A stretch of DNA of 64,000 bases from Balneolaceae bacterium (GTDB taxonomy: Bacteria; Bacteroidota; Rhodothermia; Balneolales; Balneolaceae): positions 186,001 to 250,000 of the forward strand of contig JAEPQH010000003.1 of NCBI GenBank assembly GCA_017640605.1, given 5' to 3'. Positions 1-64,000 of this stretch are shown here, piece by piece (positions within the stretch are counted from its first letter, which is position 1; each line of letters opens with the position of its first letter). The translations under genes and the position numbers were made by a program. A model generated the notes under the pieces. It was not told where the DNA came from, did not search any database, and worked only from the letters and a program-made list of their open reading frames with translations.

Positions 1-167
1 TCACCAAATTTTTGATGATACCCTTCCCCTATTTTCTCTCCATTCTTATCAACGATAACACACCCTACCATAGGATTAGGCGAAACAAATCCCATTCCGC
101 TTCGAGCCAATTCTAGGGCTTCGAACATCCAGAATTCGTTGGTATTTGATGGATAAGAGTTATTCAT
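1..167 (-). CDS. ribD: RibD, N-terminal part (pyrimidine deaminase of riboflavin synthesis), cut by window edge
   Basis: The first 55 residues of the protein are visible; the rest lies beyond position 1. They read as the start of the deaminase domain of RibD, the bifunctional deaminase/reductase of the riboflavin pathway. The family signature [12 protein letters not shown] sits at residues 28-39 and is followed by the GEGYH segment that precedes the zinc-binding His-Ala-Glu. The start is the ATG read from 167; the Met at residue 14 is a possible later start. I see no strong Shine-Dalgarno sequence. The zinc ligands and the C-terminal reductase domain are outside the window, so only the identity of the N-terminal domain is supported. 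Confidence 0.82.
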
Positions 168-200
168 ATGGAATTGTCTTTATGCAGGATTTCATCCAAC

Positions 201-230
201 AAAAAAGGGCGAAAACATCGTTCTCGCCCT
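201..230 (-). terminator. Rho-independent terminator of ppiD
   Basis: On the minus strand, AGGGCGA (230-224) pairs with TCGCCCT (212-206) around an 11-nt loop and is followed directly by a run of T (206-201). It lies 25 bp past the ppiD stop codon and before ribD. Confidence 0.8.
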
Positions 231-254
231 ATAATTTTTCAAAAAGCGATATGC

Positions 255-2024
255 TTATCGAAGCAATCGGCTTCTGTTGTCTACAATATCAGCTTCATTT
301 TTCAATTGATCTAACCAAACAGCCAAATATTTTTGATTGATCTGCTGCTCAAGCTCGGTACGGATGGAAGAAGCTGTAGCATCGTCTAATGTATTAGGTG
401 CCGGTTCTGTAATAGAATTCACGAAAACAACATACGCTCCGTTTACTCCTTCAATGGCAGGACTTAATTCGTTTTCTTGCATCGCGAAAACACTACCAAT
501 CACTTTAGGTTCGCGTCCCGCGCCGGTCAATACCATAGCTGAAGCGGCAAGTCCATCCACATTTTGAATGTCTTTTTCTGCAGCTGCACTCAATGACTCC
601 AAATCGCCATTGGCAGCAATCATGTTTTGCACTTTTTCGACAGTGATGCTCTTTCTCTTTTCGTTCTTTACCTGAGTTTCGATTTGAGCGCGCACTTCAT
701 CCATTGGGCGATGACCAGCCTCATTCACTTCCGTTAAGCGAATAACAACGAATTGTGTTGCCAATTCAATTGGATCAGAAATATCGCCTTCGTCTGATGT
801 TTCAAGAAAGCTGAGGACCTGTTGACTTGAACCAACACCGGAAACAAAAGTATTCCCTTTTGTTGCAAATGCTTCTTGAATTAATAAACCCGATCGATTG
901 GCTTCTTCCTCGAACGAGCTTTCCTCGGCAAAGTATAAGAACTCGTCGGCTGCTTCAAAAGCATCATCGATAGTAGCCGGTAGTGCTTCAAACGCCAACG
1001 ACATTACCGCAAACTTGATCTCATTACTGTTTTCTTCAACGTTTTTAATGATTGCTGCACTGGCACCTAGGTTAATTATCGCAGTAACTTCGCCTTCTTC
1101 AACATCTAGTACTGGTGCATAATCTTCTCTGATTTCATCCTTATCAACAAACACATTATTGTATCGGGTTGTTGATTGGTTACGAACCAGAAATAAGGAA
1201 TCGTTTTCTGCGGAAGCAAAATCTTGTCTCAGTTCTTCCAGCTCTTCGCGAATAGTGGCTGAATCTTGCGCTGTTGGCAAAGTTGAAAACGTTACGAATT
1301 GTGCACGATAGCTTTCTTCGGTCTTAAACAATTCTTTGTTTTCGTTGTAGTAAGCGCGAATATCTGCATCGGTAATTTCGATCTCATTATCAGTTACTTC
1401 GTTGTATGGAAAACGGATGTAACTGATGCTTGCGAATGAGTTTCTCTTATTGAACTCTTCAATCACCTGTTGATCGGTAACCTGAAGACCAGCAGTAATA
1501 AAGTTGCTCAATTTTTCTTGGCGGCGCTTTTGGCGCAATTGAACTTCAATAGCCATTGCCTCCTGCGAATAAGTTGGATCTGTGAGTACGTTTTGGATGG
1601 CAAATCGGTCAACAGTCCCATCTGGTCGGCTAAAATACTGCATAATAAGTGGGTCCGGATTGTCTCCGTATGCCATTCCTAAAAGCTCAGAATCGGTAAC
1701 GGTGATACCAAGTTCGTCCATTTTCTGCTCAAGCAGTTTTGCGCTCACTAACTCGTCCCAAACTTGATTTTCGTAGATAGCACGAATTTCCGGAGTCATT
1801 GCAGCACCGGATTGCTGAGAATAAGCGTTGGTGTAATAAGTTACCCGGCTGTTATACTCATCTAAACTGATAGGCTCTCCGTTCACTTCGCCTAAATCAC
1901 GTGGCCCCATAGTTGCAACATTGGGATCGTACACATCCATGATCACCCAAAGCAATCCAAAAGAACCAATTAATATCCATAAGATAATACCTGTATTATC
2001 TCGAAATTTCGTCATTACACCCAT
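255..2024 (-). CDS. ppiD: SurA/PpiD-like periplasmic folding chaperone
   Basis: A 589-residue protein with one N-terminal transmembrane anchor (about residues 12-30) and a long periplasmic part. The start of the mature region (EVNGEPISLDEYNSRV) is the typical SurA_N helix-turn of PpiD/SurA chaperones, which bind unfolded outer-membrane proteins leaving the Sec channel. A PPIC/parvulin core is expected in the middle, but I cannot recognise its catalytic motif, so isomerase activity is uncertain. The start at 2024 gives MGVMTKF; the Met at residue 4 (2015) is an equally good start. It is transcribed alone and ends at the terminator at 201-230. The protein is shorter than many Bacteroidetes PpiD proteins, which are around 700 residues. 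Confidence 0.8.
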   Translation of the reverse strand: MGVMTKFRDNTGIILWILIGSFGLLWVIMDVYDPNVATMGPRDLGEVNGEPISLDEYNSRVTYYTNAYSQQSGAAMTPEIRAIYENQVWDELVSAKLLEQKMDELGITVTDSELLGMAYGDNPDPLIMQYFSRPDGTVDRFAIQNVLTDPTYSQEAMAIEVQLRQKRRQEKLSNFITAGLQVTDQQVIEEFNKRNSFASISYIRFPYNEVTDNEIEITDADIRAYYNENKELFKTEESYRAQFVTFSTLPTAQDSATIREELEELRQDFASAENDSLFLVRNQSTTRYNNVFVDKDEIREDYAPVLDVEEGEVTAIINLGASAAIIKNVEENSNEIKFAVMSLAFEALPATIDDAFEAADEFLYFAEESSFEEEANRSGLLIQEAFATKGNTFVSGVGSSQQVLSFLETSDEGDISDPIELATQFVVIRLTEVNEAGHRPMDEVRAQIETQVKNEKRKSITVEKVQNMIAANGDLESLSAAAEKDIQNVDGLAASAMVLTGAGREPKVIGSVFAMQENELSPAIEGVNGAYVVFVNSITEPAPNTLDDATASSIRTELEQQINQKYLAVWLDQLKNEADIVDNRSRLLR

Positions 2025-2459
2025 AACAGGTAGCCTCTAACTTGTACTTAAAATAGTTATTGTTGTGCGTTCCATTATCGAGCTACTTCACTCGATAAAC
2101 GAGCCTGACAATATACGCCACAAAGCAAGTAATTGAAAGTGTGATGGCAAGATTCAGCTGGCTTAGGATATACGTCGATTTCTTGCGATTTCTTACCTGT
2201 ATATATTTGGTAGAAAAATCTACGGAAGTGGATACTTACCGAAATAATTTCGGGTGATATAACGAGCATATACAATCCTCTTACAATTCTCATCACCTTT
2301 TAATCTTTGATTTAACTTCTTTAAGTCAAATAATCACTATTTCAGCATAGCTTAGATTAAAACAGCAGCTGAGTTCATTAAATATTCACGTATTTCTTCC
2401 ATTTTTTAAGCTAAATGGGGAGTTAGTCTCCTCTTTTATGTAATCCAAAAAGAGGCAAT
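2025..2459. other. Intergenic region between ppiD and doxX
   Basis: About 435 bp between divergent genes. It must hold both promoters, but I see no clear TAnnTTTG pair. A 73-codon minus-strand frame (2075-2296) begins with two Met codons and contains a plausible hydrophobic start, but it has no recognisable domain and a Cys/His/Arg-rich composition unlike its neighbours. I do not call it a gene. Confidence 0.4.
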
Positions 2460-2948
2460 ATGGAACGAATGCAAGTCTCAACAAAAGCATTAACGGCGCT
2501 AACAGTTCTAAGAATTTTTATTGGTTGGCACTTTCTTTATGAAGGCATTTTAAAACTGTTCAACCCAAATTGGACCGCAAAAGGCTACCTAATTTCTGCC
2601 GAACTGTTTACCGGTTTTTATGAATGGCTTTCAACAGATTCAATGATTGGGATTGTTGATAGTGCAAACATCATCATTCTTATTGCCGTTGGTACCGCCT
2701 TAATTCTGGGCATTTTCGAACGTAGCGCTGTAGTGCTTGGCATTGCTTTATTGCTGATGTACTATGCCGCTCACCCGGCATTTATGAGTTCCCCACAACT
2801 CGGCGCTGAAGGAAATTATTGGATCATTAATAAAAATTTGATCGAAGCGGCAGCTCTTGCGGTATTGTACCAGCTTCCATCGAGTAGTTTTTTTGGATTA
2901 GAAGTGTTTAGAAAGAAAAATAAAACGTTAAAATCGGTTGAGTTATGA
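2460..2948 (+). CDS. DoxX-family membrane protein
   Basis: A 162-residue protein with four predicted membrane segments (about residues 10-28, 62-82, 86-104 and 124-142). The opening RIFIGWHFLYEGILKLFNP is the characteristic DoxX helix. DoxX proteins are small quinone-associated membrane subunits whose partners differ between systems. An AAGAGGC Shine-Dalgarno-like stretch lies just before the ATG. The gene overlaps the start of the following Gfo/Idh/MocA gene by four bases (ATGA), so the two are probably translationally coupled. A role passing electrons from that oxidoreductase to the membrane is an inference from this pairing. Confidence 0.8.
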   Translation: MERMQVSTKALTALTVLRIFIGWHFLYEGILKLFNPNWTAKGYLISAELFTGFYEWLSTDSMIGIVDSANIIILIAVGTALILGIFERSAVVLGIALLLMYYAAHPAFMSSPQLGAEGNYWIINKNLIEAAALAVLYQLPSSSFFGLEVFRKKNKTLKSVEL

Positions 2949-4561
2949 GCGAAAAAAGAAAATTAACCTGGACTCGGCGCGAAGTTTTAAAAGGAATTGC
3001 CGGAGCACCACTAGTGGGAGCCGTTTTATGGGGAGGAGCTACCAAAACCAAACAAAAAGCAAAAGAAGAGGAACAGTTACTTGAAGCACTAAACATAAAA
3101 GCAGTTGCACCACCGCCATCGGGCTCAATGTCCGGTGACCCACTTCGAATTGGTATCATTGGCTTTGGGATCAGAGGCAAGCAATTATGTCGCGCACTTG
3201 GTTTTGCGCAAACCAGCTGGATCAAAGAACAAGCTGAAGCTGCACAAATCGATCCGCTTAATAAACAGCTTCAAACTTTTTTAGAACAAGAGAATTTGAA
3301 TGTTCAAATAACTGCGGTTTGTGATGTTTTTGATGCTCATGCAGAGGATGCTTTGGCATCGTTCAACAGCAATGAAAACAAAATAAAAAGGTATAAGAAT
3401 TTTCAAGAACTGATCGAAGCTCCCGAGGTAGACGCCGTACTTATCGCAACACCAGATCATTGGCACGCGCCCATGGCTATTGCAGCTTTGCAGGCCAACA
3501 AGCACGTGTATGTTGAAAAGCCAATGACACACAATATTGCGGAAACCTACCAATTGAAGGATGCTGCGGCCGAATCGAGTGCGGTTTTTGCTGTTGGTCA
3601 TCAACATCGGCAAACACAAAGTTTCCTGACTGCACAAGATGTTATCCAGAAGAATATTTTAGGACATATTTCGCTCATCCAGGCAAATACCAATCGAAAT
3701 GATGATAACGGAGCTTGGCAATATCAAATTCATCCGCGAGCTAATCCGAATTCCATCGATTGGAAGCAATTTATTGGAAATGCACCTTTCACCGAGTTTA
3801 ATCTAGAGCATTTTTTCCGATGGAGAAAATGGTGGGCGTATGGCTCGGGCTTGTCCGGCGATTTGCTTTCCCATGATTATGATCGGATAAATTGTGTTCT
3901 GAAAATGGGTATACCTTCGTCGGTTAGTTCGTCAGGCGGAATTTACACGCATAGAGATGGACGCAATGTGCCCGATGTATTTCAAGCAAATATGGAGTTT
4001 CCCGGATTTTCAACCGGGGGAAGTCAGGAAGCGGGCAAAGAATTGGGAATGACTTTGGTGTATAGCGCCACTCTGGGAAATAATTATGGGAGAAAAACAT
4101 TGTTGATGGGGCACGATGCCACTATGGAGCTTGGAAATAGCTTAACCATTTTTGCTGATCATGGATCAACACGCTTCCAAAAGGAAATAGAACAGGGAAA
4201 GATGAAGCCCGGTAGCGAAATCTATAGCTATGATCCCACAGCACAAGAAGTGGATGGAATGAGCTCTGCAACCACACAGTATTTCGCTGATAAAGGTCTT
4301 CTTTGGACCTACCGCGATGGAAAACGTGTTGACTCAACCCACTTACATTTACGCGAATGGCTAAGTTGTATTCGCAACGGAGGAACACCAAGTTGTGATA
4401 TAAAAGCCGGCTTTGAAGAAGCCGTTACTTCACACATGGCAGGCTTATCCTATAAATTAGGACGAAGAATAGATTGGGACGATACAACGCAACAGTTAGT
4501 GCCTATACGTGGCATTGATTTCGACGAAGCTTTATTAGCAAACGTGGAAAAGGTGAGTTAA
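2945..4561 (+). CDS. Tat-exported Gfo/Idh/MocA-family oxidoreductase
   Basis: A 538-residue protein. The N-terminus carries a twin-arginine signal (TRREVLKG, residues 10-17) followed by a hydrophobic stretch, so it is probably exported folded with its nucleotide bound. A Rossmann motif IGIIGFGIRG starts near residue 68. The catalytic-lysine region VEKPMTHN near residue 193 is typical of the Gfo/Idh/MocA family, which oxidises sugars and related polyols with NAD(P). The second half has the longer C-terminal domain seen in Bacteroidetes glycosidase/dehydrogenase relatives. It overlaps the DoxX gene by 4 bp. The substrate cannot be told from sequence; carbohydrate or 3-keto-sugar chemistry is only a family-level guess. 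Confidence 0.85.
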   Translation: MSEKRKLTWTRREVLKGIAGAPLVGAVLWGGATKTKQKAKEEEQLLEALNIKAVAPPPSGSMSGDPLRIGIIGFGIRGKQLCRALGFAQTSWIKEQAEAAQIDPLNKQLQTFLEQENLNVQITAVCDVFDAHAEDALASFNSNENKIKRYKNFQELIEAPEVDAVLIATPDHWHAPMAIAALQANKHVYVEKPMTHNIAETYQLKDAAAESSAVFAVGHQHRQTQSFLTAQDVIQKNILGHISLIQANTNRNDDNGAWQYQIHPRANPNSIDWKQFIGNAPFTEFNLEHFFRWRKWWAYGSGLSGDLLSHDYDRINCVLKMGIPSSVSSSGGIYTHRDGRNVPDVFQANMEFPGFSTGGSQEAGKELGMTLVYSATLGNNYGRKTLLMGHDATMELGNSLTIFADHGSTRFQKEIEQGKMKPGSEIYSYDPTAQEVDGMSSATTQYFADKGLLWTYRDGKRVDSTHLHLREWLSCIRNGGTPSCDIKAGFEEAVTSHMAGLSYKLGRRIDWDDTTQQLVPIRGIDFDEALLANVEKVS

Positions 4562-4662
4562 CCTAAAAAATCATTGATCTAAGATCTTTTTTCCTTCTTC
4601 ATATCAAATTTATACAGTAGCTCTATAATTGTTGATATAACAACTAATCATATAGCTGTATC

Positions 4663-4758
4663 ATGGAAATCGGAATTGCCATTTTTCTATTGCTTGTTCT
4701 CTTGGAAACACTTGCTCCAATTGTGATGAAGAGAATGAATACCTCAAAGAGCAGGTAA
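4663..4758 (+). CDS. Possible 31-residue single-span membrane peptide
   Basis: An ATG-initiated frame of 31 codons encodes a hydrophobic segment (IGIAIFLLLVLLETLAPIV) followed by a basic tail rich in Lys, Arg and Ser. That layout resembles small membrane-anchored peptides. There is no convincing ribosome-binding site and no known family, so this may be chance. Confidence 0.25.
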   Translation: MEIGIAIFLLLVLLETLAPIVMKRMNTSKSR

Positions 4759-4812
4759 TTGCAAGGTAACTTTAATAATAACAGTTAACGTAATAGTGAA
4801 TAGATCACAATA

Positions 4813-5244
4813 TTACGTTTTCTCGTACATCCATGGATTTATTAATTGAACGCCAGAGTTCTCCATGTCTTTTGTATTTCGAGTTACTACTATTTGCCCA
4901 TGAGCAATAGCTGTTGCCGCAATTAGCGAATCGATAGCTGGTAATGGTAAACCTTTTTGCTCGGCATGAGCCAGAACTTCACCCCATTTATTAGCTACTT
5001 CGATCGAAATATCAAGTATTCGATTGTTAAAGCGGTTACTTAAATCCTCGTTTACCCAACTGTTTAACTCTTTTTTCTTTTTGGAATCCTGCAATTTTTC
5101 GATCCCTTTTCTCAACTCTCCAAAAGTAATTACACTTAGGTACATAGATCGCTCATCGTGATCTGCAAACCATTTCAATACACTCGTGTTTGGTTCTTTT
5201 TTTATTAATTCAGAAACACAACAAGTGTCGATCAAAAAGCTCAT
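4813..5244 (-). CDS. PIN-domain toxin (VapC/FitB type)
   Basis: A 143-residue PIN-domain RNase. The first acidic residue is in FLIDTCCVSELIKK (Asp6), a Glu lies in FGELRKG, and the third acidic site is in PAIDSLIAATA. These form the metal site that cuts RNA in VapC toxins. The C-terminal VVTRNTKDM is the usual PIN ending. The ATG overlaps the stop of the upstream antitoxin gene by 4 bp, the standard arrangement of these pairs. The target RNA is unknown. Confidence 0.88.
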   Translation of the reverse strand: MSFLIDTCCVSELIKKEPNTSVLKWFADHDERSMYLSVITFGELRKGIEKLQDSKKKKELNSWVNEDLSNRFNNRILDISIEVANKWGEVLAHAEQKGLPLPAIDSLIAATAIAHGQIVVTRNTKDMENSGVQLINPWMYEKT

Positions 5245-5501
5245 AATTCCACATCCCTAGATGTCGATTTATCTCTGCTTATATCAAGATCGCTTTTGGA
5301 AAGAGGTGAGTTCTGAAAAAACTCAATTAAAGATGTTTTTGGCCGCTCCAATCTTCGGTAATCTTCGGCAGATAGTACTACCACACTATCTTTACCATGC
5401 TTTGTAACTGTTTGTGGACCCTCTTCAGATGCTTTTCTTACAAGTTCACTAAATCTGTTTTTTGCGTCTTGTAATTGCCACTTTTTCGATTTTGTTATCA
5501 T
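5241..5501 (-). CDS. Phd/YefM-family antitoxin
   Basis: An 86-residue protein starting WQLQDAKNRFSELVRKA, the Phd/YefM DNA-binding fold, followed by TKHGKDSVVVLSAEDYRRL. The C-terminal tail from about residue 55 is the part expected to wrap the PIN toxin. It is the first gene of the pair and probably autoregulates from the spacer at 5502-5620. Pairing of a Phd-type antitoxin with a PIN toxin is common. Confidence 0.88.
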   Translation of the reverse strand: MITKSKKWQLQDAKNRFSELVRKASEEGPQTVTKHGKDSVVVLSAEDYRRLERPKTSLIEFFQNSPLSKSDLDISRDKSTSRDVEL

Positions 5502-5620
5502 GCCACACTCCTGTTTAGGCTAGTCTGTCTAGAATTTACATAAATACCTTAGAAATTTGTAATTTATTTATTCTATATGAACTTACTCAAAATGGAGCCT
5601 GATTATTTCAACGCATAAAA

Positions 5621-6964
5621 TTATCCTGCCATCAACGCTTCAATCTCGCTTATTTCTTTTGGAACGTTGGTGAGGTTTTCGAAGCCATCTTCGGTAACGG
5701 CGATGTCATCCTCGATGCGGATTCCACCAAACCCAAGCAATGATTTCACTTTTTCGACATTCAAGAACTTCGCTTTCTCCGGATCTTCCATAGCCGGTTC
5801 AAGAACTGCAGGCACAAAATAAATCCCCGGCTCGATGGTGATTACCATGCCAGGCAGCAGCTCCCGTCGAGCACGTAAAAATTTAATTCCCGGCCGATCG
5901 ATGCGTTCCACACCTTTAGGGTAACCTCCTACATCATGGGTATCAAGACCGAGAAAATGACCTAAACCGTGCGGGAAAAACAGGGCGAAAATGTTGTTTT
6001 CCATAATATCGTCGATTTCGCCTTTAACAATGCCCAGCTTTTTCAAACCACCCATCATAATTCGGGAGGCCATCAGATGCAGGTCCTCCATCTTTACACC
6101 GGGTCGAATGGATTCAATCACTTCTGTATGTGCATTCAACACGCACTGATAAATCCCGGCCTGAATTTCCGTGAATTTCCCATTGGCAGGAAAAGTGCGG
6201 GTGTAATCAGCTGCATAACCATTGCATTCAAATCCGGCATCCATCAAAAATAAATCACCATCTTTTATCTGATCTTTGTTCTCCACATAATGGAGGATGG
6301 AGGCATTCACTCCCGACGCAAAAATTCCGTTGTACGCATCCTGAAGAAGCCCGTTTCGCAGCTGTACTTCATTAAATTTGGCTTTGATTTCATACTCGTG
6401 CATACCCGGCTTGATGGCTTTCATCACCTCAACATAGGCTTCATCATTAACGCGACAAGCTTCCCGCATTTGATCCAATTCCCATTCGGTTTTTATAACC
6501 CGACAGTAAGTGAGGGCATCCACTAACGTTTCGGTATCTACTGTGAAATTGCGACTCAAATCTTCGATAAACTCAGCTTGTTCATCACTTAAACAATACA
6601 CGGTTTCGGGATTCAGCGACTTCAACACGGTTAAAATCTCATTCGAATAGTGCAGATAATCCGGCTTGTATTGCTCCTGATATTGCTCTTTTGTTTTAAC
6701 GTATCCATGCCACACTGCATATTGAGCATCTCGCTCGGGTACAAACAAGTGATATTCTTCCGTTTTAAGATCTAAAATCAGCGAACAGTCTGCTTCATTT
6801 GCTCCGGTTAAATACCAAAAATTCGACTCCTGCCGGAAAGGAAATTCGTAATCTGTGCCATAGCGATACATCGTTTCTGCGCCTTGAATGTACACGGCTC
6901 CACTTTGATTGTCGTCGAATAATGAGAATAGTTTTTCGCGGTGTAAATGATGCATGGGGATCAA
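5621..6964 (-). CDS. pepP: Aminopeptidase P family (Xaa-Pro aminopeptidase)
   Basis: A 447-residue M24-family metallopeptidase that removes the N-terminal residue before proline. Residues 1-130 are the AMP_N domain, including the FRQESNFWYLTG motif. The pita-bread catalytic domain follows, with the metal ligands in DAGFECNGYAADYTRTFP (two Asp), FFPHGLGHFLG (His), ITIEPGIYF (Glu) and IRIEDDIAV (Glu). All five ligands are present. It is a single minus-strand gene with its start at 6964 (MIPMHHL; the Met at residue 4 is an alternative). Cytoplasmic, no signal peptide. Confidence 0.9.
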   Translation of the reverse strand: MIPMHHLHREKLFSLFDDNQSGAVYIQGAETMYRYGTDYEFPFRQESNFWYLTGANEADCSLILDLKTEEYHLFVPERDAQYAVWHGYVKTKEQYQEQYKPDYLHYSNEILTVLKSLNPETVYCLSDEQAEFIEDLSRNFTVDTETLVDALTYCRVIKTEWELDQMREACRVNDEAYVEVMKAIKPGMHEYEIKAKFNEVQLRNGLLQDAYNGIFASGVNASILHYVENKDQIKDGDLFLMDAGFECNGYAADYTRTFPANGKFTEIQAGIYQCVLNAHTEVIESIRPGVKMEDLHLMASRIMMGGLKKLGIVKGEIDDIMENNIFALFFPHGLGHFLGLDTHDVGGYPKGVERIDRPGIKFLRARRELLPGMVITIEPGIYFVPAVLEPAMEDPEKAKFLNVEKVKSLLGFGGIRIEDDIAVTEDGFENLTNVPKEISEIEALMAG

Positions 6965-7205
6965 TTAAAAATGTGACAATTATCAATGGAGAATAGGAAA
7001 ATGGACATCCAATTTCGAGAGTGATTCCTAACTATATCCAAGAAAAATGGAAACCGAAGCTTACCCTCGCAGAAGCGAACAAACATAGGAAAGCCTCCTA
7101 ATCACATAACGAACGAGAGCGTTCACAAAGAGCAAAATCGTCAAATTTTTAGTACTTAACTGACCCCTGTTAACTCCTTGCTGAACATTGTTTACTGAAT
7201 AGTTC

Positions 7206-7850
7206 TTAGTCTCTTTTCTGCTTTTTGATTTTTTCACCGGTTCCAACAAATACTCCCAATAAACCTTCATCGAAGGTGATTTTAGCGTCTTTGGAAGTGA
7301 TCTCATTCGAAGTTCCATCCTGAACACCCATTTCTAAAGTGCCATTTTCTAGCGGATATTTTACACCGGTCGAACTAAAATTGGTAACGGGTTTACCAAT
7401 CGGGAAAAAAGAAATGATAGAGCCGGGTTCAAGATTAGGAGTGAAAGGAGATTCTGCCAGAAACATATCGCCGTAATCATCACGAAAAATGATAGAATCG
7501 AACTTTGGGTAAAACTGCTGGAGTACCGAAAGATTCTTAATGGTGTGATCGATGCGTTTTCCTAAAGTACCCAGTACAACCGCTAAGGTTGCGCCTTGTT
7601 CTAGTGCATAATTCAATGCTTTTTCCAAATCGTTGGTATCCTGATCAGGATCGTGAATTACATTTACGCCTTCATGATTGGTATACTTAAAACTATCTAA
7701 ATCGCCGATTACCACATCTGGTATACGTTTAAAACCCAAAAAAACATATCCGCCACTATCAGCCCCAATGGTTAAGTCAGCCTGCTCAATTTCAGATTCC
7801 AGTAATTTTTTGGTTGGAGGAGTTCCTCCGCAAACAATAAGTGCTCGCAT
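7206..7850 (-). CDS. thiN: Thiamine pyrophosphokinase
   Basis: Transfers pyrophosphate from ATP to thiamine. The 214-residue protein starts at ATG 7850 (MRALIVCGG); the frame is open further upstream but the extension is low-complexity and unlike the family. Typical motifs: GADSGGYVFL, PDVVIGDLDSF, DQDTNDLEKAL (the acidic substrate and metal site) and GTLGKRIDHTIKNL. The last 60 residues form the expected beta-sandwich thiamine-binding region. No thi genes are adjacent and no TPP riboswitch is visible upstream. Confidence 0.87.
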   Translation of the reverse strand: MRALIVCGGTPPTKKLLESEIEQADLTIGADSGGYVFLGFKRIPDVVIGDLDSFKYTNHEGVNVIHDPDQDTNDLEKALNYALEQGATLAVVLGTLGKRIDHTIKNLSVLQQFYPKFDSIIFRDDYGDMFLAESPFTPNLEPGSIISFFPIGKPVTNFSSTGVKYPLENGTLEMGVQDGTSNEITSKDAKITFDEGLLGVFVGTGEKIKKQKRD

Positions 7851-8169
7851 GTTTTTCTTTTTTTTGAAAGGTAAAATCTTTTGAACTACGAATTTTGATT
7901 TTTGAAATACGAAATCCGAGTTGTTGCAGGTCACTTAGCCAAGTACAGACGGGACTGAAGTCTCTTCTTGATTATGGATGTGCGTTTACCTCGAACATAA
8001 ACAAGCAAGGGTTTTAATCCTGCGGGAGAAGTGTCTCCTCTTTTATTCAATGACATAATTATTATCCTAAGATTGCGTCATCTTAAACTCCTCTCAAATG
8101 GTATCAATTATTTTGCAATAAGTATGATTTTAGCCATCTATGTCTCTATTTTCGATGCAAAGGAGATTT

Positions 8170-9135
8170 ATGTACAAAGAATTCATCGAAAAAATTAGCC
8201 GCCACAAAAACATTGCTGTGTTTTCACACGTCCGCCCGGATGGTGATTGTCTGGGCTCACAAGTAGCATTTTGTTTGTGGTGCCGCAAAAATGGAATTAA
8301 GGCAACCGCATTTAATGAAGATGGCCCGGCGGATAACCTTGCCTGGTTACAAGAGTTTTATCCCATCGAGCAACCTTCTTTTGAACGCTTAACCGAATTT
8401 GATGCCTTTGTAATCCTCGATGGGAATGCACTCCATCGATTTGGAACAGTTGCTGAATCTATTGTCGATCTCGGAAAGCCCATTTATATGATCGACCACC
8501 ACCCCCAACCGGATGACATTTTTGAAGTGGGAATCTCTCGCCCTGATTATTCATCCACAGCGGAGTTGATTTACGAGTTGTATGCTGAACACGACATCAA
8601 TCAAATTGATACTCCAGCTGCGAAAGCAATGTATGTTGGAATCGTTACCGATACCGGCTCCTATCAGTTTGATAGTGTAACTCCTAACACACTTAACGCC
8701 GGCGCCGAATTGTTAAAGCGTGGCGAATTCAAACCAAATGAAGTGGTAGAAAAAGTATATGCCACAAAAACCATCAATCAACTGCATCTTTTAAGTAAAG
8801 CACTTGACACCATTACTTTACACGCGAACCAACAAATTGCGAGTATCTGCGTTACTAAAGCCATGTTCGAAGCAACGGCTACACAAAAAGAAGACACCGA
8901 GGGATTTGTAAGCTACCCGCTAAGTATATCCGGAGTAAAAGCCTGTATCCTGTTTCGCGAAGACGATGATCGAATCAAAATCAGCCTTCGATCGCGCAGC
9001 GAAGTGGATGTAAACAAGTGGGCTCGCCAGATTAACGGAGGCGGACACAAAAAAGCAGCTGCAGGTTGGCATACCGGACCGCTAGAAAAAGCCATCGAAG
9101 AAGTGGTTGCTATCGGAGAACAACAACTGAAGTAA
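8170..9135 (+). CDS. nrnA: DHH-family phosphoesterase, NrnA/pAp-phosphatase type
   Basis: A 321-residue enzyme with a DHH domain and a DHHA1 domain. Motifs: HVRPDGDCLGSQ, VILDGNALHRFG, MIDHHPQP (the DHH), GIVTDTGSYQF and C-terminal NGGGHKKAAAG. Members degrade short oligoribonucleotides and convert pAp to AMP. The frame is open from an ATG at 8140, but AAGGAG sits seven bases before the ATG at 8170, so I place the start there. The pAp phosphatase function would fit with cysH nearby, since pAp is a by-product of PAPS-dependent sulfate assimilation. However, the cysH here looks like the APS-using type. Confidence 0.87.
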   Translation: MYKEFIEKISRHKNIAVFSHVRPDGDCLGSQVAFCLWCRKNGIKATAFNEDGPADNLAWLQEFYPIEQPSFERLTEFDAFVILDGNALHRFGTVAESIVDLGKPIYMIDHHPQPDDIFEVGISRPDYSSTAELIYELYAEHDINQIDTPAAKAMYVGIVTDTGSYQFDSVTPNTLNAGAELLKRGEFKPNEVVEKVYATKTINQLHLLSKALDTITLHANQQIASICVTKAMFEATATQKEDTEGFVSYPLSISGVKACILFREDDDRIKISLRSRSEVDVNKWARQINGGGHKKAAAGWHTGPLEKAIEEVVAIGEQQLK

Positions 9136-9147
9136 ATATTCTACTGC

Positions 9148-10347
9148 ATGAGTAAAACAGCTACTATTTTTCTTACAGCATTATTTTTTCTTGTTGGATG
9201 TGAATCCTTCCAATCCAAATCCATAAAACCGATACCGGTTTCTGCAGAAGCAAACACAATAGGCGAAGCAAAAACTAAATCCGCTGATAATTCTGCTCAG
9301 ATTCAAGCGAATCAGGCAGCTATTACTTCTAACAGAGCCAATGCAATAACTACCGCGGTTGCTAAAGCTGAGCCTGCCATTGTAAGCATAACGGTAACCG
9401 AGTTACAACGTGGTTATACCCGTGATTTCGATTCCTTTTTCTTTCGGTTTTTTGAGCGCCCCATTGCCCGCGAAGTACAAAGTATGGGATCGGGTTTTAT
9501 CATTTCAGAAGATGGCCTGATTGTTACTAACGAGCATGTTGCAGGCAATCGAGCCAAAACCATTATGGTAACACTCACCAATGGCGAAAGCTATGAAGCC
9601 GAGTTATTAGGCGCCGATGAATTTGCTGACCTGGCGTTGCTCAAAATCAAAGAAGAAAACGTCCGGTTTCCATACATACAGTTCGCAGATTCCGATCAGG
9701 TGATGGTGGGCGAGTGGGCGATTGCAATGGGAAATCCATTTGGTCTTTTTGCCGATGGCCAGCCAACCGTAACCGTTGGAGTAGTTAGCGGTACCAATCG
9801 TGATTTCCGTCCCGACCCACAAGAACCTCGCGTTTATATGGATATGATTCAAACCGATGCAGCCATTAATCGTGGCAATTCGGGAGGCCCGTTACTTAAC
9901 AGCGAGGGTGAAGTTATTGGGGTGAACACCTTCATATTTACCGGCGGAACAAGTAGCGGATTTGTAGGGTTAGGGTTCGCCATCCCAAGCGATCGGGTGC
10001 AAAAGATAATTGGGCAGTTAAAAGATTCCGGCACAGTGTCGCTTGATTTTGATCCCGGCATGGAGTTCACACAAATGACCAATCAATTGGTGTATCAATA
10101 CGGTTTACCACCGGTTGCAGGTTTGTTTGTAACCAGCGTAAACAAAGACGGCCCTGCATACGAAAGCGGGATCATGCCCGGAGATATCATCACACGTATT
10201 GGAGAGGAGCGTGTAACCAGCGAGATGCATGCCTGGGCTTTAATGCGCGAGTTCGAAGAAGGCGACACCATGGTTTTGCGCTTATTTAGAGAAGGCGCCG
10301 AATATGAAGCCGAGATGACGCTGAGAAAACGAGTTGCCGGACGTTAA
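9148..10347 (+). CDS. HtrA/Do-type serine protease lipoprotein
   Basis: A 399-residue trypsin-like periplasmic protease. The signal peptide ends in a lipobox (FFLVGC, Cys18), so it is probably lipid-anchored. The catalytic triad is visible: His in VTNEHVAGN, Asp in ADLALLKI, Ser in NRGNSGGPLL. One PDZ domain covers about residues 315-395 (GLFVTSVNKDGPAYESGIMPGDIITRIG). DegP-type enzymes often have two PDZ domains; a single one resembles DegS/HtrA2. It lies 12 bp after nrnA in the same direction and may be co-transcribed. Role: degradation or sensing of misfolded envelope proteins. Confidence 0.88.
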   Translation: MSKTATIFLTALFFLVGCESFQSKSIKPIPVSAEANTIGEAKTKSADNSAQIQANQAAITSNRANAITTAVAKAEPAIVSITVTELQRGYTRDFDSFFFRFFERPIAREVQSMGSGFIISEDGLIVTNEHVAGNRAKTIMVTLTNGESYEAELLGADEFADLALLKIKEENVRFPYIQFADSDQVMVGEWAIAMGNPFGLFADGQPTVTVGVVSGTNRDFRPDPQEPRVYMDMIQTDAAINRGNSGGPLLNSEGEVIGVNTFIFTGGTSSGFVGLGFAIPSDRVQKIIGQLKDSGTVSLDFDPGMEFTQMTNQLVYQYGLPPVAGLFVTSVNKDGPAYESGIMPGDIITRIGEERVTSEMHAWALMREFEEGDTMVLRLFREGAEYEAEMTLRKRVAGR

Positions 10348-10503
10348 AACCTACTCTGCACAGCTTGGGTTCATCGAGAGAAAGAAATACAACTGTTCTT
10401 GCCACCGAAGCACTAATTGAGTACCAGAATTTATATTGCTTCAGTGTTAAGTTTTTGTGAATAAGATTGTCCTAATCTTTAGAAAAGCGCTTTCAGTGTT
10501 GTT

Positions 10504-10518
10504 TGCAATTAAATTGCA
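10504..10518. promoter_or_regulatory. 15-bp palindrome upstream of cysH, candidate operator
   Basis: TGCAATTAAATTGCA is a perfect palindrome around a central A, 45 bp before the cysH start, in a spacer of about 215 bp. It resembles a dimeric regulator site. No regulator is assigned and no second copy was noticed in the window. Confidence 0.3.
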
Positions 10519-10563
10519 CAAAAATTAGTTGTTTGTGTTGTATAAATAAGAGAGTTTTTTCTG

Positions 10564-11223
10564 ATGCACTCACTCCAAATCGAACAAATAAATAAAACGC
10601 TGGCGTCGTCTTTAATTGATGCGAGATTGGCGTATATCCTCAATAAATTTCAGGATAAAGCTTTAGTAACTACCTCATTTGGTACTACTTCGGCATTGTT
10701 GCTGCATTTTTTGAATCGAGTTCGTCCCGGTTTTCCAATTCATTTCATCGACACGGGCTACTTGTTTGAGGAAACCATCGCATATAAAGAAGAACTCACT
10801 CGCTTGCTCGACTTAAATGTGATAACTCATCGTCCGTCATTAAAAGAGCACGAAGCAACTATAGTATCGAAGCTTTGGGAATCAGATCCTGATGCCTGTT
10901 GTGCCACCAATAAAGTTGCTCCTCTAGAGAAAGTTAAGAATGAGCATAAAGTGTGGATTTCGGGCCTGCTAAGCTACCAAAATGGCTTTCGCTCGGGCTT
11001 AGATATTTTCCAAAAACGTAGCGACATATTTCGTTTTTACCCACTTATCGATTGGACACAAGCTCAGGTTGACGATTACTTTGATTATTTCGGATTGCCT
11101 AAGCATCCGCTTGAGCCATTGGGTTTCTCTTCAATTGGTTGTACACACTGTACCGAAGCCGGCGATGGTCGTTCCGGGAGATGGAGCGGCAGTGGAAAAA
11201 CCGAGTGTGGTTTGCACCGATAA
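10564..11223 (+). CDS. cysH: Assimilatory adenylyl-sulfate / phosphoadenylyl-sulfate reductase
   Basis: A 219-residue reductase of the sulfate assimilation pathway that releases sulfite using thioredoxin. The P-loop-like TTSFGTTSALLLHF and FIDTGYLFEET motifs are present. The C-terminal ECGLHR carries the catalytic Cys. The pairs DACCATNK and GCTHC are the CC...CxxC ligands of a [4Fe-4S] cluster. The cluster marks the subtype that generally prefers APS over PAPS. No other cys genes are adjacent, so it stands alone here, with its own 215-bp upstream spacer. Confidence 0.9.
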   Translation: MHSLQIEQINKTLASSLIDARLAYILNKFQDKALVTTSFGTTSALLLHFLNRVRPGFPIHFIDTGYLFEETIAYKEELTRLLDLNVITHRPSLKEHEATIVSKLWESDPDACCATNKVAPLEKVKNEHKVWISGLLSYQNGFRSGLDIFQKRSDIFRFYPLIDWTQAQVDDYFDYFGLPKHPLEPLGFSSIGCTHCTEAGDGRSGRWSGSGKTECGLHR

Positions 11224-11280
11224 ACTATCGCCAAGGGTGTTTACAGGCAAATTTCAAAACTGGAATTGAGCAGTGAATTT

Positions 11281-11622
11281 TCAACCGGCGAAAGTTTCTT
11301 TCGAGTTTTCCAGTAACCACGCTATGTAATCTTTATTCCCCTCATTCTCAGTTAAAGTGAGTGAAACTACGCAAGGGCAATCGTAACTGTGCAGTTCATT
11401 CACTCTGTTTGTTAACAGCTTCATTTTGCTGTAATGCGTTTTTACGAGCAATACCGTTTCCTGCTCCTCTTTTATTTCACCCTCCCAGCGATAAATTGAT
11501 TTCATCCCTCCAATGATATTTACACAGGCAGCAAGTTCTTCTTCAACTAATTTTCGACCTATGTGTTCTGCTTCTTCATTTGTGGAGGTGGTGATGTAAA
11601 CGATGCGGAGATTATGGTACAT
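11281..11622 (-). CDS. cutA: CutA divalent-cation tolerance protein
   Basis: A 113-residue protein of the CutA1 family, a PII-like trimer. Visible family segments: YITTSTNEEAEHIGRKLVEEELAACVNI, YRWEGEIKEEQETVLLVKT and HSYDCPCVVSLTL. The cellular role is still debated (copper tolerance in E. coli). It converges with cysH and has 155 bp of upstream spacer before the tRNA-Leu gene. Confidence 0.9.
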   Translation of the reverse strand: MYHNLRIVYITTSTNEEAEHIGRKLVEEELAACVNIIGGMKSIYRWEGEIKEEQETVLLVKTHYSKMKLLTNRVNELHSYDCPCVVSLTLTENEGNKDYIAWLLENSKETFAG

Positions 11623-11729
11623 GTGCGAGCTTTTTTGAGTGAGCTATAAAATCAAAAATAATGCGCAAAAATCAGAGTAAGATCCTCAGTTTTAAACATC
11701 GAGAAATATTGAAAAAATTTGGCGCCTGA

Positions 11730-11762
11730 TTTGGCATTTAGTTTCAAATCCTGCTATCTTTG
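11730..11762 (+). promoter_or_regulatory. Bacteroidetes-type promoter of tRNA-Leu
   Basis: TTTGG at 11730-11734 and TATCTTTG at 11755-11762 are separated by 20 nt. They match the -33 TTTG and -7 TAnnTTTG elements used by the primary sigma factor in Bacteroidetes. Transcription would start a few bases later, just ahead of the tRNA at 11778. Confidence 0.7.
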
Positions 11763-11777
11763 CAAGCTCTAAATTTT

Positions 11778-11861
11778 GCGAGAGTGGTGGAATTGGTAGA
11801 CACGCTAGATTTAGGATCTAGTGCTTTAATCGGCGTGGGGGTTCGAGTCCCCCCTCTCGTA
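11778..11861 (+). tRNA. tRNA-Leu(UAG)
   Basis: An 84-nt class II tRNA. The acceptor stem GCGAGAG pairs with CTCTCGT, with a G-U at the first pair. The D-arm contains GGAATTGGTAGACACG. The anticodon stem-loop is CTAGA TTTAGGA TCTAG, so the anticodon is TAG. A long variable arm (TGCTTTAATCGGCGT) is followed by the T-arm GGGGGTTCGAGTCCCCC. The discriminator is A and CCA is not encoded. It lies 60 bp before tig with no visible terminator between, so read-through into tig-clpP-clpX is possible. Confidence 0.96.
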
Positions 11862-11921
11862 CTCCTTTCTAATTATCCTGTTTATTTTACTTATTGAATT
11901 CACATTAAAAGCGGAGAATAC

Positions 11922-13217
11922 GTGAACATTTCTGTAAAAGATCTTACTTCTGTAGATAAAGAAGTAACCATCAAAGCTAACCGAGAAGATCTTCAACCAA
12001 AATTCGACAAAGCCTTTAAGCGTTATCAAGGGCAAATTTCGTTACCTGGGTTTCGTCCGGGCAGAGTGCCTTTAGGGTTGGTGAAAAAACGTTTCGGAAA
12101 CGACATCGAAATCGAAGAAATCAACAAATACGTTCAGGAAGTTTTCGAAAACGAGATTGCTGAAAAGCATAACCCGGTTGGAGAAGCCGAAATGGTAGAT
12201 TTCCAGTGGGAAAACGACGAGCTTGAAGTGATTTTCAAGATCGGCGCAAAGCCTGAAGTTGAATTAAGCGATTTATCGAAAATTGAAGTGAACAAAATGG
12301 TTCACGATGTAAGCGATAAAGAAGTTGACGAAGAACTAGAGCGTACACTTGAGCGCGAAGGCAACTGGGAAGATGTTGATGGCAAAATCGACAAAGAATC
12401 TAAAATTATTGCAGATGTAGATTCTTTAGATGACGACGGTAATGTTGTAGAAGATGAAGCCGATAAGGACCAAACCATCGACATGCGCCAGGATGCCGCT
12501 AAAGATTTCCTAAAAGCTCTGAAAGGCAAAAAAGCCGGCGATGTTGTTGATATGAAACTCGAAGAAGATGGCGAAAAAGATCACTTTCGGGTTACAATAA
12601 AAACGGTGCAGAAGCTTCATAAAGCTGAATTGAATGAAGAATTCATTTCTAAGAATAGCAATGGCGAAGCATCGAACGAAGATGAGTTCAAAAGTTTTCT
12701 GAAAAGCAAAATGCAACAGTATTACGATCAAACTTCCGATGACATGTTCCGCAGTGGCGTGGTTGAAGCGCTAACTGATGCGCACGAGTTTGAAGTGCCG
12801 GTTGCATTTGTTGAGCAAGTAAAAAGCTCGTATGTAAATCAGTTGAAGCAACAAATGGGAGGGAATCTTCCGGAAACCTTCGACGAAAACAGCTATCGCG
12901 ATGAAATGACCGAACAAGCAGTGCGCGAAGCACGTTGGTATTTCATCAGCCAGAAATTGCAAGAAACATTTGAAGATATCGAAATAAAACCCGAAGATAT
13001 CGACGAGTTTCTTTCGATAGAAGCAGCGCGCTATGGTGCAACCACCGATCAACTGAAAGGTTATTACGCACAAAACCCAAGCATGCTCGAATCACTACGC
13101 AGTAGCATTAGAGAAATCAAGGTGTTCGAGAAGCTTCAGGATGAGGTAAAAATAAAAGAGTTGGACAAAGACGCTTACCGAAAGGAACAGGAAAAGAAGT
13201 CTAACGCCGATAAATAA
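11922..13217 (+). CDS. tig: Trigger factor
   Basis: A 431-residue ribosome-associated chaperone. The start is GTG at 11922, preceded by GCGGAG; no ATG fits the conserved N-terminus MNISVKDL. The ribosome-binding signature [17 protein letters not shown] is at about residues 45-61. The middle FKBP-like region is poorly conserved, as in other Bacteroidetes, and the C-terminal arms are helical and end in a charged tail. It is the first gene of tig-clpP-clpX. It catches nascent chains at the ribosome exit. Confidence 0.93.
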
Positions 13218-13231
13218 TTACTATTACCACA

Positions 13232-13882
13232 ATGACAAAGCAACCATTATTTGAGCAACCCATTTACGAAACAAATCAACAGATAGAAAGCAACCTAGTG
13301 CCGATGGTGATTGAAACCACCAGCCGTGGCGAACGTGCTTACGATATCTATTCGCGTCTGTTAAAAGACCGAATCATCATTCTGGGAAGCGGAATTAATG
13401 ATGTGGTTGCAAGTTCAATTGTGGCTCAGATGTTGTTTTTGGAATCTGAAGATCCTGAAAAAGACATTAACCTTTACATCAATAGCCCGGGTGGCGTTGT
13501 TTCTGCCGGTTTAGCGATTTACGATACCATGCAGTTAATAAAATGCGATGTGGCCACCACTTGTATGGGAATGGCTGCAAGCATGGGCGCAGTTTTACTT
13601 ACAGCCGGAACTGCCGGAAAAAGAAACTGCCTGCCTCACTCTCGTGTAATGATTCATCAGCCTTTGGGTGGTGTGCAAGGTCAGGCCAGCGACATCGAAA
13701 TTGAGGCTCAGGAAATTATCCGCATCAAAAAAGAACTGAGCCAGATTATTGGTGATCATGCAGGTAAAACACTCGAGGAAATCATCAAAGATTCGGATCG
13801 AAATAATTGGATGTCGGCTGAGGAAGCCAAAAACTACGGCTTGGTAGATAACGTGATAAGTAAGGCCGGCGCCAAGAAATAG
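13232..13882 (+). CDS. clpP: ATP-dependent Clp protease proteolytic subunit
   Basis: A 216-residue serine protease that forms a 14-mer chamber. The catalytic Ser is in [11 protein letters not shown] and the His in [12 protein letters not shown]; an Asp follows in the C-terminal third. The N-terminal segment, including [10 protein letters not shown], matches the axial-loop region. It lies 14 bp after tig and 22 bp before clpX, the conserved order of this operon. ClpX would supply unfolded substrates. Confidence 0.96.
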
Positions 13883-13904
13883 ATTATTTTTGTAGATTTA
13901 AGGC

Positions 13905-15158
13905 ATGAGTGATAAGGAAAAAAATAACGACATCGTAAATTGTAGTTTCTGTGGGCGATCCAGCTTGGAAGTAAACAGCATGGTTGCCGGCCCCGGAGTA
14001 TACGTTTGCGATCGTTGTGTGGAAGACGCCTCCAGCATTATTAAAAGCGACTTAGCTTCTCTTGCGCGTCGCCGCGAGAAAAGCTTTAAGCCGATGCTCA
14101 AGCCTATAGAAATTAAGGCCAAGCTCGACGAATACGTGATCGGGCAAGAACAAGCTAAGAAAACGTTGTCGGTTGCTGTGTACAATCATTACAAACGCAT
14201 TAGTAGTGACAGCATGGAAATGGACGACACCATGATTGAGAAAAGTAATATTGCGTTACTTGGACCAACCGGTAGCGGTAAAACTTTGCTTGCTCGAACT
14301 CTTGCTAAAGTTATTGATGTACCCTTCACCATCGCCGATGCTACCGTACTTACCGAAGCCGGTTATGTGGGCGAAGATGTGGAAAGCATTCTAAGCAATT
14401 TACTGCAAGCTGCCGATTACGATGTAGAGCGTGCTAAGCGAGGAATTGTATACATTGATGAGGTTGATAAAGTAGCCCGCAAGAGCGACAATCCATCCAT
14501 TACCCGCGATGTAAGTGGCGAGGGGGTTCAACAAGCATTACTGAAAATTCTTGAAGGTACTGTTGCCAATATTCCACCAAAAGGTGGAAGAAAGCATCCC
14601 GAACAGAGTTTTATTCAGCTTGACACGGCAAACATTCTGTTTATTTGTGGTGGAGCTTTCGCAGGTTTGGAAGAAATCATTTCTCGACGATTATCAACCA
14701 GTTCAATGGGTTTTCATACTCGCGAACAAGTTAAGTTCGATAAAGAAGATCCAGAGATTTTCACTTACATCGAGCCTGAAGATCTTCAACGTTTTGGTTT
14801 GATTCCGGAATTGATCGGTCGACTACCGGTAATTTGCGGATTGCATGAACTTTCGGATGAAGCTATGCTCGATATTCTGCAAACGCCTAAAAACGCCATC
14901 ACAAAACAGTATAAAAAACTGTTTAAGATGGAAAACGTTGATCTGGAGTTCGAAACAGATGCGCTTAATGCCATTGTAAAGAAAGCGAAAGCACGAAAAA
15001 CAGGTGCACGTGGACTGCGATCCATCATGGAAGCCGCCATGCTTGATATCATGTTTACCCTGCCCTCAATGAAAAATGTGGCACGATGTATCATTACTAA
15101 AGATACCATCGAGAAAAAAGCCCCGCCGGTGTATGAAAAACAAAAAGCAGCCGGTTAA
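13905..15158 (+). CDS. clpX: ClpX, ATPase subunit of Clp protease
   Basis: A 417-residue AAA+ unfoldase. The N-terminal C4 zinc-binding domain reads CSFCGRS then [10 protein letters not shown]. Walker A is [11 protein letters not shown] and Walker B is [10 protein letters not shown]. Sensor and arginine-finger regions ([22 protein letters not shown]) are present, and the IGF-type loop for ClpP docking is expected between them. It is the last gene of the operon and is followed directly by the terminator at 15167-15198. Confidence 0.96.
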
Positions 15159-15166
15159 AGAATTTA

Positions 15167-15198
15167 ACCCCTCGCATGCTTCATGTGAGGGGTTTTTT
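15167..15198 (+). terminator. Rho-independent terminator after clpX
   Basis: A 12-bp stem, ACCCCTCGCATG paired with CATGTGAGGGGT around a CTT loop, is followed by a run of T. It starts 8 bp after the clpX stop and closes tig-clpP-clpX. Confidence 0.92.
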
Positions 15199-15246
15199 AT
15201 TTAGTGCTGAAGCACTTCTTCCCTATATTCAGCTTAAAAAAACCCG

Positions 15247-16602
15247 ATGAATCTTTTTTCTCGCACCGATTGGATTAAAATAATGCTGATCGCCTTTCTG
15301 TTGATGTTAGGAGCAGGATCGTTGGTTTATAACAATTATCTGGTTGGGAAAATCCTAAAGCAAGAACGCGTAAGTGTAGAACTCTGGGCAAAAGCTATCG
15401 AGTACAACGCTTTGCCGGTTCATCAACAGGCGAGCACTAAGCTGCTGGAACTTGCAGGAACTTTGATGCAAATGGAAACCGTGCCGGACAGCATTGTTCA
15501 GCAACTCATCGAAATTGAAACACTTCGCAGTTCACGTGATTTTGTAACGGATGAACTAATCCTAGATGAATCCCGAAATTTTGAAATTCCTGCAGTGGTG
15601 GTTGATGAAAACGACGTTCCATTGGAATATGCCTATCTTAGCAACGATACTACTTCGAGTCAGGAAATATCGGTGGAGTATGGGTTTAAAAATGTACCAG
15701 CAAATAAAATTGATACTCCTGAGAAACGAGCCAAGTTGGTGGAGAAACTGAAAGCCACCAATCCCCCCATCGAAATAATTATTGGGGATGAAAACAGGCG
15801 CATTTCGCAATTTGTGTATTATGGTGAAAGTCCGACCGTTCAAATTTTAAGATACTTTCCATACATACAGATTGGGATTCTCACCTTACTTTTGGGAGTT
15901 GGTTACACCACATATCGAAGCATAAAGTATACCGAACAATCGAACCTTTGGGTGGGGATGGCTAAAGAAGCGGCTCATCAATTGGGTACGCCTATTTCAA
16001 GTTTATTTGGCTGGATTGCTTTGTACAAAGAAGATCATAAAGAGGATGAGGAAGCACTCAAACTTATTACCGAAATAGAAAACGATGTACAACGGCTGAA
16101 GGGAGTAGCGGAACGTTTTGGTAAAATTGGTTCGTCTCCAGAATTGATTCCAATGTCGATTGCTCCGGTAATGGACGAAGTAACTGCGTATATGGAGCGA
16201 CGTTTACCACAGCTTGGCAGAGCAGCTTCAGTTGATAAAAAGCTGGTAGCTACCGGAAACGTAGCTTTGAACCCCGAATTATTTCAATGGGCAGTGGAAA
16301 ACCTGGTTAAAAATGCGATGGATGCGGTGAAATCGAAAGATAAACCGGCACATATAAAAATTCGCTCATCCGAAAAAGAAGGACAGGTAATTATTGATAT
16401 CATCGACAATGGATGCGGTATCGAATCGAAGAACTTCAAACATGTTTTTCGTCCGGGCTATAGCACCAAAAAAAGAGGTTGGGGACTTGGGTTGAGCTTA
16501 ACCAAACGAATCATAGAAGAATACCACAAAGGGAAAGTATTTGTTCAGGCAAGCGAGGAAGGAGAAGGAACAACTATGCGGATTATGCTTCCGTTGGTAT
16601 AA
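15247..16602 (+). CDS. Membrane sensor histidine kinase
   Basis: A 451-residue kinase. Membrane segment 1 is at about residues 11-30. A periplasmic sensor region of about 170 residues without a recognised domain follows, then membrane segment 2 at about 203-222. The H-box AAHQLGTPISSL (His near 243), N-box NLVKNAMDAV, G1 DNGCGIE and G2 KRGWGLGLSLTK are all intact, so it should autophosphorylate. No response regulator gene is next to it, so it is an orphan locally. The gene converges with an ECF sigma gene. It could pair with the PorX-type regulator at 51.7-53.2 kb, but that is only a suggestion. Confidence 0.88.
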   Translation: MNLFSRTDWIKIMLIAFLLMLGAGSLVYNNYLVGKILKQERVSVELWAKAIEYNALPVHQQASTKLLELAGTLMQMETVPDSIVQQLIEIETLRSSRDFVTDELILDESRNFEIPAVVVDENDVPLEYAYLSNDTTSSQEISVEYGFKNVPANKIDTPEKRAKLVEKLKATNPPIEIIIGDENRRISQFVYYGESPTVQILRYFPYIQIGILTLLLGVGYTTYRSIKYTEQSNLWVGMAKEAAHQLGTPISSLFGWIALYKEDHKEDEEALKLITEIENDVQRLKGVAERFGKIGSSPELIPMSIAPVMDEVTAYMERRLPQLGRAASVDKKLVATGNVALNPELFQWAVENLVKNAMDAVKSKDKPAHIKIRSSEKEGQVIIDIIDNGCGIESKNFKHVFRPGYSTKKRGWGLGLSLTKRIIEEYHKGKVFVQASEEGEGTTMRIMLPLV

Positions 16603-16604
16603 AA

Positions 16605-17183
16605 TTAATCGTCGGTAAAACCACGCTTTTTCGCGTATTCGTACAACTCGGTTTTCAGTAGATTTCTACCCCGGTGTAATCGAGAACGGATAGTCCCAAT
16701 GGGTACATCAAGCATATTCGAAATTTCTTCGTAGGTAAAACCGTCTACATCACATAATAAAACTACCGTTCGGAAATCTTCCGGCAACTTCGCCAATGCA
16801 TTGGTGAAATTATCGTCCATCAGATTTCTGAAGATGATGTTCTCTAAATCTGAAGTATCGGTACGTTCCGCACGTACCGACTCGTAGTACGATGAAACTT
16901 CATCATAATCAACGCTTTGAGGTTTTTTCTGACTCTTGCGGTAATTGTTGATGAATGAGTTTTTCAGAATTCTGAACAACCACGCTTTCGCATTGGTACC
17001 TTTTTCGTAACTATCAAAAAAACGAAAAGCTTTAACAATAGTATCCTGAACGAGATCTTCTGCATCGCTATGATCGGTGGTGAGGCGTAGAGCAAAATTA
17101 TACAACGAGTCCAGATGAGGAATAATCTCGTCGTTGAATGCTTCTTGCTTTTTAGAAATGGTACTGCTCAATCTATACCTCAA
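16605..17183 (-). CDS. ECF-type RNA polymerase sigma factor
   Basis: A 192-residue sigma-70 family protein. Region 2 includes DAEDLVQDTIVKAF and NAKAWLFRILKNSFINNYR. Region 4 includes LPEDFRTVVLLCDVDGFTYEEI and the helix-turn-helix VPIGTIRSRLHRGRNLL. No ATG is available at the N-terminus. TTG at 17183 has GGAG seven bases upstream and TTG at 17171 has GAGG six bases upstream; either may be the start. No anti-sigma gene is visible beside it. It resembles the stress-type ECF factors common in Bacteroidetes, which control envelope or oxidative responses. Confidence 0.9.
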   Translation of the reverse strand: MRYRLSSTISKKQEAFNDEIIPHLDSLYNFALRLTTDHSDAEDLVQDTIVKAFRFFDSYEKGTNAKAWLFRILKNSFINNYRKSQKKPQSVDYDEVSSYYESVRAERTDTSDLENIIFRNLMDDNFTNALAKLPEDFRTVVLLCDVDGFTYEEISNMLDVPIGTIRSRLHRGRNLLKTELYEYAKKRGFTDD

Positions 17184-17326
17184 ATTCGTTCTCCGTTAAT
17201 TAAGGCAATTTTTATCACTAATGTAACCGAATGCGAAAAATTAACATGGATAGTTAGTAGCTGAAGGTATTAAACCTGAACAACTAAGGTAAATAGATAG
17301 AATTGATAGGGATAAAAGGGAACATC

Positions 17327-18052
17327 TTATTGATAGAAGGTGATTACCATAACGTCGTAAAGGGCGTGAGTCCAAGCGGCTACACCAAATCCCCGGGCAA
17401 CATAAATTCCGTTGAGAATTAACCCAAAAATAAACCGGAATAAAAAGGAATTTAAGGTGAATAAATCTCCCATCGAGCCGGTATAATGAACAGCTGAAAA
17501 TAAAAATGCTGAGAGAACAACAGCAGCTGAGATTGATGCCCACTTTTTGTTATTAAACAATTTGTTGAAGAGAAGTATCAATATTGAAACAAGAAATACT
17601 CTAAAAAATAATTCTTCATAAAGTCCGGCTCCTAACGACAGAGCCAGCTTTTGTAAATAGGTGAGCTCCTCGATGGGATTTGTTGCAGACATATTGAGCA
17701 ATGCCGTGGTGAGCGTAGAACTGATAAAGGCCACTATTACACCGTAGATTGCAGATTCAACAAGAAGCGCCGGAAAATACTTGAAATTGAGCGTTCTAAG
17801 GCGCTCACGTTCTTTATACAGAATGATAATTCCGGCCAATAAAACCACTAATAAACTGAAAGAAACCGCATTTACACCTAGTGAAGTAAATATCGTTTTA
17901 ATCCAAACATCAACACTGATGCGTACAATCTGTTCGGCGGATGGTTGCGAAATAATGATGAGGCCTTCGTAGATCAGAAAAAGTGGCAGGCTAAATAGAA
18001 AACTGTACAGCAGTGTTTTAGTATCTGATAAATATTGCTTTACGGTATTCAT
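17327..18052 (-). CDS. CPBP-family intramembrane metalloprotease (CaaX protease-like)
   Basis: A 241-residue protein with about six membrane spans. The family motifs are LYEELFFRVFLVSIL (EExxxR), FSAVHY (His) and WTHALYDVMV (His), which are the proposed metal-binding residues. Substrates are unknown; in other bacteria these proteins act in prenyl-protein processing or bacteriocin immunity. It is the last gene of the unit starting with aroC; only one base separates it from the LysM/RlpA gene. Confidence 0.85.
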   Translation of the reverse strand: MNTVKQYLSDTKTLLYSFLFSLPLFLIYEGLIIISQPSAEQIVRISVDVWIKTIFTSLGVNAVSFSLLVVLLAGIIILYKERERLRTLNFKYFPALLVESAIYGVIVAFISSTLTTALLNMSATNPIEELTYLQKLALSLGAGLYEELFFRVFLVSILILLFNKLFNNKKWASISAAVVLSAFLFSAVHYTGSMGDLFTLNSFLFRFIFGLILNGIYVARGFGVAAWTHALYDVMVITFYQ

Positions 18053-18053
18053 A

Positions 18054-19019
18054 TTATTGATTGGTGTAAATATTCACAAAAGGGTCATTCTCCGACTCGA
18101 GCTCTAATATTCGGTAAGCCTCTTGTGAAAGTTTCAATCCTGATATGGCAATTCTATCGTTGATTCGAACGAAAATTCCTTTACCTGTTTTGCTGTTTTC
18201 AACAAACAAGATACTTCCAATGGTGATATTGGAATGGGCCGCTGTTAGCGCTTCAGGGTTATACAACTCACCGGACGAAGTGGAATTTCCACGCTCTGAA
18301 ACCTGATATGCGGAAGCTTCTACCCTTCCCAGATTTTGAAGCTTGGCCTCGGTTTTAAATGGGTTTTCAAAGTTTCCTGTTGGGGGTAATAGTACCGTAA
18401 TCCGCTGATCGGCATTTAAAGAATTTAGATTGACCTCAGGATTTAACAAGCGGAGCTCATACTCTGTCATTTTGAATTTTTCCAGAAGTTGAGACACCGT
18501 TTCTCCTTCACTAATAGTGTACACCACAAAACTACCTTGGGGTGTATTTCCCTCAAAGTATTCCTGAGCAGAGGGCGCTACGCTGTCTTTCACTTTTCGA
18601 ACCGTTAACCGTTGGCCAATTCGAAGCAAGTCGCTTTGCAAATCGTTAAGAGCACGTAATTCTGATAGCGACATCGAATGCGCACGAGCAATGGTTGTAA
18701 GATTGTCGCCACTTTTTACAATATAGAATGCATTTTCTTGAGGCTGCGAAATGGATATAAGTGATTCACCTTCTTCTATGGGTTCGGGAGTGGTTAATTC
18801 TTCTTGCCCAATGTAGTAAACAAGCTCCTGACCGATAGCGAGTGCATTATCATTTAGATTATTCCAGGCTCGCAACTCGGCTACCGAAACATCTAAGGTT
18901 CTGGAAATGGAATACAGTGTTTCTCCTGCTTTAACCTTATGCACTGCTTGTTCCTGAGCTGTTGCAGATGCAGTAAATAGGATAAGAAATAATATCACAC
19001 TGAATAATCGATACATCAT
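18054..19019 (-). CDS. LysM-repeat protein with C-terminal RlpA-like double-psi beta-barrel
   Basis: A 321-residue secreted protein with a signal peptide ending at about residue 21. Three LysM domains lie at about residues 24-68 (VHKVKAGETLYSISRTLDVS), 94-138 (FYIVKSGDNLTTIARAHSMS) and 166-212 (YTISEGETVSQLLEKF). The C-terminal 90 residues match RlpA: VEASAYQVSERGNSTSSGEL, LTAAHSNITIGSILFV and VRINDR, keeping the catalytic-site His and Asp of RlpA lytic transglycosylases. It probably binds and cuts peptidoglycan, for example at the septum. RlpA usually pairs with SPOR rather than LysM. The start overlaps the TPR gene stop (TAATG). Confidence 0.85.
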   Translation of the reverse strand: MMYRLFSVILFLILFTASATAQEQAVHKVKAGETLYSISRTLDVSVAELRAWNNLNDNALAIGQELVYYIGQEELTTPEPIEEGESLISISQPQENAFYIVKSGDNLTTIARAHSMSLSELRALNDLQSDLLRIGQRLTVRKVKDSVAPSAQEYFEGNTPQGSFVVYTISEGETVSQLLEKFKMTEYELRLLNPEVNLNSLNADQRITVLLPPTGNFENPFKTEAKLQNLGRVEASAYQVSERGNSTSSGELYNPEALTAAHSNITIGSILFVENSKTGKGIFVRINDRIAISGLKLSQEAYRILELESENDPFVNIYTNQ

Positions 19020-19348
19020 TATGATTCGGTTTCGAGTTGTAAAGTTAGCAGAGCGGTAGCGAGTTCTGATTTTGCGTGAACATCGCGTAAACGTTCCGCA
19101 ACTTCAATTCCTTGTTTATAGGTAGAAATTGCCTTTTTGTTCTCATTTTGAAGCTGATACTGCCCTCCTAAATGATAATAAACACCAACATATTCTGGAT
19201 CTCTACGGATAATATCCTCAAACAAAAGCACGGCTTCTTTCTGTTTTTGCACCTTGATTAATTCTAGTGCTAGGGCAAACTTCGAAAACAAATCATCTGG
19301 ATGTTGCTTTATCCGTTGCAGAAGTGGCTTTATGTTTTTTGAGCTCAT
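19019..19348 (-). CDS. Small TPR-repeat protein
   Basis: A 109-residue cytoplasmic protein with about two and a half tetratricopeptide repeats, for example ALLFEDIIRRDPEYVGVYYHLGGQYQLQNENKKAISTY. It has no signal peptide, so it likely mediates protein contacts in the cytoplasm. Start and stop each overlap the neighbours by a TAATG junction, so it is translationally coupled to aroC and to the LysM/RlpA gene. Confidence 0.75.
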   Translation of the reverse strand: MSSKNIKPLLQRIKQHPDDLFSKFALALELIKVQKQKEAVLLFEDIIRRDPEYVGVYYHLGGQYQLQNENKKAISTYKQGIEVAERLRDVHAKSELATALLTLQLETES

Positions 19349-20532
19349 TACTTTCCAAAGTTCTGATAGCGTTCTTCAATTTCGGCCATGGAGTCACCAC
19401 CAAACTTCTCTAAGAAAGCATTCGCAATTACCGGCGCAAGTACGCTTTCAGCCACAACAACGGCTCGTGGTAACGCACACACATCAGAACGCTCATAACG
19501 CGTATCCTGTGGTTCTAGCGAATGCATATCAACGGTGCCTAACGGATTTAACATTGTAGGGATTGGCTTCATTGCACCACGAACTATAATCGGTTGCCCG
19601 GTACTCATTCCACCTTCAATACCTCCGGCACGATTCGTTCCTCGCCCAAATGTAGTGCCATCGTGAGTAATTTCGTCGTGAACTTCATGTCCGGGACGCG
19701 CAGCAGCTTCAAATCCGTACCCAATTTCCACCCCTTTCATGGCTTGGGTACCAAGAATGGCTTGTGCAATTTTACCATCAAGTTTTTGATCCCAATGTGT
19801 ATAGCTACCTAAACCAACAGGAACTCCTGTTATGATGATCTCATATACACCGCCAAGCGAAGATCCCGCTTTCCGGTATTTCTTAATTTCGTCTACCATG
19901 GCTTCCGAAAGGTTTTCGTCCAAGCAACGGACCTCTGAAGTATCCGCTGTTTTGTAAATGGATTCTGCACCATTGTTTAACATTGGATCAGTGATTGAAC
20001 GAGCGTCTTCCCAGCTTCCATAGCCAGCAGAACCAATCCTGATCACATGCCCGCCAATTTCGATTCCAAAATGCTTTAAAAAAGCGCGAGCCACCGAACA
20101 GCAAGCTACCCGCATTCCGGTTTCTCTTGCACTTGAGCGTTCAATAACCGGACGAATATCATCGAAGCGATACTTTTGAGCTCCTACTAAATCCGCATGA
20201 CCGGGGCGGGGCAAGGTGATTTTTTCGATGCCCTCAGCTTCGGTTTCTTTGTTCATTACTAACGGCCAGTTGGCTTTGTCTTTCTCAAAAGCGCGGTTTT
20301 CTAAAAACATAGCAATTGGCCCGCCCATCGTTTTACCAAATCGAACACCGGAATTTATGATGGCACGGTCTTTTTCCCACGCCATTCTTCCGCCACGTCC
20401 ATACCCTTTTTGGCGGCGTGCTAAATGTTCGGCAATATAGTCTTCAGTAATGGATAAACCGGCAGGCACACCTTCTACAATTCCGGTTAAACCCGGGCCG
20501 TGTGATTCGCCTGCAGTTAAGTATCTGATCAT
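19348..20532 (-). CDS. aroC: Chorismate synthase
   Basis: A 394-residue FMN-dependent enzyme that makes chorismate from EPSP in the shikimate pathway. Signatures: ESHGPGLTGIVEGVPAGL at the N-terminus, RPGHADLVGAQKYRF, RSSARETGMRVA and the C-terminal KPIPTMLNPL followed by ERSDVCALPRA. Length and motifs are complete. It is the first gene of a tightly coupled minus-strand unit with the TPR, LysM/RlpA and CPBP genes, which have no obvious link to aromatic synthesis. Confidence 0.96.
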   Translation of the reverse strand: MIRYLTAGESHGPGLTGIVEGVPAGLSITEDYIAEHLARRQKGYGRGGRMAWEKDRAIINSGVRFGKTMGGPIAMFLENRAFEKDKANWPLVMNKETEAEGIEKITLPRPGHADLVGAQKYRFDDIRPVIERSSARETGMRVACCSVARAFLKHFGIEIGGHVIRIGSAGYGSWEDARSITDPMLNNGAESIYKTADTSEVRCLDENLSEAMVDEIKKYRKAGSSLGGVYEIIITGVPVGLGSYTHWDQKLDGKIAQAILGTQAMKGVEIGYGFEAAARPGHEVHDEITHDGTTFGRGTNRAGGIEGGMSTGQPIIVRGAMKPIPTMLNPLGTVDMHSLEPQDTRYERSDVCALPRAVVVAESVLAPVIANAFLEKFGGDSMAEIEERYQNFGK

Positions 20533-20834
20533 AAAATAATTGTTTTCAAAAATTCTGCCCTTTAAATCAGGCTTCGGTAATCATTGCACAGTTTTCAATC
20601 AAAAGTGCCTATGGTTTCAGTTCAGCCTAAAGAACCAATGTATCGCACACTTCGATCGAATAGTTGCTCATTTAGTTTGATTGTTTTTGCGATTAAATGG
20701 CTCTTTTCTTCGCACGCAAAACTGATATCCTTTACATCAAGTTTTGCTGTTCGAGAAGCTATGGAGGAAATAATTGCAATGCCAACAGTGAAGTACGCTT
20801 TAGTATGCGTTTAATCAATGTGTAATTCTCACAT
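20533..20834. other. Intergenic region upstream of aroC
   Basis: About 300 bp. A plus-strand TTG-initiated frame (20584-20814) is Ser-rich and looks like a shadow. The opposite strand holds a stop-free stretch of about 62 codons with a normal amino-acid mix but no start codon. It might be a relic of a gene. No repeats or terminators noticed. Confidence 0.35.
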
Positions 20835-21815
20835 TTAATGCGTTTTTGTGCGAACACTTAATTGAACTACTCCACCTAGATCGCTCAGTGAATTCCGGCT
20901 GATATCAACCTGCACTTTTCGTACATGAATTCCCACTCCGATACTCGCTCCTGCAAAGTCGAAATTTTCGTTTGTTCTTGCCAACTCGTGCTGCCATCGA
21001 TTGTATCCAAATCGAAGAAAAAATTGTCGACTTAGTTCTGCTTCAGCGCCAAGAATAACATGTCTGAATAAATGTTCGGTAATACTCGCGTCGCTCTCAT
21101 CACCGGGAACCTCTAGTTCCCAGTTATTTAATTGCTGAAGAGTGAGACTTAATTGAAACGGGAATCGCTCCGGTTTTTTTGAAAGTCCGACCGAAATATC
21201 GAAAGGGAGTTCCTCGCGGGTTTCATTAAAATAATTGATCTGATCTCCTAGATTCCTAACAGAAAAACCGGCACTAAAACGAGATTCTACATCGCGGTAA
21301 TACATACCTGCCGAGCCCATTAAAGCAGAAGAGTTAAAGGCGCCGTACGCTGAATACACAAAATCGACCGAAGCACCAGCGTGGAGTTTTGGTGAAAGTT
21401 TTGTGCTCAAAGCAGAGGTAAATGCTAGATCGGATGCATTTAATGCGCCAAGCTCGTTCCCTTCTACATCAAACTCTGATAAATCCCCATAGCCGGCAAA
21501 TCGGACTCCAAAACCTAGCGTACCAACTTTTGGAACATGTACTGCATAGTTCATGAAACCGTAACGAGCATCCGCCAAATAATTAACAAAGGTTGCATTT
21601 ACATGATGTCGAGATGATTCATTTATATATGCCGGATTTAGAAACATCGTGCCCGAATTACCGTGAAAAAGCCCGACGTGATTTCCTCCTTGCGCGGCCA
21701 TATCTGCTGCTGGAGTAACTTGCAAAAAACGATATACGGTGTTTGAATTGCTTTGGGCAGAAAGCAGTGGGGACCACAAAATAAAGCAGATTAATACTAA
21801 AAGTTGGAATCTCAT
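20835..21815 (-). CDS. porQ: T9SS protein PorQ, outer-membrane beta-barrel
   Basis: A 326-residue protein. I start at ATG 21815, which gives the signal peptide MRFQLLVLICFILWSPLLSA; the upstream extension lacks signal-peptide shape. The mature start NTVYRFLQVTPAADMAAQGG is the PorQ signature. The rest is alternating beta-barrel sequence ending VVQLSVRTKTH. PorQ belongs to the attachment complex of the type IX secretion system (with PorU, PorV and PorZ), which anchors cargo at the cell surface. No other por genes are adjacent, as is usual because T9SS genes are scattered. Confidence 0.8.
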   Translation of the reverse strand: MRFQLLVLICFILWSPLLSAQSNSNTVYRFLQVTPAADMAAQGGNHVGLFHGNSGTMFLNPAYINESSRHHVNATFVNYLADARYGFMNYAVHVPKVGTLGFGVRFAGYGDLSEFDVEGNELGALNASDLAFTSALSTKLSPKLHAGASVDFVYSAYGAFNSSALMGSAGMYYRDVESRFSAGFSVRNLGDQINYFNETREELPFDISVGLSKKPERFPFQLSLTLQQLNNWELEVPGDESDASITEHLFRHVILGAEAELSRQFFLRFGYNRWQHELARTNENFDFAGASIGVGIHVRKVQVDISRNSLSDLGGVVQLSVRTKTH

Positions 21816-21920
21816 AAAGATGCCGGCAAGAATGACAATTCGATGAAATGTTTTGTAATATAAGAATTGAGCAAGCAAGAAATATCCGTAGTTTAGTACG
21901 AATAGAAAATTCCTTCATGC

Positions 21921-22658
21921 ATGGAAGCACTTAGGCAATTTGGCCAATACACTTTATTACTCTATCAGGCATTACGCTCGGTTACCGAGTTTAGTACTTA
22001 TAGGAAAAATCTGTTCTCCGAGTTTGTGAAAATCGGTTATCAGTCTATTCCGATTATTATGCTTACAGGGGTATTTACCGGTGCCGTTTTAACTTTACAA
22101 ACAGCCTACCAATTAGACACCGATTTATATCCCGTTACTATTGTTGGTTCTATTGTTGGTCAGTCAATTATCATTGAGCTTGCAGCTGTTATTGGCGGAT
22201 TAGTACTAGCAGGCAAAGTAGGAGCCAGAATCTCTACCGAACTAGGAACCATGAGGGTTAGTGAACAAATTGATGCCCTCGAATCAATGGGTTTTAACTC
22301 GGTTACATTTTTGATAGTACCAAGAGTACTCGCTGGAATCTGCATGTTTCCAGTGTTATATATTACTGCTGCAACCATGGGAATTGGTGGAGGAATATTA
22401 GCAGGTGCTGTGGATGGAATTTTACCACCCGCGCAATTTATGCAGGGTGCACGTCAATTCTTTTTCCCGGAAGATGTCGTTTTTGGAATACTTAAATCCT
22501 TTGTATTTGGCTTTGTAATTACCTCTATTTCGTGTTTTAAAGGATATACCGCATTTGGTGGCGCTGAAGGTGTTGGGAATGCAACAACTCAAGCAACCGT
22601 ACTAAGTTGTATTTATATATTATTAGCCGACTTTATTCTAGCAGCATTACTATTATAA
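21921..22658 (+). CDS. mlaE: MlaE-family permease of a phospholipid ABC transporter
   Basis: A 245-residue membrane protein of the MlaE/YrbE family with five to six spans. Typical segments: GVFTGAVLTLQTAYQL, ISTELGTMRVSEQIDALESMG (the coupling region that meets the ATPase) and PRVLAGICMFPVLY. It is the first gene of mlaE-mlaF-mlaD, with three bases before mlaF. It forms the inner-membrane channel for lipid transport between the membranes. Confidence 0.92.
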   Translation: MEALRQFGQYTLLLYQALRSVTEFSTYRKNLFSEFVKIGYQSIPIIMLTGVFTGAVLTLQTAYQLDTDLYPVTIVGSIVGQSIIIELAAVIGGLVLAGKVGARISTELGTMRVSEQIDALESMGFNSVTFLIVPRVLAGICMFPVLYITAATMGIGGGILAGAVDGILPPAQFMQGARQFFFPEDVVFGILKSFVFGFVITSISCFKGYTAFGGAEGVGNATTQATVLSCIYILLADFILAALLL

Positions 22659-22661
22659 TTC

Positions 22662-23396
22662 ATGATTGAAGTACGAAATCTTAAAAAAAGTTTTGGCGAT
22701 AACCTGGTTTGGGAGGATGTCTCCTTCGACATTGAGGATGGCGAAACCACTGCAATCATTGGGAAGTCGGGCAGTGGAAAGTCGGTATTGCTCAAACATA
22801 TGAATGCGCTGCTTTATCCTGATTCCGGCTCAATTCTAATTGATGGAGATTGCTTGTTTGAGCTTTCTTACTCTGAACTTCGCAAAACCCGACAACTTTT
22901 CGGCATCCTGTTTCAAGGCGGTGCTTTGTTCGATTCTATCAGTACTTTTGAAAATATCGCGTTTCCACTGCGTTATTTTACCGATATGGGTGAAGAAGAA
23001 ATACAGGAAACGGTGAATGACGCGCTAAAGATGGTGAATTTGGAATCGGCAGGAAATAAATCCACCTCTGCTCTATCCGGTGGGATGAGGAAACGTGTTG
23101 GTTTAGCACGCGCCATTATTTTAAAACCGCGATACTTACTCTATGATGAGCCCACTTCCGGACTTGATCCGCAAACATCCGACGAAATCAACGATTTAAT
23201 ACTTGAAATGGCTGATACATTAGATATCACGTCGGTAGTAATTACTCACGATATGCATAGCGTACTCAGAATTGCAGAAAAGGTAGTATTTATTGATGGA
23301 CAAAAACTTAGTTGGTTTGGTAGTGTAGAAGAAATGAAGAAAAGCGACCATCCACCATTAGTCGATTTTATTACAGCAAGTGAGTATCAGATATAG
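22662..23396 (+). CDS. mlaF: MlaF-family ATPase of a phospholipid ABC transporter
   Basis: A 244-residue ATP-binding protein. Walker A is GKSGSGKSVLLKH, the Q-loop lies in FGILFQGGALFDS, the signature is LSGGMRKRVGLARA, Walker B is PRYLLYDEPTSGLD and the H-loop is VVITHD. It powers the MlaE/MlaD complex in the same operon. Confidence 0.94.
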   Translation: MIEVRNLKKSFGDNLVWEDVSFDIEDGETTAIIGKSGSGKSVLLKHMNALLYPDSGSILIDGDCLFELSYSELRKTRQLFGILFQGGALFDSISTFENIAFPLRYFTDMGEEEIQETVNDALKMVNLESAGNKSTSALSGGMRKRVGLARAIILKPRYLLYDEPTSGLDPQTSDEINDLILEMADTLDITSVVITHDMHSVLRIAEKVVFIDGQKLSWFGSVEEMKKSDHPPLVDFITASEYQI

Positions 23397-23429
23397 CTAT
23401 TTTATTGCAATACAAGGAGCAAAATTCAA

Positions 23430-24359
23430 ATGAATTTAAATAATGAGTTAAAAATTGGAATCGTCGTATTAGCCGCTACGGTTATCGCATTCTTCGGATT
23501 CCGTTTTATGCGAGATGAGCCATTGCTATCGAGCGTAAACATTCTAAATACCAAATACGATAGCGTTGAAGGCTTAGTTCGAGGTAGTAGTATTTACATG
23601 AAAGGGTTTAAGGTAGGAAGCGTTCGCCAGTTGCGTTATCTGCCAGAAGAAGACAGTGTGTTAGTGGTAATGAGCATTACAGAACCCATTCAAGTTACCG
23701 AAGGCTCTTATGCACAATTGGCTTCGCCAGACTTTTTAGGATCTGCGACCATTCAGATAATAAAATCAAGGAATTCAAATGTAATAGAATGGGAAGGATT
23801 TATTCCCGGTCGTAAAAAATCGGGAGTTCTGGATGCTTTCAGCAGCGAAGGTGCTTCGATGGCAGATTCTGTGCAGGTTACCTTAGAATTGGTAAACGAA
23901 TTGTTACGCGGCATGAATAATTTAGAGGATGGTGCCGCTTCCGAAATTGAAGCTACTGTCTCGAATTTTAAGTCATTTAGTGAAGTTTTAGAAGAAGTGA
24001 TCACCAACCGCCAGGCTGAAATTGATTCAATGATTTTTGCAACTAATAACACAATGCAAAATTTGAGTTCAATCAGCGACTCATCTTCCGATGATCTGCA
24101 AGCCTTACTGTCTAATCTGGAAGCTTTTAGTGCAGACCTTGACATGTTAAGTGAAAGTTTGGATGAGTCATCCAAATCATTGGAAAGTATTTTATCTAAA
24201 ATGGATGCCGGAGATGGAACTTTGGCAAAAATGTTGAACGACCCGTCGTTGTACAACAATTTGGATAGCCTCACTTTTAACCTTAACGAATTGATCCAAA
24301 ACATTCAGGACAATCCCAAGGAGTATCTCAAGCACATGCGATTGATTGAGATTTTCTAG
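23430..24359 (+). CDS. mlaD: MlaD-family MCE-domain lipid-binding protein
   Basis: A 309-residue periplasmic protein anchored by one N-terminal helix (about residues 8-24). The MCE domain spans about residues 38-115 (TKYDSVEGLVRGSSIYMKG, then PDFLGSATIQI). A long coiled-coil C-terminal half follows, much longer than E. coli MlaD, suggesting an extended tunnel or needle. A good ribosome-binding site, AAGGAG, precedes the ATG, and the gene is 33 bp after mlaF. No mlaB or mlaC is seen here. Confidence 0.9.
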   Translation: MNLNNELKIGIVVLAATVIAFFGFRFMRDEPLLSSVNILNTKYDSVEGLVRGSSIYMKGFKVGSVRQLRYLPEEDSVLVVMSITEPIQVTEGSYAQLASPDFLGSATIQIIKSRNSNVIEWEGFIPGRKKSGVLDAFSSEGASMADSVQVTLELVNELLRGMNNLEDGAASEIEATVSNFKSFSEVLEEVITNRQAEIDSMIFATNNTMQNLSSISDSSSDDLQALLSNLEAFSADLDMLSESLDESSKSLESILSKMDAGDGTLAKMLNDPSLYNNLDSLTFNLNELIQNIQDNPKEYLKHMRLIEIF

Positions 24360-24471
24360 GCCGTTTTTTTACAACACACTAATTGATATCTGATAGTTGA
24401 TTCTCCTTTTTTATCACTAGTTGTGAATAAAAAATTGTTCCTAAAATCAGGATATCGGTGTATCATCTCGA

Positions 24472-25386
24472 ATGAAAAATATCCTACTTTTTCTTGTCCC
24501 CACCCTCATCTGGGGCTCTACCTGGTACGTGATAAAATTTCAGGTGGGAGACGTCGACCCAATGCTTTCGGTTTCTTATCGTTTCCTGCTAGCCGGTTTG
24601 CTGTTACTTTTCGGACTCCGATTCACTTCTCACTGGCGAAGTTTTAAGCTTCGGGAACACGCATTTATAGGGCTTCAGGGATTAATGCTGTTCGGGATTA
24701 ATTACTGGCTGATTTATATGTCTGAGTTGTATCTGACGAGCGGCTTAGTTGGCTTAATCTTTTCTTTGCTTGTATTCTTCAACATTTTGAATGCACGCAT
24801 ATTGTTAAAGCAGATAATCGAGCCAAAAGTGATAATTGGTGGTTTGTTAGGCATTTTTGGTACAGCTATGATTTTTTGGGACGATCTCCGCATTTTTTCC
24901 TTCGCCGACGGTAAGCTAACCGGCATGTTTTTAGCGATTGGAGGCACCTATGTGGCTTCGCTCGGGAATATAACCTCTGCCCGTAATCAAATGAGAGGAA
25001 TGCCCGTGTTAGCTTCCAACGCGTTTGGTATGACTTACGGAGGAATCGCCATGATGCTTTTCGCACTCATTTCCGGTGTTGAGTTTTCCTTCGCCCTTAA
25101 TGTAAGCTACGTTTCATCACTTCTTTATCTTGCCATTTTCGGCAGTATTATTGCGTTTGGAGCATATCTAACACTTGTTGGTAACATAGGCGCCGGTAAA
25201 GCCGCATATGTAAGTTTGATTGCGCCGGTCATTGCCCTCATTATCTCCACCGTTTTGGAAGATTACCAATGGAAAAACACCAGTATTTTTGGAGCACTTT
25301 TTATTTTGATTGGGAACCTCATTGCACTCATCAGTCGAAAGAAAAAGCATCCGGAGTCGCCACTAGAGCCAATAAACGACGATTAG
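24472..25386 (+). CDS. EamA-family (drug/metabolite) transporter
   Basis: A 304-residue inner-membrane protein with ten spans in two EamA halves. The opening LFLVPTLIWGSTWYVIKFQ is typical, and the second half begins near residue 155. Substrate unknown; EamA members export amino acids, metabolites or toxic compounds. It ends in a basic-acidic tail. Independent gene, 112 bp after mlaD. Confidence 0.87.
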   Translation: MKNILLFLVPTLIWGSTWYVIKFQVGDVDPMLSVSYRFLLAGLLLLFGLRFTSHWRSFKLREHAFIGLQGLMLFGINYWLIYMSELYLTSGLVGLIFSLLVFFNILNARILLKQIIEPKVIIGGLLGIFGTAMIFWDDLRIFSFADGKLTGMFLAIGGTYVASLGNITSARNQMRGMPVLASNAFGMTYGGIAMMLFALISGVEFSFALNVSYVSSLLYLAIFGSIIAFGAYLTLVGNIGAGKAAYVSLIAPVIALIISTVLEDYQWKNTSIFGALFILIGNLIALISRKKKHPESPLEPINDD

Positions 25387-25511
25387 CATCTCTCATCACT
25401 GAAATCTATATAGCCAATCGGAAAATAGACAATATTTAATGTTGCAACATTGATGTTTAAACTTTATTATTTCTCACGCTATTATTTATAACAACATTAC
25501 ACGCAATTATT

Positions 25512-26066
25512 ATGAAAAAATTTAAAGTACCAACCATCGATCAAGTATCTGAAACCAACCAATCGGTTTTTGAAAATCTAAAAAAGAATGTGGGCTTTGT
25601 ACCCAATCTTTATGCAACCTATGCTTATAACGATACTGCGTTATCAGATTATTTAACTCTACAAAACAGAAAGAGCACATTATCTTCTAAAGAACGCGAA
25701 ATTATCAATCTGGTAGTTAGCGAAATCAACCAATGCTATTATTGCCTTTCAGCTCATACCGCCATTGGAAAAATGAATGGCTTTTCGGATGAACAAATCA
25801 TTGAAATCCGCCAGGCGGATATTACTTTTGATGACAAATATGCTGCTCTTGCCCATTTTGTAAATAGTGCCGTAGAAAATCGTTCAAAGCCTTCGCAGGC
25901 AGCTATTGATCTGCTGTTTGAAGCCGGGTACACCGAGGCGCAATTAATAGATATCATTATGGTAATTGGTGATAAGATGATCAGCAATTTTATTCATGGC
26001 ACTACCAATGTACCCATCGATTTTCCGGAAGCGCAGCCACTTGAAGAGCTTTTAGCGAATGCTTAA
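25512..26066 (+). CDS. AhpD-like / carboxymuconolactone-decarboxylase-family peroxidase-related protein
   Basis: A 184-residue helical protein. The redox motif is NQCYYCLSAHTAIGK, a CxxC followed by a His, as in AhpD-type enzymes that reduce peroxiredoxins. The N-terminal NVGFVPNLYATYA is seen in the uncharacterised peroxidase-related branch. It lies 62 bp upstream of a MarR-type regulator, a frequent partner of such genes in redox-responsive units. Confidence 0.85.
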   Translation: MKKFKVPTIDQVSETNQSVFENLKKNVGFVPNLYATYAYNDTALSDYLTLQNRKSTLSSKEREIINLVVSEINQCYYCLSAHTAIGKMNGFSDEQIIEIRQADITFDDKYAALAHFVNSAVENRSKPSQAAIDLLFEAGYTEAQLIDIIMVIGDKMISNFIHGTTNVPIDFPEAQPLEELLANA

Positions 26067-26128
26067 TTCATAACATTTCATTAAAGGTCGGGGACAAAAT
26101 TGATCCGGCCTTTTCTTATTTTTTAACC

Positions 26129-26584
26129 ATGACTACAGCACAAGAAGAAATTCAACAAAGCAAAGGTTTTCAGAGCGAATGGCATAAACTGCGGGTCAAT
26201 TTGCTCATCACCAATGGATGGTTAAAAAATCTGATTAAGGATTTTTTGGATGAGTATGACATTACCCAACAACAGTTTAATATTCTGAGGATTTTACGTG
26301 GCGCAAAAGGCGAACCGCTCTCCACTAACGACTTAAGCGATCGAATGATCGATAAAATGTCAGATGCCTCCCGTATTGTTGATCGTTTGATTTCGAAAAA
26401 CTTAGTGCGCAAGAATCCTTGTCCGCACGACGGCCGTAAAATTCAGGTTTTTATAACCGACGAAGGTGAATCTTTACTTTCAACCATTGATGCCGAAATG
26501 GACGCTTTCGATGCAAAATTCGATGCCCTTTCGATTGAAGAGGCTAGTACTTTGAATCAGCTATTAGAAAAATTACGCGGTTGA
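26129..26584 (+). CDS. MarR-family transcriptional regulator
   Basis: A 151-residue winged-helix regulator. The recognition region is LSTNDLSDRMIDKMSDASRIVDRLISKNLVRKNPCPHDGRKIQVFIT, with the Asp-Gly-Arg of the wing. A single Cys in that region might act as a redox sensor, which is inferred only from the adjacent AhpD-like gene. Its end overlaps the converging hutG gene by 12 bp. Confidence 0.9.
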   Translation: MTTAQEEIQQSKGFQSEWHKLRVNLLITNGWLKNLIKDFLDEYDITQQQFNILRILRGAKGEPLSTNDLSDRMIDKMSDASRIVDRLISKNLVRKNPCPHDGRKIQVFITDEGESLLSTIDAEMDAFDAKFDALSIEEASTLNQLLEKLRG

Positions 26585-27553
26585 TCCCTTCAAATAGGCA
26601 TTAAATAAACTTCCCGCTACTCTAGCTGTTTTCCCTTCTTGATCAAAGATTGGATTTAGTTCGCAGACATCCATCGAGATTAATTTCCCACTTTCCTGAG
26701 TCACTTTTAGAATGCTCAAAGCATCCTGTATCCGAATTCCATTCCATGCCGGGGCACTAACTCCGGGTGCTATAGTAGCATCGAACACATCCAAACAAAT
26801 GGTGCAATAAATGTGAGTCTGCTTCTCGATAAAAGCTTTAACTCGATCTAAGGATGAGTCCAAACTTGTTAACACGTGCGAGTTGGTTGTCCAATCCGCA
26901 CCCATCGATCGAGCTTTATCCAAGAGAAAACGGGTGTTATTATCCTCGTTCAATCCAAAAGCATGATAACCGAGCCTCAAATTTTGCTCATTGCAATAAT
27001 CGAATACTTGTAAGGCCCACGAACCCGAATGTGCGCCGGAATCATAGGCTCGCATATCCAAATGGGCATCAATGTTTAGAATTCCGAGACTGAATTCAGC
27101 CTCTGTTTTTTTCAGGTGATTTAAAATCCCCATCAAATGACCAAATGCCGTTTCATGACCCCCACCAATCACAAAGGGTTTTGCTTTGGCAGCTAGTAAT
27201 TGCCCGATGGTGACGGCCAGATTCGATTGTGCTTTTTCCAGATTTTGACCAACAACTTCAATATTTCCCAAATCAAAAAAACTGTCTTTTTCTCCGTGGT
27301 AGCACAACGATCCTATCGCTTTTCGAAAGTAATCAGGACCATCAGATGCTCCAACTCTGCCTTTATTTCTACGAACACCTTCATCACTGGCAAAACCAAT
27401 TATCGCAACGTGATCTTTTTTAAGCTGATTGAGCTCCGGATTACATTTCACCACCTGATGCAATCGAAATTGTGATTCATCAGTGGCAGAATCAATTCTA
27501 CCTGACCAAATCCCATCTTTCACCGGCATGATATGTTGTACTTTATTAGTCAT
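26573..27553 (-). CDS. hutG: Formimidoylglutamase (arginase family)
   Basis: A 326-residue ureohydrolase-fold enzyme. It would convert N-formimidoyl-glutamate to glutamate and formamide, the last step of the four-enzyme histidine pathway. The manganese ligands are in IGGGHETAFGH, NIDAHLDMR and CLDVFDATIAPGVSAP. The start is placed at ATG 27553 (MTNKVQHIM), which overlaps the hutI stop by eight bases; the frame is open further up but only as a shadow of hutI. Substrate is assigned from operon context. Confidence 0.88.
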   Translation of the reverse strand: MTNKVQHIMPVKDGIWSGRIDSATDESQFRLHQVVKCNPELNQLKKDHVAIIGFASDEGVRRNKGRVGASDGPDYFRKAIGSLCYHGEKDSFFDLGNIEVVGQNLEKAQSNLAVTIGQLLAAKAKPFVIGGGHETAFGHLMGILNHLKKTEAEFSLGILNIDAHLDMRAYDSGAHSGSWALQVFDYCNEQNLRLGYHAFGLNEDNNTRFLLDKARSMGADWTTNSHVLTSLDSSLDRVKAFIEKQTHIYCTICLDVFDATIAPGVSAPAWNGIRIQDALSILKVTQESGKLISMDVCELNPIFDQEGKTARVAGSLFNAYLKGSTA

Positions 27554-28775
27554 AAATGTTGCAATCGCTCCCAATGATGGTACAATGTGGTCGAAGTTGT
27601 CCTTGGCGATAAAAAATATTGCGGTAATCGTCGGTTTCGAAAATGGTAACCCTTGCTTCTTTTCCTTTTTCGATGGTGCCCACATGCTGTCGAAGTGCAT
27701 AGCCGGCGCGATACGTAATGGCCGCCAATGTTTCTACTATCGTTAATTTTTGTGATGCTCCTAAAAGTGCGGCCTGAGTTACCAAATCGCCCATAGGAGC
27801 TGATCCGGGATTCCAATCGGTGGCAATAGCAAGAGAAGCGTTGTTATCCAATAAAGTTCGAGCAGGAGTGAATTGCATACCCAACCCAAGTGATGCACCC
27901 GGTAAAGCCACGGCAACCGTATCCGAGTTTCCAAAACGTACTGCCGCTTCGTCCTGAGTTTGTTCAAGGTGATCTGCTGAAACGCAGCCCAAACTTACTG
28001 CCAGTTCTGCCCCACCCTTCGAAAACTGATCGACATGCATGGTCATTTCAAATCCCAAATCCTGCATTTCTTTTGCGTACCACTCGGCTTCTTCAATTGA
28101 AAAAGCGCCTTGCTCAACAAAAATATCGGCTCTCGCTGCCAGCTTCTCTTTTTTGATGACCGGTACCACTTCGCGAATTAGCATTTCCAGATAATCTCGA
28201 TTTGAACCTTCAAAATCGGATGGTTTCAGATGTGCCCCTAGAAACGTGGGGATTAATATTGCCGCTGTTTGCTCATTTGCTGTTTGAATAGCTCGCAGCA
28301 TTTTAAGTTCATCATCAACAGATAATCCATATCCCGATTTTACTTCAATAGTGGCGATTCCTCGCTTTAAATGATCTTGCACTTGATTTAAAATCACTGC
28401 CACCAATTCCTCTTCCGATGCAGCACGTGTTGCCCTAACGGAATCCATAATTCCACCACCTGTTTCAGCAATCTCCAGATAACTCTTGCCGGCAACTCGT
28501 AGGGCATAATCATGTACGCGATTACCACCCCAACATAAATGAGTATGACAATCCACAAAAGCCGGTAAGGCCACTACTTTTTTATCTGAAATGGAAATCC
28601 GCTGCTCATCGGGAAACACTTCTTTCAACGATTCGAAACTCCCGATTTCAACAATCCGACCATTCCTGATCACAATACCGGCATCTTCAATAATCGAAAG
28701 CTGCTCATCCAAAAGCCCTCCATGTAGCGGCAATCCCGACATGGGTAAACACTGAGTAAATGGTCCGTAAAGCAT
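27546..28775 (-). CDS. hutI: Imidazolonepropionase
   Basis: A 409-residue amidohydrolase of histidine degradation. Metal ligands: DCHTHLCWGGNRVHDYALR (the HxH), a His in TMHVDQF, a His in VSADHLEQT and an Asp in AIATDWNPGSAP. It opens the imidazolone ring to formimidoyl-glutamate. It sits between hutU and hutG; a 212-bp spacer with two hairpins separates it from hutU. Confidence 0.94.
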   Translation of the reverse strand: MLYGPFTQCLPMSGLPLHGGLLDEQLSIIEDAGIVIRNGRIVEIGSFESLKEVFPDEQRISISDKKVVALPAFVDCHTHLCWGGNRVHDYALRVAGKSYLEIAETGGGIMDSVRATRAASEEELVAVILNQVQDHLKRGIATIEVKSGYGLSVDDELKMLRAIQTANEQTAAILIPTFLGAHLKPSDFEGSNRDYLEMLIREVVPVIKKEKLAARADIFVEQGAFSIEEAEWYAKEMQDLGFEMTMHVDQFSKGGAELAVSLGCVSADHLEQTQDEAAVRFGNSDTVAVALPGASLGLGMQFTPARTLLDNNASLAIATDWNPGSAPMGDLVTQAALLGASQKLTIVETLAAITYRAGYALRQHVGTIEKGKEARVTIFETDDYRNIFYRQGQLRPHCTIIGSDCNIYD

Positions 28776-28887
28776 AGTTAATATTATTTATTTCAGAACT
28801 GTTATTGTTTGTTTTGATTAAGAAATCATACACCTAATTCTCAAATCTCCTATTCGCATACTTGTAATTCATTTCCGACCTCACCCT

Positions 28888-28970
28888 GTCCCTCTCCTTG
28901 GCAAGGAGAGGGGACTTTGGAAAAGGTTCGTAACTATATCAACGAGTCCTCCTCCTTGAGAAGGAGGAGA
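28888..28970. repeat. Two intergenic hairpins between hutU and hutI
   Basis: 28888-28915 reads GTCCCTCTCCTT, GGC, then AAGGAGAGGGGAC with one bulged base. About 28949-28970 reads CTCCTCCTT, GAG, AAGGAGGAG. Neither is followed by a T-run on the minus strand, so they are not standard terminators. They look like dispersed intergenic palindromes and could adjust hutI expression or protect the upstream mRNA. Confidence 0.6.
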
Positions 28971-28987
28971 CAGAGGAGGTCGAAAAA

Positions 28988-30658
28988 TCATATTATCAAC
29001 CCGTGCTCTTCCCCAACTTCCGTTGCGAGTTCATAACCCGCATCATGATGGCGAAAAACTCCCATTGCAGGATCGTTGTGTAAAACTCGCTTCAGGCATT
29101 TTTCAGCTCTATCGGTTCCATCTGCTAACACTACCATTCCGGCGTGCTGACTGTATCCCATCCCAACACCGCCGCCATGATGGAAACTAATCCAGGTTGC
29201 ACCACCGCTAGCGTTCGACATTAAATTGAGTAATGGCCAGTCGCTTACGGCATCGGTGCCATCTTTCATGCCTTCAGTTTCTCTGTTTGGAGATGCAACC
29301 GAGCCACAATCCAAATGATCGCGTCCAATCACTATTGGAGCTTTTACCTTTCCATCTCGCACCAAATCGTTGAAGATTTTCCCTGCTTTTTCTCGTTCGC
29401 CCATCCCTAACCAGCAAATGCGGCAAGGTAATCCTTGAAAAGCTACTAGTTCGCCGGCTTTATCCAACCAGTTGATGAGCGCTTTGTTTTCGGGAAATGC
29501 TTCTTTCAGCGCTTGGTCGGTGGTGTAAATATCTTCAGGATCACCGGATAATGCTGCCCAACGAAACGGGCCTTTTCCTTCGCAAAAAAGCGGACGAATA
29601 TAGGCCGGAACAAATCCCGGAAAATCGAAGGCATTTTCAACGCCGCCTTGTTTTGCATAAGCCCGAAGATTATTCCCATAATCAAAAGTGATTGCTCCTC
29701 TATCTTTGAGCGTCAACATATGGCGAACATGTCGAGCCATGCTTTCTATCGATCTGTGTTCGTATTCTTTGGGATTGGATTTCCTCAACTCGATGGCTTC
29801 TTCCAATGAAATCCCATGAGGTACATAGCCATTCAATGGATCATGAGCGGATGTTTGATCCGTAAGAATATCGGGGGTGATTCCATCTTCAATCAGTTTT
29901 TCCAGCACATCTCCAATATCGCCAACCAGACCTACCGAGATGTTTTCTTTTTTCTCTTTGGCATCCACCACCCATCGAATGGCTTCCTCATACGAGTGCG
30001 TCATTCTATCGATGTACTTGGTTTTGATTCGTTTTTCGATGCGACTCGGATCAATATCCACACCCAAAAAAGTAGCTCCGGCCATGGTAGCTGCTAAAGG
30101 TTGAGCCCCTCCCATTCCACCAATTCCACCGGATACCAAAAGCTTGCCCGAAAGATCTCCACTAAAGTGTTTATCAGCACAGGCTACGAAAGTCTCGTAG
30201 GTTCCTTGAAGAATTCCCTGAGTTCCAATATAAATCCACGAACCGGCAGTCATTTGTCCGTACATCATCAAACCACGTGATTTCAACTCATTAAAATGAT
30301 CCCAATTCGCCCATTCTGGTACTAAATTGCTATTCGCAATGAGCACTCGTGGCGCCTCAGGATGGGATCGAATTACGCCCACCGGTTTTCCGGATTGCAC
30401 CAACAAACTTTCATCGTTTTCCAGAGTTAGTAGCTGCTCGATGATTTTTTCCAGAGCTGCTCTATTTCGCACTGCCTGACCATTTCCACCATACACGATA
30501 AATTCATCGGGATTTTCGGCCACTTCCGCATCCAGATTATTCAGCAGCATACGAAGTGGAGCCTCTGTCTGCCAGCTTTTGGCATTTAATGTTGCTCCGG
30601 TTGGTGCTTTGTAGTTGGGATGAGCAGCGTAGGTATTAAGAAAGTCCGAAAGCTTCAT
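28988..30658 (-). CDS. hutU: Urocanate hydratase
   Basis: A 556-residue NAD-dependent enzyme, the second step of histidine degradation. The NAD-binding segment is [19 protein letters not shown]. Further signatures are [32 protein letters not shown] (with the conserved Cys) and [12 protein letters not shown] near the end. Full length. Its start overlaps the hutH stop by 23 bp. Confidence 0.96.
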
Positions 30659-32201
30659 CTAAATCTCCGTTCAATGAAATGTTTAATTTTTTTGCGGTTT
30701 GATTGGCGACCTGATTTAACGCGAGTGAAGTAATCAATTGCTGTGCTTTGGCAATATCTACCCCAAACACGCGATCCTGATCTGCGTGATCTATTTTAGT
30801 ACGAACTAAGGCATGGCATTCTTCCAGAATTGGACCCGATTTCATGGGACGACGGAAATCGAAAGCTTGTGCGGCCGTTACCAACTCAATCGAGAGAATT
30901 TTGCTGATGTTGTCGATCACTTCATTCAGTTTTCTGGCACTTATGGAGCCCATACTCACGTGATCTTCCTGCCCAAGAGAGGTTGGAATGGAATCGGCAG
31001 ATGCGGGAAAACACAGCGATTTGTTCTCACTAACCAGCGCTGCCGATGTGTATTGAGGAATCATGAACCCTGAATTCAGACCAATGTCATTCATCAGAAG
31101 TTTTGGTAGTCCTTCATTTCCTCCTTCAAGCAACAAATAAATTCGTCGATCAGAGATATTTCCCAGTTCATGAGCTGCTACGGTCAAATAATCGCAGGGA
31201 ATAGCTAATGGTTGTCCATGAAAGTTTCCTCCGCTGATGGATTCCTCAGCGGATAAAATGATGGGGTTGTCGGTTACCGAATTGATCTCAATCTCAACCA
31301 ACTCTTTAACATGCTTCCAGGCATTTCGGGAAGTCCCGTGCACCTGCGGAATACAACGAATGGAATAGGGATCTTGCACCCGTCCGCATTCGGCATGACT
31401 TTGCAACATCTCCGAACCATTCAATAAAGTCCGCATTCGATGAGCGACCAACTTGCATCCATCAAACGGGCGGATGTCATGCAATTGCTTCTTAAACGGA
31501 CTTGCAGAACCGAGCACGCCTTCCAAACTCATTGCCCCGATAATGTCGGCCACATCTAAATAGTGATACATCCGATACACTGCCCAGGCTGCGTGAGCGG
31601 CAATAAATTGTGTTCCGTTGATGAGTGCCAAGCCTTCCTTTGCTTGTAATTTTAGTGGCGTCATACCAAGCTGCATGTAGGCCAAATCAGCGGAAACACG
31701 TTCCCCTTTCCAATCGAATTTTCCTAAACCAATCAGCGGTAAAAACAGATGTGCCAGCGGTGCCAAATCTCCGGAAGCACCCACCGATCCCTTTTCAGGA
31801 ACCACCGGAATCATGTCCTGATCCACAAAAAATAACATCCGCTCCAGCGTCTCTTCCCGGATGCCTGAGTAACCAAAACTTAAGTTGTGCAGCTTTAGAA
31901 TCAGCATCATTTTGGCGAGCTTGGAATCAATGGCGTTACCCACACCCACACTGTGACTCCTCAAAATGTTTTCCTGTAACTGTCGGGTATCTTTTTTGGA
32001 AATGGTGGTGTTACAAAGCGGACCAAAACCGGTATTTATTCCATAAACCACATCTCCACGCTCCACAATCTCATCCACATAGCTACTGCTTTGTCGGATT
32101 TTATTCCGAACTGTTGGAGTCAGCTCTCCTTTTCGCCGACCTTCAGCCAAATCAACCAACACCTGAATCGTCAGGCGATCTTCACCGAATTTAAATTTCA
32201 T
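30636..32201 (-). CDS. hutH: Histidine ammonia-lyase
   Basis: A 521-residue enzyme that deaminates histidine to urocanate. The MIO cofactor triad Ala-Ser-Gly is in [14 protein letters not shown]. The [10 protein letters not shown] loop with its catalytic Tyr and the helix [11 protein letters not shown] are present. It is the first gene of hutH-hutU-hutI-hutG, reading away from the LysR-type gene 76 bp upstream. Confidence 0.96.
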
Positions 32202-32277
32202 ATCTCATTCCAATTTGACTAAATGTATGTCGCTCTTCCGATAACTTGTAATTACCAATTTTTATATATTGATAATT

Positions 32278-33165
32278 ATGAGTAATGAATTAGAGTTGCG
32301 ACATCTACGCTATTTTAGAAGAGTTGCCAAAGAACTGCACTTTGGCAAAGCGGCCGAGCAGTTGTATGTAACACAGCCTGCACTTAGTCGGCAAATAAAG
32401 CAGTTGGAAGAAATTCTTGGCGTTTCCTTATTTCTCAGAACCAAGAGAAGTGTGCAGCTCACCAAAGCCGGTGAATATTTACTCGCCGAATCTAATCAAC
32501 TATTTGAGCACCTTGAGTTCGTTAAAGACAATCTTCGGCACATTCAAAATGGAGATCAGGGAGAACTGAGAATCGGATTTGTGGGGTCGGCTATGCAATC
32601 GGTAATTCCCGAGCTATTGAAACATATCAATATAGAATCGCCGGGAATTCATACCGTGCTTACTGAACTGCCGAATCAGCAGCAAATCGATATGTTAAAA
32701 ACCGATCAGCTGGATATAGGTTTTATCCGAACCTTGCGACTTCCATCAGGTATCGAAAAACTGGATGTGATGGAAGAAAACTTTTGTTTGGTTGTTCCCG
32801 AGCAATATCCGTTAGATCAGCACTCATTTTCATCAGTATCGGACTTAAAAAATGAATCGTTTATCTTGTTTTCGAGTCAGTACAGCCACGGTTATTTTGA
32901 TAAAATCATGAGCATTTTTGAGGATGCCGGGTTTAGTCCACAAGTTGCGCATGAGTCGGTACATGCAAGCTCGATATTTCGGCTTGTGGAGCATGGACTG
33001 GGAATTGGAATTGTACCAAGTAGTCTAAAACAGGGCTTCAATTTGAATATCAAATTCATTGAACTTACCCAAATTCCCCAGCGAACTACACTTTCTTCCG
33101 TTTGGAAGACCAACCATCGCAATCCTTTGGTAGATCGGGTAATACCTCTTCTAAAAGCGCTCTAA
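32278..33165 (+). CDS. LysR-type regulator, probable regulator of the hut operon
   Basis: A 295-residue protein. The winged-helix HTH reads LRHLRYFRRVAKELHFGKAAEQLYVTQPALSRQIKQLE. The effector-binding domain covers about residues 90-290. ATG at 32278 is chosen; an upstream TTG adds only three residues. It is divergent from hutH with 76 bp between start codons, the classic LysR layout in which the regulator controls the opposite gene. The AT-rich spacer should hold its site. Hut operons are more often controlled by HutC or HutP, so the link is inferred from position. Confidence 0.85.
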   Translation: MSNELELRHLRYFRRVAKELHFGKAAEQLYVTQPALSRQIKQLEEILGVSLFLRTKRSVQLTKAGEYLLAESNQLFEHLEFVKDNLRHIQNGDQGELRIGFVGSAMQSVIPELLKHINIESPGIHTVLTELPNQQQIDMLKTDQLDIGFIRTLRLPSGIEKLDVMEENFCLVVPEQYPLDQHSFSSVSDLKNESFILFSSQYSHGYFDKIMSIFEDAGFSPQVAHESVHASSIFRLVEHGLGIGIVPSSLKQGFNLNIKFIELTQIPQRTTLSSVWKTNHRNPLVDRVIPLLKAL

Positions 33166-33234
33166 AATCTGATTTGGGAATGTTCTTTACCTCAATTACT
33201 ATGTGGGAATCCAATCTAACTAACCCACCAAACT

Positions 33235-33612
33235 ATGGAACATGCAATCAGCTGGTTTGAAATTCCTGTTTCAGACATGGAACGTGCCACCACTTTTTAT
33301 GAAACTATTCTGGATATAAAACTCGCCTCACTAGATATGGGTGATGAATTTAAGATGGCTACTTTTCCCGGTGATATGGAATCGGTATCGGGTGCACTGG
33401 TTTTTAACGATAGCTGGTACAAACCAAGCTCTACGCACGGCCCATTAGTATATTTGAATGCAAATCCCGATATACAAGTTGTATTGGATCGAATTGAACC
33501 AGCCGGTGGTACGATCACTATTCCGAAACGACAGATTTCTCCCGAACATGGACACATGGCAGTTTTTGAGGATTCGGAGGGAAATCGAATTGCTTTACAT
33601 TCCAATCATTAA
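33235..33612 (+). CDS. VOC-family (glyoxalase/dioxygenase-fold) protein
   Basis: A 125-residue vicinal-oxygen-chelate protein. The start HAISWFEIPVSDMERATTFYE is typical, the middle has VYLNANPDIQVVLDRIEPAGG, and the end has HMAVFEDSEGNRIALHS. The substrate is unknown; the subgroup often annotates as glyoxalase or bleomycin-resistance-like. Separate small gene after the LysR gene. Confidence 0.85.
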   Translation: MEHAISWFEIPVSDMERATTFYETILDIKLASLDMGDEFKMATFPGDMESVSGALVFNDSWYKPSSTHGPLVYLNANPDIQVVLDRIEPAGGTITIPKRQISPEHGHMAVFEDSEGNRIALHSNH

Positions 33613-33668
33613 TCGCGGAACAAACGAATTGAATTACCGTAATTGATTCGGAATTAAATGCAGGCTTT

Positions 33669-34733
33669 ATGAAAAAAGGAATCAGTTTTGGGATACTGGC
33701 GCTCGTACTTAGTGCCGCTACTTTTGGGCAAACAATGGATGAAGGCATCGAGCTTTTTGAATCCGGAAATCACGAGGAAGCTGCTTCGGTTTTTGAATCA
33801 CTTAAAAAAACACAGTCCGAAAATCCTCAACTATACTTTTATTTGGGTCGAATTGAGTTCGACAAAGACGAATACAAAAAAGCCACAAATTTATTCGAAG
33901 AAGCCGCCGAGCTGGATGATGACAATTCTTTGTATCGAATGTGGATGGGGCACTCGTTTGGGAGACAAGCTCAAAATGCATCGGTGTTACGCCAAGCCGG
34001 ATTAGCCCGTAACAGTCGTAAAAACTACGAAAAAGCCATTGAGCTGGACCCAACAAATGTAGAAGCGCGCGAAAGTGCGATGGAATATTACCTGCAAGCA
34101 CCGGGCTTTTTAGGTGGTGGAAGAGACAAAGCTGAGTTACAAGCTTCTGAAATCGAAACATTAGATACCGAAGCCGGAATTCGCGCCTGGGGCCGAATTT
34201 ACACCTATTACGATGAAGTTGATTTTGCGAATTATCACTATAAGTCTGCGATAGAAAACCATCCTGAAATTATGGTATCGTATTATCGCTTATACACCTT
34301 TCATTTTAACAATCAAAATTACGAACAGGCCGCCGACATCGCCATTCAACAACTTCAAGTAAACGATACCACCGCTGCTATTTATCACAATCTGGCGAAT
34401 GCACAGCAACGGTACGAGTTGTTTGATCAAGCCATGGAAAACTACGAAAAAGCCTTAGCCATCGATCCTGAGTTTAGTGGCAGTTGGTACCAAATTGGCC
34501 GACTCGCAGCCGTATCCGGCAAGTACTTGGAAACAGGTCTTAATTATGTGGAGCAATTTATCGCGATTGGGGACGAACTTGGTGCTACCAATCTCGCTTG
34601 GGCTAATTATCGAAAAGGAAGTATTCTCGAACACTTGAATCGAGAAGCGGAGGCTAAAGCGTCGTATCAACAAGCATTGCAGTTTGATCGCGATCACGAA
34701 GAAGCCAAGAAAGCGCTGGCAGCTATGAATTAA
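33669..34733 (+). CDS. Exported TPR-repeat protein
   Basis: A 354-residue protein with a signal peptide (about residues 1-21, ending FGQ) and tetratricopeptide repeats through most of its length, e.g. LYFYLGRIEFDKDEYKKATNLFEEAAELD and AMENYEKALAIDPEFSGSWYQIG. It is probably periplasmic and likely scaffolds protein complexes; no partner is evident. Its stop overlaps the converging ROK gene by four bases. Confidence 0.78.
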   Translation: MKKGISFGILALVLSAATFGQTMDEGIELFESGNHEEAASVFESLKKTQSENPQLYFYLGRIEFDKDEYKKATNLFEEAAELDDDNSLYRMWMGHSFGRQAQNASVLRQAGLARNSRKNYEKAIELDPTNVEARESAMEYYLQAPGFLGGGRDKAELQASEIETLDTEAGIRAWGRIYTYYDEVDFANYHYKSAIENHPEIMVSYYRLYTFHFNNQNYEQAADIAIQQLQVNDTTAAIYHNLANAQQRYELFDQAMENYEKALAIDPEFSGSWYQIGRLAAVSGKYLETGLNYVEQFIAIGDELGATNLAWANYRKGSILEHLNREAEAKASYQQALQFDRDHEEAKKALAAMN

Positions 34734-35503
34734 TCGGAACTCTCGGATTTACGCTTCGACTTTTTATTCTCCAGCTTCATGGCGAAGTACGCCGCTCCTA
34801 CAATGGCAGCATCGTTCTTAAATTCGGCGGGTTTAAAACGTGTACTCAGTTTTATGTATGGGAGTGTTTTATGCGCTTTGGCACTAAGTTGTCCACCGAT
34901 GATAAACATCTCAGGGTGAAACAGCTTTTCGTAGTGCTCTAACACAAACTGAATACGTTTTGCCCACGTCTTCTTTTGAATTCCCTCTTCTTTTCTGGCA
35001 CGATTGGATGCCCGTTCTTCAACGGTAATTCCCTTAATTTCGATGTGACCAAGCTCCGTATTGGGAACCAAAGTTTCATCTACAAACACAGAAGATCCAA
35101 TGATATCGCCCACGGTTAGTATTACGATGGTTCCTGAAATTCCTTTTCCAACACCAAAAGTTACTTCTGCGAGTCCGGCTGCATCCGAGGCGTTCAAAGC
35201 ATATACATCACAGCCGGTGATTTCGGAGAATAAATGATCGGCATCAGCATCTACCCAGGCTTCGTTTAGCACGTGCGTTGTAAGAATTCTTCCTTTTCGA
35301 ACTGCGGCAGGCAATGCCACTCCAACCGGACCATCCCAATCGAATTTCTTAACCACTTTATGCATTTTTGAGATGAGCTTGTGCGGGCGCGTATCTTCAA
35401 TTTTATCAATGGATTTTTTACCGGATAAAATCTCTCCTTTTTTGGTATCAACGATGGCACCTTTTACGCTGTCTTCCTCAATTACAATTCCTAGAACTTC
35501 CAA
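34730..35503 (-). CDS. ROK/polyphosphate-glucokinase homologue lacking kinase motifs (probable pseudokinase)
   Basis: A 257-residue protein aligning by eye along its length with polyphosphate glucokinases: GPVGVALPAAVRKGRIL, DAAGLAEVTFGVGKG, LVPNTELGHIE and RASNRARKEEG are all recognisable. The functional motifs are altered. The N-terminal phosphate loop, normally DIGGT, reads VIEED (residues 7-11). The catalytic NDAD reads NASD (104-107), so the first Asp is Ala. The second phosphate loop, normally GTGIG, reads GDIIG (132-136). Glucose-site features such as ELGH are kept. The frame is intact, so it is not a decayed gene. It may be a regulatory or binding protein; sugar kinase activity is doubtful. 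Confidence 0.75.
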   Translation of the reverse strand: MEVLGIVIEEDSVKGAIVDTKKGEILSGKKSIDKIEDTRPHKLISKMHKVVKKFDWDGPVGVALPAAVRKGRILTTHVLNEAWVDADADHLFSEITGCDVYALNASDAAGLAEVTFGVGKGISGTIVILTVGDIIGSSVFVDETLVPNTELGHIEIKGITVEERASNRARKEEGIQKKTWAKRIQFVLEHYEKLFHPEMFIIGGQLSAKAHKTLPYIKLSTRFKPAEFKNDAAIVGAAYFAMKLENKKSKRKSESSD

Positions 35504-35678
35504 TGGCTTAACAATTTGGTAACACGGGATTCAAACATAAGGAAAGCCGAATAATATCCAATGTTAAATCTTGAGGAATCTTGAGTTGATTGAGATAAGG
35601 ATGCAGCTTTGTTTCTGGTATTTAACTCGAAGGACTGAAGTCCTTCTCTTGATAAAAGTTCAATGTCAAAGGCTACTG

Positions 35679-35759
35679 GTTCAAGCGTCCGCTTGGACTT
35701 GATTAAAACCCTGTAGTTCGATTCTTGGCTGAAACCGCACAAGCGGACGCTTGCGCTAG
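35679..35759. repeat. REP pair R1 (two inverted REP hairpins)
   Basis: Left hairpin 35679-35698: GTTCAAGCG, TC, CGCTTGGAC. Right hairpin 35737-35756, inverted: GCACAAGCG, GA, CGCTTGCGC, followed by TAG. The 38-nt spacer between them is shared with R6 at 33 of 38 positions. Together they form a BIME-like unit of the kind mobilised by RAYT transposases. Confidence 0.8.
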
Positions 35760-35947
35760 GTGAGGGACATCCTCCCATCAACAAAAAAGGTGAGCACTTT
35801 TCAGCACTCACCTCAATTCAATTCGTAATTCTAAACTCAGAATTCGTATTTCGTAATTCTTCAGTTTTCCACCAGCACCCAGCCTTCCTGATCAACCATA
35901 CGCTTGGCGTGTTTCCACTTGATCTGCTTGGTTTCGCCGGTGTTCAT
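35743..35947. repeat. Direct repeat copy A: secA 3' end, terminator and half REP
   Basis: These 205 bp align without gaps with 38350-38554 (offset 2607). The part outside the reading frame is identical. I count five substitutions plus one more just past the end, all in the part homologous to secA. The copy carries the secA terminator and the right half of REP R1. Confidence 0.92.
35783..35813 (-). terminator. Duplicate of the secA terminator
   Basis: Identical to the hairpin plus T-run at 38390-38420. On the minus strand it reads AGGTGAGTGC, a TGAAAA loop, GTGCTCACCT, then T6. It lies just past the secA-tail fragment. Confidence 0.8.
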
Positions 35948-35965
35948 ATTCTTAACTTCACCCAT
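35861..35965 (-). pseudogene. Detached copy of the SecA C-terminal tail (34 codons)
   Basis: A short open frame from ATG 35965 to TGA 35861. Its last 29 residues (NMNTGETKQIKWKHAKRM, then VDQEGWVLVEN) are identical to the SecA C-terminus. The DNA differs at six positions in this stretch and all six changes are synonymous (Asn, Lys, Arg, Val, Gln and Leu codons). The four residues before it, GEVK, are conservative counterparts of VTIQ in SecA. No ribosome-binding site is visible. It is probably the remnant of a divergent secA allele rather than a decayed copy of the local gene, but an expressed mini-protein cannot be excluded. Confidence 0.7.
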
Positions 35966-36226
35966 AGTTGATGGAATATCATTATTTGCAGATATGGATA
36001 TCTCCAACATATGCATCGACGCTCTATCATATCTTCAATCTAATAATTCTACGTCACTTTATGGATATGTACTCATGCACAATCATTTACACTTAGTAAT
36101 TGAAGCAGATGATATTCCCAATATTATCAGAAGATTTAAGTCTTTTACTGCACGCAAAATAATCGATCTACTAAAGGCAAAAAACCAAATCTACTATTTG
36201 CGGAAACTGGAAACGAGGAAACACGA
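35966..36226 (+). pseudogene. N-terminal fragment of a RAYT transposase
   Basis: This stretch encodes residues such as ICIDALSYLQSNNSTSLYGYV, LMHNHLHLVIEADD (the HxH metal motif) and RRFKSFTARKIIDLLK, ending YLRKLETRKHD. That matches the first two thirds of a Y1-type REP-associated tyrosine transposase. The true N-terminus is missing where it abuts the secA-tail copy. The C-terminus stops exactly where REP cluster R2 begins. A matching C-terminal fragment in the same orientation lies at 38168-38285, so one RAYT gene appears to have been split. Confidence 0.75.
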
Positions 36227-36288
36227 TCCCACCCTAGCGCAGACTTGCTACACTTGCGCTAGTTTAGGGGCTTGCGCTAGTTTAGGGC
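36227..36288. repeat. REP cluster R2 with an 18-bp tandem repeat
   Basis: Begins CCCACCCTAGCGCAGAC and contains two tandem 18-bp units (36252-36269 and 36270-36287) reading CTTGCGCTAGTTTAGGG plus one variable base. The CTAGCGC core is shared with R5, and inverted with R1, R3 and R6. It separates the RAYT N-fragment from the first passenger gene. Confidence 0.75.
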
Positions 36289-36296
36289 ACTTCATA

Positions 36297-36734
36297 TCAT
36301 TTACCCTTAACTAAGTCCTGTTTCAATAATTCAAATAAATTTAAAATAGATTCTGATTGATTTACAGTACTTACGATTTCATCAAATTCCCCCCCTGATT
36401 CCCAAAAATACCTATCTCTATAAATCTTATCTAGGATCAACTTCTTAACATCCAATAAGTTGTAGATTTTCTTGTTCTCTTTATATTTAAATTTGACTCT
36501 AATATTCTGTTCAAGAAAAACATTATACCCCCAAAATAGACCAATACTATTTAACTTAGTTGCCTCCTTTATTATCCAGCTCTTTCCAGTACAATCAATC
36601 AATAGAAGGTTATTAAAATAACCACCTTTTAGTACGTAATTTGTAGTCTTTGTTAATACATCAACATTTTGACAGTAATCAAAGGTTGTTTTGTCAAGCG
36701 TTATTATTGGAAAGTTAAATGGATATTTGGTCAT
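36297..36734 (-). CDS. Unknown AT-rich passenger gene 1 between REP elements
   Basis: A 145-residue protein with no signal peptide, no membrane span and no family I recognise. It is rich in Lys, Ile, Asn and aromatic residues, and its DNA is clearly more AT-rich than neighbouring housekeeping genes, which suggests transfer. It lies 8 bp from REP cluster R2 at its 3' side and 26 bp from R3 at its 5' side. A short cytoplasmic protein such as an immunity or effector protein is possible, but nothing in the sequence proves it. Confidence 0.6.
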   Translation of the reverse strand: MTKYPFNFPIITLDKTTFDYCQNVDVLTKTTNYVLKGGYFNNLLLIDCTGKSWIIKEATKLNSIGLFWGYNVFLEQNIRVKFKYKENKKIYNLLDVKKLILDKIYRDRYFWESGGEFDEIVSTVNQSESILNLFELLKQDLVKGK

Positions 36735-36760
36735 TTTCTAAAAGCTGTAATATAAAATCT

Positions 36761-36798
36761 GGTTCAAGCGTCATACCGCGTCTGCGCTAGTTTGGGGG
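36761..36798. repeat. Variant REP R3
   Basis: Reads GGTTCAAGCGTC, ATACCGCGT, CTGCGCTAGTTTGGGGG. It looks like the left arm of an R1/R6-type unit joined directly to a right arm after internal deletion. It lies between the two passenger genes and shares CAAGCGTCATACCGCGT with R4. Confidence 0.7.
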
Positions 36799-36802
36799 TA
36801 TT

Positions 36803-37246
36803 TCAATCAATTCTTAAAGTATCTACTTGACAATTAAGCTGATTTTTAGCGCCTATTTTATCTGACCATATAAATACTTTATGTATATCATCTGTCTCAA
36901 AGAAATAATCTAGAAAGTTTACATCTTGATATAGTGTGTCTTTCAAAAGTTGATCTTTGATTGTCCATATTTCATAATTCAAATTTCCTTCTGAATAATG
37001 TTCAATTTTTAACTTCTTTGGGAATAAAGTGTCTACAGAAGTTTGAAATTCAATTCTAAGTTTAAAAGTATTTAATTTTAAAGAGGAGCTCATTTTCATT
37101 TCAAACCTTCCGCACTCTCCCAAATAGTTATAAATAGAACTACCTTCAAGTTTATACACTCTTACTGTATCAAAAAAGAAACAGTTAGCAGAAGCGAGTA
37201 TAAGAAGAGATATGATGACAATCTTAAAGACCTGCATCCTGATCAT
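36803..37246 (-). CDS. Unknown AT-rich passenger gene 2, exported protein
   Basis: A 147-residue protein with an N-terminal signal sequence (about residues 5-22, ending LASANC). The Cys could be lipidated, but Asn before it departs from the usual lipobox. The rest is beta-strand-like, with aromatic and charged residues and no known domain. It starts at ATG 37246, or at Met4 (37237). Strongly AT-rich compared with flanking genes. Its 3' end lies four bases from REP R3 and its 5' end four bases from REP R4. Confidence 0.6.
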   Translation of the reverse strand: MIRMQVFKIVIISLLILASANCFFFDTVRVYKLEGSSIYNYLGECGRFEMKMSSSLKLNTFKLRIEFQTSVDTLFPKKLKIEHYSEGNLNYEIWTIKDQLLKDTLYQDVNFLDYFFETDDIHKVFIWSDKIGAKNQLNCQVDTLRID

Positions 37247-37250
37247 ATTT

Positions 37251-37273
37251 TAGCGCAAGCGTCATACCGCGTT
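37251..37273. repeat. Variant REP R4
   Basis: Reads TAGCGCAAGCGTC then ATACCGCGTT. It combines the TAGCGCAAGCG core of R5 with the ATACCGCGT tail of R3. It lies between passenger gene 2 and the IS110-type fragment. Confidence 0.65.
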
Positions 37274-37402
37274 CAAAATCAATTCTTGTTTTAGATTTTT
37301 AGTTGGGTCATATGGTTGCTCATTTTTCCATAGACTGTACATAAGAATTAATAATTTTCTTGCCACAGCAATCACTCCTTGTTTCTTAGCCTGTTGGCCC
37401 AC
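37262..37402 (-). pseudogene. C-terminal fragment of an IS110/IS116-type transposase
   Basis: The minus strand encodes KKQGVIAVARKLLILMYSLW then KNEQPYDP, the typical C-terminal end of IS110/IS116/IS902 transposases. The catalytic N-terminal domain is absent. The frame stays open into REP R5 (37397-37426) upstream, so the apparent start codons there are not original. A dead fragment caught between REP R4 and R5. Confidence 0.65.
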
Positions 37403-37426
37403 CCTAGCGCAAGCGTCCGCTTGTGC
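37397..37426. repeat. REP R5
   Basis: CCCACCCTAG followed by a 9-bp hairpin, GCGCAAGCG, TC, CGCTTGTGC, with one G-T pair. The tetranucleotide directly 5' of the hairpin (CTAG) fits the layout of RAYT substrates, in which a conserved tetranucleotide precedes the stem. It lies 16 bp past the stop of the intact RAYT gene. Confidence 0.8.
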
Positions 37427-37442
37427 TCTTCCTATTCCATAT

Positions 37443-37991
37443 TTAGTAACATATTTCCACATCAATTATCCCCGGTTTTCCGTAATAATTTCGAGCGCTG
37501 CTATACATCCAATGTTCCGGACTTTCAACATAGCCTGCCACCACAGGATTATAGTGTAAATATTCAAACTTTTGCTCCATTATTTTATTTCCCGATAATT
37601 CGATGGGATGATTATGTTGTTGCCATAATTGCCACCCACGGTTGTTTCCATTCTTTCTGCCTGCTCTTTCAAACATCCATAACAACCATTCTCTTCTACT
37701 TTCTTTGGGATAGGTTTGAATGTCTTCTTTAATAACTCTGGATGTATAGCTCTTTAAGTCGCGCATTATATCCTGCATTGGTTTGTCTTTCGTTCCGATT
37801 ATTAAATGAACGTGACTTGGCATTATACACCAGGCATATAGAATTAATCCTTTTTCCTTTTGGCAGAATTTCAAGCTTTCAACTATTCGATCGCAATAAA
37901 CACTTCTGGTAAAAACATCCACCCAATTAACCGTAGCGAAACTTACAAAATAGGCCTGTTGTTGATCTAAAAACTTATATTTTCTACTCAT
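37443..37991 (-). CDS. REP-associated tyrosine transposase (RAYT), intact
   Basis: A 182-residue Y1-type transposase. The HxH metal motif is MPSHVHLIIG (His60 and His62). DLKSYTSRVIKE follows, and the C-terminal part has WQLWQQHNHPIEL, YLHYNPVVAGYV and EHWMYSSARNYYGK, the signature of the family in Bacteroidetes. It should nick single-stranded REP DNA through a tyrosine; the exact Tyr cannot be fixed by eye. REP elements bracket it: R5 past its 3' end and R6 about 90 bp upstream. It differs clearly from the split RAYT at 35966/38168. Confidence 0.9.
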   Translation of the reverse strand: MSRKYKFLDQQQAYFVSFATVNWVDVFTRSVYCDRIVESLKFCQKEKGLILYAWCIMPSHVHLIIGTKDKPMQDIMRDLKSYTSRVIKEDIQTYPKESRREWLLWMFERAGRKNGNNRGWQLWQQHNHPIELSGNKIMEQKFEYLHYNPVVAGYVESPEHWMYSSARNYYGKPGIIDVEICY

Positions 37992-38080
37992 ACTTTTATT
38001 CTTTTTGTAAGTATGACACCGTACAGTATTACTCCTTACATTAGAATATGACTAATCACTTTGCCATGTTGGATACACTG

Positions 38081-38161
38081 GTTCAAGCGTCCGCTTGGAC
38101 CAAATTAAAAACCTGTAGTTCGATTCTTGGCTGAAACTGCACAAGCGGACGCTTGCGCTAG
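38081..38161. repeat. REP pair R6 (copy of R1)
   Basis: Left hairpin 38081-38100: GTTCAAGCG, TC, CGCTTGGAC. Right hairpin 38139-38158, inverted: GCACAAGCG, GA, CGCTTGCGC, then TAG. The hairpin arms are the same as in R1 at 35679-35759. It lies upstream of the intact RAYT and directly before the C-terminal fragment of the split RAYT. Confidence 0.82.
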
Positions 38162-38167
38162 TTTTGG

Positions 38168-38285
38168 GCACAATAATCCTGTGGTAGCCGGTTTTATTGA
38201 CAAACCCGAAGATTGGCGGTGTTCTTCCGCTAGAAATTATCTTGGTTTGAAGGCGGTGATACCAATTACGTTATTTAGTGGATAG
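38168..38285 (+). pseudogene. C-terminal fragment of a RAYT transposase
   Basis: Encodes NNPVVAGFIDKPEDW then RCSSARNYLG and ends at TAG 38285. This is the C-terminal end of a RAYT. It reads in the same direction as the N-terminal fragment at 35966-36226, and together they would make one gene lacking about 30 residues in the middle. The 1.94 kb between them begins and ends with REP sequence. Confidence 0.8.
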
Positions 38286-38296
38286 TATATTTATTT

Positions 38297-38341
38297 AGAG
38301 GCAGAGCCTCTTGTGGGCGTTACATAGCGGAGCTATGTAAC
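38297..38341. repeat. Two adjacent perfect palindromes
   Basis: 38297-38311 is AGAGGC, AGA, GCCTCT. 38319-38341 is GTTACATAGC, GGA, GCTATGTAAC, a 10-bp perfect stem. No T-run follows on either strand. They lie between the RAYT C-fragment and the half REP at 38350. Confidence 0.7.
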
Positions 38342-38349
38342 GAGTAATA

Positions 38350-38554
38350 GCGGACGCTTGCGCTAGGTGAGGGACATCCTCCCATCAACAAAAAAGGTGA
38401 GCACTTTTCAGCACTCACCTCAATTCAATTCGTAATTCTAAACTCAGAATTCGTATTTCGTAATTCTTCAGTTTTCCACCAACACCCAGCCTTCTTGATC
38501 TACCATGCGCTTGGCGTGTTTCCATTTGATCTGCTTGGTTTCGCCGGTGTTCAT
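38350..38554. repeat. Direct repeat copy B: half REP, secA terminator and secA 3' end
   Basis: The partner of 35743-35947. It begins with a right-hand half REP (38350-38366), continues through the secA terminator and ends inside the secA coding sequence. This is the native locus, since it joins the complete secA gene. Confidence 0.92.
38390..38420 (-). terminator. Rho-independent terminator of secA
   Basis: Minus strand: AGGTGAGTGC, a TGAAAA loop, GTGCTCACCT (two G-T pairs) and then T6. It begins 48 bp past the secA stop. Confidence 0.85.
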
Positions 38555-41500
38555 GTTTTGGATGGTCACCTGATCGTTTCGGCCGGGCTCAGCTGCTACT
38601 TCCACCGGTTTACGTTTCACATTCGGTCCCATTGGATTTTGTTTTGGGGTAGCGTCTGTTCCACCGGCTTGAAGTCCCATTCCGGTTGCATCGGCTTGGG
38701 TGGCGGTCATTCGGGAGGTATCGTATTTCGATTTTTCCTGCTGCGCCTGTTGCAATTCGCCGTTGTTTGCCTGCGCTTCAGGGAAGGATTTCCAAATCAA
38801 AGAAATAGCCTCCTGATTGATCATATCCAGTAATTGCTTGAACATATCGAAGGCTTCCTTTTTGTATTCCAGCAATGGGTTTTTCTGTGCAAACGAACGA
38901 AGCCCAATCCCTTCTTTTACCGAATCCAATTCGCGTAAATGCTGCATCCACTTATCATCAATAACAGAAAGTACCGCTGCACGCTCTAAGGCACGGGCTA
39001 CTTCACGGCCTTCGTTTTCGAGCGCGGCTTCCACATCTACCACCACGCGCATTCTGCGAATTCCATCTGTAAATACAATCTGAACTTTGCTTGGGCGACG
39101 CTCCGGATCGGCTTCCGAAATCCGCTTCATCACTTCGTACAACGGCTTCGCCATTAAATCTTCTTTGCGCTTGTACACATCCAATGCACGATCGATGATC
39201 ATCTCAGTGAGTTCAGATTCATCTTTCTTGCGCCATTCTACAGCTTCAAATTCTACATCAACGGCAAGCTGACGCAGGATTTCTTTGTGAAGCCCTTCAT
39301 AATCGCCGGCAGCCACATGTTCGTAAACAATAGACTCCACCAACTCCTCAAGCATCCCAAGAATATCAGTCCGGAGCTGATCTCCCAACAAGGCGTGTTT
39401 ACGTCGGGCGTAAATCACATTACGCTGATTATTCAACACATCATCATATTCCAGCTGTCGCTTTCTGATGCTAAAGTTATTCTGCTCTACTTTCGATTGC
39501 GCTCTTTCCAGCGACTTGGTAATCCAAGGATGGGTGATCACTTCGCCTTCTTCAAAACTCAGTTTGTCCATCACTCCGGCTACACGATCACTCATAAACA
39601 GAGCCATCAGCTTATCTTCCAACGACACATAAAACTGCGACTCACCCGGATCTCCCTGACGACCGGATCGACCACGAAGCTGAAGATCAATTCGGCGAGA
39701 TTCATGGCGTTCGGTTCCTAAAATGGCTAAACCGCCATTCTCTTTCACTTCTGGAGCCAGCTTAATATCGGTACCACGACCAGCCATGTTGGTTGCTACC
39801 GTTACGGCGCCGGGCTGCCCCGCTTGCTTCACAATTTCGCTCTCGCTGGCGTGTTGCTTTGCGTTTAACACGTTGTGCGGAATTCCGGCTCGCTTCAACA
39901 TTCGGCTCATGGTTTCCGAAACATCCACGCTGGTAGTACCCACCAAAACAGGTTGCCCTTTTTCGTGATATTCCCGAATTGTGTCGATGGCAGCATTGAA
40001 TTTTTCGCGTTTGGTTTTGAATACCAAATCTTCTTTATCATCCCGCTGAATAGGGCGATTGGTTGGAATAACTACTACGTCCAACTCATAAATCTCGTTG
40101 AATTCACCTTCTTCTGTTTCCGCAGTACCGGTCATACCCGAAAGCTTGTTGTACATCCGGAAGTAATTCTGCAGCGTAATGGTGGCATAGGTCTGAGTAG
40201 AAGCTTCCACCTTTACATTTTCTTTGGCTTCAATCGCCTGATGCAATCCATCGGAATAACGGCGACCGGAAAGTACACGGCCGGTGTGTTCATCCACAAT
40301 TTGAACCTTGCCGTCCTGAACGATGTATTCTTCTTCTTTCGCAAAGTTGGTATAAGCTTTTAACAGCTGATTTACGGTGTGAATACGATCTCCACGTTCT
40401 GCAAATAAGCGATGCAGTTCACTGAACTTTCGTTCTCTTTCTTGCTGAACTTCCATCTTCGCTTCAGCAATCTTTTTCTCTTTATAATCGTCGCTGAAGT
40501 CTGAATTATTTTCGATTTCGGCGATTTTAGACGACTCCAGCAACTCGATTTCTTTTTCCAGTGTTGCAGTTTCGGAACCTAAATCCGGGATTACAAAGAA
40601 ATCGGGATCTTCCCCTTTTTTGGTTACGAACTCGCGGCCTTTTTCCGTCATTTCGATGGAGTTCATTTTCATATCCACCGAGTAGTACAGATACTCATCC
40701 ACAATCGGCATGTTTTTGGCGTTATCAGCCAAATAAAACGATTCCGTTTTTTGGATCATTTTCTGAATGGTCGGCTCCTGCAGCATCTTGCGGAAACGGG
40801 AATTTTTAGGAAAACCACGTTGTACTCGGAATAGAGCTAATCCGGCTTCTTCCTCATTTCCATCATCCAAATGTTTTTGTGCTTCGGCAACCAAATTTGA
40901 AACCAGTTTTTTCTGGGCATTCACCAAGGCCTCAATACGCGGCTTCATGTCGATGTATTTATCCGACTTGTTATCATTAGGAACAGGTCCGGAAATAATG
41001 AGTGGTGTACGGGCTTCATCAATCAAAATGGAATCAACCTCATCAATAATGGTGTAGTTATGCTCGCGTTGTACCAGCTGCTCTTTGCCAACCACCATGT
41101 TGTCGCGCAGATAATCGAAGCCAAATTCGTTGTTGGTTCCATAGGTTATATCGGCGCGGTACGCTTTTCGACGAGCTTCGGTATTAGGCTCATAATTATC
41201 GATACATGCTACTTCAATTCCGTGGAAATTAAAGATTGGCTCGTTCCACTCAGCATCACGTTTCGCCAGATAATTGTTTACCGTAATTACATGCACACCT
41301 TTACCGGAAAGCGAGTTCAAATACGCCGGAAAAATAGCTACCAGCGTTTTACCCTCACCTGTTTTCATCTCTGCGATTTTCCCCTGATGCAGCACAATTG
41401 CACCAACCAGCTGCACATCGTATGGAATCATGTTCCAAGTAATTTCATCGCCGGCTACCTTCCAGGTCTTCCCGACAAATCGGCGGCAGGTATCTTTAAG

Positions 41501-41854
41501 CACCGCATAAGCCTCGGGCAAAATGTCATTAAGTACATCTTCGATGATGTCCAATTCTTGCTGTTCCAATTCATCTAGTAATTCAGCAAGTCTTCGGTTT
41601 TCGCTAGGATTGGATTCCTCAATGTTATCAAGTTGCTTTTTGGTCTCTTCAATCTGAGCCCGAACATCAGCGGTAGCATCCTGAATTTTTTTTCTGAAGC
41701 CTTCCGTTCTTTCTTTTAACTCTTGATCGCTCAGCTTCTCCATCTCGGGGCCGTAAGCTTTTATTTTATCTACAATCGGCTGGATGGATTTAATGTCTTT
41801 TTCGCTTTTTGAGCCGAACACTTTGGTGATCAGCTTTCCTACTTTATCTAGCAT
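38468..41854 (-). CDS. secA: SecA, preprotein translocase ATPase
   Basis: A 1128-residue motor that pushes proteins through SecYEG. Walker A is MKTGEGKTLVA and Walker B is IIDEVDSILIDEARTPLIISG. Other signatures are GVHVITVNNYLAKRDAEW, the GTDIKLAPEV region and LRGRSGRQGDPGESQFYVSLED. An enlarged region between the nucleotide-binding folds (about residues 290-480) is usual in Bacteroidetes. The C-terminus lacks the zinc-binding CxCxxxxxxxxCH tail and ends instead in a basic, Trp-containing segment, NMNTGETKQIKW to EGWVLVEN. It is a single gene with its own terminator, and its 3' end is duplicated at 35.8 kb. Confidence 0.97.
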   Translation of the reverse strand: MLDKVGKLITKVFGSKSEKDIKSIQPIVDKIKAYGPEMEKLSDQELKERTEGFRKKIQDATADVRAQIEETKKQLDNIEESNPSENRRLAELLDELEQQELDIIEDVLNDILPEAYAVLKDTCRRFVGKTWKVAGDEITWNMIPYDVQLVGAIVLHQGKIAEMKTGEGKTLVAIFPAYLNSLSGKGVHVITVNNYLAKRDAEWNEPIFNFHGIEVACIDNYEPNTEARRKAYRADITYGTNNEFGFDYLRDNMVVGKEQLVQREHNYTIIDEVDSILIDEARTPLIISGPVPNDNKSDKYIDMKPRIEALVNAQKKLVSNLVAEAQKHLDDGNEEEAGLALFRVQRGFPKNSRFRKMLQEPTIQKMIQKTESFYLADNAKNMPIVDEYLYYSVDMKMNSIEMTEKGREFVTKKGEDPDFFVIPDLGSETATLEKEIELLESSKIAEIENNSDFSDDYKEKKIAEAKMEVQQERERKFSELHRLFAERGDRIHTVNQLLKAYTNFAKEEEYIVQDGKVQIVDEHTGRVLSGRRYSDGLHQAIEAKENVKVEASTQTYATITLQNYFRMYNKLSGMTGTAETEEGEFNEIYELDVVVIPTNRPIQRDDKEDLVFKTKREKFNAAIDTIREYHEKGQPVLVGTTSVDVSETMSRMLKRAGIPHNVLNAKQHASESEIVKQAGQPGAVTVATNMAGRGTDIKLAPEVKENGGLAILGTERHESRRIDLQLRGRSGRQGDPGESQFYVSLEDKLMALFMSDRVAGVMDKLSFEEGEVITHPWITKSLERAQSKVEQNNFSIRKRQLEYDDVLNNQRNVIYARRKHALLGDQLRTDILGMLEELVESIVYEHVAAGDYEGLHKEILRQLAVDVEFEAVEWRKKDESELTEMIIDRALDVYKRKEDLMAKPLYEVMKRISEADPERRPSKVQIVFTDGIRRMRVVVDVEAALENEGREVARALERAAVLSVIDDKWMQHLRELDSVKEGIGLRSFAQKNPLLEYKKEAFDMFKQLLDMINQEAISLIWKSFPEAQANNGELQQAQQEKSKYDTSRMTATQADATGMGLQAGGTDATPKQNPMGPNVKRKPVEVAAEPGRNDQVTIQNMNTGETKQIKWKHAKRMVDQEGWVLVEN

Positions 41855-41988
41855 AATCTCGCTTGGAGTGGATATTATTTATTCAAACAGCCTTAAAGTT
41901 AACCTTTAACCATAGGTGGTTCAACTGTTCTGCATTGTTTTGACAAATATTGAGCCAATTTTCTTGCGCTGACAGATTGTTTACACAT

Positions 41989-42014
41989 AAAAAAACCCCG
42001 GCGTAAACCGGGGC
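41989..42014 (-). terminator. Rho-independent terminator after the 188-residue gene
   Basis: Minus strand: GCCCCGG, TTTACG loop, CCGGGG, then T7. It begins 33 bp past the stop at 42047. Confidence 0.9.
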
Positions 42015-42046
42015 TTGGCCAAATTTGATATTTGGTCGTCATAGTA

Positions 42047-42613
42047 TTATTCGCCTTCAAACAGATGTTCCGGCTTCCATGCCAGCTGTGTTTCTTTCAT
42101 CGATTGCTCACCAATACGGTTCGCTTCTTCCATATTATCTGTAAGTTCATCTGCAACTACAAATGGTAACACTTTACTTGTTTCTGTTATTAGTTGTGCC
42201 ATACGTTCTAAACTGTCTGCTGCGAAATTCGCTAGTTCATCATGCTTACTTTCAATGGCTAGCGTATTTAGCATTGTATATCCACTTGCTGTCATGCTTA
42301 ATGCTGTATAGTTATCTCTCATAATTTTGGAGACTGCATCTTCGCGGATGGTTCCGATACTTCCTGCAATGGTTCCGAGTACGCGTGCTGCGTTCTCTCT
42401 AAATTGATCCATCTTAGATTCATTCAACAGGCCATCAAAACTTTCTAAGGTATTTAATTGATTAGTTAATGAAATATCAATGTCGTTTAGTAAGCTCACT
42501 GCTTTCGTATTCTTTACGACATCTGAACTTTTCTGCGACCGTACCGCACTTAATAGATGTTTATTGTAATTAAATAATTCTGTAGTGTAATCTCTTAATT
42601 TATCGTTACTCAT
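42047..42613 (-). CDS. Unknown helical protein, weakly ferritin-like
   Basis: A 188-residue, almost entirely helical protein without signal peptide. The segment SKIMRDNYTALSMTASGYTMLNTLA and the later LPFVVADEL recall DUF892/YciE-type ferritin-like proteins, but I cannot see a full set of metal ligands. A stress-related four-helix bundle is a tentative reading. It is a single gene with a strong terminator of its own. Confidence 0.55.
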   Translation of the reverse strand: MSNDKLRDYTTELFNYNKHLLSAVRSQKSSDVVKNTKAVSLLNDIDISLTNQLNTLESFDGLLNESKMDQFRENAARVLGTIAGSIGTIREDAVSKIMRDNYTALSMTASGYTMLNTLAIESKHDELANFAADSLERMAQLITETSKVLPFVVADELTDNMEEANRIGEQSMKETQLAWKPEHLFEGE

Positions 42614-42785
42614 AATGTATTTTAACTGCTGTTTTTATTCAACTTCACTTATATAAAGGCGATTACCGCCTAATTTGTTCCGTAATGCGATTAGATGTAC
42701 CCAATCAACCATATAGGAACTACTTATTATTACAAGTTGTAGGATTCAGACAGAGCTGATTAGCTTATTCAAAACCTTTTTTCTG

Positions 42786-43607
42786 ATGCAAACTGTAGTT
42801 GATTTATTATCCGGTACCCAAGTGGCCGTTTCTTTGGCAGGACTTATCCTACTCGGTGTGTATGAAAGTTTGCATCCATTTCTCGATTTTTATCAACAGA
42901 AAAAGAATAAACGCACCAAACATTTTGCTCGTAATCTGGTGCTTGGAGTAGTTAATGCGATTGTCATCGTAACACTATTCAGTGGATTGTGGCTTTGGGC
43001 AACAGTTTGGGCCAATGAACATAATTTCGGACTCTTTAACTGGTTTGATTCTTTCGCTACCAACCTTCCGGCCTGGATACGACTTTTAGGTGTGCTTCTC
43101 CTCTTTGATTTGTGGATGTATCTGTGGCATGTGATCAATCACAAAATTCCGTTTTTCTGGCGATTTCATAAAGTTCACCACGCAGATCCTTTTATGGATG
43201 TTTCTACTTCTACTCGATTTCACATCGGTGAAATTGTGCTTTCTTCTGCATTTCGAATAGGAGTTTTATTACTACTTGGCATGCATTTGTGGGAATTGTT
43301 AGTGTATGAAATCATCGCTATTGCTGTCATTCAGTTTCATCATGCCAATATTCAAATCCCCAAAAAAGTAGATCGTATACTTCGGCGTGTGATGGTAACT
43401 CCATCCATACATAAAGTTCATCATTCTAATTGGCAACCCGAAACCGACTCAAACTTCGGCACCATTTTCACATTTTGGGATGGGCTGTTTCGCACGTTAA
43501 AATTACGCACCGATTTTAAAAATTTCAGTTTCGGTCTGGAAGAATATCCACCTGAAAAAGAGCAGGAAGTTAAAGATCTGTTCAAAATGCCATTCCAAAA
43601 GAAATAA
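42786..43607 (+). CDS. Sterol desaturase / fatty acid hydroxylase family membrane protein
   Basis: A 273-residue membrane di-iron oxygenase. The histidine boxes are LWHVINHKIP, FHKVHHADPF, FHHANIQIP and IHKVHHSNW, enough for the eight-His di-iron centre. About four membrane helices. Members hydroxylate or desaturate lipids; which lipid is unknown here. Monocistronic, with no obvious promoter pair. Confidence 0.88.
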   Translation: MQTVVDLLSGTQVAVSLAGLILLGVYESLHPFLDFYQQKKNKRTKHFARNLVLGVVNAIVIVTLFSGLWLWATVWANEHNFGLFNWFDSFATNLPAWIRLLGVLLLFDLWMYLWHVINHKIPFFWRFHKVHHADPFMDVSTSTRFHIGEIVLSSAFRIGVLLLLGMHLWELLVYEIIAIAVIQFHHANIQIPKKVDRILRRVMVTPSIHKVHHSNWQPETDSNFGTIFTFWDGLFRTLKLRTDFKNFSFGLEEYPPEKEQEVKDLFKMPFQKK

Positions 43608-43639
43608 AAAAACCCACACCGGAGATCTTCCGATGCAGG
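43606..43639 (-). terminator. Rho-independent terminator of the DUF7282-repeat gene
   Basis: Minus strand: CCTGCATCGGA, AGATC loop, TCCGGTGTGGG, then T7. All 11 pairs form, including G-T pairs. It lies just past the stop at 43667 and directly after the converging hydroxylase gene. Confidence 0.75.
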
Positions 43640-43666
43640 TTCTAGGACATTTACTAGTCAGTGTTG

Positions 43667-45184
43667 TTACTGAATAGTAAACTGAATCATAACGATGTTG
43701 TTTGACTCGTCGAATACAGGTGGATCGTTGGATTCTGCAGATCCATCGAATTCATACATTCCGGTAGTTCCGTTATCAATATGGAGCATTGCCCATACTT
43801 TCTCGCCGGCTTGCAGGGTTTCGCCGTCGTCTAACATTACCTGTACATTGGTATTATTTCCGAGAAATAATTTTGCTTTACCAATACTTGCTGGCACAAC
43901 CGGAGCATCGTTTCCGTTATCGCGGTGTAATACCACAAACCCATCTTCCTCCATCATGGCTTCGGCGATGGTTACCATGTTATTAGTTGCTGACTGATCG
44001 TTTGCCATTACTGATGAGGTTGTAGAGCCCATCACCATAATTGATGTCATAAGCACACCGTTTGCAGTAATTACCGGTTGATCATGAATTCCAACGCCAT
44101 CAAACTCGTAGGTTCCTTTTTCGCCGGTATCGTAGTGAACCATTGGCCAAAGTGTTTCGCCGTCTTCAACAATCTCGCCATCATTAAAGATGATTTGAAC
44201 GTCGTTGTTCATTCCGGCAGTAATCGGTGCTTTACCTATGATTTCAGGTACTTGCGGACCGTCGTTAGTTGCATTCGAGCGATGAACAACCACCCAGCCG
44301 TCGGTATCAGATTCTACATCTACAGTAATAGAGTTATTCTCTACCATTTGATCGTTTGCTTGTAAAGTAGAATTGTTTTCGAGAACCGTAAATGACGTTA
44401 CAACAATTTCTTGTCCGTCAAGTACCGGGCCGTCGAATCCATTTTGGCCGTCAAACTCATATTCGCCTATCGTTCCGGTATCAAAATGCATCATAGGATA
44501 TAGCATATCACCTGCAGAAATTTCACCTTCTACCGATATTTCTACATTCTCATTCATTCCCTCATTAATGGCTGTTTTTCCGATAATTTCAGGAATCTGC
44601 GGACCTGTATTATCTGCGTTTGAAGCATGTATTACGATCCAACCGGCTTCAGCAGCGTTTACATCTAAAGTGAAAATGTTTCCTTTATTAACCTGATTTT
44701 GAACCATAATCTCAGGATTTGTTTGTGTAATTCTGAACGAAGACATAACAATGTTTTCATTCACCGTTACAGGACCGTCAAATCCATTTTGGCCGTCAAA
44801 CTCATATTCGCCGATGGTTCCGGTATCAATATGTAGCATTGCCCACAGCGTTTCTTGATTCGAAACTCCTTCTTCGAGTTGAATCATTACATTACTGTTT
44901 TCTCCGGCATCAACCATTGTTTTACCAATAATTTCCGGTACTTGAGGACCATCGTTGGTTGCGTTAGAGCGATGTATAACAATCCAGCCATCTTGTGCGG
45001 CTGTTACGGTTTCAATAGTTACTTGATTTCCCCCAACTGTTCCCTGATTGCTTGCCGTAACTTCAGGATTTACGGGAGGTTCTTCCATGTTTCCACCAGT
45101 TGAATTATCCTCGCAAGCAGTAAATGCCATAGACATTGCAACCAGCATTGTGAATAGTTTTTTATTAATCGATTTCATTTTCAA
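43667..45184 (-). CDS. Lipoprotein with four DUF7282-like repeats
   Basis: A 505-residue lipoprotein (lipobox AFTAC, Cys24). Four tandem repeats of about 110 residues lie at roughly 41-152, 155-267, 270-380 and 390-505. Each contains DGWVVVHRSNATNDGPQVPE followed by IIGK, then a segment like LWPMVHYDTGEKGTYEFDG. The pattern (V-V-H early, M-x-H-x-D-T-G later) resembles DUF7282, a domain best known from haloarchaeal surface proteins. Function unknown; the paired His/Asp positions could bind metal. Its composition is strongly acidic, as in halophile surface proteins. It is divergent from rpmH. Confidence 0.72.
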   Translation of the reverse strand: MKMKSINKKLFTMLVAMSMAFTACEDNSTGGNMEEPPVNPEVTASNQGTVGGNQVTIETVTAAQDGWIVIHRSNATNDGPQVPEIIGKTMVDAGENSNVMIQLEEGVSNQETLWAMLHIDTGTIGEYEFDGQNGFDGPVTVNENIVMSSFRITQTNPEIMVQNQVNKGNIFTLDVNAAEAGWIVIHASNADNTGPQIPEIIGKTAINEGMNENVEISVEGEISAGDMLYPMMHFDTGTIGEYEFDGQNGFDGPVLDGQEIVVTSFTVLENNSTLQANDQMVENNSITVDVESDTDGWVVVHRSNATNDGPQVPEIIGKAPITAGMNNDVQIIFNDGEIVEDGETLWPMVHYDTGEKGTYEFDGVGIHDQPVITANGVLMTSIMVMGSTTSSVMANDQSATNNMVTIAEAMMEEDGFVVLHRDNGNDAPVVPASIGKAKLFLGNNTNVQVMLDDGETLQAGEKVWAMLHIDNGTTGMYEFDGSAESNDPPVFDESNNIVMIQFTIQ

Positions 45185-45318
45185 TAGTTTTAAATTTCAA
45201 TTCTTGTTTCACTTATGAGTACGAGGCTTAGTAGCAATCAGATTGCCCTGAATTGAAATGATTTGCGATGAGCTAATTTTTCCGATTAAATAATGTGCAA
45301 ATTGAATGAAATTCTGCT

Positions 45319-45326
45319 TATATTTG
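45319..45326 (+). promoter_or_regulatory. -7 promoter element upstream of rpmH
   Basis: TATATTTG matches TAnnTTTG and lies 41 bp before the rpmH start. The -33 element is not clear. Confidence 0.45.
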
Positions 45327-45367
45327 GAGTCTTTTGGATTACGAAATTGACATAAACATCCTGATTC

Positions 45368-45526
45368 ATGAAACGTACATTTCAACCTAGTAATAAGAAG
45401 CGCACGAACAAGCACGGATTCCGTAAGCGCATGTCCACCAAAAACGGACGCAATGTAATTGCCGGTCGCCGTGCGAAAGGCCGCCATAAATTAACTGTAA
45501 GCGATGAGAAAAAAGGAGCAAAGTAA
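45368..45526 (+). CDS. rpmH: Ribosomal protein bL34
   Basis: A 52-residue basic protein of the large ribosomal subunit: [20 protein letters not shown], then [20 protein letters not shown]. The standard 44-residue core is followed by a short C-terminal extension. Its end overlaps rnpA by 23 bp. First gene of rpmH-rnpA-yidC. Confidence 0.97.
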
Positions 45527-45914
45527 TTTAGCTGCTCCGTCTCCTCGCAGATTTACCCTCCCTAAATCTAGAATTCTGCGAGGCAGAACAAATTTCAAGA
45601 GTCTATTTTCGAACTCAACATCACTGTCTTCTGCCTCCATTTTTCTCAGATACCGAATTGCCGAAAGCAATTCACCTGAATTTAAAATCGCATTTATCTC
45701 CCCTAAAAAGATAGGTTCTGCGGTACAACGAAATCGAATAAAGCGCCTGATGCGAGAATCATACCGACTTAATCAGGAAATATTAGAACCTGTACAAGGC
45801 GCCTCTGTGCTTCTCCATGTTGGAATAATTGCACGTACTTCCGAAATCGATTTCCAAACAATGCAAAACGAAGTAGTAACTCTACTTACTAAACTGCGTA
45901 ATCGCGTTGCCTAA
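45504..45914 (+). CDS. rnpA: Ribonuclease P protein component
   Basis: A 136-residue basic protein that binds the RNase P RNA and helps to process tRNA 5' ends. The signature is [22 protein letters not shown] Ser-rich insertion lies around residues 35-45. The ATG is inside rpmH, so the two genes are translationally linked. No yidD gene follows. Confidence 0.92.
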
Positions 45915-45939
45915 CACCCAATTTTAAAAACGTAGATCA

Positions 45940-47733
45940 TTGGATAAGAATACAGTAATTGGCTTTTCACTCATTTTTGTGCTCATGTTGGGTTGGTTTT
46001 ATTTCACCCTGCCAAGCGAAGAAGAAATTGCAGAACAACGCCGACAGCAAGCCGTTCAGGATAGTTTAAACGCACTCGAACAAGTTGAGGAAATCCCTGA
46101 AGTAACCGAACAGACACAAGAAACACGTCAACCTTCGTTTACTACACCTGATGAAGAAGAAGCTCCTCAACAAGTTGGGTTATTCTCATCTAACCAAGAT
46201 TCTATTCAAACTGAATTTGTAGTTGAAACCCCACGTTATACCGCGGTTTTCACAAATCTAGGAGCAGGACCTTCGAAATTTACGCTAAAAGATCACAAGA
46301 CCTGGGCCGGTCAACCTATACAAATGATTGGCGACACCACACGATCTGCCTACAATACCGGGTTCTTAACCACCGAAAATTATAATGTTGATACCAATAA
46401 ATTGCTGTTCACTCAGCTAACGTCCGGATCTTCTATTTTTTTGGAAGAGGGCGAAGTTGAGGAACTTTCTTATGCATTAGAACTAGGTGATGGCCGGCAA
46501 ATGGTTTACACCTACACGCTCTACGGTGGAAAATATGAAATCGACCTCGACATCCGGTTCGTAGGTGTTCGCGAATACATTATTGGTAGAGCCGTTGATT
46601 TTGGGTTCAACTCAAGGTTACGATTTACGGAAAAAGATCGCGTGCAGGAAGCTTTGGCAACTACTTCTTATTTATATGCCGGTGGAGAACTTGAACAGCT
46701 TAAAGTAACCGACTTCGAAGAAAATGACGGCTATCAAGAGCTGAATGTTAATGGTAATATCGATTGGGTTGCTACTAAAACGAAATTCTTCTCACAAATT
46801 ATTAAACCGGTAACCGATACTGAAGGCGCTTACTTAAGTGGACAAATCACCGGCGAGGTTGATGAACAAACTACCCGCCATCGCTACACAAGTACCGTAA
46901 CGGCAGATATTCCTTCTGATGGCACGGTTTCGATGAATTTGTACATCGGGCCTATGCGCTATCTGGATATCAAAGATTTTGATGAACACGCCTTCGATAT
47001 GGTAGAAGTTAGCTACGGTTGGCTACGTTGGTTCTCCGATCCTTTTGTGCGATTTGCGGTAATTCCCTTCTTCAATTTCTTTAGTGGATTCATCTCCAAT
47101 TACGGAGTTCTGGTAATTATTTTTGCTGTGGTTATAAAACTCGTTCTTTCGCCACTCACCATACGCAGTTATAAAAGCATGGCTGCCATGCGAGAGCTCC
47201 AGCCGCAAATGAAAGAGATTCAGGAGAAGTACAAAAACGATCCACAGAAGCAGCAAAAAGCAACTATGGATCTGTATCGAAAAAACAAAGTAAACCCGAT
47301 TGGTGGTTGTTTACCGATGTTACTCCAATTCCCGATCCTGATCACCTTATGGAGATTTTTCCAAAATTCAATCTTACTTCGTCAGGAAGAGTTTTTGTGG
47401 GTAAGCGATCTTTCTGCACCGGATTATATTATTAGTCTGCCGTTCAGTATTCCGTTCTTAGGCGATCAGATTGCCGGTTTGGTATTACTAATGACGGTTT
47501 CGATGGTATTCCAGAGTAAAATTTCGGCGGCAAATTCTGCGGGTGGAGCGAATAATCCGATGGCACAGCAAATGAAAATCATGCAGTATTTCTTACCAAT
47601 CATGCTGCTCTTTGTGTTCAATAACTTTGCCTCAGGATTGAGTTTATACTATCTGATTTTCAACGTGCTGTCTATTTTCCAGCAGTTGTACATCAATAAA
47701 ACTACACACCAAGCTGCGGTTGCTAAGGCGTAG
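45940..47733 (+). CDS. yidC: YidC membrane protein insertase
   Basis: A 597-residue protein. The start is TTG at 45940; it gives DKNTVIGFSLIFVLMLGWFY, the conserved beginning, and no ATG fits. A periplasmic beta-sandwich domain spans about residues 60-360. The insertase core follows, with VLVIIFAVVIKLVLSPLTI, PIGGCLPMLLQFPILITLW and a final membrane helix near 555-580. It inserts membrane proteins with or without SecYEG. 25 bp after rnpA. Confidence 0.95.
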   Translation: MDKNTVIGFSLIFVLMLGWFYFTLPSEEEIAEQRRQQAVQDSLNALEQVEEIPEVTEQTQETRQPSFTTPDEEEAPQQVGLFSSNQDSIQTEFVVETPRYTAVFTNLGAGPSKFTLKDHKTWAGQPIQMIGDTTRSAYNTGFLTTENYNVDTNKLLFTQLTSGSSIFLEEGEVEELSYALELGDGRQMVYTYTLYGGKYEIDLDIRFVGVREYIIGRAVDFGFNSRLRFTEKDRVQEALATTSYLYAGGELEQLKVTDFEENDGYQELNVNGNIDWVATKTKFFSQIIKPVTDTEGAYLSGQITGEVDEQTTRHRYTSTVTADIPSDGTVSMNLYIGPMRYLDIKDFDEHAFDMVEVSYGWLRWFSDPFVRFAVIPFFNFFSGFISNYGVLVIIFAVVIKLVLSPLTIRSYKSMAAMRELQPQMKEIQEKYKNDPQKQQKATMDLYRKNKVNPIGGCLPMLLQFPILITLWRFFQNSILLRQEEFLWVSDLSAPDYIISLPFSIPFLGDQIAGLVLLMTVSMVFQSKISAANSAGGANNPMAQQMKIMQYFLPIMLLFVFNNFASGLSLYYLIFNVLSIFQQLYINKTTHQAAVAKA

Positions 47734-47734
47734 T

Positions 47735-47788
47735 TTCGTTAATCGTTATTCGTTAATTGAGATCGAATAACGATTTTCGATTAACGAA
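47735..47788. repeat. AT-rich imperfect inverted repeat after yidC
   Basis: TTCGTTAATCG (47735-47745) pairs with CGATTAACGAA (47778-47788). TTATTCG (47746-47752) pairs with CGAATAA (47764-47770), with a 7-nt bulge on one side. It is a hairpin without a T-run, probably a weak terminator or an intergenic palindrome. Confidence 0.6.
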
Positions 47789-47798
47789 TGACATTTTC

Positions 47799-48707
47799 AT
47801 GATTAGTAAATCTCTTTTTCACTTTCCTTTGATTAGATTCAAAGAGAATCATAAACATCTCTGGAATCCAATTCTCAAGAAGAGCTATGTAATACGACCG
47901 GAGGAGCAGGTTAGGCTTCAGTTTGTTGAATATTTGTTGCTTGAAGTAGGATTTTCCAAGAATCGTATTTCATTCGAAAGTCCGGTTTCATTACCAAGAG
48001 ATAAATCAGCATCTAGAACTGATATCATTTGCTATGATGAGGAATTTAACCCATTACTATTGGTTGAATGCAAAGCTCCATCGGTACAGTTGGATGAAAA
48101 AGCCGCGCTTCAAATTGCACGATATAATACTGAAGTAAAAGCTCCCTATCTTCTGGTGACCAATGGCTTGTACGATTATTGGTTTCAATTTTCAGGTGAT
48201 CAGATCACGAACCTAAATTCGATACCGAATCAGTTTTCTCCTTCACAAGAAGTCGATTACACTTTTGAGTATTGGGTAGAACGAGGATTTGCCGGGCAAC
48301 ATGCTCAAACGGAAATGAAGCAGTGGCTTGTCGATAATGCAATTTCACTTTTCATTATGAATACTAATCCTGGCCGTTATTTTTCTTTCGAGGGTACCGA
48401 ACCCGATTTATTTCTGCCCAATTATTATCAGGTATTGATGATTAACGAGCAAACCCGATTAGCCGTAGCATTCTCATCCACTCCGTTTGGCTCTACTAAG
48501 TTTAATGCCATTCTAAATCAGGGTGGAGAGAATATTGGACTACTTTCTTCATCTTTGGATATCGTAGCTTCGGAAGAAACTGCCAATACACTGATCCAAA
48601 ACCCTCGAGGAATCAAAATGGTGGATATTGTTGAGGAGATTGGTTTCGATTTCCAGAAATCAGTGAAAGACTTGGCGCAGGCTATTACAAAATTGATGAT
48701 GGCATAA
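47799..48707 (+). CDS. Orphan HsdR_N-type PD-(D/E)XK nuclease-domain protein
   Basis: The protein has 302 residues from ATG 47799. An upstream TTG start would run through the inverted repeat and is less likely. The N-terminal half matches the type I restriction enzyme R-protein N-terminal domain. SRTDIICYDEEFNPLLLVECKAPS gives the Asp and Glu-Cys-Lys of the PD-(D/E)XK core, preceded by RPEEQVRLQFVEYLL. There is no helicase domain and no hsdM or hsdS nearby, so it is not part of a type I system. Such stand-alone proteins are common in Bacteroidetes; their role is not established. Confidence 0.78.
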   Translation: MISKSLFHFPLIRFKENHKHLWNPILKKSYVIRPEEQVRLQFVEYLLLEVGFSKNRISFESPVSLPRDKSASRTDIICYDEEFNPLLLVECKAPSVQLDEKAALQIARYNTEVKAPYLLVTNGLYDYWFQFSGDQITNLNSIPNQFSPSQEVDYTFEYWVERGFAGQHAQTEMKQWLVDNAISLFIMNTNPGRYFSFEGTEPDLFLPNYYQVLMINEQTRLAVAFSSTPFGSTKFNAILNQGGENIGLLSSSLDIVASEETANTLIQNPRGIKMVDIVEEIGFDFQKSVKDLAQAITKLMMA

Positions 48708-48730
48708 GTGATGTGATTTGTTGGGACAAG

Positions 48731-49435
48731 TCACGAATTCTCTCTTTCTAAAAATCTATCACTTTCTCTCTCCAACGATTTCTTCCAAGCCAAATATCCG
48801 GCACATGCCAATCCGGTGAAAAGCAGAAATTGAACACTGGTAAGAACAAGTCCTTTGTAGAAGTACAGCGGAATCGAGATTAAATCGCAGATAATCCATG
48901 CAATCCAGTTTTCGAGTTTTTTGCGGGCCATTAGCCACATTCCAGTGATTGCAAAGCAGGTGGTGGTAGCATCCCAAAAAGGCACATCGCTGTCGGTGAA
49001 GTTCATCAGCACGAATACCAGTATCCCAAATGAGCCAACAAGTAATGTAACCGTAGTCAACCATTCACGAGCATTATTTACGGTAACAGGAATTTGATCG
49101 CGAACTCCATCTGTATTTTTCCAATACATCCAACCGTACACACTCATTACAAAGTAATAGCCATTCACACCCATATCGGCATAGAGTTTATACTGAAAGG
49201 CGAGGTACACATAAATCAACACGCTTACGATTCCGAATGGGTAAACAAGGATGTTCTCTTTCATCGAAAACCAAACGCTGAGTACACCGGTGGTAACGGC
49301 AATCCATTCGATGGTAGAGGTTGCATAAACGCCTTCAATAAATGCGGATAATAATTCGCTCAATGTACTTTGGGTTAATGTGCGCGGCAAAGGTAGGAAA
49401 AAGTTCGATCGGAATTTTGTAACTTTTGGTTCCAT
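48731..49435 (-). CDS. pnuC: PnuC-type nicotinamide riboside transporter
   Basis: A 234-residue protein with about seven membrane spans. Typical segments: EWIAVTTGVLSVWFSMKENI, VYPFGIVSVLIYVYLAFQYK, LYADMGVNGYYFVMSVYGW and NWIAWIICDLISIPLYFYKG. The frame is open nine codons beyond the chosen Met (49435) but would then overlap the antitoxin gene. It imports nicotinamide riboside for NAD synthesis. PnuC genes often sit beside thiamine or NAD genes; none is adjacent here. Confidence 0.88.
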   Translation of the reverse strand: MEPKVTKFRSNFFLPLPRTLTQSTLSELLSAFIEGVYATSTIEWIAVTTGVLSVWFSMKENILVYPFGIVSVLIYVYLAFQYKLYADMGVNGYYFVMSVYGWMYWKNTDGVRDQIPVTVNNAREWLTTVTLLVGSFGILVFVLMNFTDSDVPFWDATTTCFAITGMWLMARKKLENWIAWIICDLISIPLYFYKGLVLTSVQFLLFTGLACAGYLAWKKSLERESDRFLERENS

Positions 49436-49455
49436 AACGCAACCAATTTGGAACC

Positions 49456-49704
49456 ATGGCAAACATCACCATAAAAAACATCCCAGACGAGGTGTACGAA
49501 CAACTAAAAGAGCGTGCTAAGCGAAATCGCCGATCTATAAATAATGAGGTGATTCATCTTATTGAATCTCAATTCAGAGCTAATCAGATAAATGTTGAAG
49601 AAGTGCTGTATAAAGCGCGAAAGCTTCGTAGTAAGATGAAGGGAAGTCTTACTGAAGAAGAAATACGACAAGCTATAAATCGAGATAGAGATGATAGTAT
49701 CTGA
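49456..49704 (+). CDS. FitA/Arc-type ribbon-helix-helix antitoxin
   Basis: An 82-residue protein. The RHH fold is in ITIKNIPDEVYEQLKERAKR followed by NRRSINNEVIHLIE, as in FitA. The C-terminal part should bind the PIN toxin. It overlaps the toxin gene by 14 bp. Confidence 0.88.
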   Translation: MANITIKNIPDEVYEQLKERAKRNRRSINNEVIHLIESQFRANQINVEEVLYKARKLRSKMKGSLTEEEIRQAINRDRDDSI

Positions 49705-50095
49705 TACTAACCTTATTGCCTATTTATGGTTACCGAATGATAAAACACAAATTGCAGAGAAAATCTTTAAAAAAGATCCTACTTGGAATGCTCCTTTACT
49801 TTGGAAAAGTGAGTTTCGTAATGTTGCCTGTAAATATATCCACCACAAAGTTTCTACCATTTCTGATGCATTATTAAGTACAGAATATGCAGAAGAACAC
49901 TTAACCGGTAATGAATTTGAGGTTGAATCAAAAATAGTAATTGATCTATCACTTAACTCAAATTGCACACCATACGATTGCGAGTTTGTAGCGCTTGCTA
50001 TGGATTTAGAAATTCCACTCATCACTTTTGATAAAAAAATATTAGCAGAATTTCCCGATGTTGCTTTGCACCCTACACAATTTCTATCCCGTTAA
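49691..50095 (+). CDS. PIN-domain toxin (VapC/FitB type)
   Basis: A 134-residue PIN RNase. Acidic residues are in MIVSDTNLIAYL (Asp5), a Glu in WKSEFRNVA, and Asp residues in TPYDCEFVALAM and LITFDKKIL. This is the second toxin-antitoxin pair in the window. It uses a different antitoxin fold (RHH) from the first pair (Phd). Confidence 0.87.
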   Translation: MIVSDTNLIAYLWLPNDKTQIAEKIFKKDPTWNAPLLWKSEFRNVACKYIHHKVSTISDALLSTEYAEEHLTGNEFEVESKIVIDLSLNSNCTPYDCEFVALAMDLEIPLITFDKKILAEFPDVALHPTQFLSR

Positions 50096-50131
50096 TTCAT
50101 TTAATCAAATAGCTTATTAGATATAATCGTC

Positions 50132-50770
50132 ATGCTATTCCGAACTTTTTGTTTTCTGATATTTATACTGTTTTGTTCAAATTTTGTATTTAGTTCATGT
50201 AATACACCTACCGATACTTGTGGTCCGTTTCCCTCTCATTATGAAACCACTGATTTTGAAGTAACTATATCCGACATCACCATACATACTGAAGCAGGTA
50301 TCAACATTACACAAAATGAATTAAACCCTGATAGCGTATCTGTTCAACGATTTTCAATTTTAATGGAACCGGTGAAAGAATATTATTTTTCTAAAGTTGC
50401 GAAAAACACACCCTCTAGATGGACTAATTCGTTGCTTTTTGCGTGTTCGCCAACCATACCAACGTCTGAAGAAACTATTCAATCTTTATCTATTTCCAGC
50501 AATTTAGCATTTAATGCAAAAACTGAAGCTTACGAAGAGTTAATAGGTTACTTCGATATTATAACATTCAGCAATTACTACGGCTACCAACGATACTCAT
50601 ATCCCGAGTTTATAGCTTCCAAACCAACGGTTCCTCAAGCTTTGTATTTTGTATTAAATACAGCCCCTGATCAACAAAAACCTATGAAATTTAGTGTTTT
50701 CTACAAGCAGGAAGGGCGATCTAGAAATATTTTTGAGTTTGAAACCCAATCGGTAGCCATAACAAACTAA
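50132..50770 (+). CDS. Unknown lipoprotein
   Basis: A 212-residue protein with a hydrophobic signal and lipobox FSSC (Cys23). The mature part begins NTPTDTCGPFPSHYETTDFE and is rich in Ser, Thr and aromatic residues, with predicted beta structure. No family recognised. AT-rich like the toxin-antitoxin genes before it, which may indicate transfer of the block 49.4-50.8 kb. Confidence 0.65.
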   Translation: MLFRTFCFLIFILFCSNFVFSSCNTPTDTCGPFPSHYETTDFEVTISDITIHTEAGINITQNELNPDSVSVQRFSILMEPVKEYYFSKVAKNTPSRWTNSLLFACSPTIPTSEETIQSLSISSNLAFNAKTEAYEELIGYFDIITFSNYYGYQRYSYPEFIASKPTVPQALYFVLNTAPDQQKPMKFSVFYKQEGRSRNIFEFETQSVAITN

Positions 50771-50776
50771 TCTTGT

Positions 50777-51064
50777 TCACCTACCCTTCAATAGATTGGT
50801 GAGATTTAATTTATGAATGGGAATGAGATAGGACGAAAGAAGCTCATCTTTATGAATCCCCAACAACCCCGTTCCCCGAAAATCAACCACGCACACTTTC
50901 TCGTCTTTTTGTACCACCTCTCCTATGCCGTAATATTCCGGGCTTGGTCCATAGTACACCAAATCGCCTTTACTCAGGTCGTTCTTTGCCCGGCGATGGT
51001 ACGGGTAAATTACCGGTAATAAATCGAGTCGGTATGGTAGTCTGCGTTTCCCTGTAAGGGACAT
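50777..51064 (-). CDS. Unknown 95-residue protein downstream of tsaE
   Basis: A small protein with a basic N-terminus (TGKRRLPYRLDLLPVIYPYH) and a central KGDLVYYGPSPEYYGIGEVVQ that looks like a small beta-barrel, perhaps SH3- or KOW-like. It starts six bases past the tsaE stop, so it is probably co-transcribed. Function unknown; nucleic-acid binding is possible from the basic start. Confidence 0.6.
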   Translation of the reverse strand: MSLTGKRRLPYRLDLLPVIYPYHRRAKNDLSKGDLVYYGPSPEYYGIGEVVQKDEKVCVVDFRGTGLLGIHKDELLSSYLIPIHKLNLTNLLKGR

Positions 51065-51070
51065 GATGCT

Positions 51071-51481
51071 CTATGCGTCTTCTATTCGTATTTCTCTTTC
51101 GTTTTCGCCAACATGCAATATGTGAATCCAAACGGAATCGGGCGGCAATAAATTTCCGATTTTTTGCGGCCATTCCACAATGGAAATCCCATCGCCGTAG
51201 AGGTAGTCCTCAGTGCCAATCTCCAACGCTTCCTGTTCATTTTTAATTCTATAACAATCAAAATGATACACCGGAACGTTTCCTTGATATTCATTTATCA
51301 ATGTGAAAGTAGGAGAACTTACTTCATGCTCTTTAACTCCAAAATGCAATGCTATCCCTTTTACAAAATGTGTTTTGCCGGCACCTAAATCACCATCAAG
51401 GCAAACTACATCGCCGGGTTTTAACCGCTCTGCAAATTGCTTCCCAATTTGTATCGTCTCTTTGATGGAGTTGCTTAACAT
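51071..51481 (-). CDS. tsaE: TsaE, ATPase for tRNA t6A37 synthesis
   Basis: A 136-residue P-loop ATPase. Walker A is GDLGAGKTHFVKG. SSPTFTLINEYQGN and VYHFDCYRI are family motifs, and a GISIVEWPQKI segment lies near the end. It supports TsaD/TsaB in threonylcarbamoyl-adenosine formation on tRNAs. In many Bacteroidetes it follows porX, as here. Confidence 0.94.
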   Translation of the reverse strand: MLSNSIKETIQIGKQFAERLKPGDVVCLDGDLGAGKTHFVKGIALHFGVKEHEVSSPTFTLINEYQGNVPVYHFDCYRIKNEQEALEIGTEDYLYGDGISIVEWPQKIGNLLPPDSVWIHILHVGENEREIRIEDA

Positions 51482-51552
51482 TACGATTTTAATTTTCTGT
51501 TTTCACTAATTTTAATTAGTAATTATACTCGATAGCTTACCATTCATTCAAG

Positions 51553-51572
51553 ATTCCCGCCTTCGCGGGAAT
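51553..51572. repeat. Intergenic palindrome between porX and tsaE
   Basis: ATTCCCGC, CTTC, GCGGGAAT: an 8-bp perfect stem followed by GAC. This type of short intergenic palindrome occurs in many genomes. It lies between the porX stop and the tsaE start with no T-run. Confidence 0.6.
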
Positions 51573-51653
51573 GACTTTAAGTATTGGTCAATCATCAGGT
51601 CGACGAAACTGTGATAATTCATTTGTCTATCGACAACCATCCTTCGTCGTTTC

Positions 51654-53201
51654 TCAGTTTTTTGGAGTCATAGTTACGATAGGCAAAATCATTTCTTCCA
51701 TCGAAGCCCCGCCATGTTGAAAGGTATCACGATAAAGATTCTGAAACTTGTGATAATTGGTTGGATACACAAAATAGTAATCTTCTAGCGCTATGATGTA
51801 TTCATTTGCTTTGGATACTTCCGGCAGTTTAAAGCGTTTGGCATCGCTGATTTTAATGCTCGCATTCTCATCCACAGTATTCAAATTCTTCCCATATTTA
51901 TATCGCAAATTCGTAGCAGTATCACGATCGCCATACACTTTTGTATCCCTCATGGATCGCACCGAACCATGATCGGCAGTCACAATTACGGTTACGTCTT
52001 CGTCGGCCAGTTCTTTAAACATTTGCAGTAATGTAGAATGCTGAAACCATGCCTCGGTAATGGATCTGAATGCACCTTCGTCGGGTGCGAGTTCTTTAAT
52101 TACATCCGAATCTGAGCGAGAATGAACGAGGGTATCCACAAAATTGAACACAAAAGCAGCTAGTTTGGATTGAGCAAAATTTTTCATTTTACCCGCTATT
52201 TGTTTCCCAACATCTGCACTTAATATTTTTTCGTATCTGAAATTGATGTCAATTCCTGCTCTCTTTAACTGCTTCTCGAGCAATTCTTCTTCGTGCCGAT
52301 TTAGCGATGACTCGTCCTGACCTTGTTGCCACAGACTTGGATACATTTGTTCAATTTCCATTGGAGATAAGCCTGCAAAAATAGCATTTCGCGAATATGG
52401 AGTAGCTGTTGGCAGGATGGAGTAATAAAAATCGGTATTGATATCGAACATTTTAGCCAGGTAAGGTTCAAATACCAGCCACTGATCGTAGCGCATACAA
52501 TCCACCAAAAAGAACATGGTTTTCTTGCCACCCTGAACATGTGGAAATACGTAATTTTTTATTACCTCCGGTGAAAGTAACGGTGCCTCCTCTTTTCCCT
52601 CGTTCAGCCATTGTTCGTAATTCTGTTGGATGAACTTCCCAAATTGATGATTCGCATCTTTAAACTGATCCTCAAGCACTTGCACCAGCGCTTCATCTCC
52701 ATCACTTAGCTCGATGTGCCATTTAGTGAGCTCGCGGTATATATCTATCCATTCTTCCCAACTGGTACGTGGGGAAATTCTGGATGATAACTCACCAAAT
52801 TGTCGCAAATAAGTTTGAGACGATTTTTCGGTTTGTAATCGGCTGGTTTCCAAGAGCTTTTTGGTGGTGAGTAAAATCTGGCTGGGATTTACCGGCTTTA
52901 TCAAATAATCGCTGATCTTTGCGCCGATAGCATCTTCCATAATCGATTCTTCCTCGCTTTTGGTAATCATCACCACAGGAAGTAGCGGTTGCTCTGCTTT
53001 GATAGCATCAAGAGCTTCTAATCCTCCCATGCCCGGCATTTGCTCATCCAGAAAAACGATATCAAATGATCGGTTTTTTATCTCCTCCACGGCATCCTGA
53101 CCATTAGCTACAGGTATAATTTCGAATCCCTTTTTCTCTAAAAATAATATCAGCGATTGCAGCTGATCGATCTCATCATCCGCCCAAAGTATTGTTGGCA
53201 T
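51654..53201 (-). CDS. porX: PorX-type response regulator with PglZ phosphatase domain
   Basis: A 515-residue protein. Residues 1-120 are a receiver domain with the acidic pocket WADDE and the phospho-acceptor Asp52 in [11 protein letters not shown] helical linker follows, then a PglZ/alkaline-phosphatase-fold domain (about 205-515) with [29 protein letters not shown] and VTADHGSVR, which carry the zinc ligands and the nucleophile region. PorX controls type IX secretion and acts as a phosphodiesterase on oligonucleotide-type substrates in studied species. The partner kinase PorY is not adjacent. Confidence 0.9.
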
Positions 53202-53223
53202 CCTTTTTAATTTAAAATTTAAG

Positions 53224-53279
53224 ATTCAAAATGAAAGATGAATACAATTTTGAATCTTTCATTTTAAATTTTGAATTAC
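53224..53279. repeat. AT-rich self-complementary repeat, copy 1
   Basis: Contains ATTCAAAATGAAAGAT (53224-53239) and, in near-inverted form, the 23-bp string at 53257-53279. Both strings recur exactly at 54659-54725. The two halves can pair into a hairpin. It lies between porX and the ComEA-like gene and reaches the latter's stop codon. Confidence 0.7.
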
Positions 53280-53764
53280 AGTTTAATGAAAGGTTTAATC
53301 TTCTCTAGGGTTTTTTCGCCTATTCCTCTCACCTTTACGAGTTCATCAACGGAAGTAAAATCCCCATTAGTTTCCCGATATTCAATAATTCTTTGTGCAT
53401 AGGTAGCACCAATGCCGGGAAGACTTGTTAGCTGTGTTGCAGTAGCACTATTTATGGAAATGGTCTCCATAATAATATCACTAGGGCTTTCCTCTTGATC
53501 TATATTTGCCTGCTCTATTCCTGTATACTTTTGTTTATTGATGAGCATTTCGCGTTCGATAAGTGCACTTCTTTGTTTGAAATCGGTCAGTATTTGCGCG
53601 TGATTTTCCGGAACGAGAACCATCTTTTGTGTATAGAATACATTTAACAGAGCAAGCATCACGAAAAGTATTGCCAGCGTGGTGAGCGCATAACGTTCAC
53701 GCTTTTTGATCTGAAGTCGATCGGCCCAAAAAAATAAACTTCTCTTAATTTGTTGTTTATTCAT
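53276..53764 (-). CDS. ComEA-like helix-hairpin-helix membrane protein
   Basis: A 162-residue protein from ATG 53764; the upstream open frame is discarded because it lacks homology. One membrane span at about residues 26-43. The C-terminal helix-hairpin-helix pair is ISINSATATQLTSLPGIGATYAQRIIEYR and VDELVKVRGIGEKTLEKI. ComEA-type proteins bind double-stranded DNA during uptake; in Bacteroidetes the role of these proteins is less certain. Confidence 0.82.
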   Translation of the reverse strand: MNKQQIKRSLFFWADRLQIKKRERYALTTLAILFVMLALLNVFYTQKMVLVPENHAQILTDFKQRSALIEREMLINKQKYTGIEQANIDQEESPSDIIMETISINSATATQLTSLPGIGATYAQRIIEYRETNGDFTSVDELVKVRGIGEKTLEKIKPFIKL

Positions 53765-53862
53765 AATTACCCCGTAATTCTTCATAAATAAGCCAAACAT
53801 TTCTTTAGAAGTCAACTTGTTTTGAACTGTCTGAAGTGAGAAGTTTGCGCAAATCAGTTTCC

Positions 53863-54657
53863 ATGAGTAAAACACATTATTTCAATTACAAAGAACAGCG
53901 CATCGCATATGAGGTTGTTGGCAGCGGAAAAGCTTTGGTTGTACTTCACGGATGGGGAAGCAGCAAACGCGTAATGATGCCCATTGCAAGCCAACTTGCA
54001 GATATCCGAGCAAGTTATGTGATCGATTTTCCCGGCTTTGGGGAATCAAATGAACCGAGTACTCCTTGGAGTATTGATGACTATGCCAATGCCATTGAAG
54101 CCTTTATTTCGATGTTGCCCGATGATCATGTTGATGTGCTTGTGCATTCGTTTGGTGGCCGAGTTATCCTGAAACTACTAAACCGACCCAAAGGGAAGCA
54201 GGTCATTCAAAAAGTGTTGATTACTGGTGGCGCCGGCATGAAGCCCCAACGATCATTTAAGTTTTATCTTCGAAAGTACACCGCAAAAACACTGAAAGCT
54301 CCGTTTATGATCCTCCCAAATCCTCTTCGTGAAAAAGCGTTGAGTTGGTTACGAAGTACCGAACTTTGGAAAAGTTTAGGCTCTAGTGATTATTCGAAAT
54401 TATCTGGGGTGATGCGAGAAACCTTTGTTAAATCTATTTCTGAGCATCTGGAAAACCAATTGCCCACTATCGAGCATGAAACCTTATTGCTTTGGGGCAG
54501 AAATGATGATGCTACTCCTCTCTATCAAGCAGAGCGCATCGATGCTAGACTTAAAAACAGTGCCTTAGTAGTGATCGAGGATGCCGGACATTACGCGTTT
54601 TTAGACAAACCGAAACAGTTTGCGGCTATTGCTAGAGCCTTTTTTGAACCCAAATAG
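53863..54657 (+). CDS. Alpha/beta-fold hydrolase
   Basis: A 264-residue hydrolase. The oxyanion region is VLHGWGSSKRV, the nucleophile Ser is in LVHSFGGRV, the acid is in LLLWGRNDDATP and the His is in EDAGHYAFLDKP. Start at ATG 53863; GTG at 53836 would add nine residues. Substrate unknown. Confidence 0.85.
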   Translation: MSKTHYFNYKEQRIAYEVVGSGKALVVLHGWGSSKRVMMPIASQLADIRASYVIDFPGFGESNEPSTPWSIDDYANAIEAFISMLPDDHVDVLVHSFGGRVILKLLNRPKGKQVIQKVLITGGAGMKPQRSFKFYLRKYTAKTLKAPFMILPNPLREKALSWLRSTELWKSLGSSDYSKLSGVMRETFVKSISEHLENQLPTIEHETLLLWGRNDDATPLYQAERIDARLKNSALVVIEDAGHYAFLDKPKQFAAIARAFFEPK

Positions 54658-54658
54658 A

Positions 54659-54725
54659 ATTCAAAATGAAAGATTTAAAATGAAAAATGTGGGCTATTAA
54701 TTTTTCATTTTAAATTTTGAATTAC
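54659..54725. repeat. AT-rich self-complementary repeat, copy 2
   Basis: ATTCAAAATGAAAGAT (54659-54674) and the 23-bp string at 54703-54725 repeat those of 53224-53279 exactly and in the same order. It lies between the hydrolase and the rluA-type gene. Confidence 0.7.
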
Positions 54726-54733
54726 TGCTCCAT

Positions 54734-55645
54734 CTAAAGGCTCAAATCTATATCAAGTGCTTCAATCTTTAGTTTAGTGCTAGTTAAGCTGATTCCAACA
54801 TTCTGTGTTTTTCGACTACTTCGATCTCCGTTTGGGCCGTAAATCGGATCGTCGATAATTGGAAATCCCCATTCGGCAAGATGCAATCGGATTTGATGAG
54901 TGCGACCTGTTACAGGATTACATCGTATCAAACTAGTATTGGTTTCTGGTGATGAGGAAATCACTTCGAACTGTGTTATTCCTACCTGCCCAGAGTCTAA
55001 CTCCCCACCACTTTCAAACACAAACCCATGTTTACGTCGTATTTTAGACTGAATCGTTTTTGCGGACTCTGTAGGTATTCCGAAAACCGTAGCATGATAC
55101 TCTTTTTCCACGTTGCCAGTCATAAATGCTTGCATCACCTGTTTTGCAAACTCTTTGTTTTTAGCAAAAAGTACAATTCCGGATGTCACAGCATCTAAAC
55201 GATGGGTAATTTTTAATCCCTCGAATCCATTTTCTTCTAGAATTGATTTAAGGGTATTTTTAAAATACCGCCCACCGGGATGCATGGGCATAGGCGCCGG
55301 TTTAAAAACCGCTATGTAAGTATCCGTTTCTTCAATAATTCGAACTGTATCCGGAACGCTTGGTTCGATTACGGCAGGATTGTGATGCCTAATTTCATCA
55401 AAGTTAGTTAAAATGGTATGGGGCTTAGAATCTCGGTTCTCTAAAAAAACCCGCCCCTCCTCAATTCGTTTATTCCATTCGCTTTTGGTTCTGAATGGAA
55501 ATTTCGTGCACATCATCTCCAATAGCGTCTTTCCAACAAACTCTTGGGTTGCTTTAAATTCGTGCGTAATTGGATATGGGGCTACAATACGAACCGGACA
55601 AACACTGTTTTCAGGCAGATTCAACCGTGCGCTGTTTGAAGTCAT
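54734..55645 (-). CDS. RluA-family pseudouridine synthase
   Basis: 303 residues from ATG 55645, which overlaps the end of trhO by 35 bp; the frame is open 30 codons further into trhO. The catalytic Asp is in ITHRLDAVTSGIVLFAK. Also visible are TGRTHQIRLHLAEWGFPIIDDPIYG near the C-terminus and an S4-like N-terminal part (NKRIEEGRVFLENR). It converts a uridine in rRNA or tRNA to pseudouridine. The exact target (RluA, C or D type) cannot be told. Confidence 0.87.
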   Translation of the reverse strand: MTSNSARLNLPENSVCPVRIVAPYPITHEFKATQEFVGKTLLEMMCTKFPFRTKSEWNKRIEEGRVFLENRDSKPHTILTNFDEIRHHNPAVIEPSVPDTVRIIEETDTYIAVFKPAPMPMHPGGRYFKNTLKSILEENGFEGLKITHRLDAVTSGIVLFAKNKEFAKQVMQAFMTGNVEKEYHATVFGIPTESAKTIQSKIRRKHGFVFESGGELDSGQVGITQFEVISSSPETNTSLIRCNPVTGRTHQIRLHLAEWGFPIIDDPIYGPNGDRSSRKTQNVGISLTSTKLKIEALDIDLSL

Positions 55646-56564
55646 CGCCGAAATAATTATACCATTTTCTAAACGGCTTAAAGGCATTTTCAGGATCAAA
55701 CGGCCGTTTATAGTCACTGGCTTTGCATTCTTCACTACAACAACCTTCCATTATGTGTGCTCCTTCTTCGCTGCATACGAATAGCTTATTGCATTCCATA
55801 TTTGCACAGTTCACGTAAGTATCGGCGGGCTTACCAGTGATTTCGCACTGCGCAATGGGCTCCAGATTCTTTGGATCTACCGGTACTATCAAGCGATCAT
55901 CAAACACAAAACACTTCCCTTCAAAATGCTTGCCTTCTTCTTCTTTGGCGTAATTCAGAATCCCACCATGTAGTTGATTTACATCATCCCAGCCTTTGTC
56001 TTTCATCAATACCGAAAATTTCTCGCATCGTATCCCACCGGTACAGTACATTAATACCTTTTTGTCTTTCGGAATATTCACTTCATCGAGCCATTGGGGG
56101 AAATCGTAAAAATTATCCAGATCGGGGGTTAACGCTCCCTTAAAATGCCCTACTTTCGATTCATAGTTATTGCGAACGTCAATCATCACATAATCTTCGC
56201 CCGACTCCATAACTTTTCGCCACTCGCTTGGGGCGAGGTGCCTTCCTCCATCTTTAGGATCTACACCATCCATATGAAGTGAAACGATCTCTTCCCTGAT
56301 TTTACAGATCAGTTTTGCGAACGGGATATAATCTGATTGATCTTGCTTAAACTCGGTGTCTTCGAATCCGGGTAACGACCAAACAAATTGTTTATAAGCT
56401 TCAACTTGTTCTTTTGTACCTGCTGCCGTTCCATTAATTCCTTCACTTGATATATAAATCCTCCCTTTCAAGCCTAGCTCTTTGCACTTATTTTTATGTA
56501 GCTTTGTGAAACGCTCTACTTCTTCGATTGGGTTAAAATTATAATAAAGTATAACTTCGTACAT
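55611..56564 (-). CDS. trhO: TrhO (YceA) tRNA uridine hydroxylase with rhodanese domain
   Basis: 317 residues from ATG 56564 (MYEVILYYNF); an upstream extension is ignored. The N-terminal domain contains GLKGRIYISSEGINGTAAG. The rhodanese domain has the catalytic Cys in LMYCTGGIRCEKFS (near residue 172). Cys-rich segments at the C-terminus (NCANMECNKLFVCSEEG, MEGCCSEEC) suggest metal binding. The family makes 5-hydroxyuridine at position 34 of certain tRNAs. The next gene also modifies RNA. Confidence 0.9.
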   Translation of the reverse strand: MYEVILYYNFNPIEEVERFTKLHKNKCKELGLKGRIYISSEGINGTAAGTKEQVEAYKQFVWSLPGFEDTEFKQDQSDYIPFAKLICKIREEIVSLHMDGVDPKDGGRHLAPSEWRKVMESGEDYVMIDVRNNYESKVGHFKGALTPDLDNFYDFPQWLDEVNIPKDKKVLMYCTGGIRCEKFSVLMKDKGWDDVNQLHGGILNYAKEEEGKHFEGKCFVFDDRLIVPVDPKNLEPIAQCEITGKPADTYVNCANMECNKLFVCSEEGAHIMEGCCSEECKASDYKRPFDPENAFKPFRKWYNYFGDDFKQRTVESA

Positions 56565-56632
56565 TGTATTTCTTTTGTTAAAGACGAGATTGCCGATTAT
56601 ATCGTTAGCAAGCTCAAAAATAAGCAATTTCA

Positions 56633-58384
56633 TTGAAAAAGACGCCACCAACTAACCCACATCTACACTCATTTAAACTGCTTTGTACCAGCCTGTTAGT
56701 GTTGTTGACAGGCACCCCAATACTTGGGCAAATAGTGGGAGTTAACGCTGAAGTACAGAACCCTGAACTAGTAATTTTTCAGCATTTTGATTCAACAGGA
56801 TCTCTTAATCATTCGCATGATCATTCCTTCATAAAATGTCTTACGCCGTTAATTATTTCATTGAATGATCAAGAATCCGAAATATCACCTGCTCTAAAAA
56901 CTGCATTCAATGCGTTGGATGCTCCTCGTTCTTTTTCTGCCTCTGAGTATATTTCGCCGGGAGGAAAATTCAGAATTCATTACGAAACCAGTGGCTCTCA
57001 TCGTGTTCCCTCCGATGATTTTAACTCCAATGGAATTCCAGATTATGTAGAAGAAATTGCAGAGGCGGCCGACTCATCCTATCAACATGAAATAGTTACT
57101 TTAGGTTTTACCGACCCTATCGGAGATGGCGAAGTATACGATGTGTTTGTGCAAAACTTAGCCAATATCGGTGCCTATGGATTAACCAACAATCGAACTT
57201 CCGGTAGTTTTTCGTGCAATTCTAATTCACCCGGCACCTGTATTTATATTGAAAATGATTTTGTGGGCTATCCGCCGAATACTGATCCCGAGGGAGATGT
57301 AATTGGAGCTGTAAAAGTAACTATGGCACATGAGTTTAAACATGCCATTCAGTTTGCCCAAAATAACTGGCAGGGTGAAACAGATCGTTGGGCCGAAATG
57401 GATGCTACTTTAATGGAAGAAGTAGTGTACGATGATGTAAATGATTACTACAACTACATCACCGGGTTTGCCTCCGACCTATTCAATTTTCCTGCTACTT
57501 CTTTAACCGCCGGTTCTTACGAGGATATAACCTGGGCGCTGTATTTCTACGAACGTTTTGGACCTTTTTTCTGGACTGAAGTTTGGCAAGTGATCGAAGC
57601 AAATACAAGCATTACTCTTTTAGATGCTATCAGAACTGTGTTGGTAGGTCAGAGCGATTCTTACGACGCTGCAGTTTTAGAATCGTATATGTGGCATTAT
57701 GCAAGTGGGTCGGACTTTTCGGGAACTGATTTTGGATTCGAAGAGCGGTTGCAGTATCCCAACCCCAGAATTTCAGCAACCTACACAGAGTTACAATCTC
57801 AATTAACCGATACATTGTTTTTATCACCTTTCGCGGCTCGTTACTATACGCTCGAAAACGAGTTCAATACGATTTCTGAGGGTTACGTGAAGTTCGACTT
57901 TTATGTAGAAAATCCTGAGGTGCATCTCGGTTTAATAGCTTACATGCCAGATGGCTCAACTCGCATTCAAACCGCAATTGGCTCTCGCGATCGATTATCT
58001 GGAAGTATAGAAACCAATTGGTTGTATAACGAGATTGATAAAATTGGCTTGGTAGTGATGAATAGCTCGGTAGATGAAAGCAATGGATATGCATTCCGAT
58101 TTACCGACTACTTTATCGCCGAAGAAATACAGCTAGCCCAAAACTATCCGAATCCATTTTACCCGCGCACCAAAATTCGGGTAACCATTCCAAGAACGCA
58201 AAATATTACCTTACGTGTATTCGACTCAATTGGCAGAGAAATTCAAATCGTTTACAGTGGCACTATCGAGGCCGGATTTCATGATATTCTCTTTGATGCA
58301 CGAGCACTTTCTTCAGGCATTTATTTTTACCAATTGATTAGCGAAGACGGCATCAAAACAAAAGCAATGACGCTTATAAAATAG
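56633..58384 (+). CDS. Secreted MXAN_6640-type putative metalloprotease with T9SS sorting domain
   Basis: A 583-residue protein. The start is TTG at 56633, and a signal peptide follows (residues 15-33, ending LGQ). The zinc motif HEFKH (near residue 233) is in VTMAHEFKHAIQFAQNNW, with a downstream Glu-rich region, as in MXAN_6640-family proteins. The last 85 residues are a type-A T9SS sorting domain: AQNYPNPFYPRTKIRVTIP, then LSSGIYFYQLISEDG and KTKAMTLIK. It should be exported by Sec, cross the outer membrane through the T9SS and be attached at the surface or released. Substrate unknown. Confidence 0.87.
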   Translation: MKKTPPTNPHLHSFKLLCTSLLVLLTGTPILGQIVGVNAEVQNPELVIFQHFDSTGSLNHSHDHSFIKCLTPLIISLNDQESEISPALKTAFNALDAPRSFSASEYISPGGKFRIHYETSGSHRVPSDDFNSNGIPDYVEEIAEAADSSYQHEIVTLGFTDPIGDGEVYDVFVQNLANIGAYGLTNNRTSGSFSCNSNSPGTCIYIENDFVGYPPNTDPEGDVIGAVKVTMAHEFKHAIQFAQNNWQGETDRWAEMDATLMEEVVYDDVNDYYNYITGFASDLFNFPATSLTAGSYEDITWALYFYERFGPFFWTEVWQVIEANTSITLLDAIRTVLVGQSDSYDAAVLESYMWHYASGSDFSGTDFGFEERLQYPNPRISATYTELQSQLTDTLFLSPFAARYYTLENEFNTISEGYVKFDFYVENPEVHLGLIAYMPDGSTRIQTAIGSRDRLSGSIETNWLYNEIDKIGLVVMNSSVDESNGYAFRFTDYFIAEEIQLAQNYPNPFYPRTKIRVTIPRTQNITLRVFDSIGREIQIVYSGTIEAGFHDILFDARALSSGIYFYQLISEDGIKTKAMTLIK

Positions 58385-59348
58385 CTCGCTCTTTTAATCC
58401 GGCTAATGATGTGTCAAAATCAGTTAGATTGATCGAAGTAATCGAAAGCATACGTAGCATTTTGATTTCCATCATAGGTGCAGCAAGTTCTCGCCAGGCA
58501 ATGTATCCGTCTTTAAAAATGAAGTTGCTCGAATTTTTCTCTTCCAATACTTGAATAGTTTCTTCCACCGTCAAATCCTGAGTGTAGGCTAGAAGTCCTG
58601 CCATTAAAATATTGACTAACCCGAAAACTTTGGAATTCGTGGTGTAATCGAAACTTGGAAAGGAATGAATATTATGTCCCGCAAACTTCAATGCAACGTT
58701 GGCGTCGCGTGCATACAGCATAACTTCAGCCAAAAACTCCGGAGTTGGGGCCGGCGTACAGTTCACTTTTAATCCGGAAAAAAGGTAATTATCAATTTTT
58801 CGCTTGAGCACCGATTTGTTGTGCACAGCAATCACTTTAATAATCTTTTTCGCCAGTTCAATTTCAATATCATGTCCGGGTATTTCAAAGTATACACGGT
58901 GAGGGAGTAGTCTAGAATCTGCCGAAGTTGTTACAACAGCTTCAATGGCTTTTACCAGTTCCTCAGCATTAAAATTATCGACACTTACCTTAGGCAAAGT
59001 TAACTCAAGGATATTGGTACGTACTTCTCCGGGAAATCCTGAATGCGCCGAAAGAATATCTTTCTCAATATTCAGAACTGTGTTTTTGAATTCGTGCAGT
59101 GTGTCTACAATTGGGCCAAAAATACAGAGATTCAGTGGACCTTGTAACCGGTCCCGACGATCTGCGAACTGAGCCAGGTCGGGAATTTGTGAATGTGGAA
59201 TCACAAATCGTGAAAGAATCCAACTGTCTTGGGTATTGGTTATGCGGGTATATTCGCGCAGAGCGTCGCGCAAGGGTAAGCTTGTCGGCGGCTTCAGTGC
59301 TGCGTAATCTACAGCATCGTTTAGTAATTGCTCTACTGATTTAGTCAT
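58374..59348 (-). CDS. Conserved protein of unknown function, possibly TIM-barrel-like
   Basis: A 324-residue cytoplasmic protein, mixed alpha/beta. The segment SGLKVNCTPAPTPEFLAEVM then ALKFAGHNIHS recalls a little-studied family in which the equivalent block reads roughly RCGG...PS.E.LA, then PFKATAGLHHP. If that match is right, the Lys and His would be conserved while the rest has drifted. No enzyme assignment. It converges with the T9SS protease gene with an 11-bp overlap. Confidence 0.6.
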   Translation of the reverse strand: MTKSVEQLLNDAVDYAALKPPTSLPLRDALREYTRITNTQDSWILSRFVIPHSQIPDLAQFADRRDRLQGPLNLCIFGPIVDTLHEFKNTVLNIEKDILSAHSGFPGEVRTNILELTLPKVSVDNFNAEELVKAIEAVVTTSADSRLLPHRVYFEIPGHDIEIELAKKIIKVIAVHNKSVLKRKIDNYLFSGLKVNCTPAPTPEFLAEVMLYARDANVALKFAGHNIHSFPSFDYTTNSKVFGLVNILMAGLLAYTQDLTVEETIQVLEEKNSSNFIFKDGYIAWRELAAPMMEIKMLRMLSITSINLTDFDTSLAGLKERAIL

Positions 59349-59480
59349 AGGTACTGAATAATACGTATCCGAATTGGATTGATGAAAAAAAGATTATGCT
59401 AATTTTTAAGTATTTTCGGCGCTTATGTTATTTGATTCTTTAGGTATTTTATAAGTAATTGATTCAAATTCTTACTTCGC

Positions 59481-59762
59481 ATGGGAAAAATAGACACTAT
59501 CAGGCAATTAAGTGAACGCACAGGCTTCACGCAACAAGAAACTGAACGAATTTATAATCGCTTGGTAGATATCTTATCGGACCATTTAGCCAATGATGAA
59601 GGTTTTACTTTGCCAAAAATCGGAAGTTTTCATTCTCGGATTCGCGACAGCTATCAAACATATAATCCGCATTATAAGGGGATGATTCAGTTACCTAAGA
59701 AAAAAGTGGTACAGTTCACACAAAGTACCACACTTAAAGATGAACTGAACGAGGGGAAATAA
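59481..59762 (+). CDS. HU-family-like DNA-binding protein
   Basis: A 93-residue protein. The start (IDTIRQLSERTGFTQQETER) and LPKIGSFHSRIRDSYQTYNP follow the HU/IHF fold, with the beta-arm region shortened or altered relative to HU (KMIQLPKK-type ending, KKKVVQFTQS). It overlaps the next gene by one base, so the two are made together and may form a heterodimer with the HU domain of the next protein. Confidence 0.78.
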   Translation: MGKIDTIRQLSERTGFTQQETERIYNRLVDILSDHLANDEGFTLPKIGSFHSRIRDSYQTYNPHYKGMIQLPKKKVVQFTQSTTLKDELNEGK

Positions 59763-61258
59763 TGAAGGATAAGGTAACACTAGCCGATATTGTTGAGCAG
59801 CTTTCCGATGAAACCTACATTTCAAAAACGGCCGCGCAGGAGTTTATTTCGCATCTCACTGATGTTTTACTCGATGACATTCAGGATAAAGAAAAAGCAG
59901 CAATCACCAATTTTGGAAGCTTTACCGTAGTTAATGTTGCAGAGCGCAAAGGCGTAAATCCACAAACCGGCGAAACAATTACCATTCCTGCTCATAAGCG
60001 CCTTTCTTTTACGCCTTACAAGGCCCTTGAGAAAAAGGTGAATCATGAATTTGATCACTTAGAAGCGCGCGTTTTAGAGGATAACTCGGCCGATGAAAAA
60101 CCAGAGAAAGAAACTTCTAAACCTAAGTCAGAGACAGAAACGAACAGTGCGGAAGCATTATTCAATACATTAACTACTTCGCCGGGCAAGCAACCGTCAC
60201 CTGATGACGATCCATTTAATTTTGAGGAAGATGAGGATTCCAACGAGGCTAAAATGCCCGAACCACAGGAAATCCAGGATACAGAAGTAGCGTCTGAATC
60301 TATATCCACACCCATATCCGAAGATGAATTACTCGACGATATTCTTGGACTTTCTGAAGAAGAAAACAAAGAAGCAGAAAACGATGATAAGTTTACGTAT
60401 GAAGTACCTATACCATCATCATCTTTCGAAATCGACGATAGCAACCTAGGCCCTGATTATTCTACTGGAAAAAAGCCCGAACCATCGTTTGAATTAGACG
60501 AAACCGAAGATTTGGAAGAAGAGGAAGTGGAGATTGAAGCTACGGAAGAAGAAACTTCTAAAGAAACAGAAGAGAATAACTCAGCTTTAAAAACACCTGG
60601 GCTCCCAAATCGTGATAAAGCGGGAGTTTCACCCACACTTCTTCTTGGTGTTGTAGGTGTATTTCTGATATTGATTATAGCCACATGGTTCTTATTCTTC
60701 CGAACCGATACTCAGACTCAAACGGCTGATTCATCCACTCCACCAGCTACGCAAGCTGATCCAATTAATGATCCTTTGGCTTTTGAACCACCGGCTGAAT
60801 CGGAACCAACAATATCTGAAGCCGAAACAGAATCTGAAAGTCAGGTGATCCCGATGATTGCTGATGATGTGGACTTATCAGAGAATCCCGGCGAAATGAT
60901 GTCCATCGAACAAAGCGAACCTCAGATTGAGCTTCAGGAAGTGCTTGAGATAACTTATACCACCAGTTCCGGCGTTTGGATTTATGAAATTGCCCGACAA
61001 ACATACGGAAACACACGCTTGTGGCCGTTGATTTTTCAAGCAAATTACACAACGGCGAACGATCCGGATTTGATCTTACCCAACGTGAATTTGAATATCC
61101 CGAAATTGGAAGGAACTACCGATAATCCAAGTTCTGAAGATTACCGCCGTTTGGCTGATGCTGCTCGATATGTTGCCGTTGCCTACGAGCAAGCAGGTAA
61201 TTCGGCGCAAGCTGAAGAATACCGTAAGGCGGCTATTTGGTACGAATCTATGCGCTAG
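59762..61258 (+). CDS. HU-domain protein with transmembrane span and periplasmic LysM
   Basis: A 498-residue fusion. Residues 1-95 form a complete HU domain (ITNFGSFTVVNVAERKGVNP, QTGETITIPAHKRLSFTPYK). A very acidic, low-complexity linker follows to about residue 285. One membrane span lies at about 290-313 (TLLLGVVGVFLILIIATWFL). The outer part is acidic, then has a LysM-type domain (about 397-448, IYEIARQTYGNTRLWPLIFQ) and a short helical end. The topology implies DNA binding inside and peptidoglycan binding outside, i.e. a nucleoid-envelope tether. It is co-transcribed with the small HU-like gene. Confidence 0.83.
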   Translation: MKDKVTLADIVEQLSDETYISKTAAQEFISHLTDVLLDDIQDKEKAAITNFGSFTVVNVAERKGVNPQTGETITIPAHKRLSFTPYKALEKKVNHEFDHLEARVLEDNSADEKPEKETSKPKSETETNSAEALFNTLTTSPGKQPSPDDDPFNFEEDEDSNEAKMPEPQEIQDTEVASESISTPISEDELLDDILGLSEEENKEAENDDKFTYEVPIPSSSFEIDDSNLGPDYSTGKKPEPSFELDETEDLEEEEVEIEATEEETSKETEENNSALKTPGLPNRDKAGVSPTLLLGVVGVFLILIIATWFLFFRTDTQTQTADSSTPPATQADPINDPLAFEPPAESEPTISEAETESESQVIPMIADDVDLSENPGEMMSIEQSEPQIELQEVLEITYTTSSGVWIYEIARQTYGNTRLWPLIFQANYTTANDPDLILPNVNLNIPKLEGTTDNPSSEDYRRLADAARYVAVAYEQAGNSAQAEEYRKAAIWYESMR

Positions 61259-62390
61259 TTATCAGATCAAGAATGATGGAATCGGCTATTTTTAATCCAT
61301 CGGGAGTTAAAGCGATGCTGTCTTCATTATGCATAACAAAGCCATCTACTTGCCTTTTGTTTAAATAATCGCGCTGTTTTTCACTTAATAAATATTGATA
61401 TCGGCTTTGCAGTTCACTGAAACTAACTCCCTGTTTGGTTCTTAATCCAAGCATTAACCGTTCTTCCGCCAGCGAGGTTAAGTTCAAAGTTTCAATTTCC
61501 ACTTTCTGATTTATTGGATCATTTATATATGATTTCAGATCCGATTCGTTGCGCCAGCGCTGAGCTTGCGCCCTATCTGCCTCCCACCAAAGTGAATGTG
61601 CTGCCGGCCCCAATCCCAAGTAATTCTGGTGCGACCAATACGCGGAATTGTGTACTGCTTCATGACCGGGTTTAGCGTAATTGCTAACCTCATATTGATG
61701 GATTCCTGCATCTGCTAATCGAGAAACAATGGTATCAAAATGTGTGGCTACTTGATCGTCTTCCGGAGCAATGATGCGCCCTAATTCCACTTGTTTTCCC
61801 AATCGGGTGTGCGGTTCCACCGTGAGAGAATAGGCCGAAATATGCGGCGGGTTGAAGCTGAGCAAAGTTTCGATATCACTTTCCAATACTTCCAGCGACT
61901 GCCCCGGATTGCCATAAATCAAATCAACCGTAAAATTATCAAATCCGGCTGTCGACAAATATTCCAGGCTTTTTAGCGCTTCTGCGCGATTGTGCGCACG
62001 ATGCATAAACGCAAGCAAGCTTTCATCAAACGATTGAACTCCCATACTTGCCCGGTTGATTCCAAGACTTTTTAGATCTCCGAGATAACCCGGTTTCACA
62101 TCATCGGGATTCATTTCAACCGTAAGTTCTTCAACAGCTAGTTTAAATGTTTTGGCTATCGCTTCTAATATTTGTTCAAACTGATTCGCATTTAGCAACG
62201 ATGGTGTTCCTCCTCCAAAATACACCGATTTGATCGGTTCCTTTGTTATTCGAGAATTTCGATACGATTCAATTTCTTTAATTAACGCATCAACAAAGTC
62301 TTGTTTCTGATGATGGCGGGTTACAAAATAGAAATCGCAATAAGAACAGGCTTGTTTACAGAATGGAATATGCAGGTAAAGTCCGGACAT
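61248..62390 (-). CDS. hemW: HemW, radical-SAM heme chaperone
   Basis: 380 residues from ATG 62390 (MSGLYLHIPF). The [4Fe-4S] motif is PFCKQACSYCDFYF (CxxxCxxC), followed by the family Phe. SVYFGGGTPSLL and the C-terminal HemW domain (LGLGPAAHSLWW) are present. It is often misnamed coproporphyrinogen oxidase; the extra residues of HemN are lacking. It ends overlapping the HU-LysM gene by 11 bp. Confidence 0.93.
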   Translation of the reverse strand: MSGLYLHIPFCKQACSYCDFYFVTRHHQKQDFVDALIKEIESYRNSRITKEPIKSVYFGGGTPSLLNANQFEQILEAIAKTFKLAVEELTVEMNPDDVKPGYLGDLKSLGINRASMGVQSFDESLLAFMHRAHNRAEALKSLEYLSTAGFDNFTVDLIYGNPGQSLEVLESDIETLLSFNPPHISAYSLTVEPHTRLGKQVELGRIIAPEDDQVATHFDTIVSRLADAGIHQYEVSNYAKPGHEAVHNSAYWSHQNYLGLGPAAHSLWWEADRAQAQRWRNESDLKSYINDPINQKVEIETLNLTSLAEERLMLGLRTKQGVSFSELQSRYQYLLSEKQRDYLNKRQVDGFVMHNEDSIALTPDGLKIADSIILDLITSA

Positions 62391-62415
62391 TTTGAAATAT
62401 TCAATATTCAACACA

Positions 62416-62441
62416 CAATATTCAAAGATCATTGAATATTG
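62416..62441. repeat. Perfect 10-bp inverted repeat upstream of hemW
   Basis: CAATATTCAA, AGATCA, TTGAATATTG. It lies between the gamma-carbonic anhydrase stop and hemW, with no T-run. It could be an operator or an intergenic palindrome. Partial copies of the same words sit beside it (62398-62409). Confidence 0.6.
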
Positions 62442-62449
62442 ATATCTGT

Positions 62450-62995
62450 TTATTCCTGCTTATAAAAAGGGTTTGACTCATACTCGTCTTTTCCTGAATA
62501 GGCTCGGCTGTATTTCACGTAATTTTGGGAATACTTTTGAATGGATGCTATTTCTTCCTCACTTAGCTTGCGCGCAGCTTTAGCCGGAGAACCCATATAC
62601 AAATAACCGCTCTCCAAAGTTTTACCAGGCGGAACCAGTGTTCCTGCGGCAATTATTACATCCGGTTGAATAACAGCTTTATCCAAAATGGTTGCATTTA
62701 TTCCAATTAATACCCGATCGTGAATGGTGCAGCCATGAACTACCGCGCCGTGACCAATGGTAACTTCATCACCAATAAAAGTCGGCCCTGTTTGGTTCAT
62801 TACATGGATGCACACGTTATCCTGCACGTTCGAGCGTTTTCCAATGGTGATCTTATTCACATCGCCACGAATAGTAACATTAAACCACGCACTGCTTTCT
62901 TCTGCCATGGTTACATCGCCAATGATTTCTGCACTGTCAACAACAAAGGCTGTTGAATGGATATCGGGTGATTTTCCTAAAAACTCTCTGATCAT
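62450..62995 (-). CDS. Gamma-carbonic anhydrase family protein
   Basis: A 181-residue left-handed beta-helix protein with hexapeptide repeats. The metal-site histidines are in NVCIHVMNQ and TIGHGAVVHGC, matching the three His of the family. The C-terminal helix (EEEIASIQKYSQNYVKYSRAY) packs on the barrel. Members are carbonic anhydrases or acyl/metal-binding relatives (YrdA, PaaY); activity is not certain. Confidence 0.9.
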   Translation of the reverse strand: MIREFLGKSPDIHSTAFVVDSAEIIGDVTMAEESSAWFNVTIRGDVNKITIGKRSNVQDNVCIHVMNQTGPTFIGDEVTIGHGAVVHGCTIHDRVLIGINATILDKAVIQPDVIIAAGTLVPPGKTLESGYLYMGSPAKAARKLSEEEIASIQKYSQNYVKYSRAYSGKDEYESNPFYKQE

Positions 62996-62998
62996 AGT

Positions 62999-63757
62999 TT
63001 AGTTTATTGGTGAAAAGAAATAAGCCGCCATGAGTAGGGCCAAGGATATAATATAAAATATCATGATACCGAAACTCTTGGCAATTGTCTTTATCCATCC
63101 TTCCCCAAAAGTTTTTTTAAGATAGGTAATGAAATAACCAAAAATGGCGATTTGAGCAGGTGCACTAATTATGAGCGCCACAATTTGCACCCACATTTCA
63201 TCCGAAACTCGTTCCAGCCAAATGGTAAACAGCTCGATACTCATCAGCACAAACCAAACGGAATGAATGTGAAGCGCCAGTATCAGATGCTCAACATAAA
63301 ACGCTTTCTTTTTCCTATAAAAGAGTCCAATCAGCCATGCAAAAAGTGGGACTAAAAAAAACAGCCCGTACTGAACAATGGTAGGAAGATCACCGGCATT
63401 TCCTTCATCGTTATTAAAGTTGATGAAGAACACCTGCGAGCTATCAATTAAGCTCACCATCAAAAAATAGAATACACTTATTGAAATGTAAATTCGGATG
63501 GGTGGCAGATAACTTGCTCTTTTTCCGTCTAGATATTCGGTAGTTACCTTACCGGGCTTGGCAAATAAATGCTTGATGGTAATGAACCATCGGCTGTCTA
63601 CATTAAATAATGTTTCGACTGCATCGCTCAAAAAAACGCGAAGTGGCTGTTTTGTGGCCTGTGCTTTTTGTCCGCAAACCGCACAATAATGCTCCACTTT
63701 TTCTGAACCACAGTTTAAGCAGGTTTGGGTGATTATTTTTTGGCCATTACTCATCAT
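62999..63757 (-). CDS. DUF3667 membrane protein with N-terminal zinc-binding motif
   Basis: A 252-residue protein. The N-terminal CLNCGSEKVEHYCAVCGQK holds four Cys for a zinc ribbon. LRVFLSDAVETLFNVDSRWF and the following KPGKVTTEYLDGKRASYLPP are the DUF3667 signature. Four to five membrane helices follow. Function unknown. It lies three bases before the gamma-carbonic anhydrase gene, so the two are likely co-transcribed. Start at 63757 or the next Met (63754). Confidence 0.88.
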   Translation of the reverse strand: MMSNGQKIITQTCLNCGSEKVEHYCAVCGQKAQATKQPLRVFLSDAVETLFNVDSRWFITIKHLFAKPGKVTTEYLDGKRASYLPPIRIYISISVFYFLMVSLIDSSQVFFINFNNDEGNAGDLPTIVQYGLFFLVPLFAWLIGLFYRKKKAFYVEHLILALHIHSVWFVLMSIELFTIWLERVSDEMWVQIVALIISAPAQIAIFGYFITYLKKTFGEGWIKTIAKSFGIMIFYIISLALLMAAYFFSPIN

Positions 63758-63766
63758 CCGAAAATA

Positions 63767-63798
63767 AAAAAGGTTTCGATTGAAACAACCGAAACCTT
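63767..63798 (-). terminator. Rho-independent terminator after the DsbA-like gene
   Basis: Minus strand: AAGGTTTCG (63798-63790), loop, CGAAACCTT (63779-63771), then a T-rich run (63772-63767). It begins 26 bp past the stop of the DsbA-like gene and 13 bp before the DUF3667 start. Confidence 0.85.
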
Positions 63799-63824
63799 AA
63801 ATGGAAACTCAAGCTGGATTATGG

Positions 63825-64000
63825 TTAATCCATATATCCTTCAACAATAGCCTTAAATTCCGGATAACTACCGGGGTTTTTCTCAAGCTTTTCGCCTTCT
63901 ATGAAAAAAGTTGGGGTAGAATTCACGCCTAATTCCATGCCCTCGCGTCGGTCTGAGATTACAATTCGATTCATATCAGCCGAGTTCATATCTGCTCGGA
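63825..64000 (-). CDS. DsbA-like thiol oxidoreductase, C-terminal part cut by window edge
   Basis: The last 58 codons of a gene that starts beyond 64000. GVNSTPTFFIEGEKLEKNPG is the cis-proline region of DsbA/thioredoxin_4-type proteins, and the ending YPEFKAIVEGYMD is also typical. The CxxC active site is outside the window, so redox function is assumed from family. Confidence 0.8.
   Translation of the reverse strand, partial: RADMNSADMNRIVISDRREGMELGVNSTPTFFIEGEKLEKNPGSYPEFKAIVEGYMD

Follow-up and report, generated by a model that had tools for sequence, protein, structure and literature searches.

HU and IHF proteins are architectural regulators, and proteins that join a CCDC81-like HU domain to a transmembrane (TM) helix and a SPOR domain have reportedly been predicted in Bacteroidota. 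A protein-protein role is said to have been predicted for CCDC81-type HU domains. To our knowledge, nucleoid positioning in Bacteroidota is poorly described. Elsewhere, HubP localizes oriC to the pole, FimV uses its LysM domain to bind sacculi, and loss of FimV in P. putida leaves chromosome segregation unaffected (PMC12918733); architecture alone is therefore no proof of function. Kbp (YgaU) combines a BON domain with a LysM domain.

We analyzed a stretch of 64,000 nucleotides from a Balneolaceae bacterium (the window), which encodes a small HU protein directly followed by a membrane-spanning HU-LysM protein. The features of this locus are listed below.

59481..59762, forward strand: small HU partner, 93 aa, with a YNPHY beta-arm motif (PF00216, 6e-18; P63, H64, P72 and K74 invariant in 21/21)
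59760..59764, forward strand: TAATG stop/start overlap (from the sequence and the gene spacing of relatives)
59762..61258, forward strand: membrane-spanning HU-LysM protein, 498 aa (open reading frame, HU and LysM profiles, hydropathy, AlphaFold model)
59777..60043, forward strand: HU domain, residues 6-94, with beta-arm and intercalating proline P67 (PF00216, 1.7e-23)
60047..60616, forward strand: acidic, disordered cytoplasmic linker, residues 96-285 (14 K/R, 62 D/E; pLDDT <50)
60632..60709, forward strand: single TM helix, residues 291-316 (hydropathy; helix in the AlphaFold model)
60713..60943, forward strand: second acidic, disordered linker, predicted periplasmic, residues 318-394 (composition; AlphaFold model)
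60947..61105, forward strand: LysM-fold domain, residues 396-448 (NCBIfam, profile matches, AlphaFold model)
61133..61252, forward strand: TPR-like helical hairpin, residues 458-497 (pLDDT >90)

Much of this layout had been anticipated in a preliminary description of the window. The HU domain that it called complete is confirmed by Pfam, with scores of 83.1 bits for the large protein and 65.3 bits for its partner against a gathering cut-off of 22.4 (PF00216). The highly acidic linker, put at about 190 residues, is indeed 190 residues long, and its acidic residues outnumber the basic ones 62 to 14. The one proposed TM helix agrees with hydropathy, which finds a single hydrophobic segment (residues 286-317), with the AlphaFold model, and with relatives, since all 21 Balneolaceae and 79 Bacteroidales large proteins have exactly one. 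A tail of 181 residues, also acidic, extends past this segment. The AlphaFold model of the whole protein contains the HU domain with its beta-arm, the TM helix, a LysM-type fold (residues 396-447) and a two-helix hairpin, with both linkers disordered. The hairpin is conserved and was absent from the preliminary description; its TPR-like matches in a structure search with the AlphaFold model are weak.

The protein shares a LysM-type periplasmic domain, a single TM helix and a long, acidic, unstructured cytoplasmic region with HubP and FimV, and as in those proteins the acidic region lies between the TM helix and a cytoplasmic domain. The order is opposite, however, with the cytoplasmic part at the N terminus and LysM at the C terminus, and an HU domain, paired with a small HU protein, takes the place of the TPR domain of FimV. 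No FimV model appeared among the NCBIfam matches of the window protein. The likeness is best read as convergence of a proposed HU-LysM tether with HubP and FimV. HU and IHF share with the pair the fold, the beta-arm and, in Balneolaceae, the intercalating proline, and the two-subunit arrangement that we infer is IHF-like; here, in contrast, one subunit is membrane-anchored, arm arginines are fewer and the charge is near neutral. A literature search found no paper on an HU-LysM protein and no dedicated Pfam or NCBIfam model matched it, so the pair, which is real and conserved, is apparently undescribed in the sources searched. The pair also had no PADLOC defense-system match. A promoter and terminator scan found none, a scan that is uninformative for Bacteroidota.

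The small HU-like partner had been placed directly upstream, separated by one base. Its position stands, but there is no gap: the TAA stop (59760-59762) and the ATG start (59762-59764) share one base, and this TAATG overlap makes translational coupling of the two genes likely. Both genes occur in the same order, with the small one directly upstream, in all 20 other Balneolaceae loci, which come from diverse genera; they overlap by 4-11 bases in 18 of these 20 relatives and lie 2-3 bases apart in the other two. Such conservation of the architecture rules out chance. Across 196 genomes searched in the class, about 60 of the 74 members of the window's family, which we take to be Balneolaceae on the basis of sequences and GTDB placement, encode the large protein (counted at E below 1e-14); the other families yielded no large protein, only matches to ordinary HU or plain LysM proteins. 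A profile search of the phylum added four more distant cases of identical layout, and a scan of named genomes returned at least 520 relatives. The best 80 of these belong to Bacteroidaceae and other Bacteroidales, including Bacteroides fragilis, Phocaeicola, Prevotellaceae and Dysgonomonas. Among these 80 loci (L096-L175), rimO lies upstream in every one, the large open reading frame is present in 79, the small HU gene sits between them in nearly all (it was not recognized in L173), and moxR and DUF58 genes follow the pair in most. A chance open reading frame or an isolated fusion is ruled out by this gene pair, conserved in Balneolaceae and Bacteroidales. In two related Bacteroides genomes (L161:3804-4562 and L166:3501-4280), the large open reading frame is short and stops a little past the TM helix, before LysM, perhaps through truncation or a frameshift.

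The large proteins of the two lineages match each other in a profile comparison at E 3.9e-45, and the alignment runs past the HU domain to residue 110 with a common N-x-P-[FY]-x-H-x-E motif. In a tree of 90 HU sequences, including four reference HU/IHF sequences and used only for its main splits as columns were few, the partner HUs of both lineages form one branch (support 100/98), the HU domains of the large proteins form another (99/87), and both stand apart from ordinary HU/IHF. By these splits, the pair is either old or has been passed on as a unit by transfer. The partner scores above 110 bits in nine genomes with the large gene. In eight Balneolaceae genomes without it, the partner search reached 56 bits at most, the level of ordinary HU; two reduced genomes (G136 and G138) gave an intermediate 63 bits. 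Six empty syntenic sites in three genera have lost both HU genes and leave the flanking genes about 60-430 bases apart. Joint absence in 8/8 genomes and six clean joint deletions indicate that the two genes are lost together; as judged from gene content, the pair is thus dispensable in Balneolaceae. The partnership of the two proteins, suggested earlier from their adjacency, gains strong support from this joint gain and loss and from the HU tree. Mirror-tree correlations were 0.82 between the two subunits, 0.84 between the LysM part and the partner, and 0.90 between the LysM part and the large HU; the correlation of the subunits is no stronger than that with the LysM part and so says nothing beyond shared ancestry.

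Lysines and arginines within 12 residues of the TM helix were counted on each side. Balneolaceae proteins average 3.1 on the N-terminal side and 0.9 on the C-terminal side, with the N flank richer in 18 of 21, equal in three and lower in none (p 1.7e-4); Bacteroidales proteins average 2.9 and 1.4, with the N flank richer in 57/79 (p 5e-9), and both p-values are too small because the relatives are not independent. By the positive-inside pattern, HU is therefore predicted to be cytoplasmic and LysM periplasmic, in keeping with the topology proposed before. Linkers in the Balneolaceae large proteins range from 52 to 258 residues. About 95% of large proteins in both lineages have acidic linkers, and those of Bacteroidales are as acidic as those of Balneolaceae (-0.20 versus -0.21 per residue), which makes it unlikely that the acidity merely reflects the acidic proteome of a halophile.

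Taken together, these data are best read as an HU heterodimer anchoring DNA to the membrane and wall, a candidate function to which we give an even chance. The small and large proteins would form an HU-type heterodimer at the cytoplasmic face of the inner membrane, the small protein and the large protein's HU domain together gripping chromosomal DNA. The acidic disordered linker would act as a flexible spacer that repels DNA, and beyond the TM helix, which crosses the membrane, LysM and the helical hairpin would hold peptidoglycan or a wall-linked partner. The outcome would be an auxiliary, non-essential device that tethers or positions the nucleoid as HubP and FimV do while contacting DNA itself. 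For such a tether speak the separate old branches of partner and large HU, their joint loss, the gene overlaps, the topology, the LysM fold and the acidic linkers, as well as the precedent of FimV, which has the same LysM, TM and acidic-linker parts and binds sacculi, and of HubP, which places oriC (PMC12918733). The absence of a segregation effect on FimV loss in P. putida counts against it. The wider proposal of an old two-subunit HU complex in Balneolaceae and Bacteroidales that links DNA directly to peptidoglycan through the inner membrane, with no ParA or other adaptor, we hold more tentatively, at somewhat below an even chance. If true, a direct DNA-to-wall tether would extend across both lineages, human gut Bacteroides included. 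The pair also shows a nucleoid protein family divided into soluble and membrane-anchored subunits with joint inheritance. Being conserved, dispensable and present in tractable Bacteroides, and having the look of a direct linker between DNA and envelope, it makes the question of nucleoid positioning testable.

The HU domains themselves give mixed signals on DNA binding. The HU-domain model matches HU-DNA structures in structure comparison (Z 8.6). In Balneolaceae, P67 and R62 of the large HU are invariant in 21/21; the proline at the intercalation position thus occurs in all 21 large proteins, as it does in all 21 small ones, and one arm arginine (canonical R58) is retained in every large protein. 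This retention of beta-arm, proline and arm arginine argues for the tether. Against it, most of the remaining arm arginines have been lost, and the net charge of the HU domains averages close to neutral, at -0.2 in the large and +0.9 in the small proteins; the organism's housekeeping HU carries just +1. In Bacteroidaceae, the proline of the large HU, too, is replaced by V or I in 39/40, whereas the partners keep it in 39/40, are basic (mean +5.2) and have K/R at arm positions 53-55. This division suggests to us a heterodimer with unequal subunits, of which the partner may make the larger share of the DNA contacts in Bacteroidaceae. The near-neutral charge, the lost arginines and the missing proline would also suit a scaffold that has lost DNA binding, in which HU serves as a protein-protein dimer module joining a cytoplasmic client to the wall. 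However, arm and proline are invariant in the Balneolaceae large proteins and kept in nearly all partners, and the basic Bacteroidaceae partners with their arm K/R also count against a scaffold, which we consider unlikely, if the foremost of the alternatives.

The armless HU-like domain of another protein of the same genome also counts in favor of the scaffold. This protein of 590 aa (contig C14; L057:6087-7859, reverse strand) has an HU-like domain that lacks the arm, a very acidic linker, a TM helix and a SPOR domain (3.5e-9), a domain with no match in the 498-aa window protein. HU-SPOR proteins had been named as a related variant, aptly, given that this genome encodes one, though with no beta-arm in its HU-like domain. 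HU-TM-SPOR and HU-LysM proteins have in common an N-terminal HU-type domain, a long acidic linker, one TM helix and a C-terminal wall-associated domain. The HU-SPOR protein differs in having SPOR rather than LysM and no beta-arm, and its gene has no adjoining small HU partner and is followed instead by ExbB/TolQ and ExbD/TolR genes. The LysM pair is thus the one that keeps DNA-binding features. HU-SPOR matches were found in 14/14 Balneolaceae tested, including genomes without HU-LysM, with some matched at one end alone.

The C-terminal domain had been described as LysM-type, and this identification is upheld by profile matches to PDB LysM chains (Kbp, 1.3e-11; TsaP, 4.5e-6; SafA, 3.2e-4) and by the model fold. 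Pfam did not match LysM in the window protein and did so in 2/21 and 13/27 relatives, and the NCBIfam model NF008399 (peptidoglycan-binding LysM/Kbp) matches residues 382-448 at 4.6e-7, below the family cut-off. Modeled alone, the C-terminal part has a mean pLDDT of 86.7 and a beta-alpha-alpha-beta LysM fold; a structure search matches it to Kbp LysM (Z 6.0-6.4) and, at lower scores, to chitin- and peptidoglycan-binding LysM structures; NlpC/P60 and CBM50 LysM are among its matches. A G-x-[ST]-L loop is usual in glycan-binding LysM domains, and the fold does not need it. This loop is absent from the window's clade and present in 10/21 Balneolaceae (absent from 11) versus 73/79 Bacteroidales. 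In most of the window's clade (60947-61105 and relatives), a tryptophan-containing motif occupies its place, which suggests a different LysM ligand there. Membership of the LysM fold stands, glycan binding by the window copy is less certain, and wall binding appears likelier in the Bacteroidales proteins than in the window protein. The missing loop counts against the tether, as does Kbp, the closest protein in LysM sequence and structure and no such wall anchor. Because the LysM part has K+-binding Kbp as its top PDB match, a potassium or osmotic sensor also comes into question. Kbp, unlike the HU-LysM protein, has neither HU nor TM helix and has its K+ site in the BON domain (PMC9481166), a domain that Pfam did not detect in the window protein. 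On this missing domain we rejected the sensor as very improbable.

The tether thus remains our preferred reading, and the scaffold shares most of the remaining probability with a membrane-bound regulator, in which LysM would sense the state or fragments of the wall and the HU heterodimer would bend a few promoters and alter transcription. This regulator, also unlikely and ranked after the scaffold, fits the known role of HU/IHF, the LysM loop altered as if for another ligand in the window's clade, the dispensability of the pair and its position beside moxR/DUF58 in Bacteroidales. Against it, neither a distinct domain for sensing or output nor a protease site was recognized, the long disordered linker would be a poor conduit for conformational signals, and the three neighborhoods have no linked target operon in common. 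Two of these neighborhoods are in Balneolaceae: one, that of the window, has hemW/gamma-carbonic anhydrase beside the pair, whereas in the second the pair lies between genes that we take, from their sequences, to encode aconitase and a Dabb-like protein. The neighbors are housekeeping rather than segregation genes, which counts against the tether, and they give little functional hint.

The Bacteroidales arrangement of rimO, HU pair and moxR/DUF58 is probably the start of the Bat (aerotolerance) operon. In the window, a 324-aa protein (58374-59348, reverse strand) with no Pfam or NCBIfam match is a conserved neighbor of the HU pair within one clade, where it persists even if the pair is lost. 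A putative MXAN_6640-family metalloprotease that carries a type IX secretion tail (56633-58384, forward strand) is likewise conserved beside the pair in one clade.
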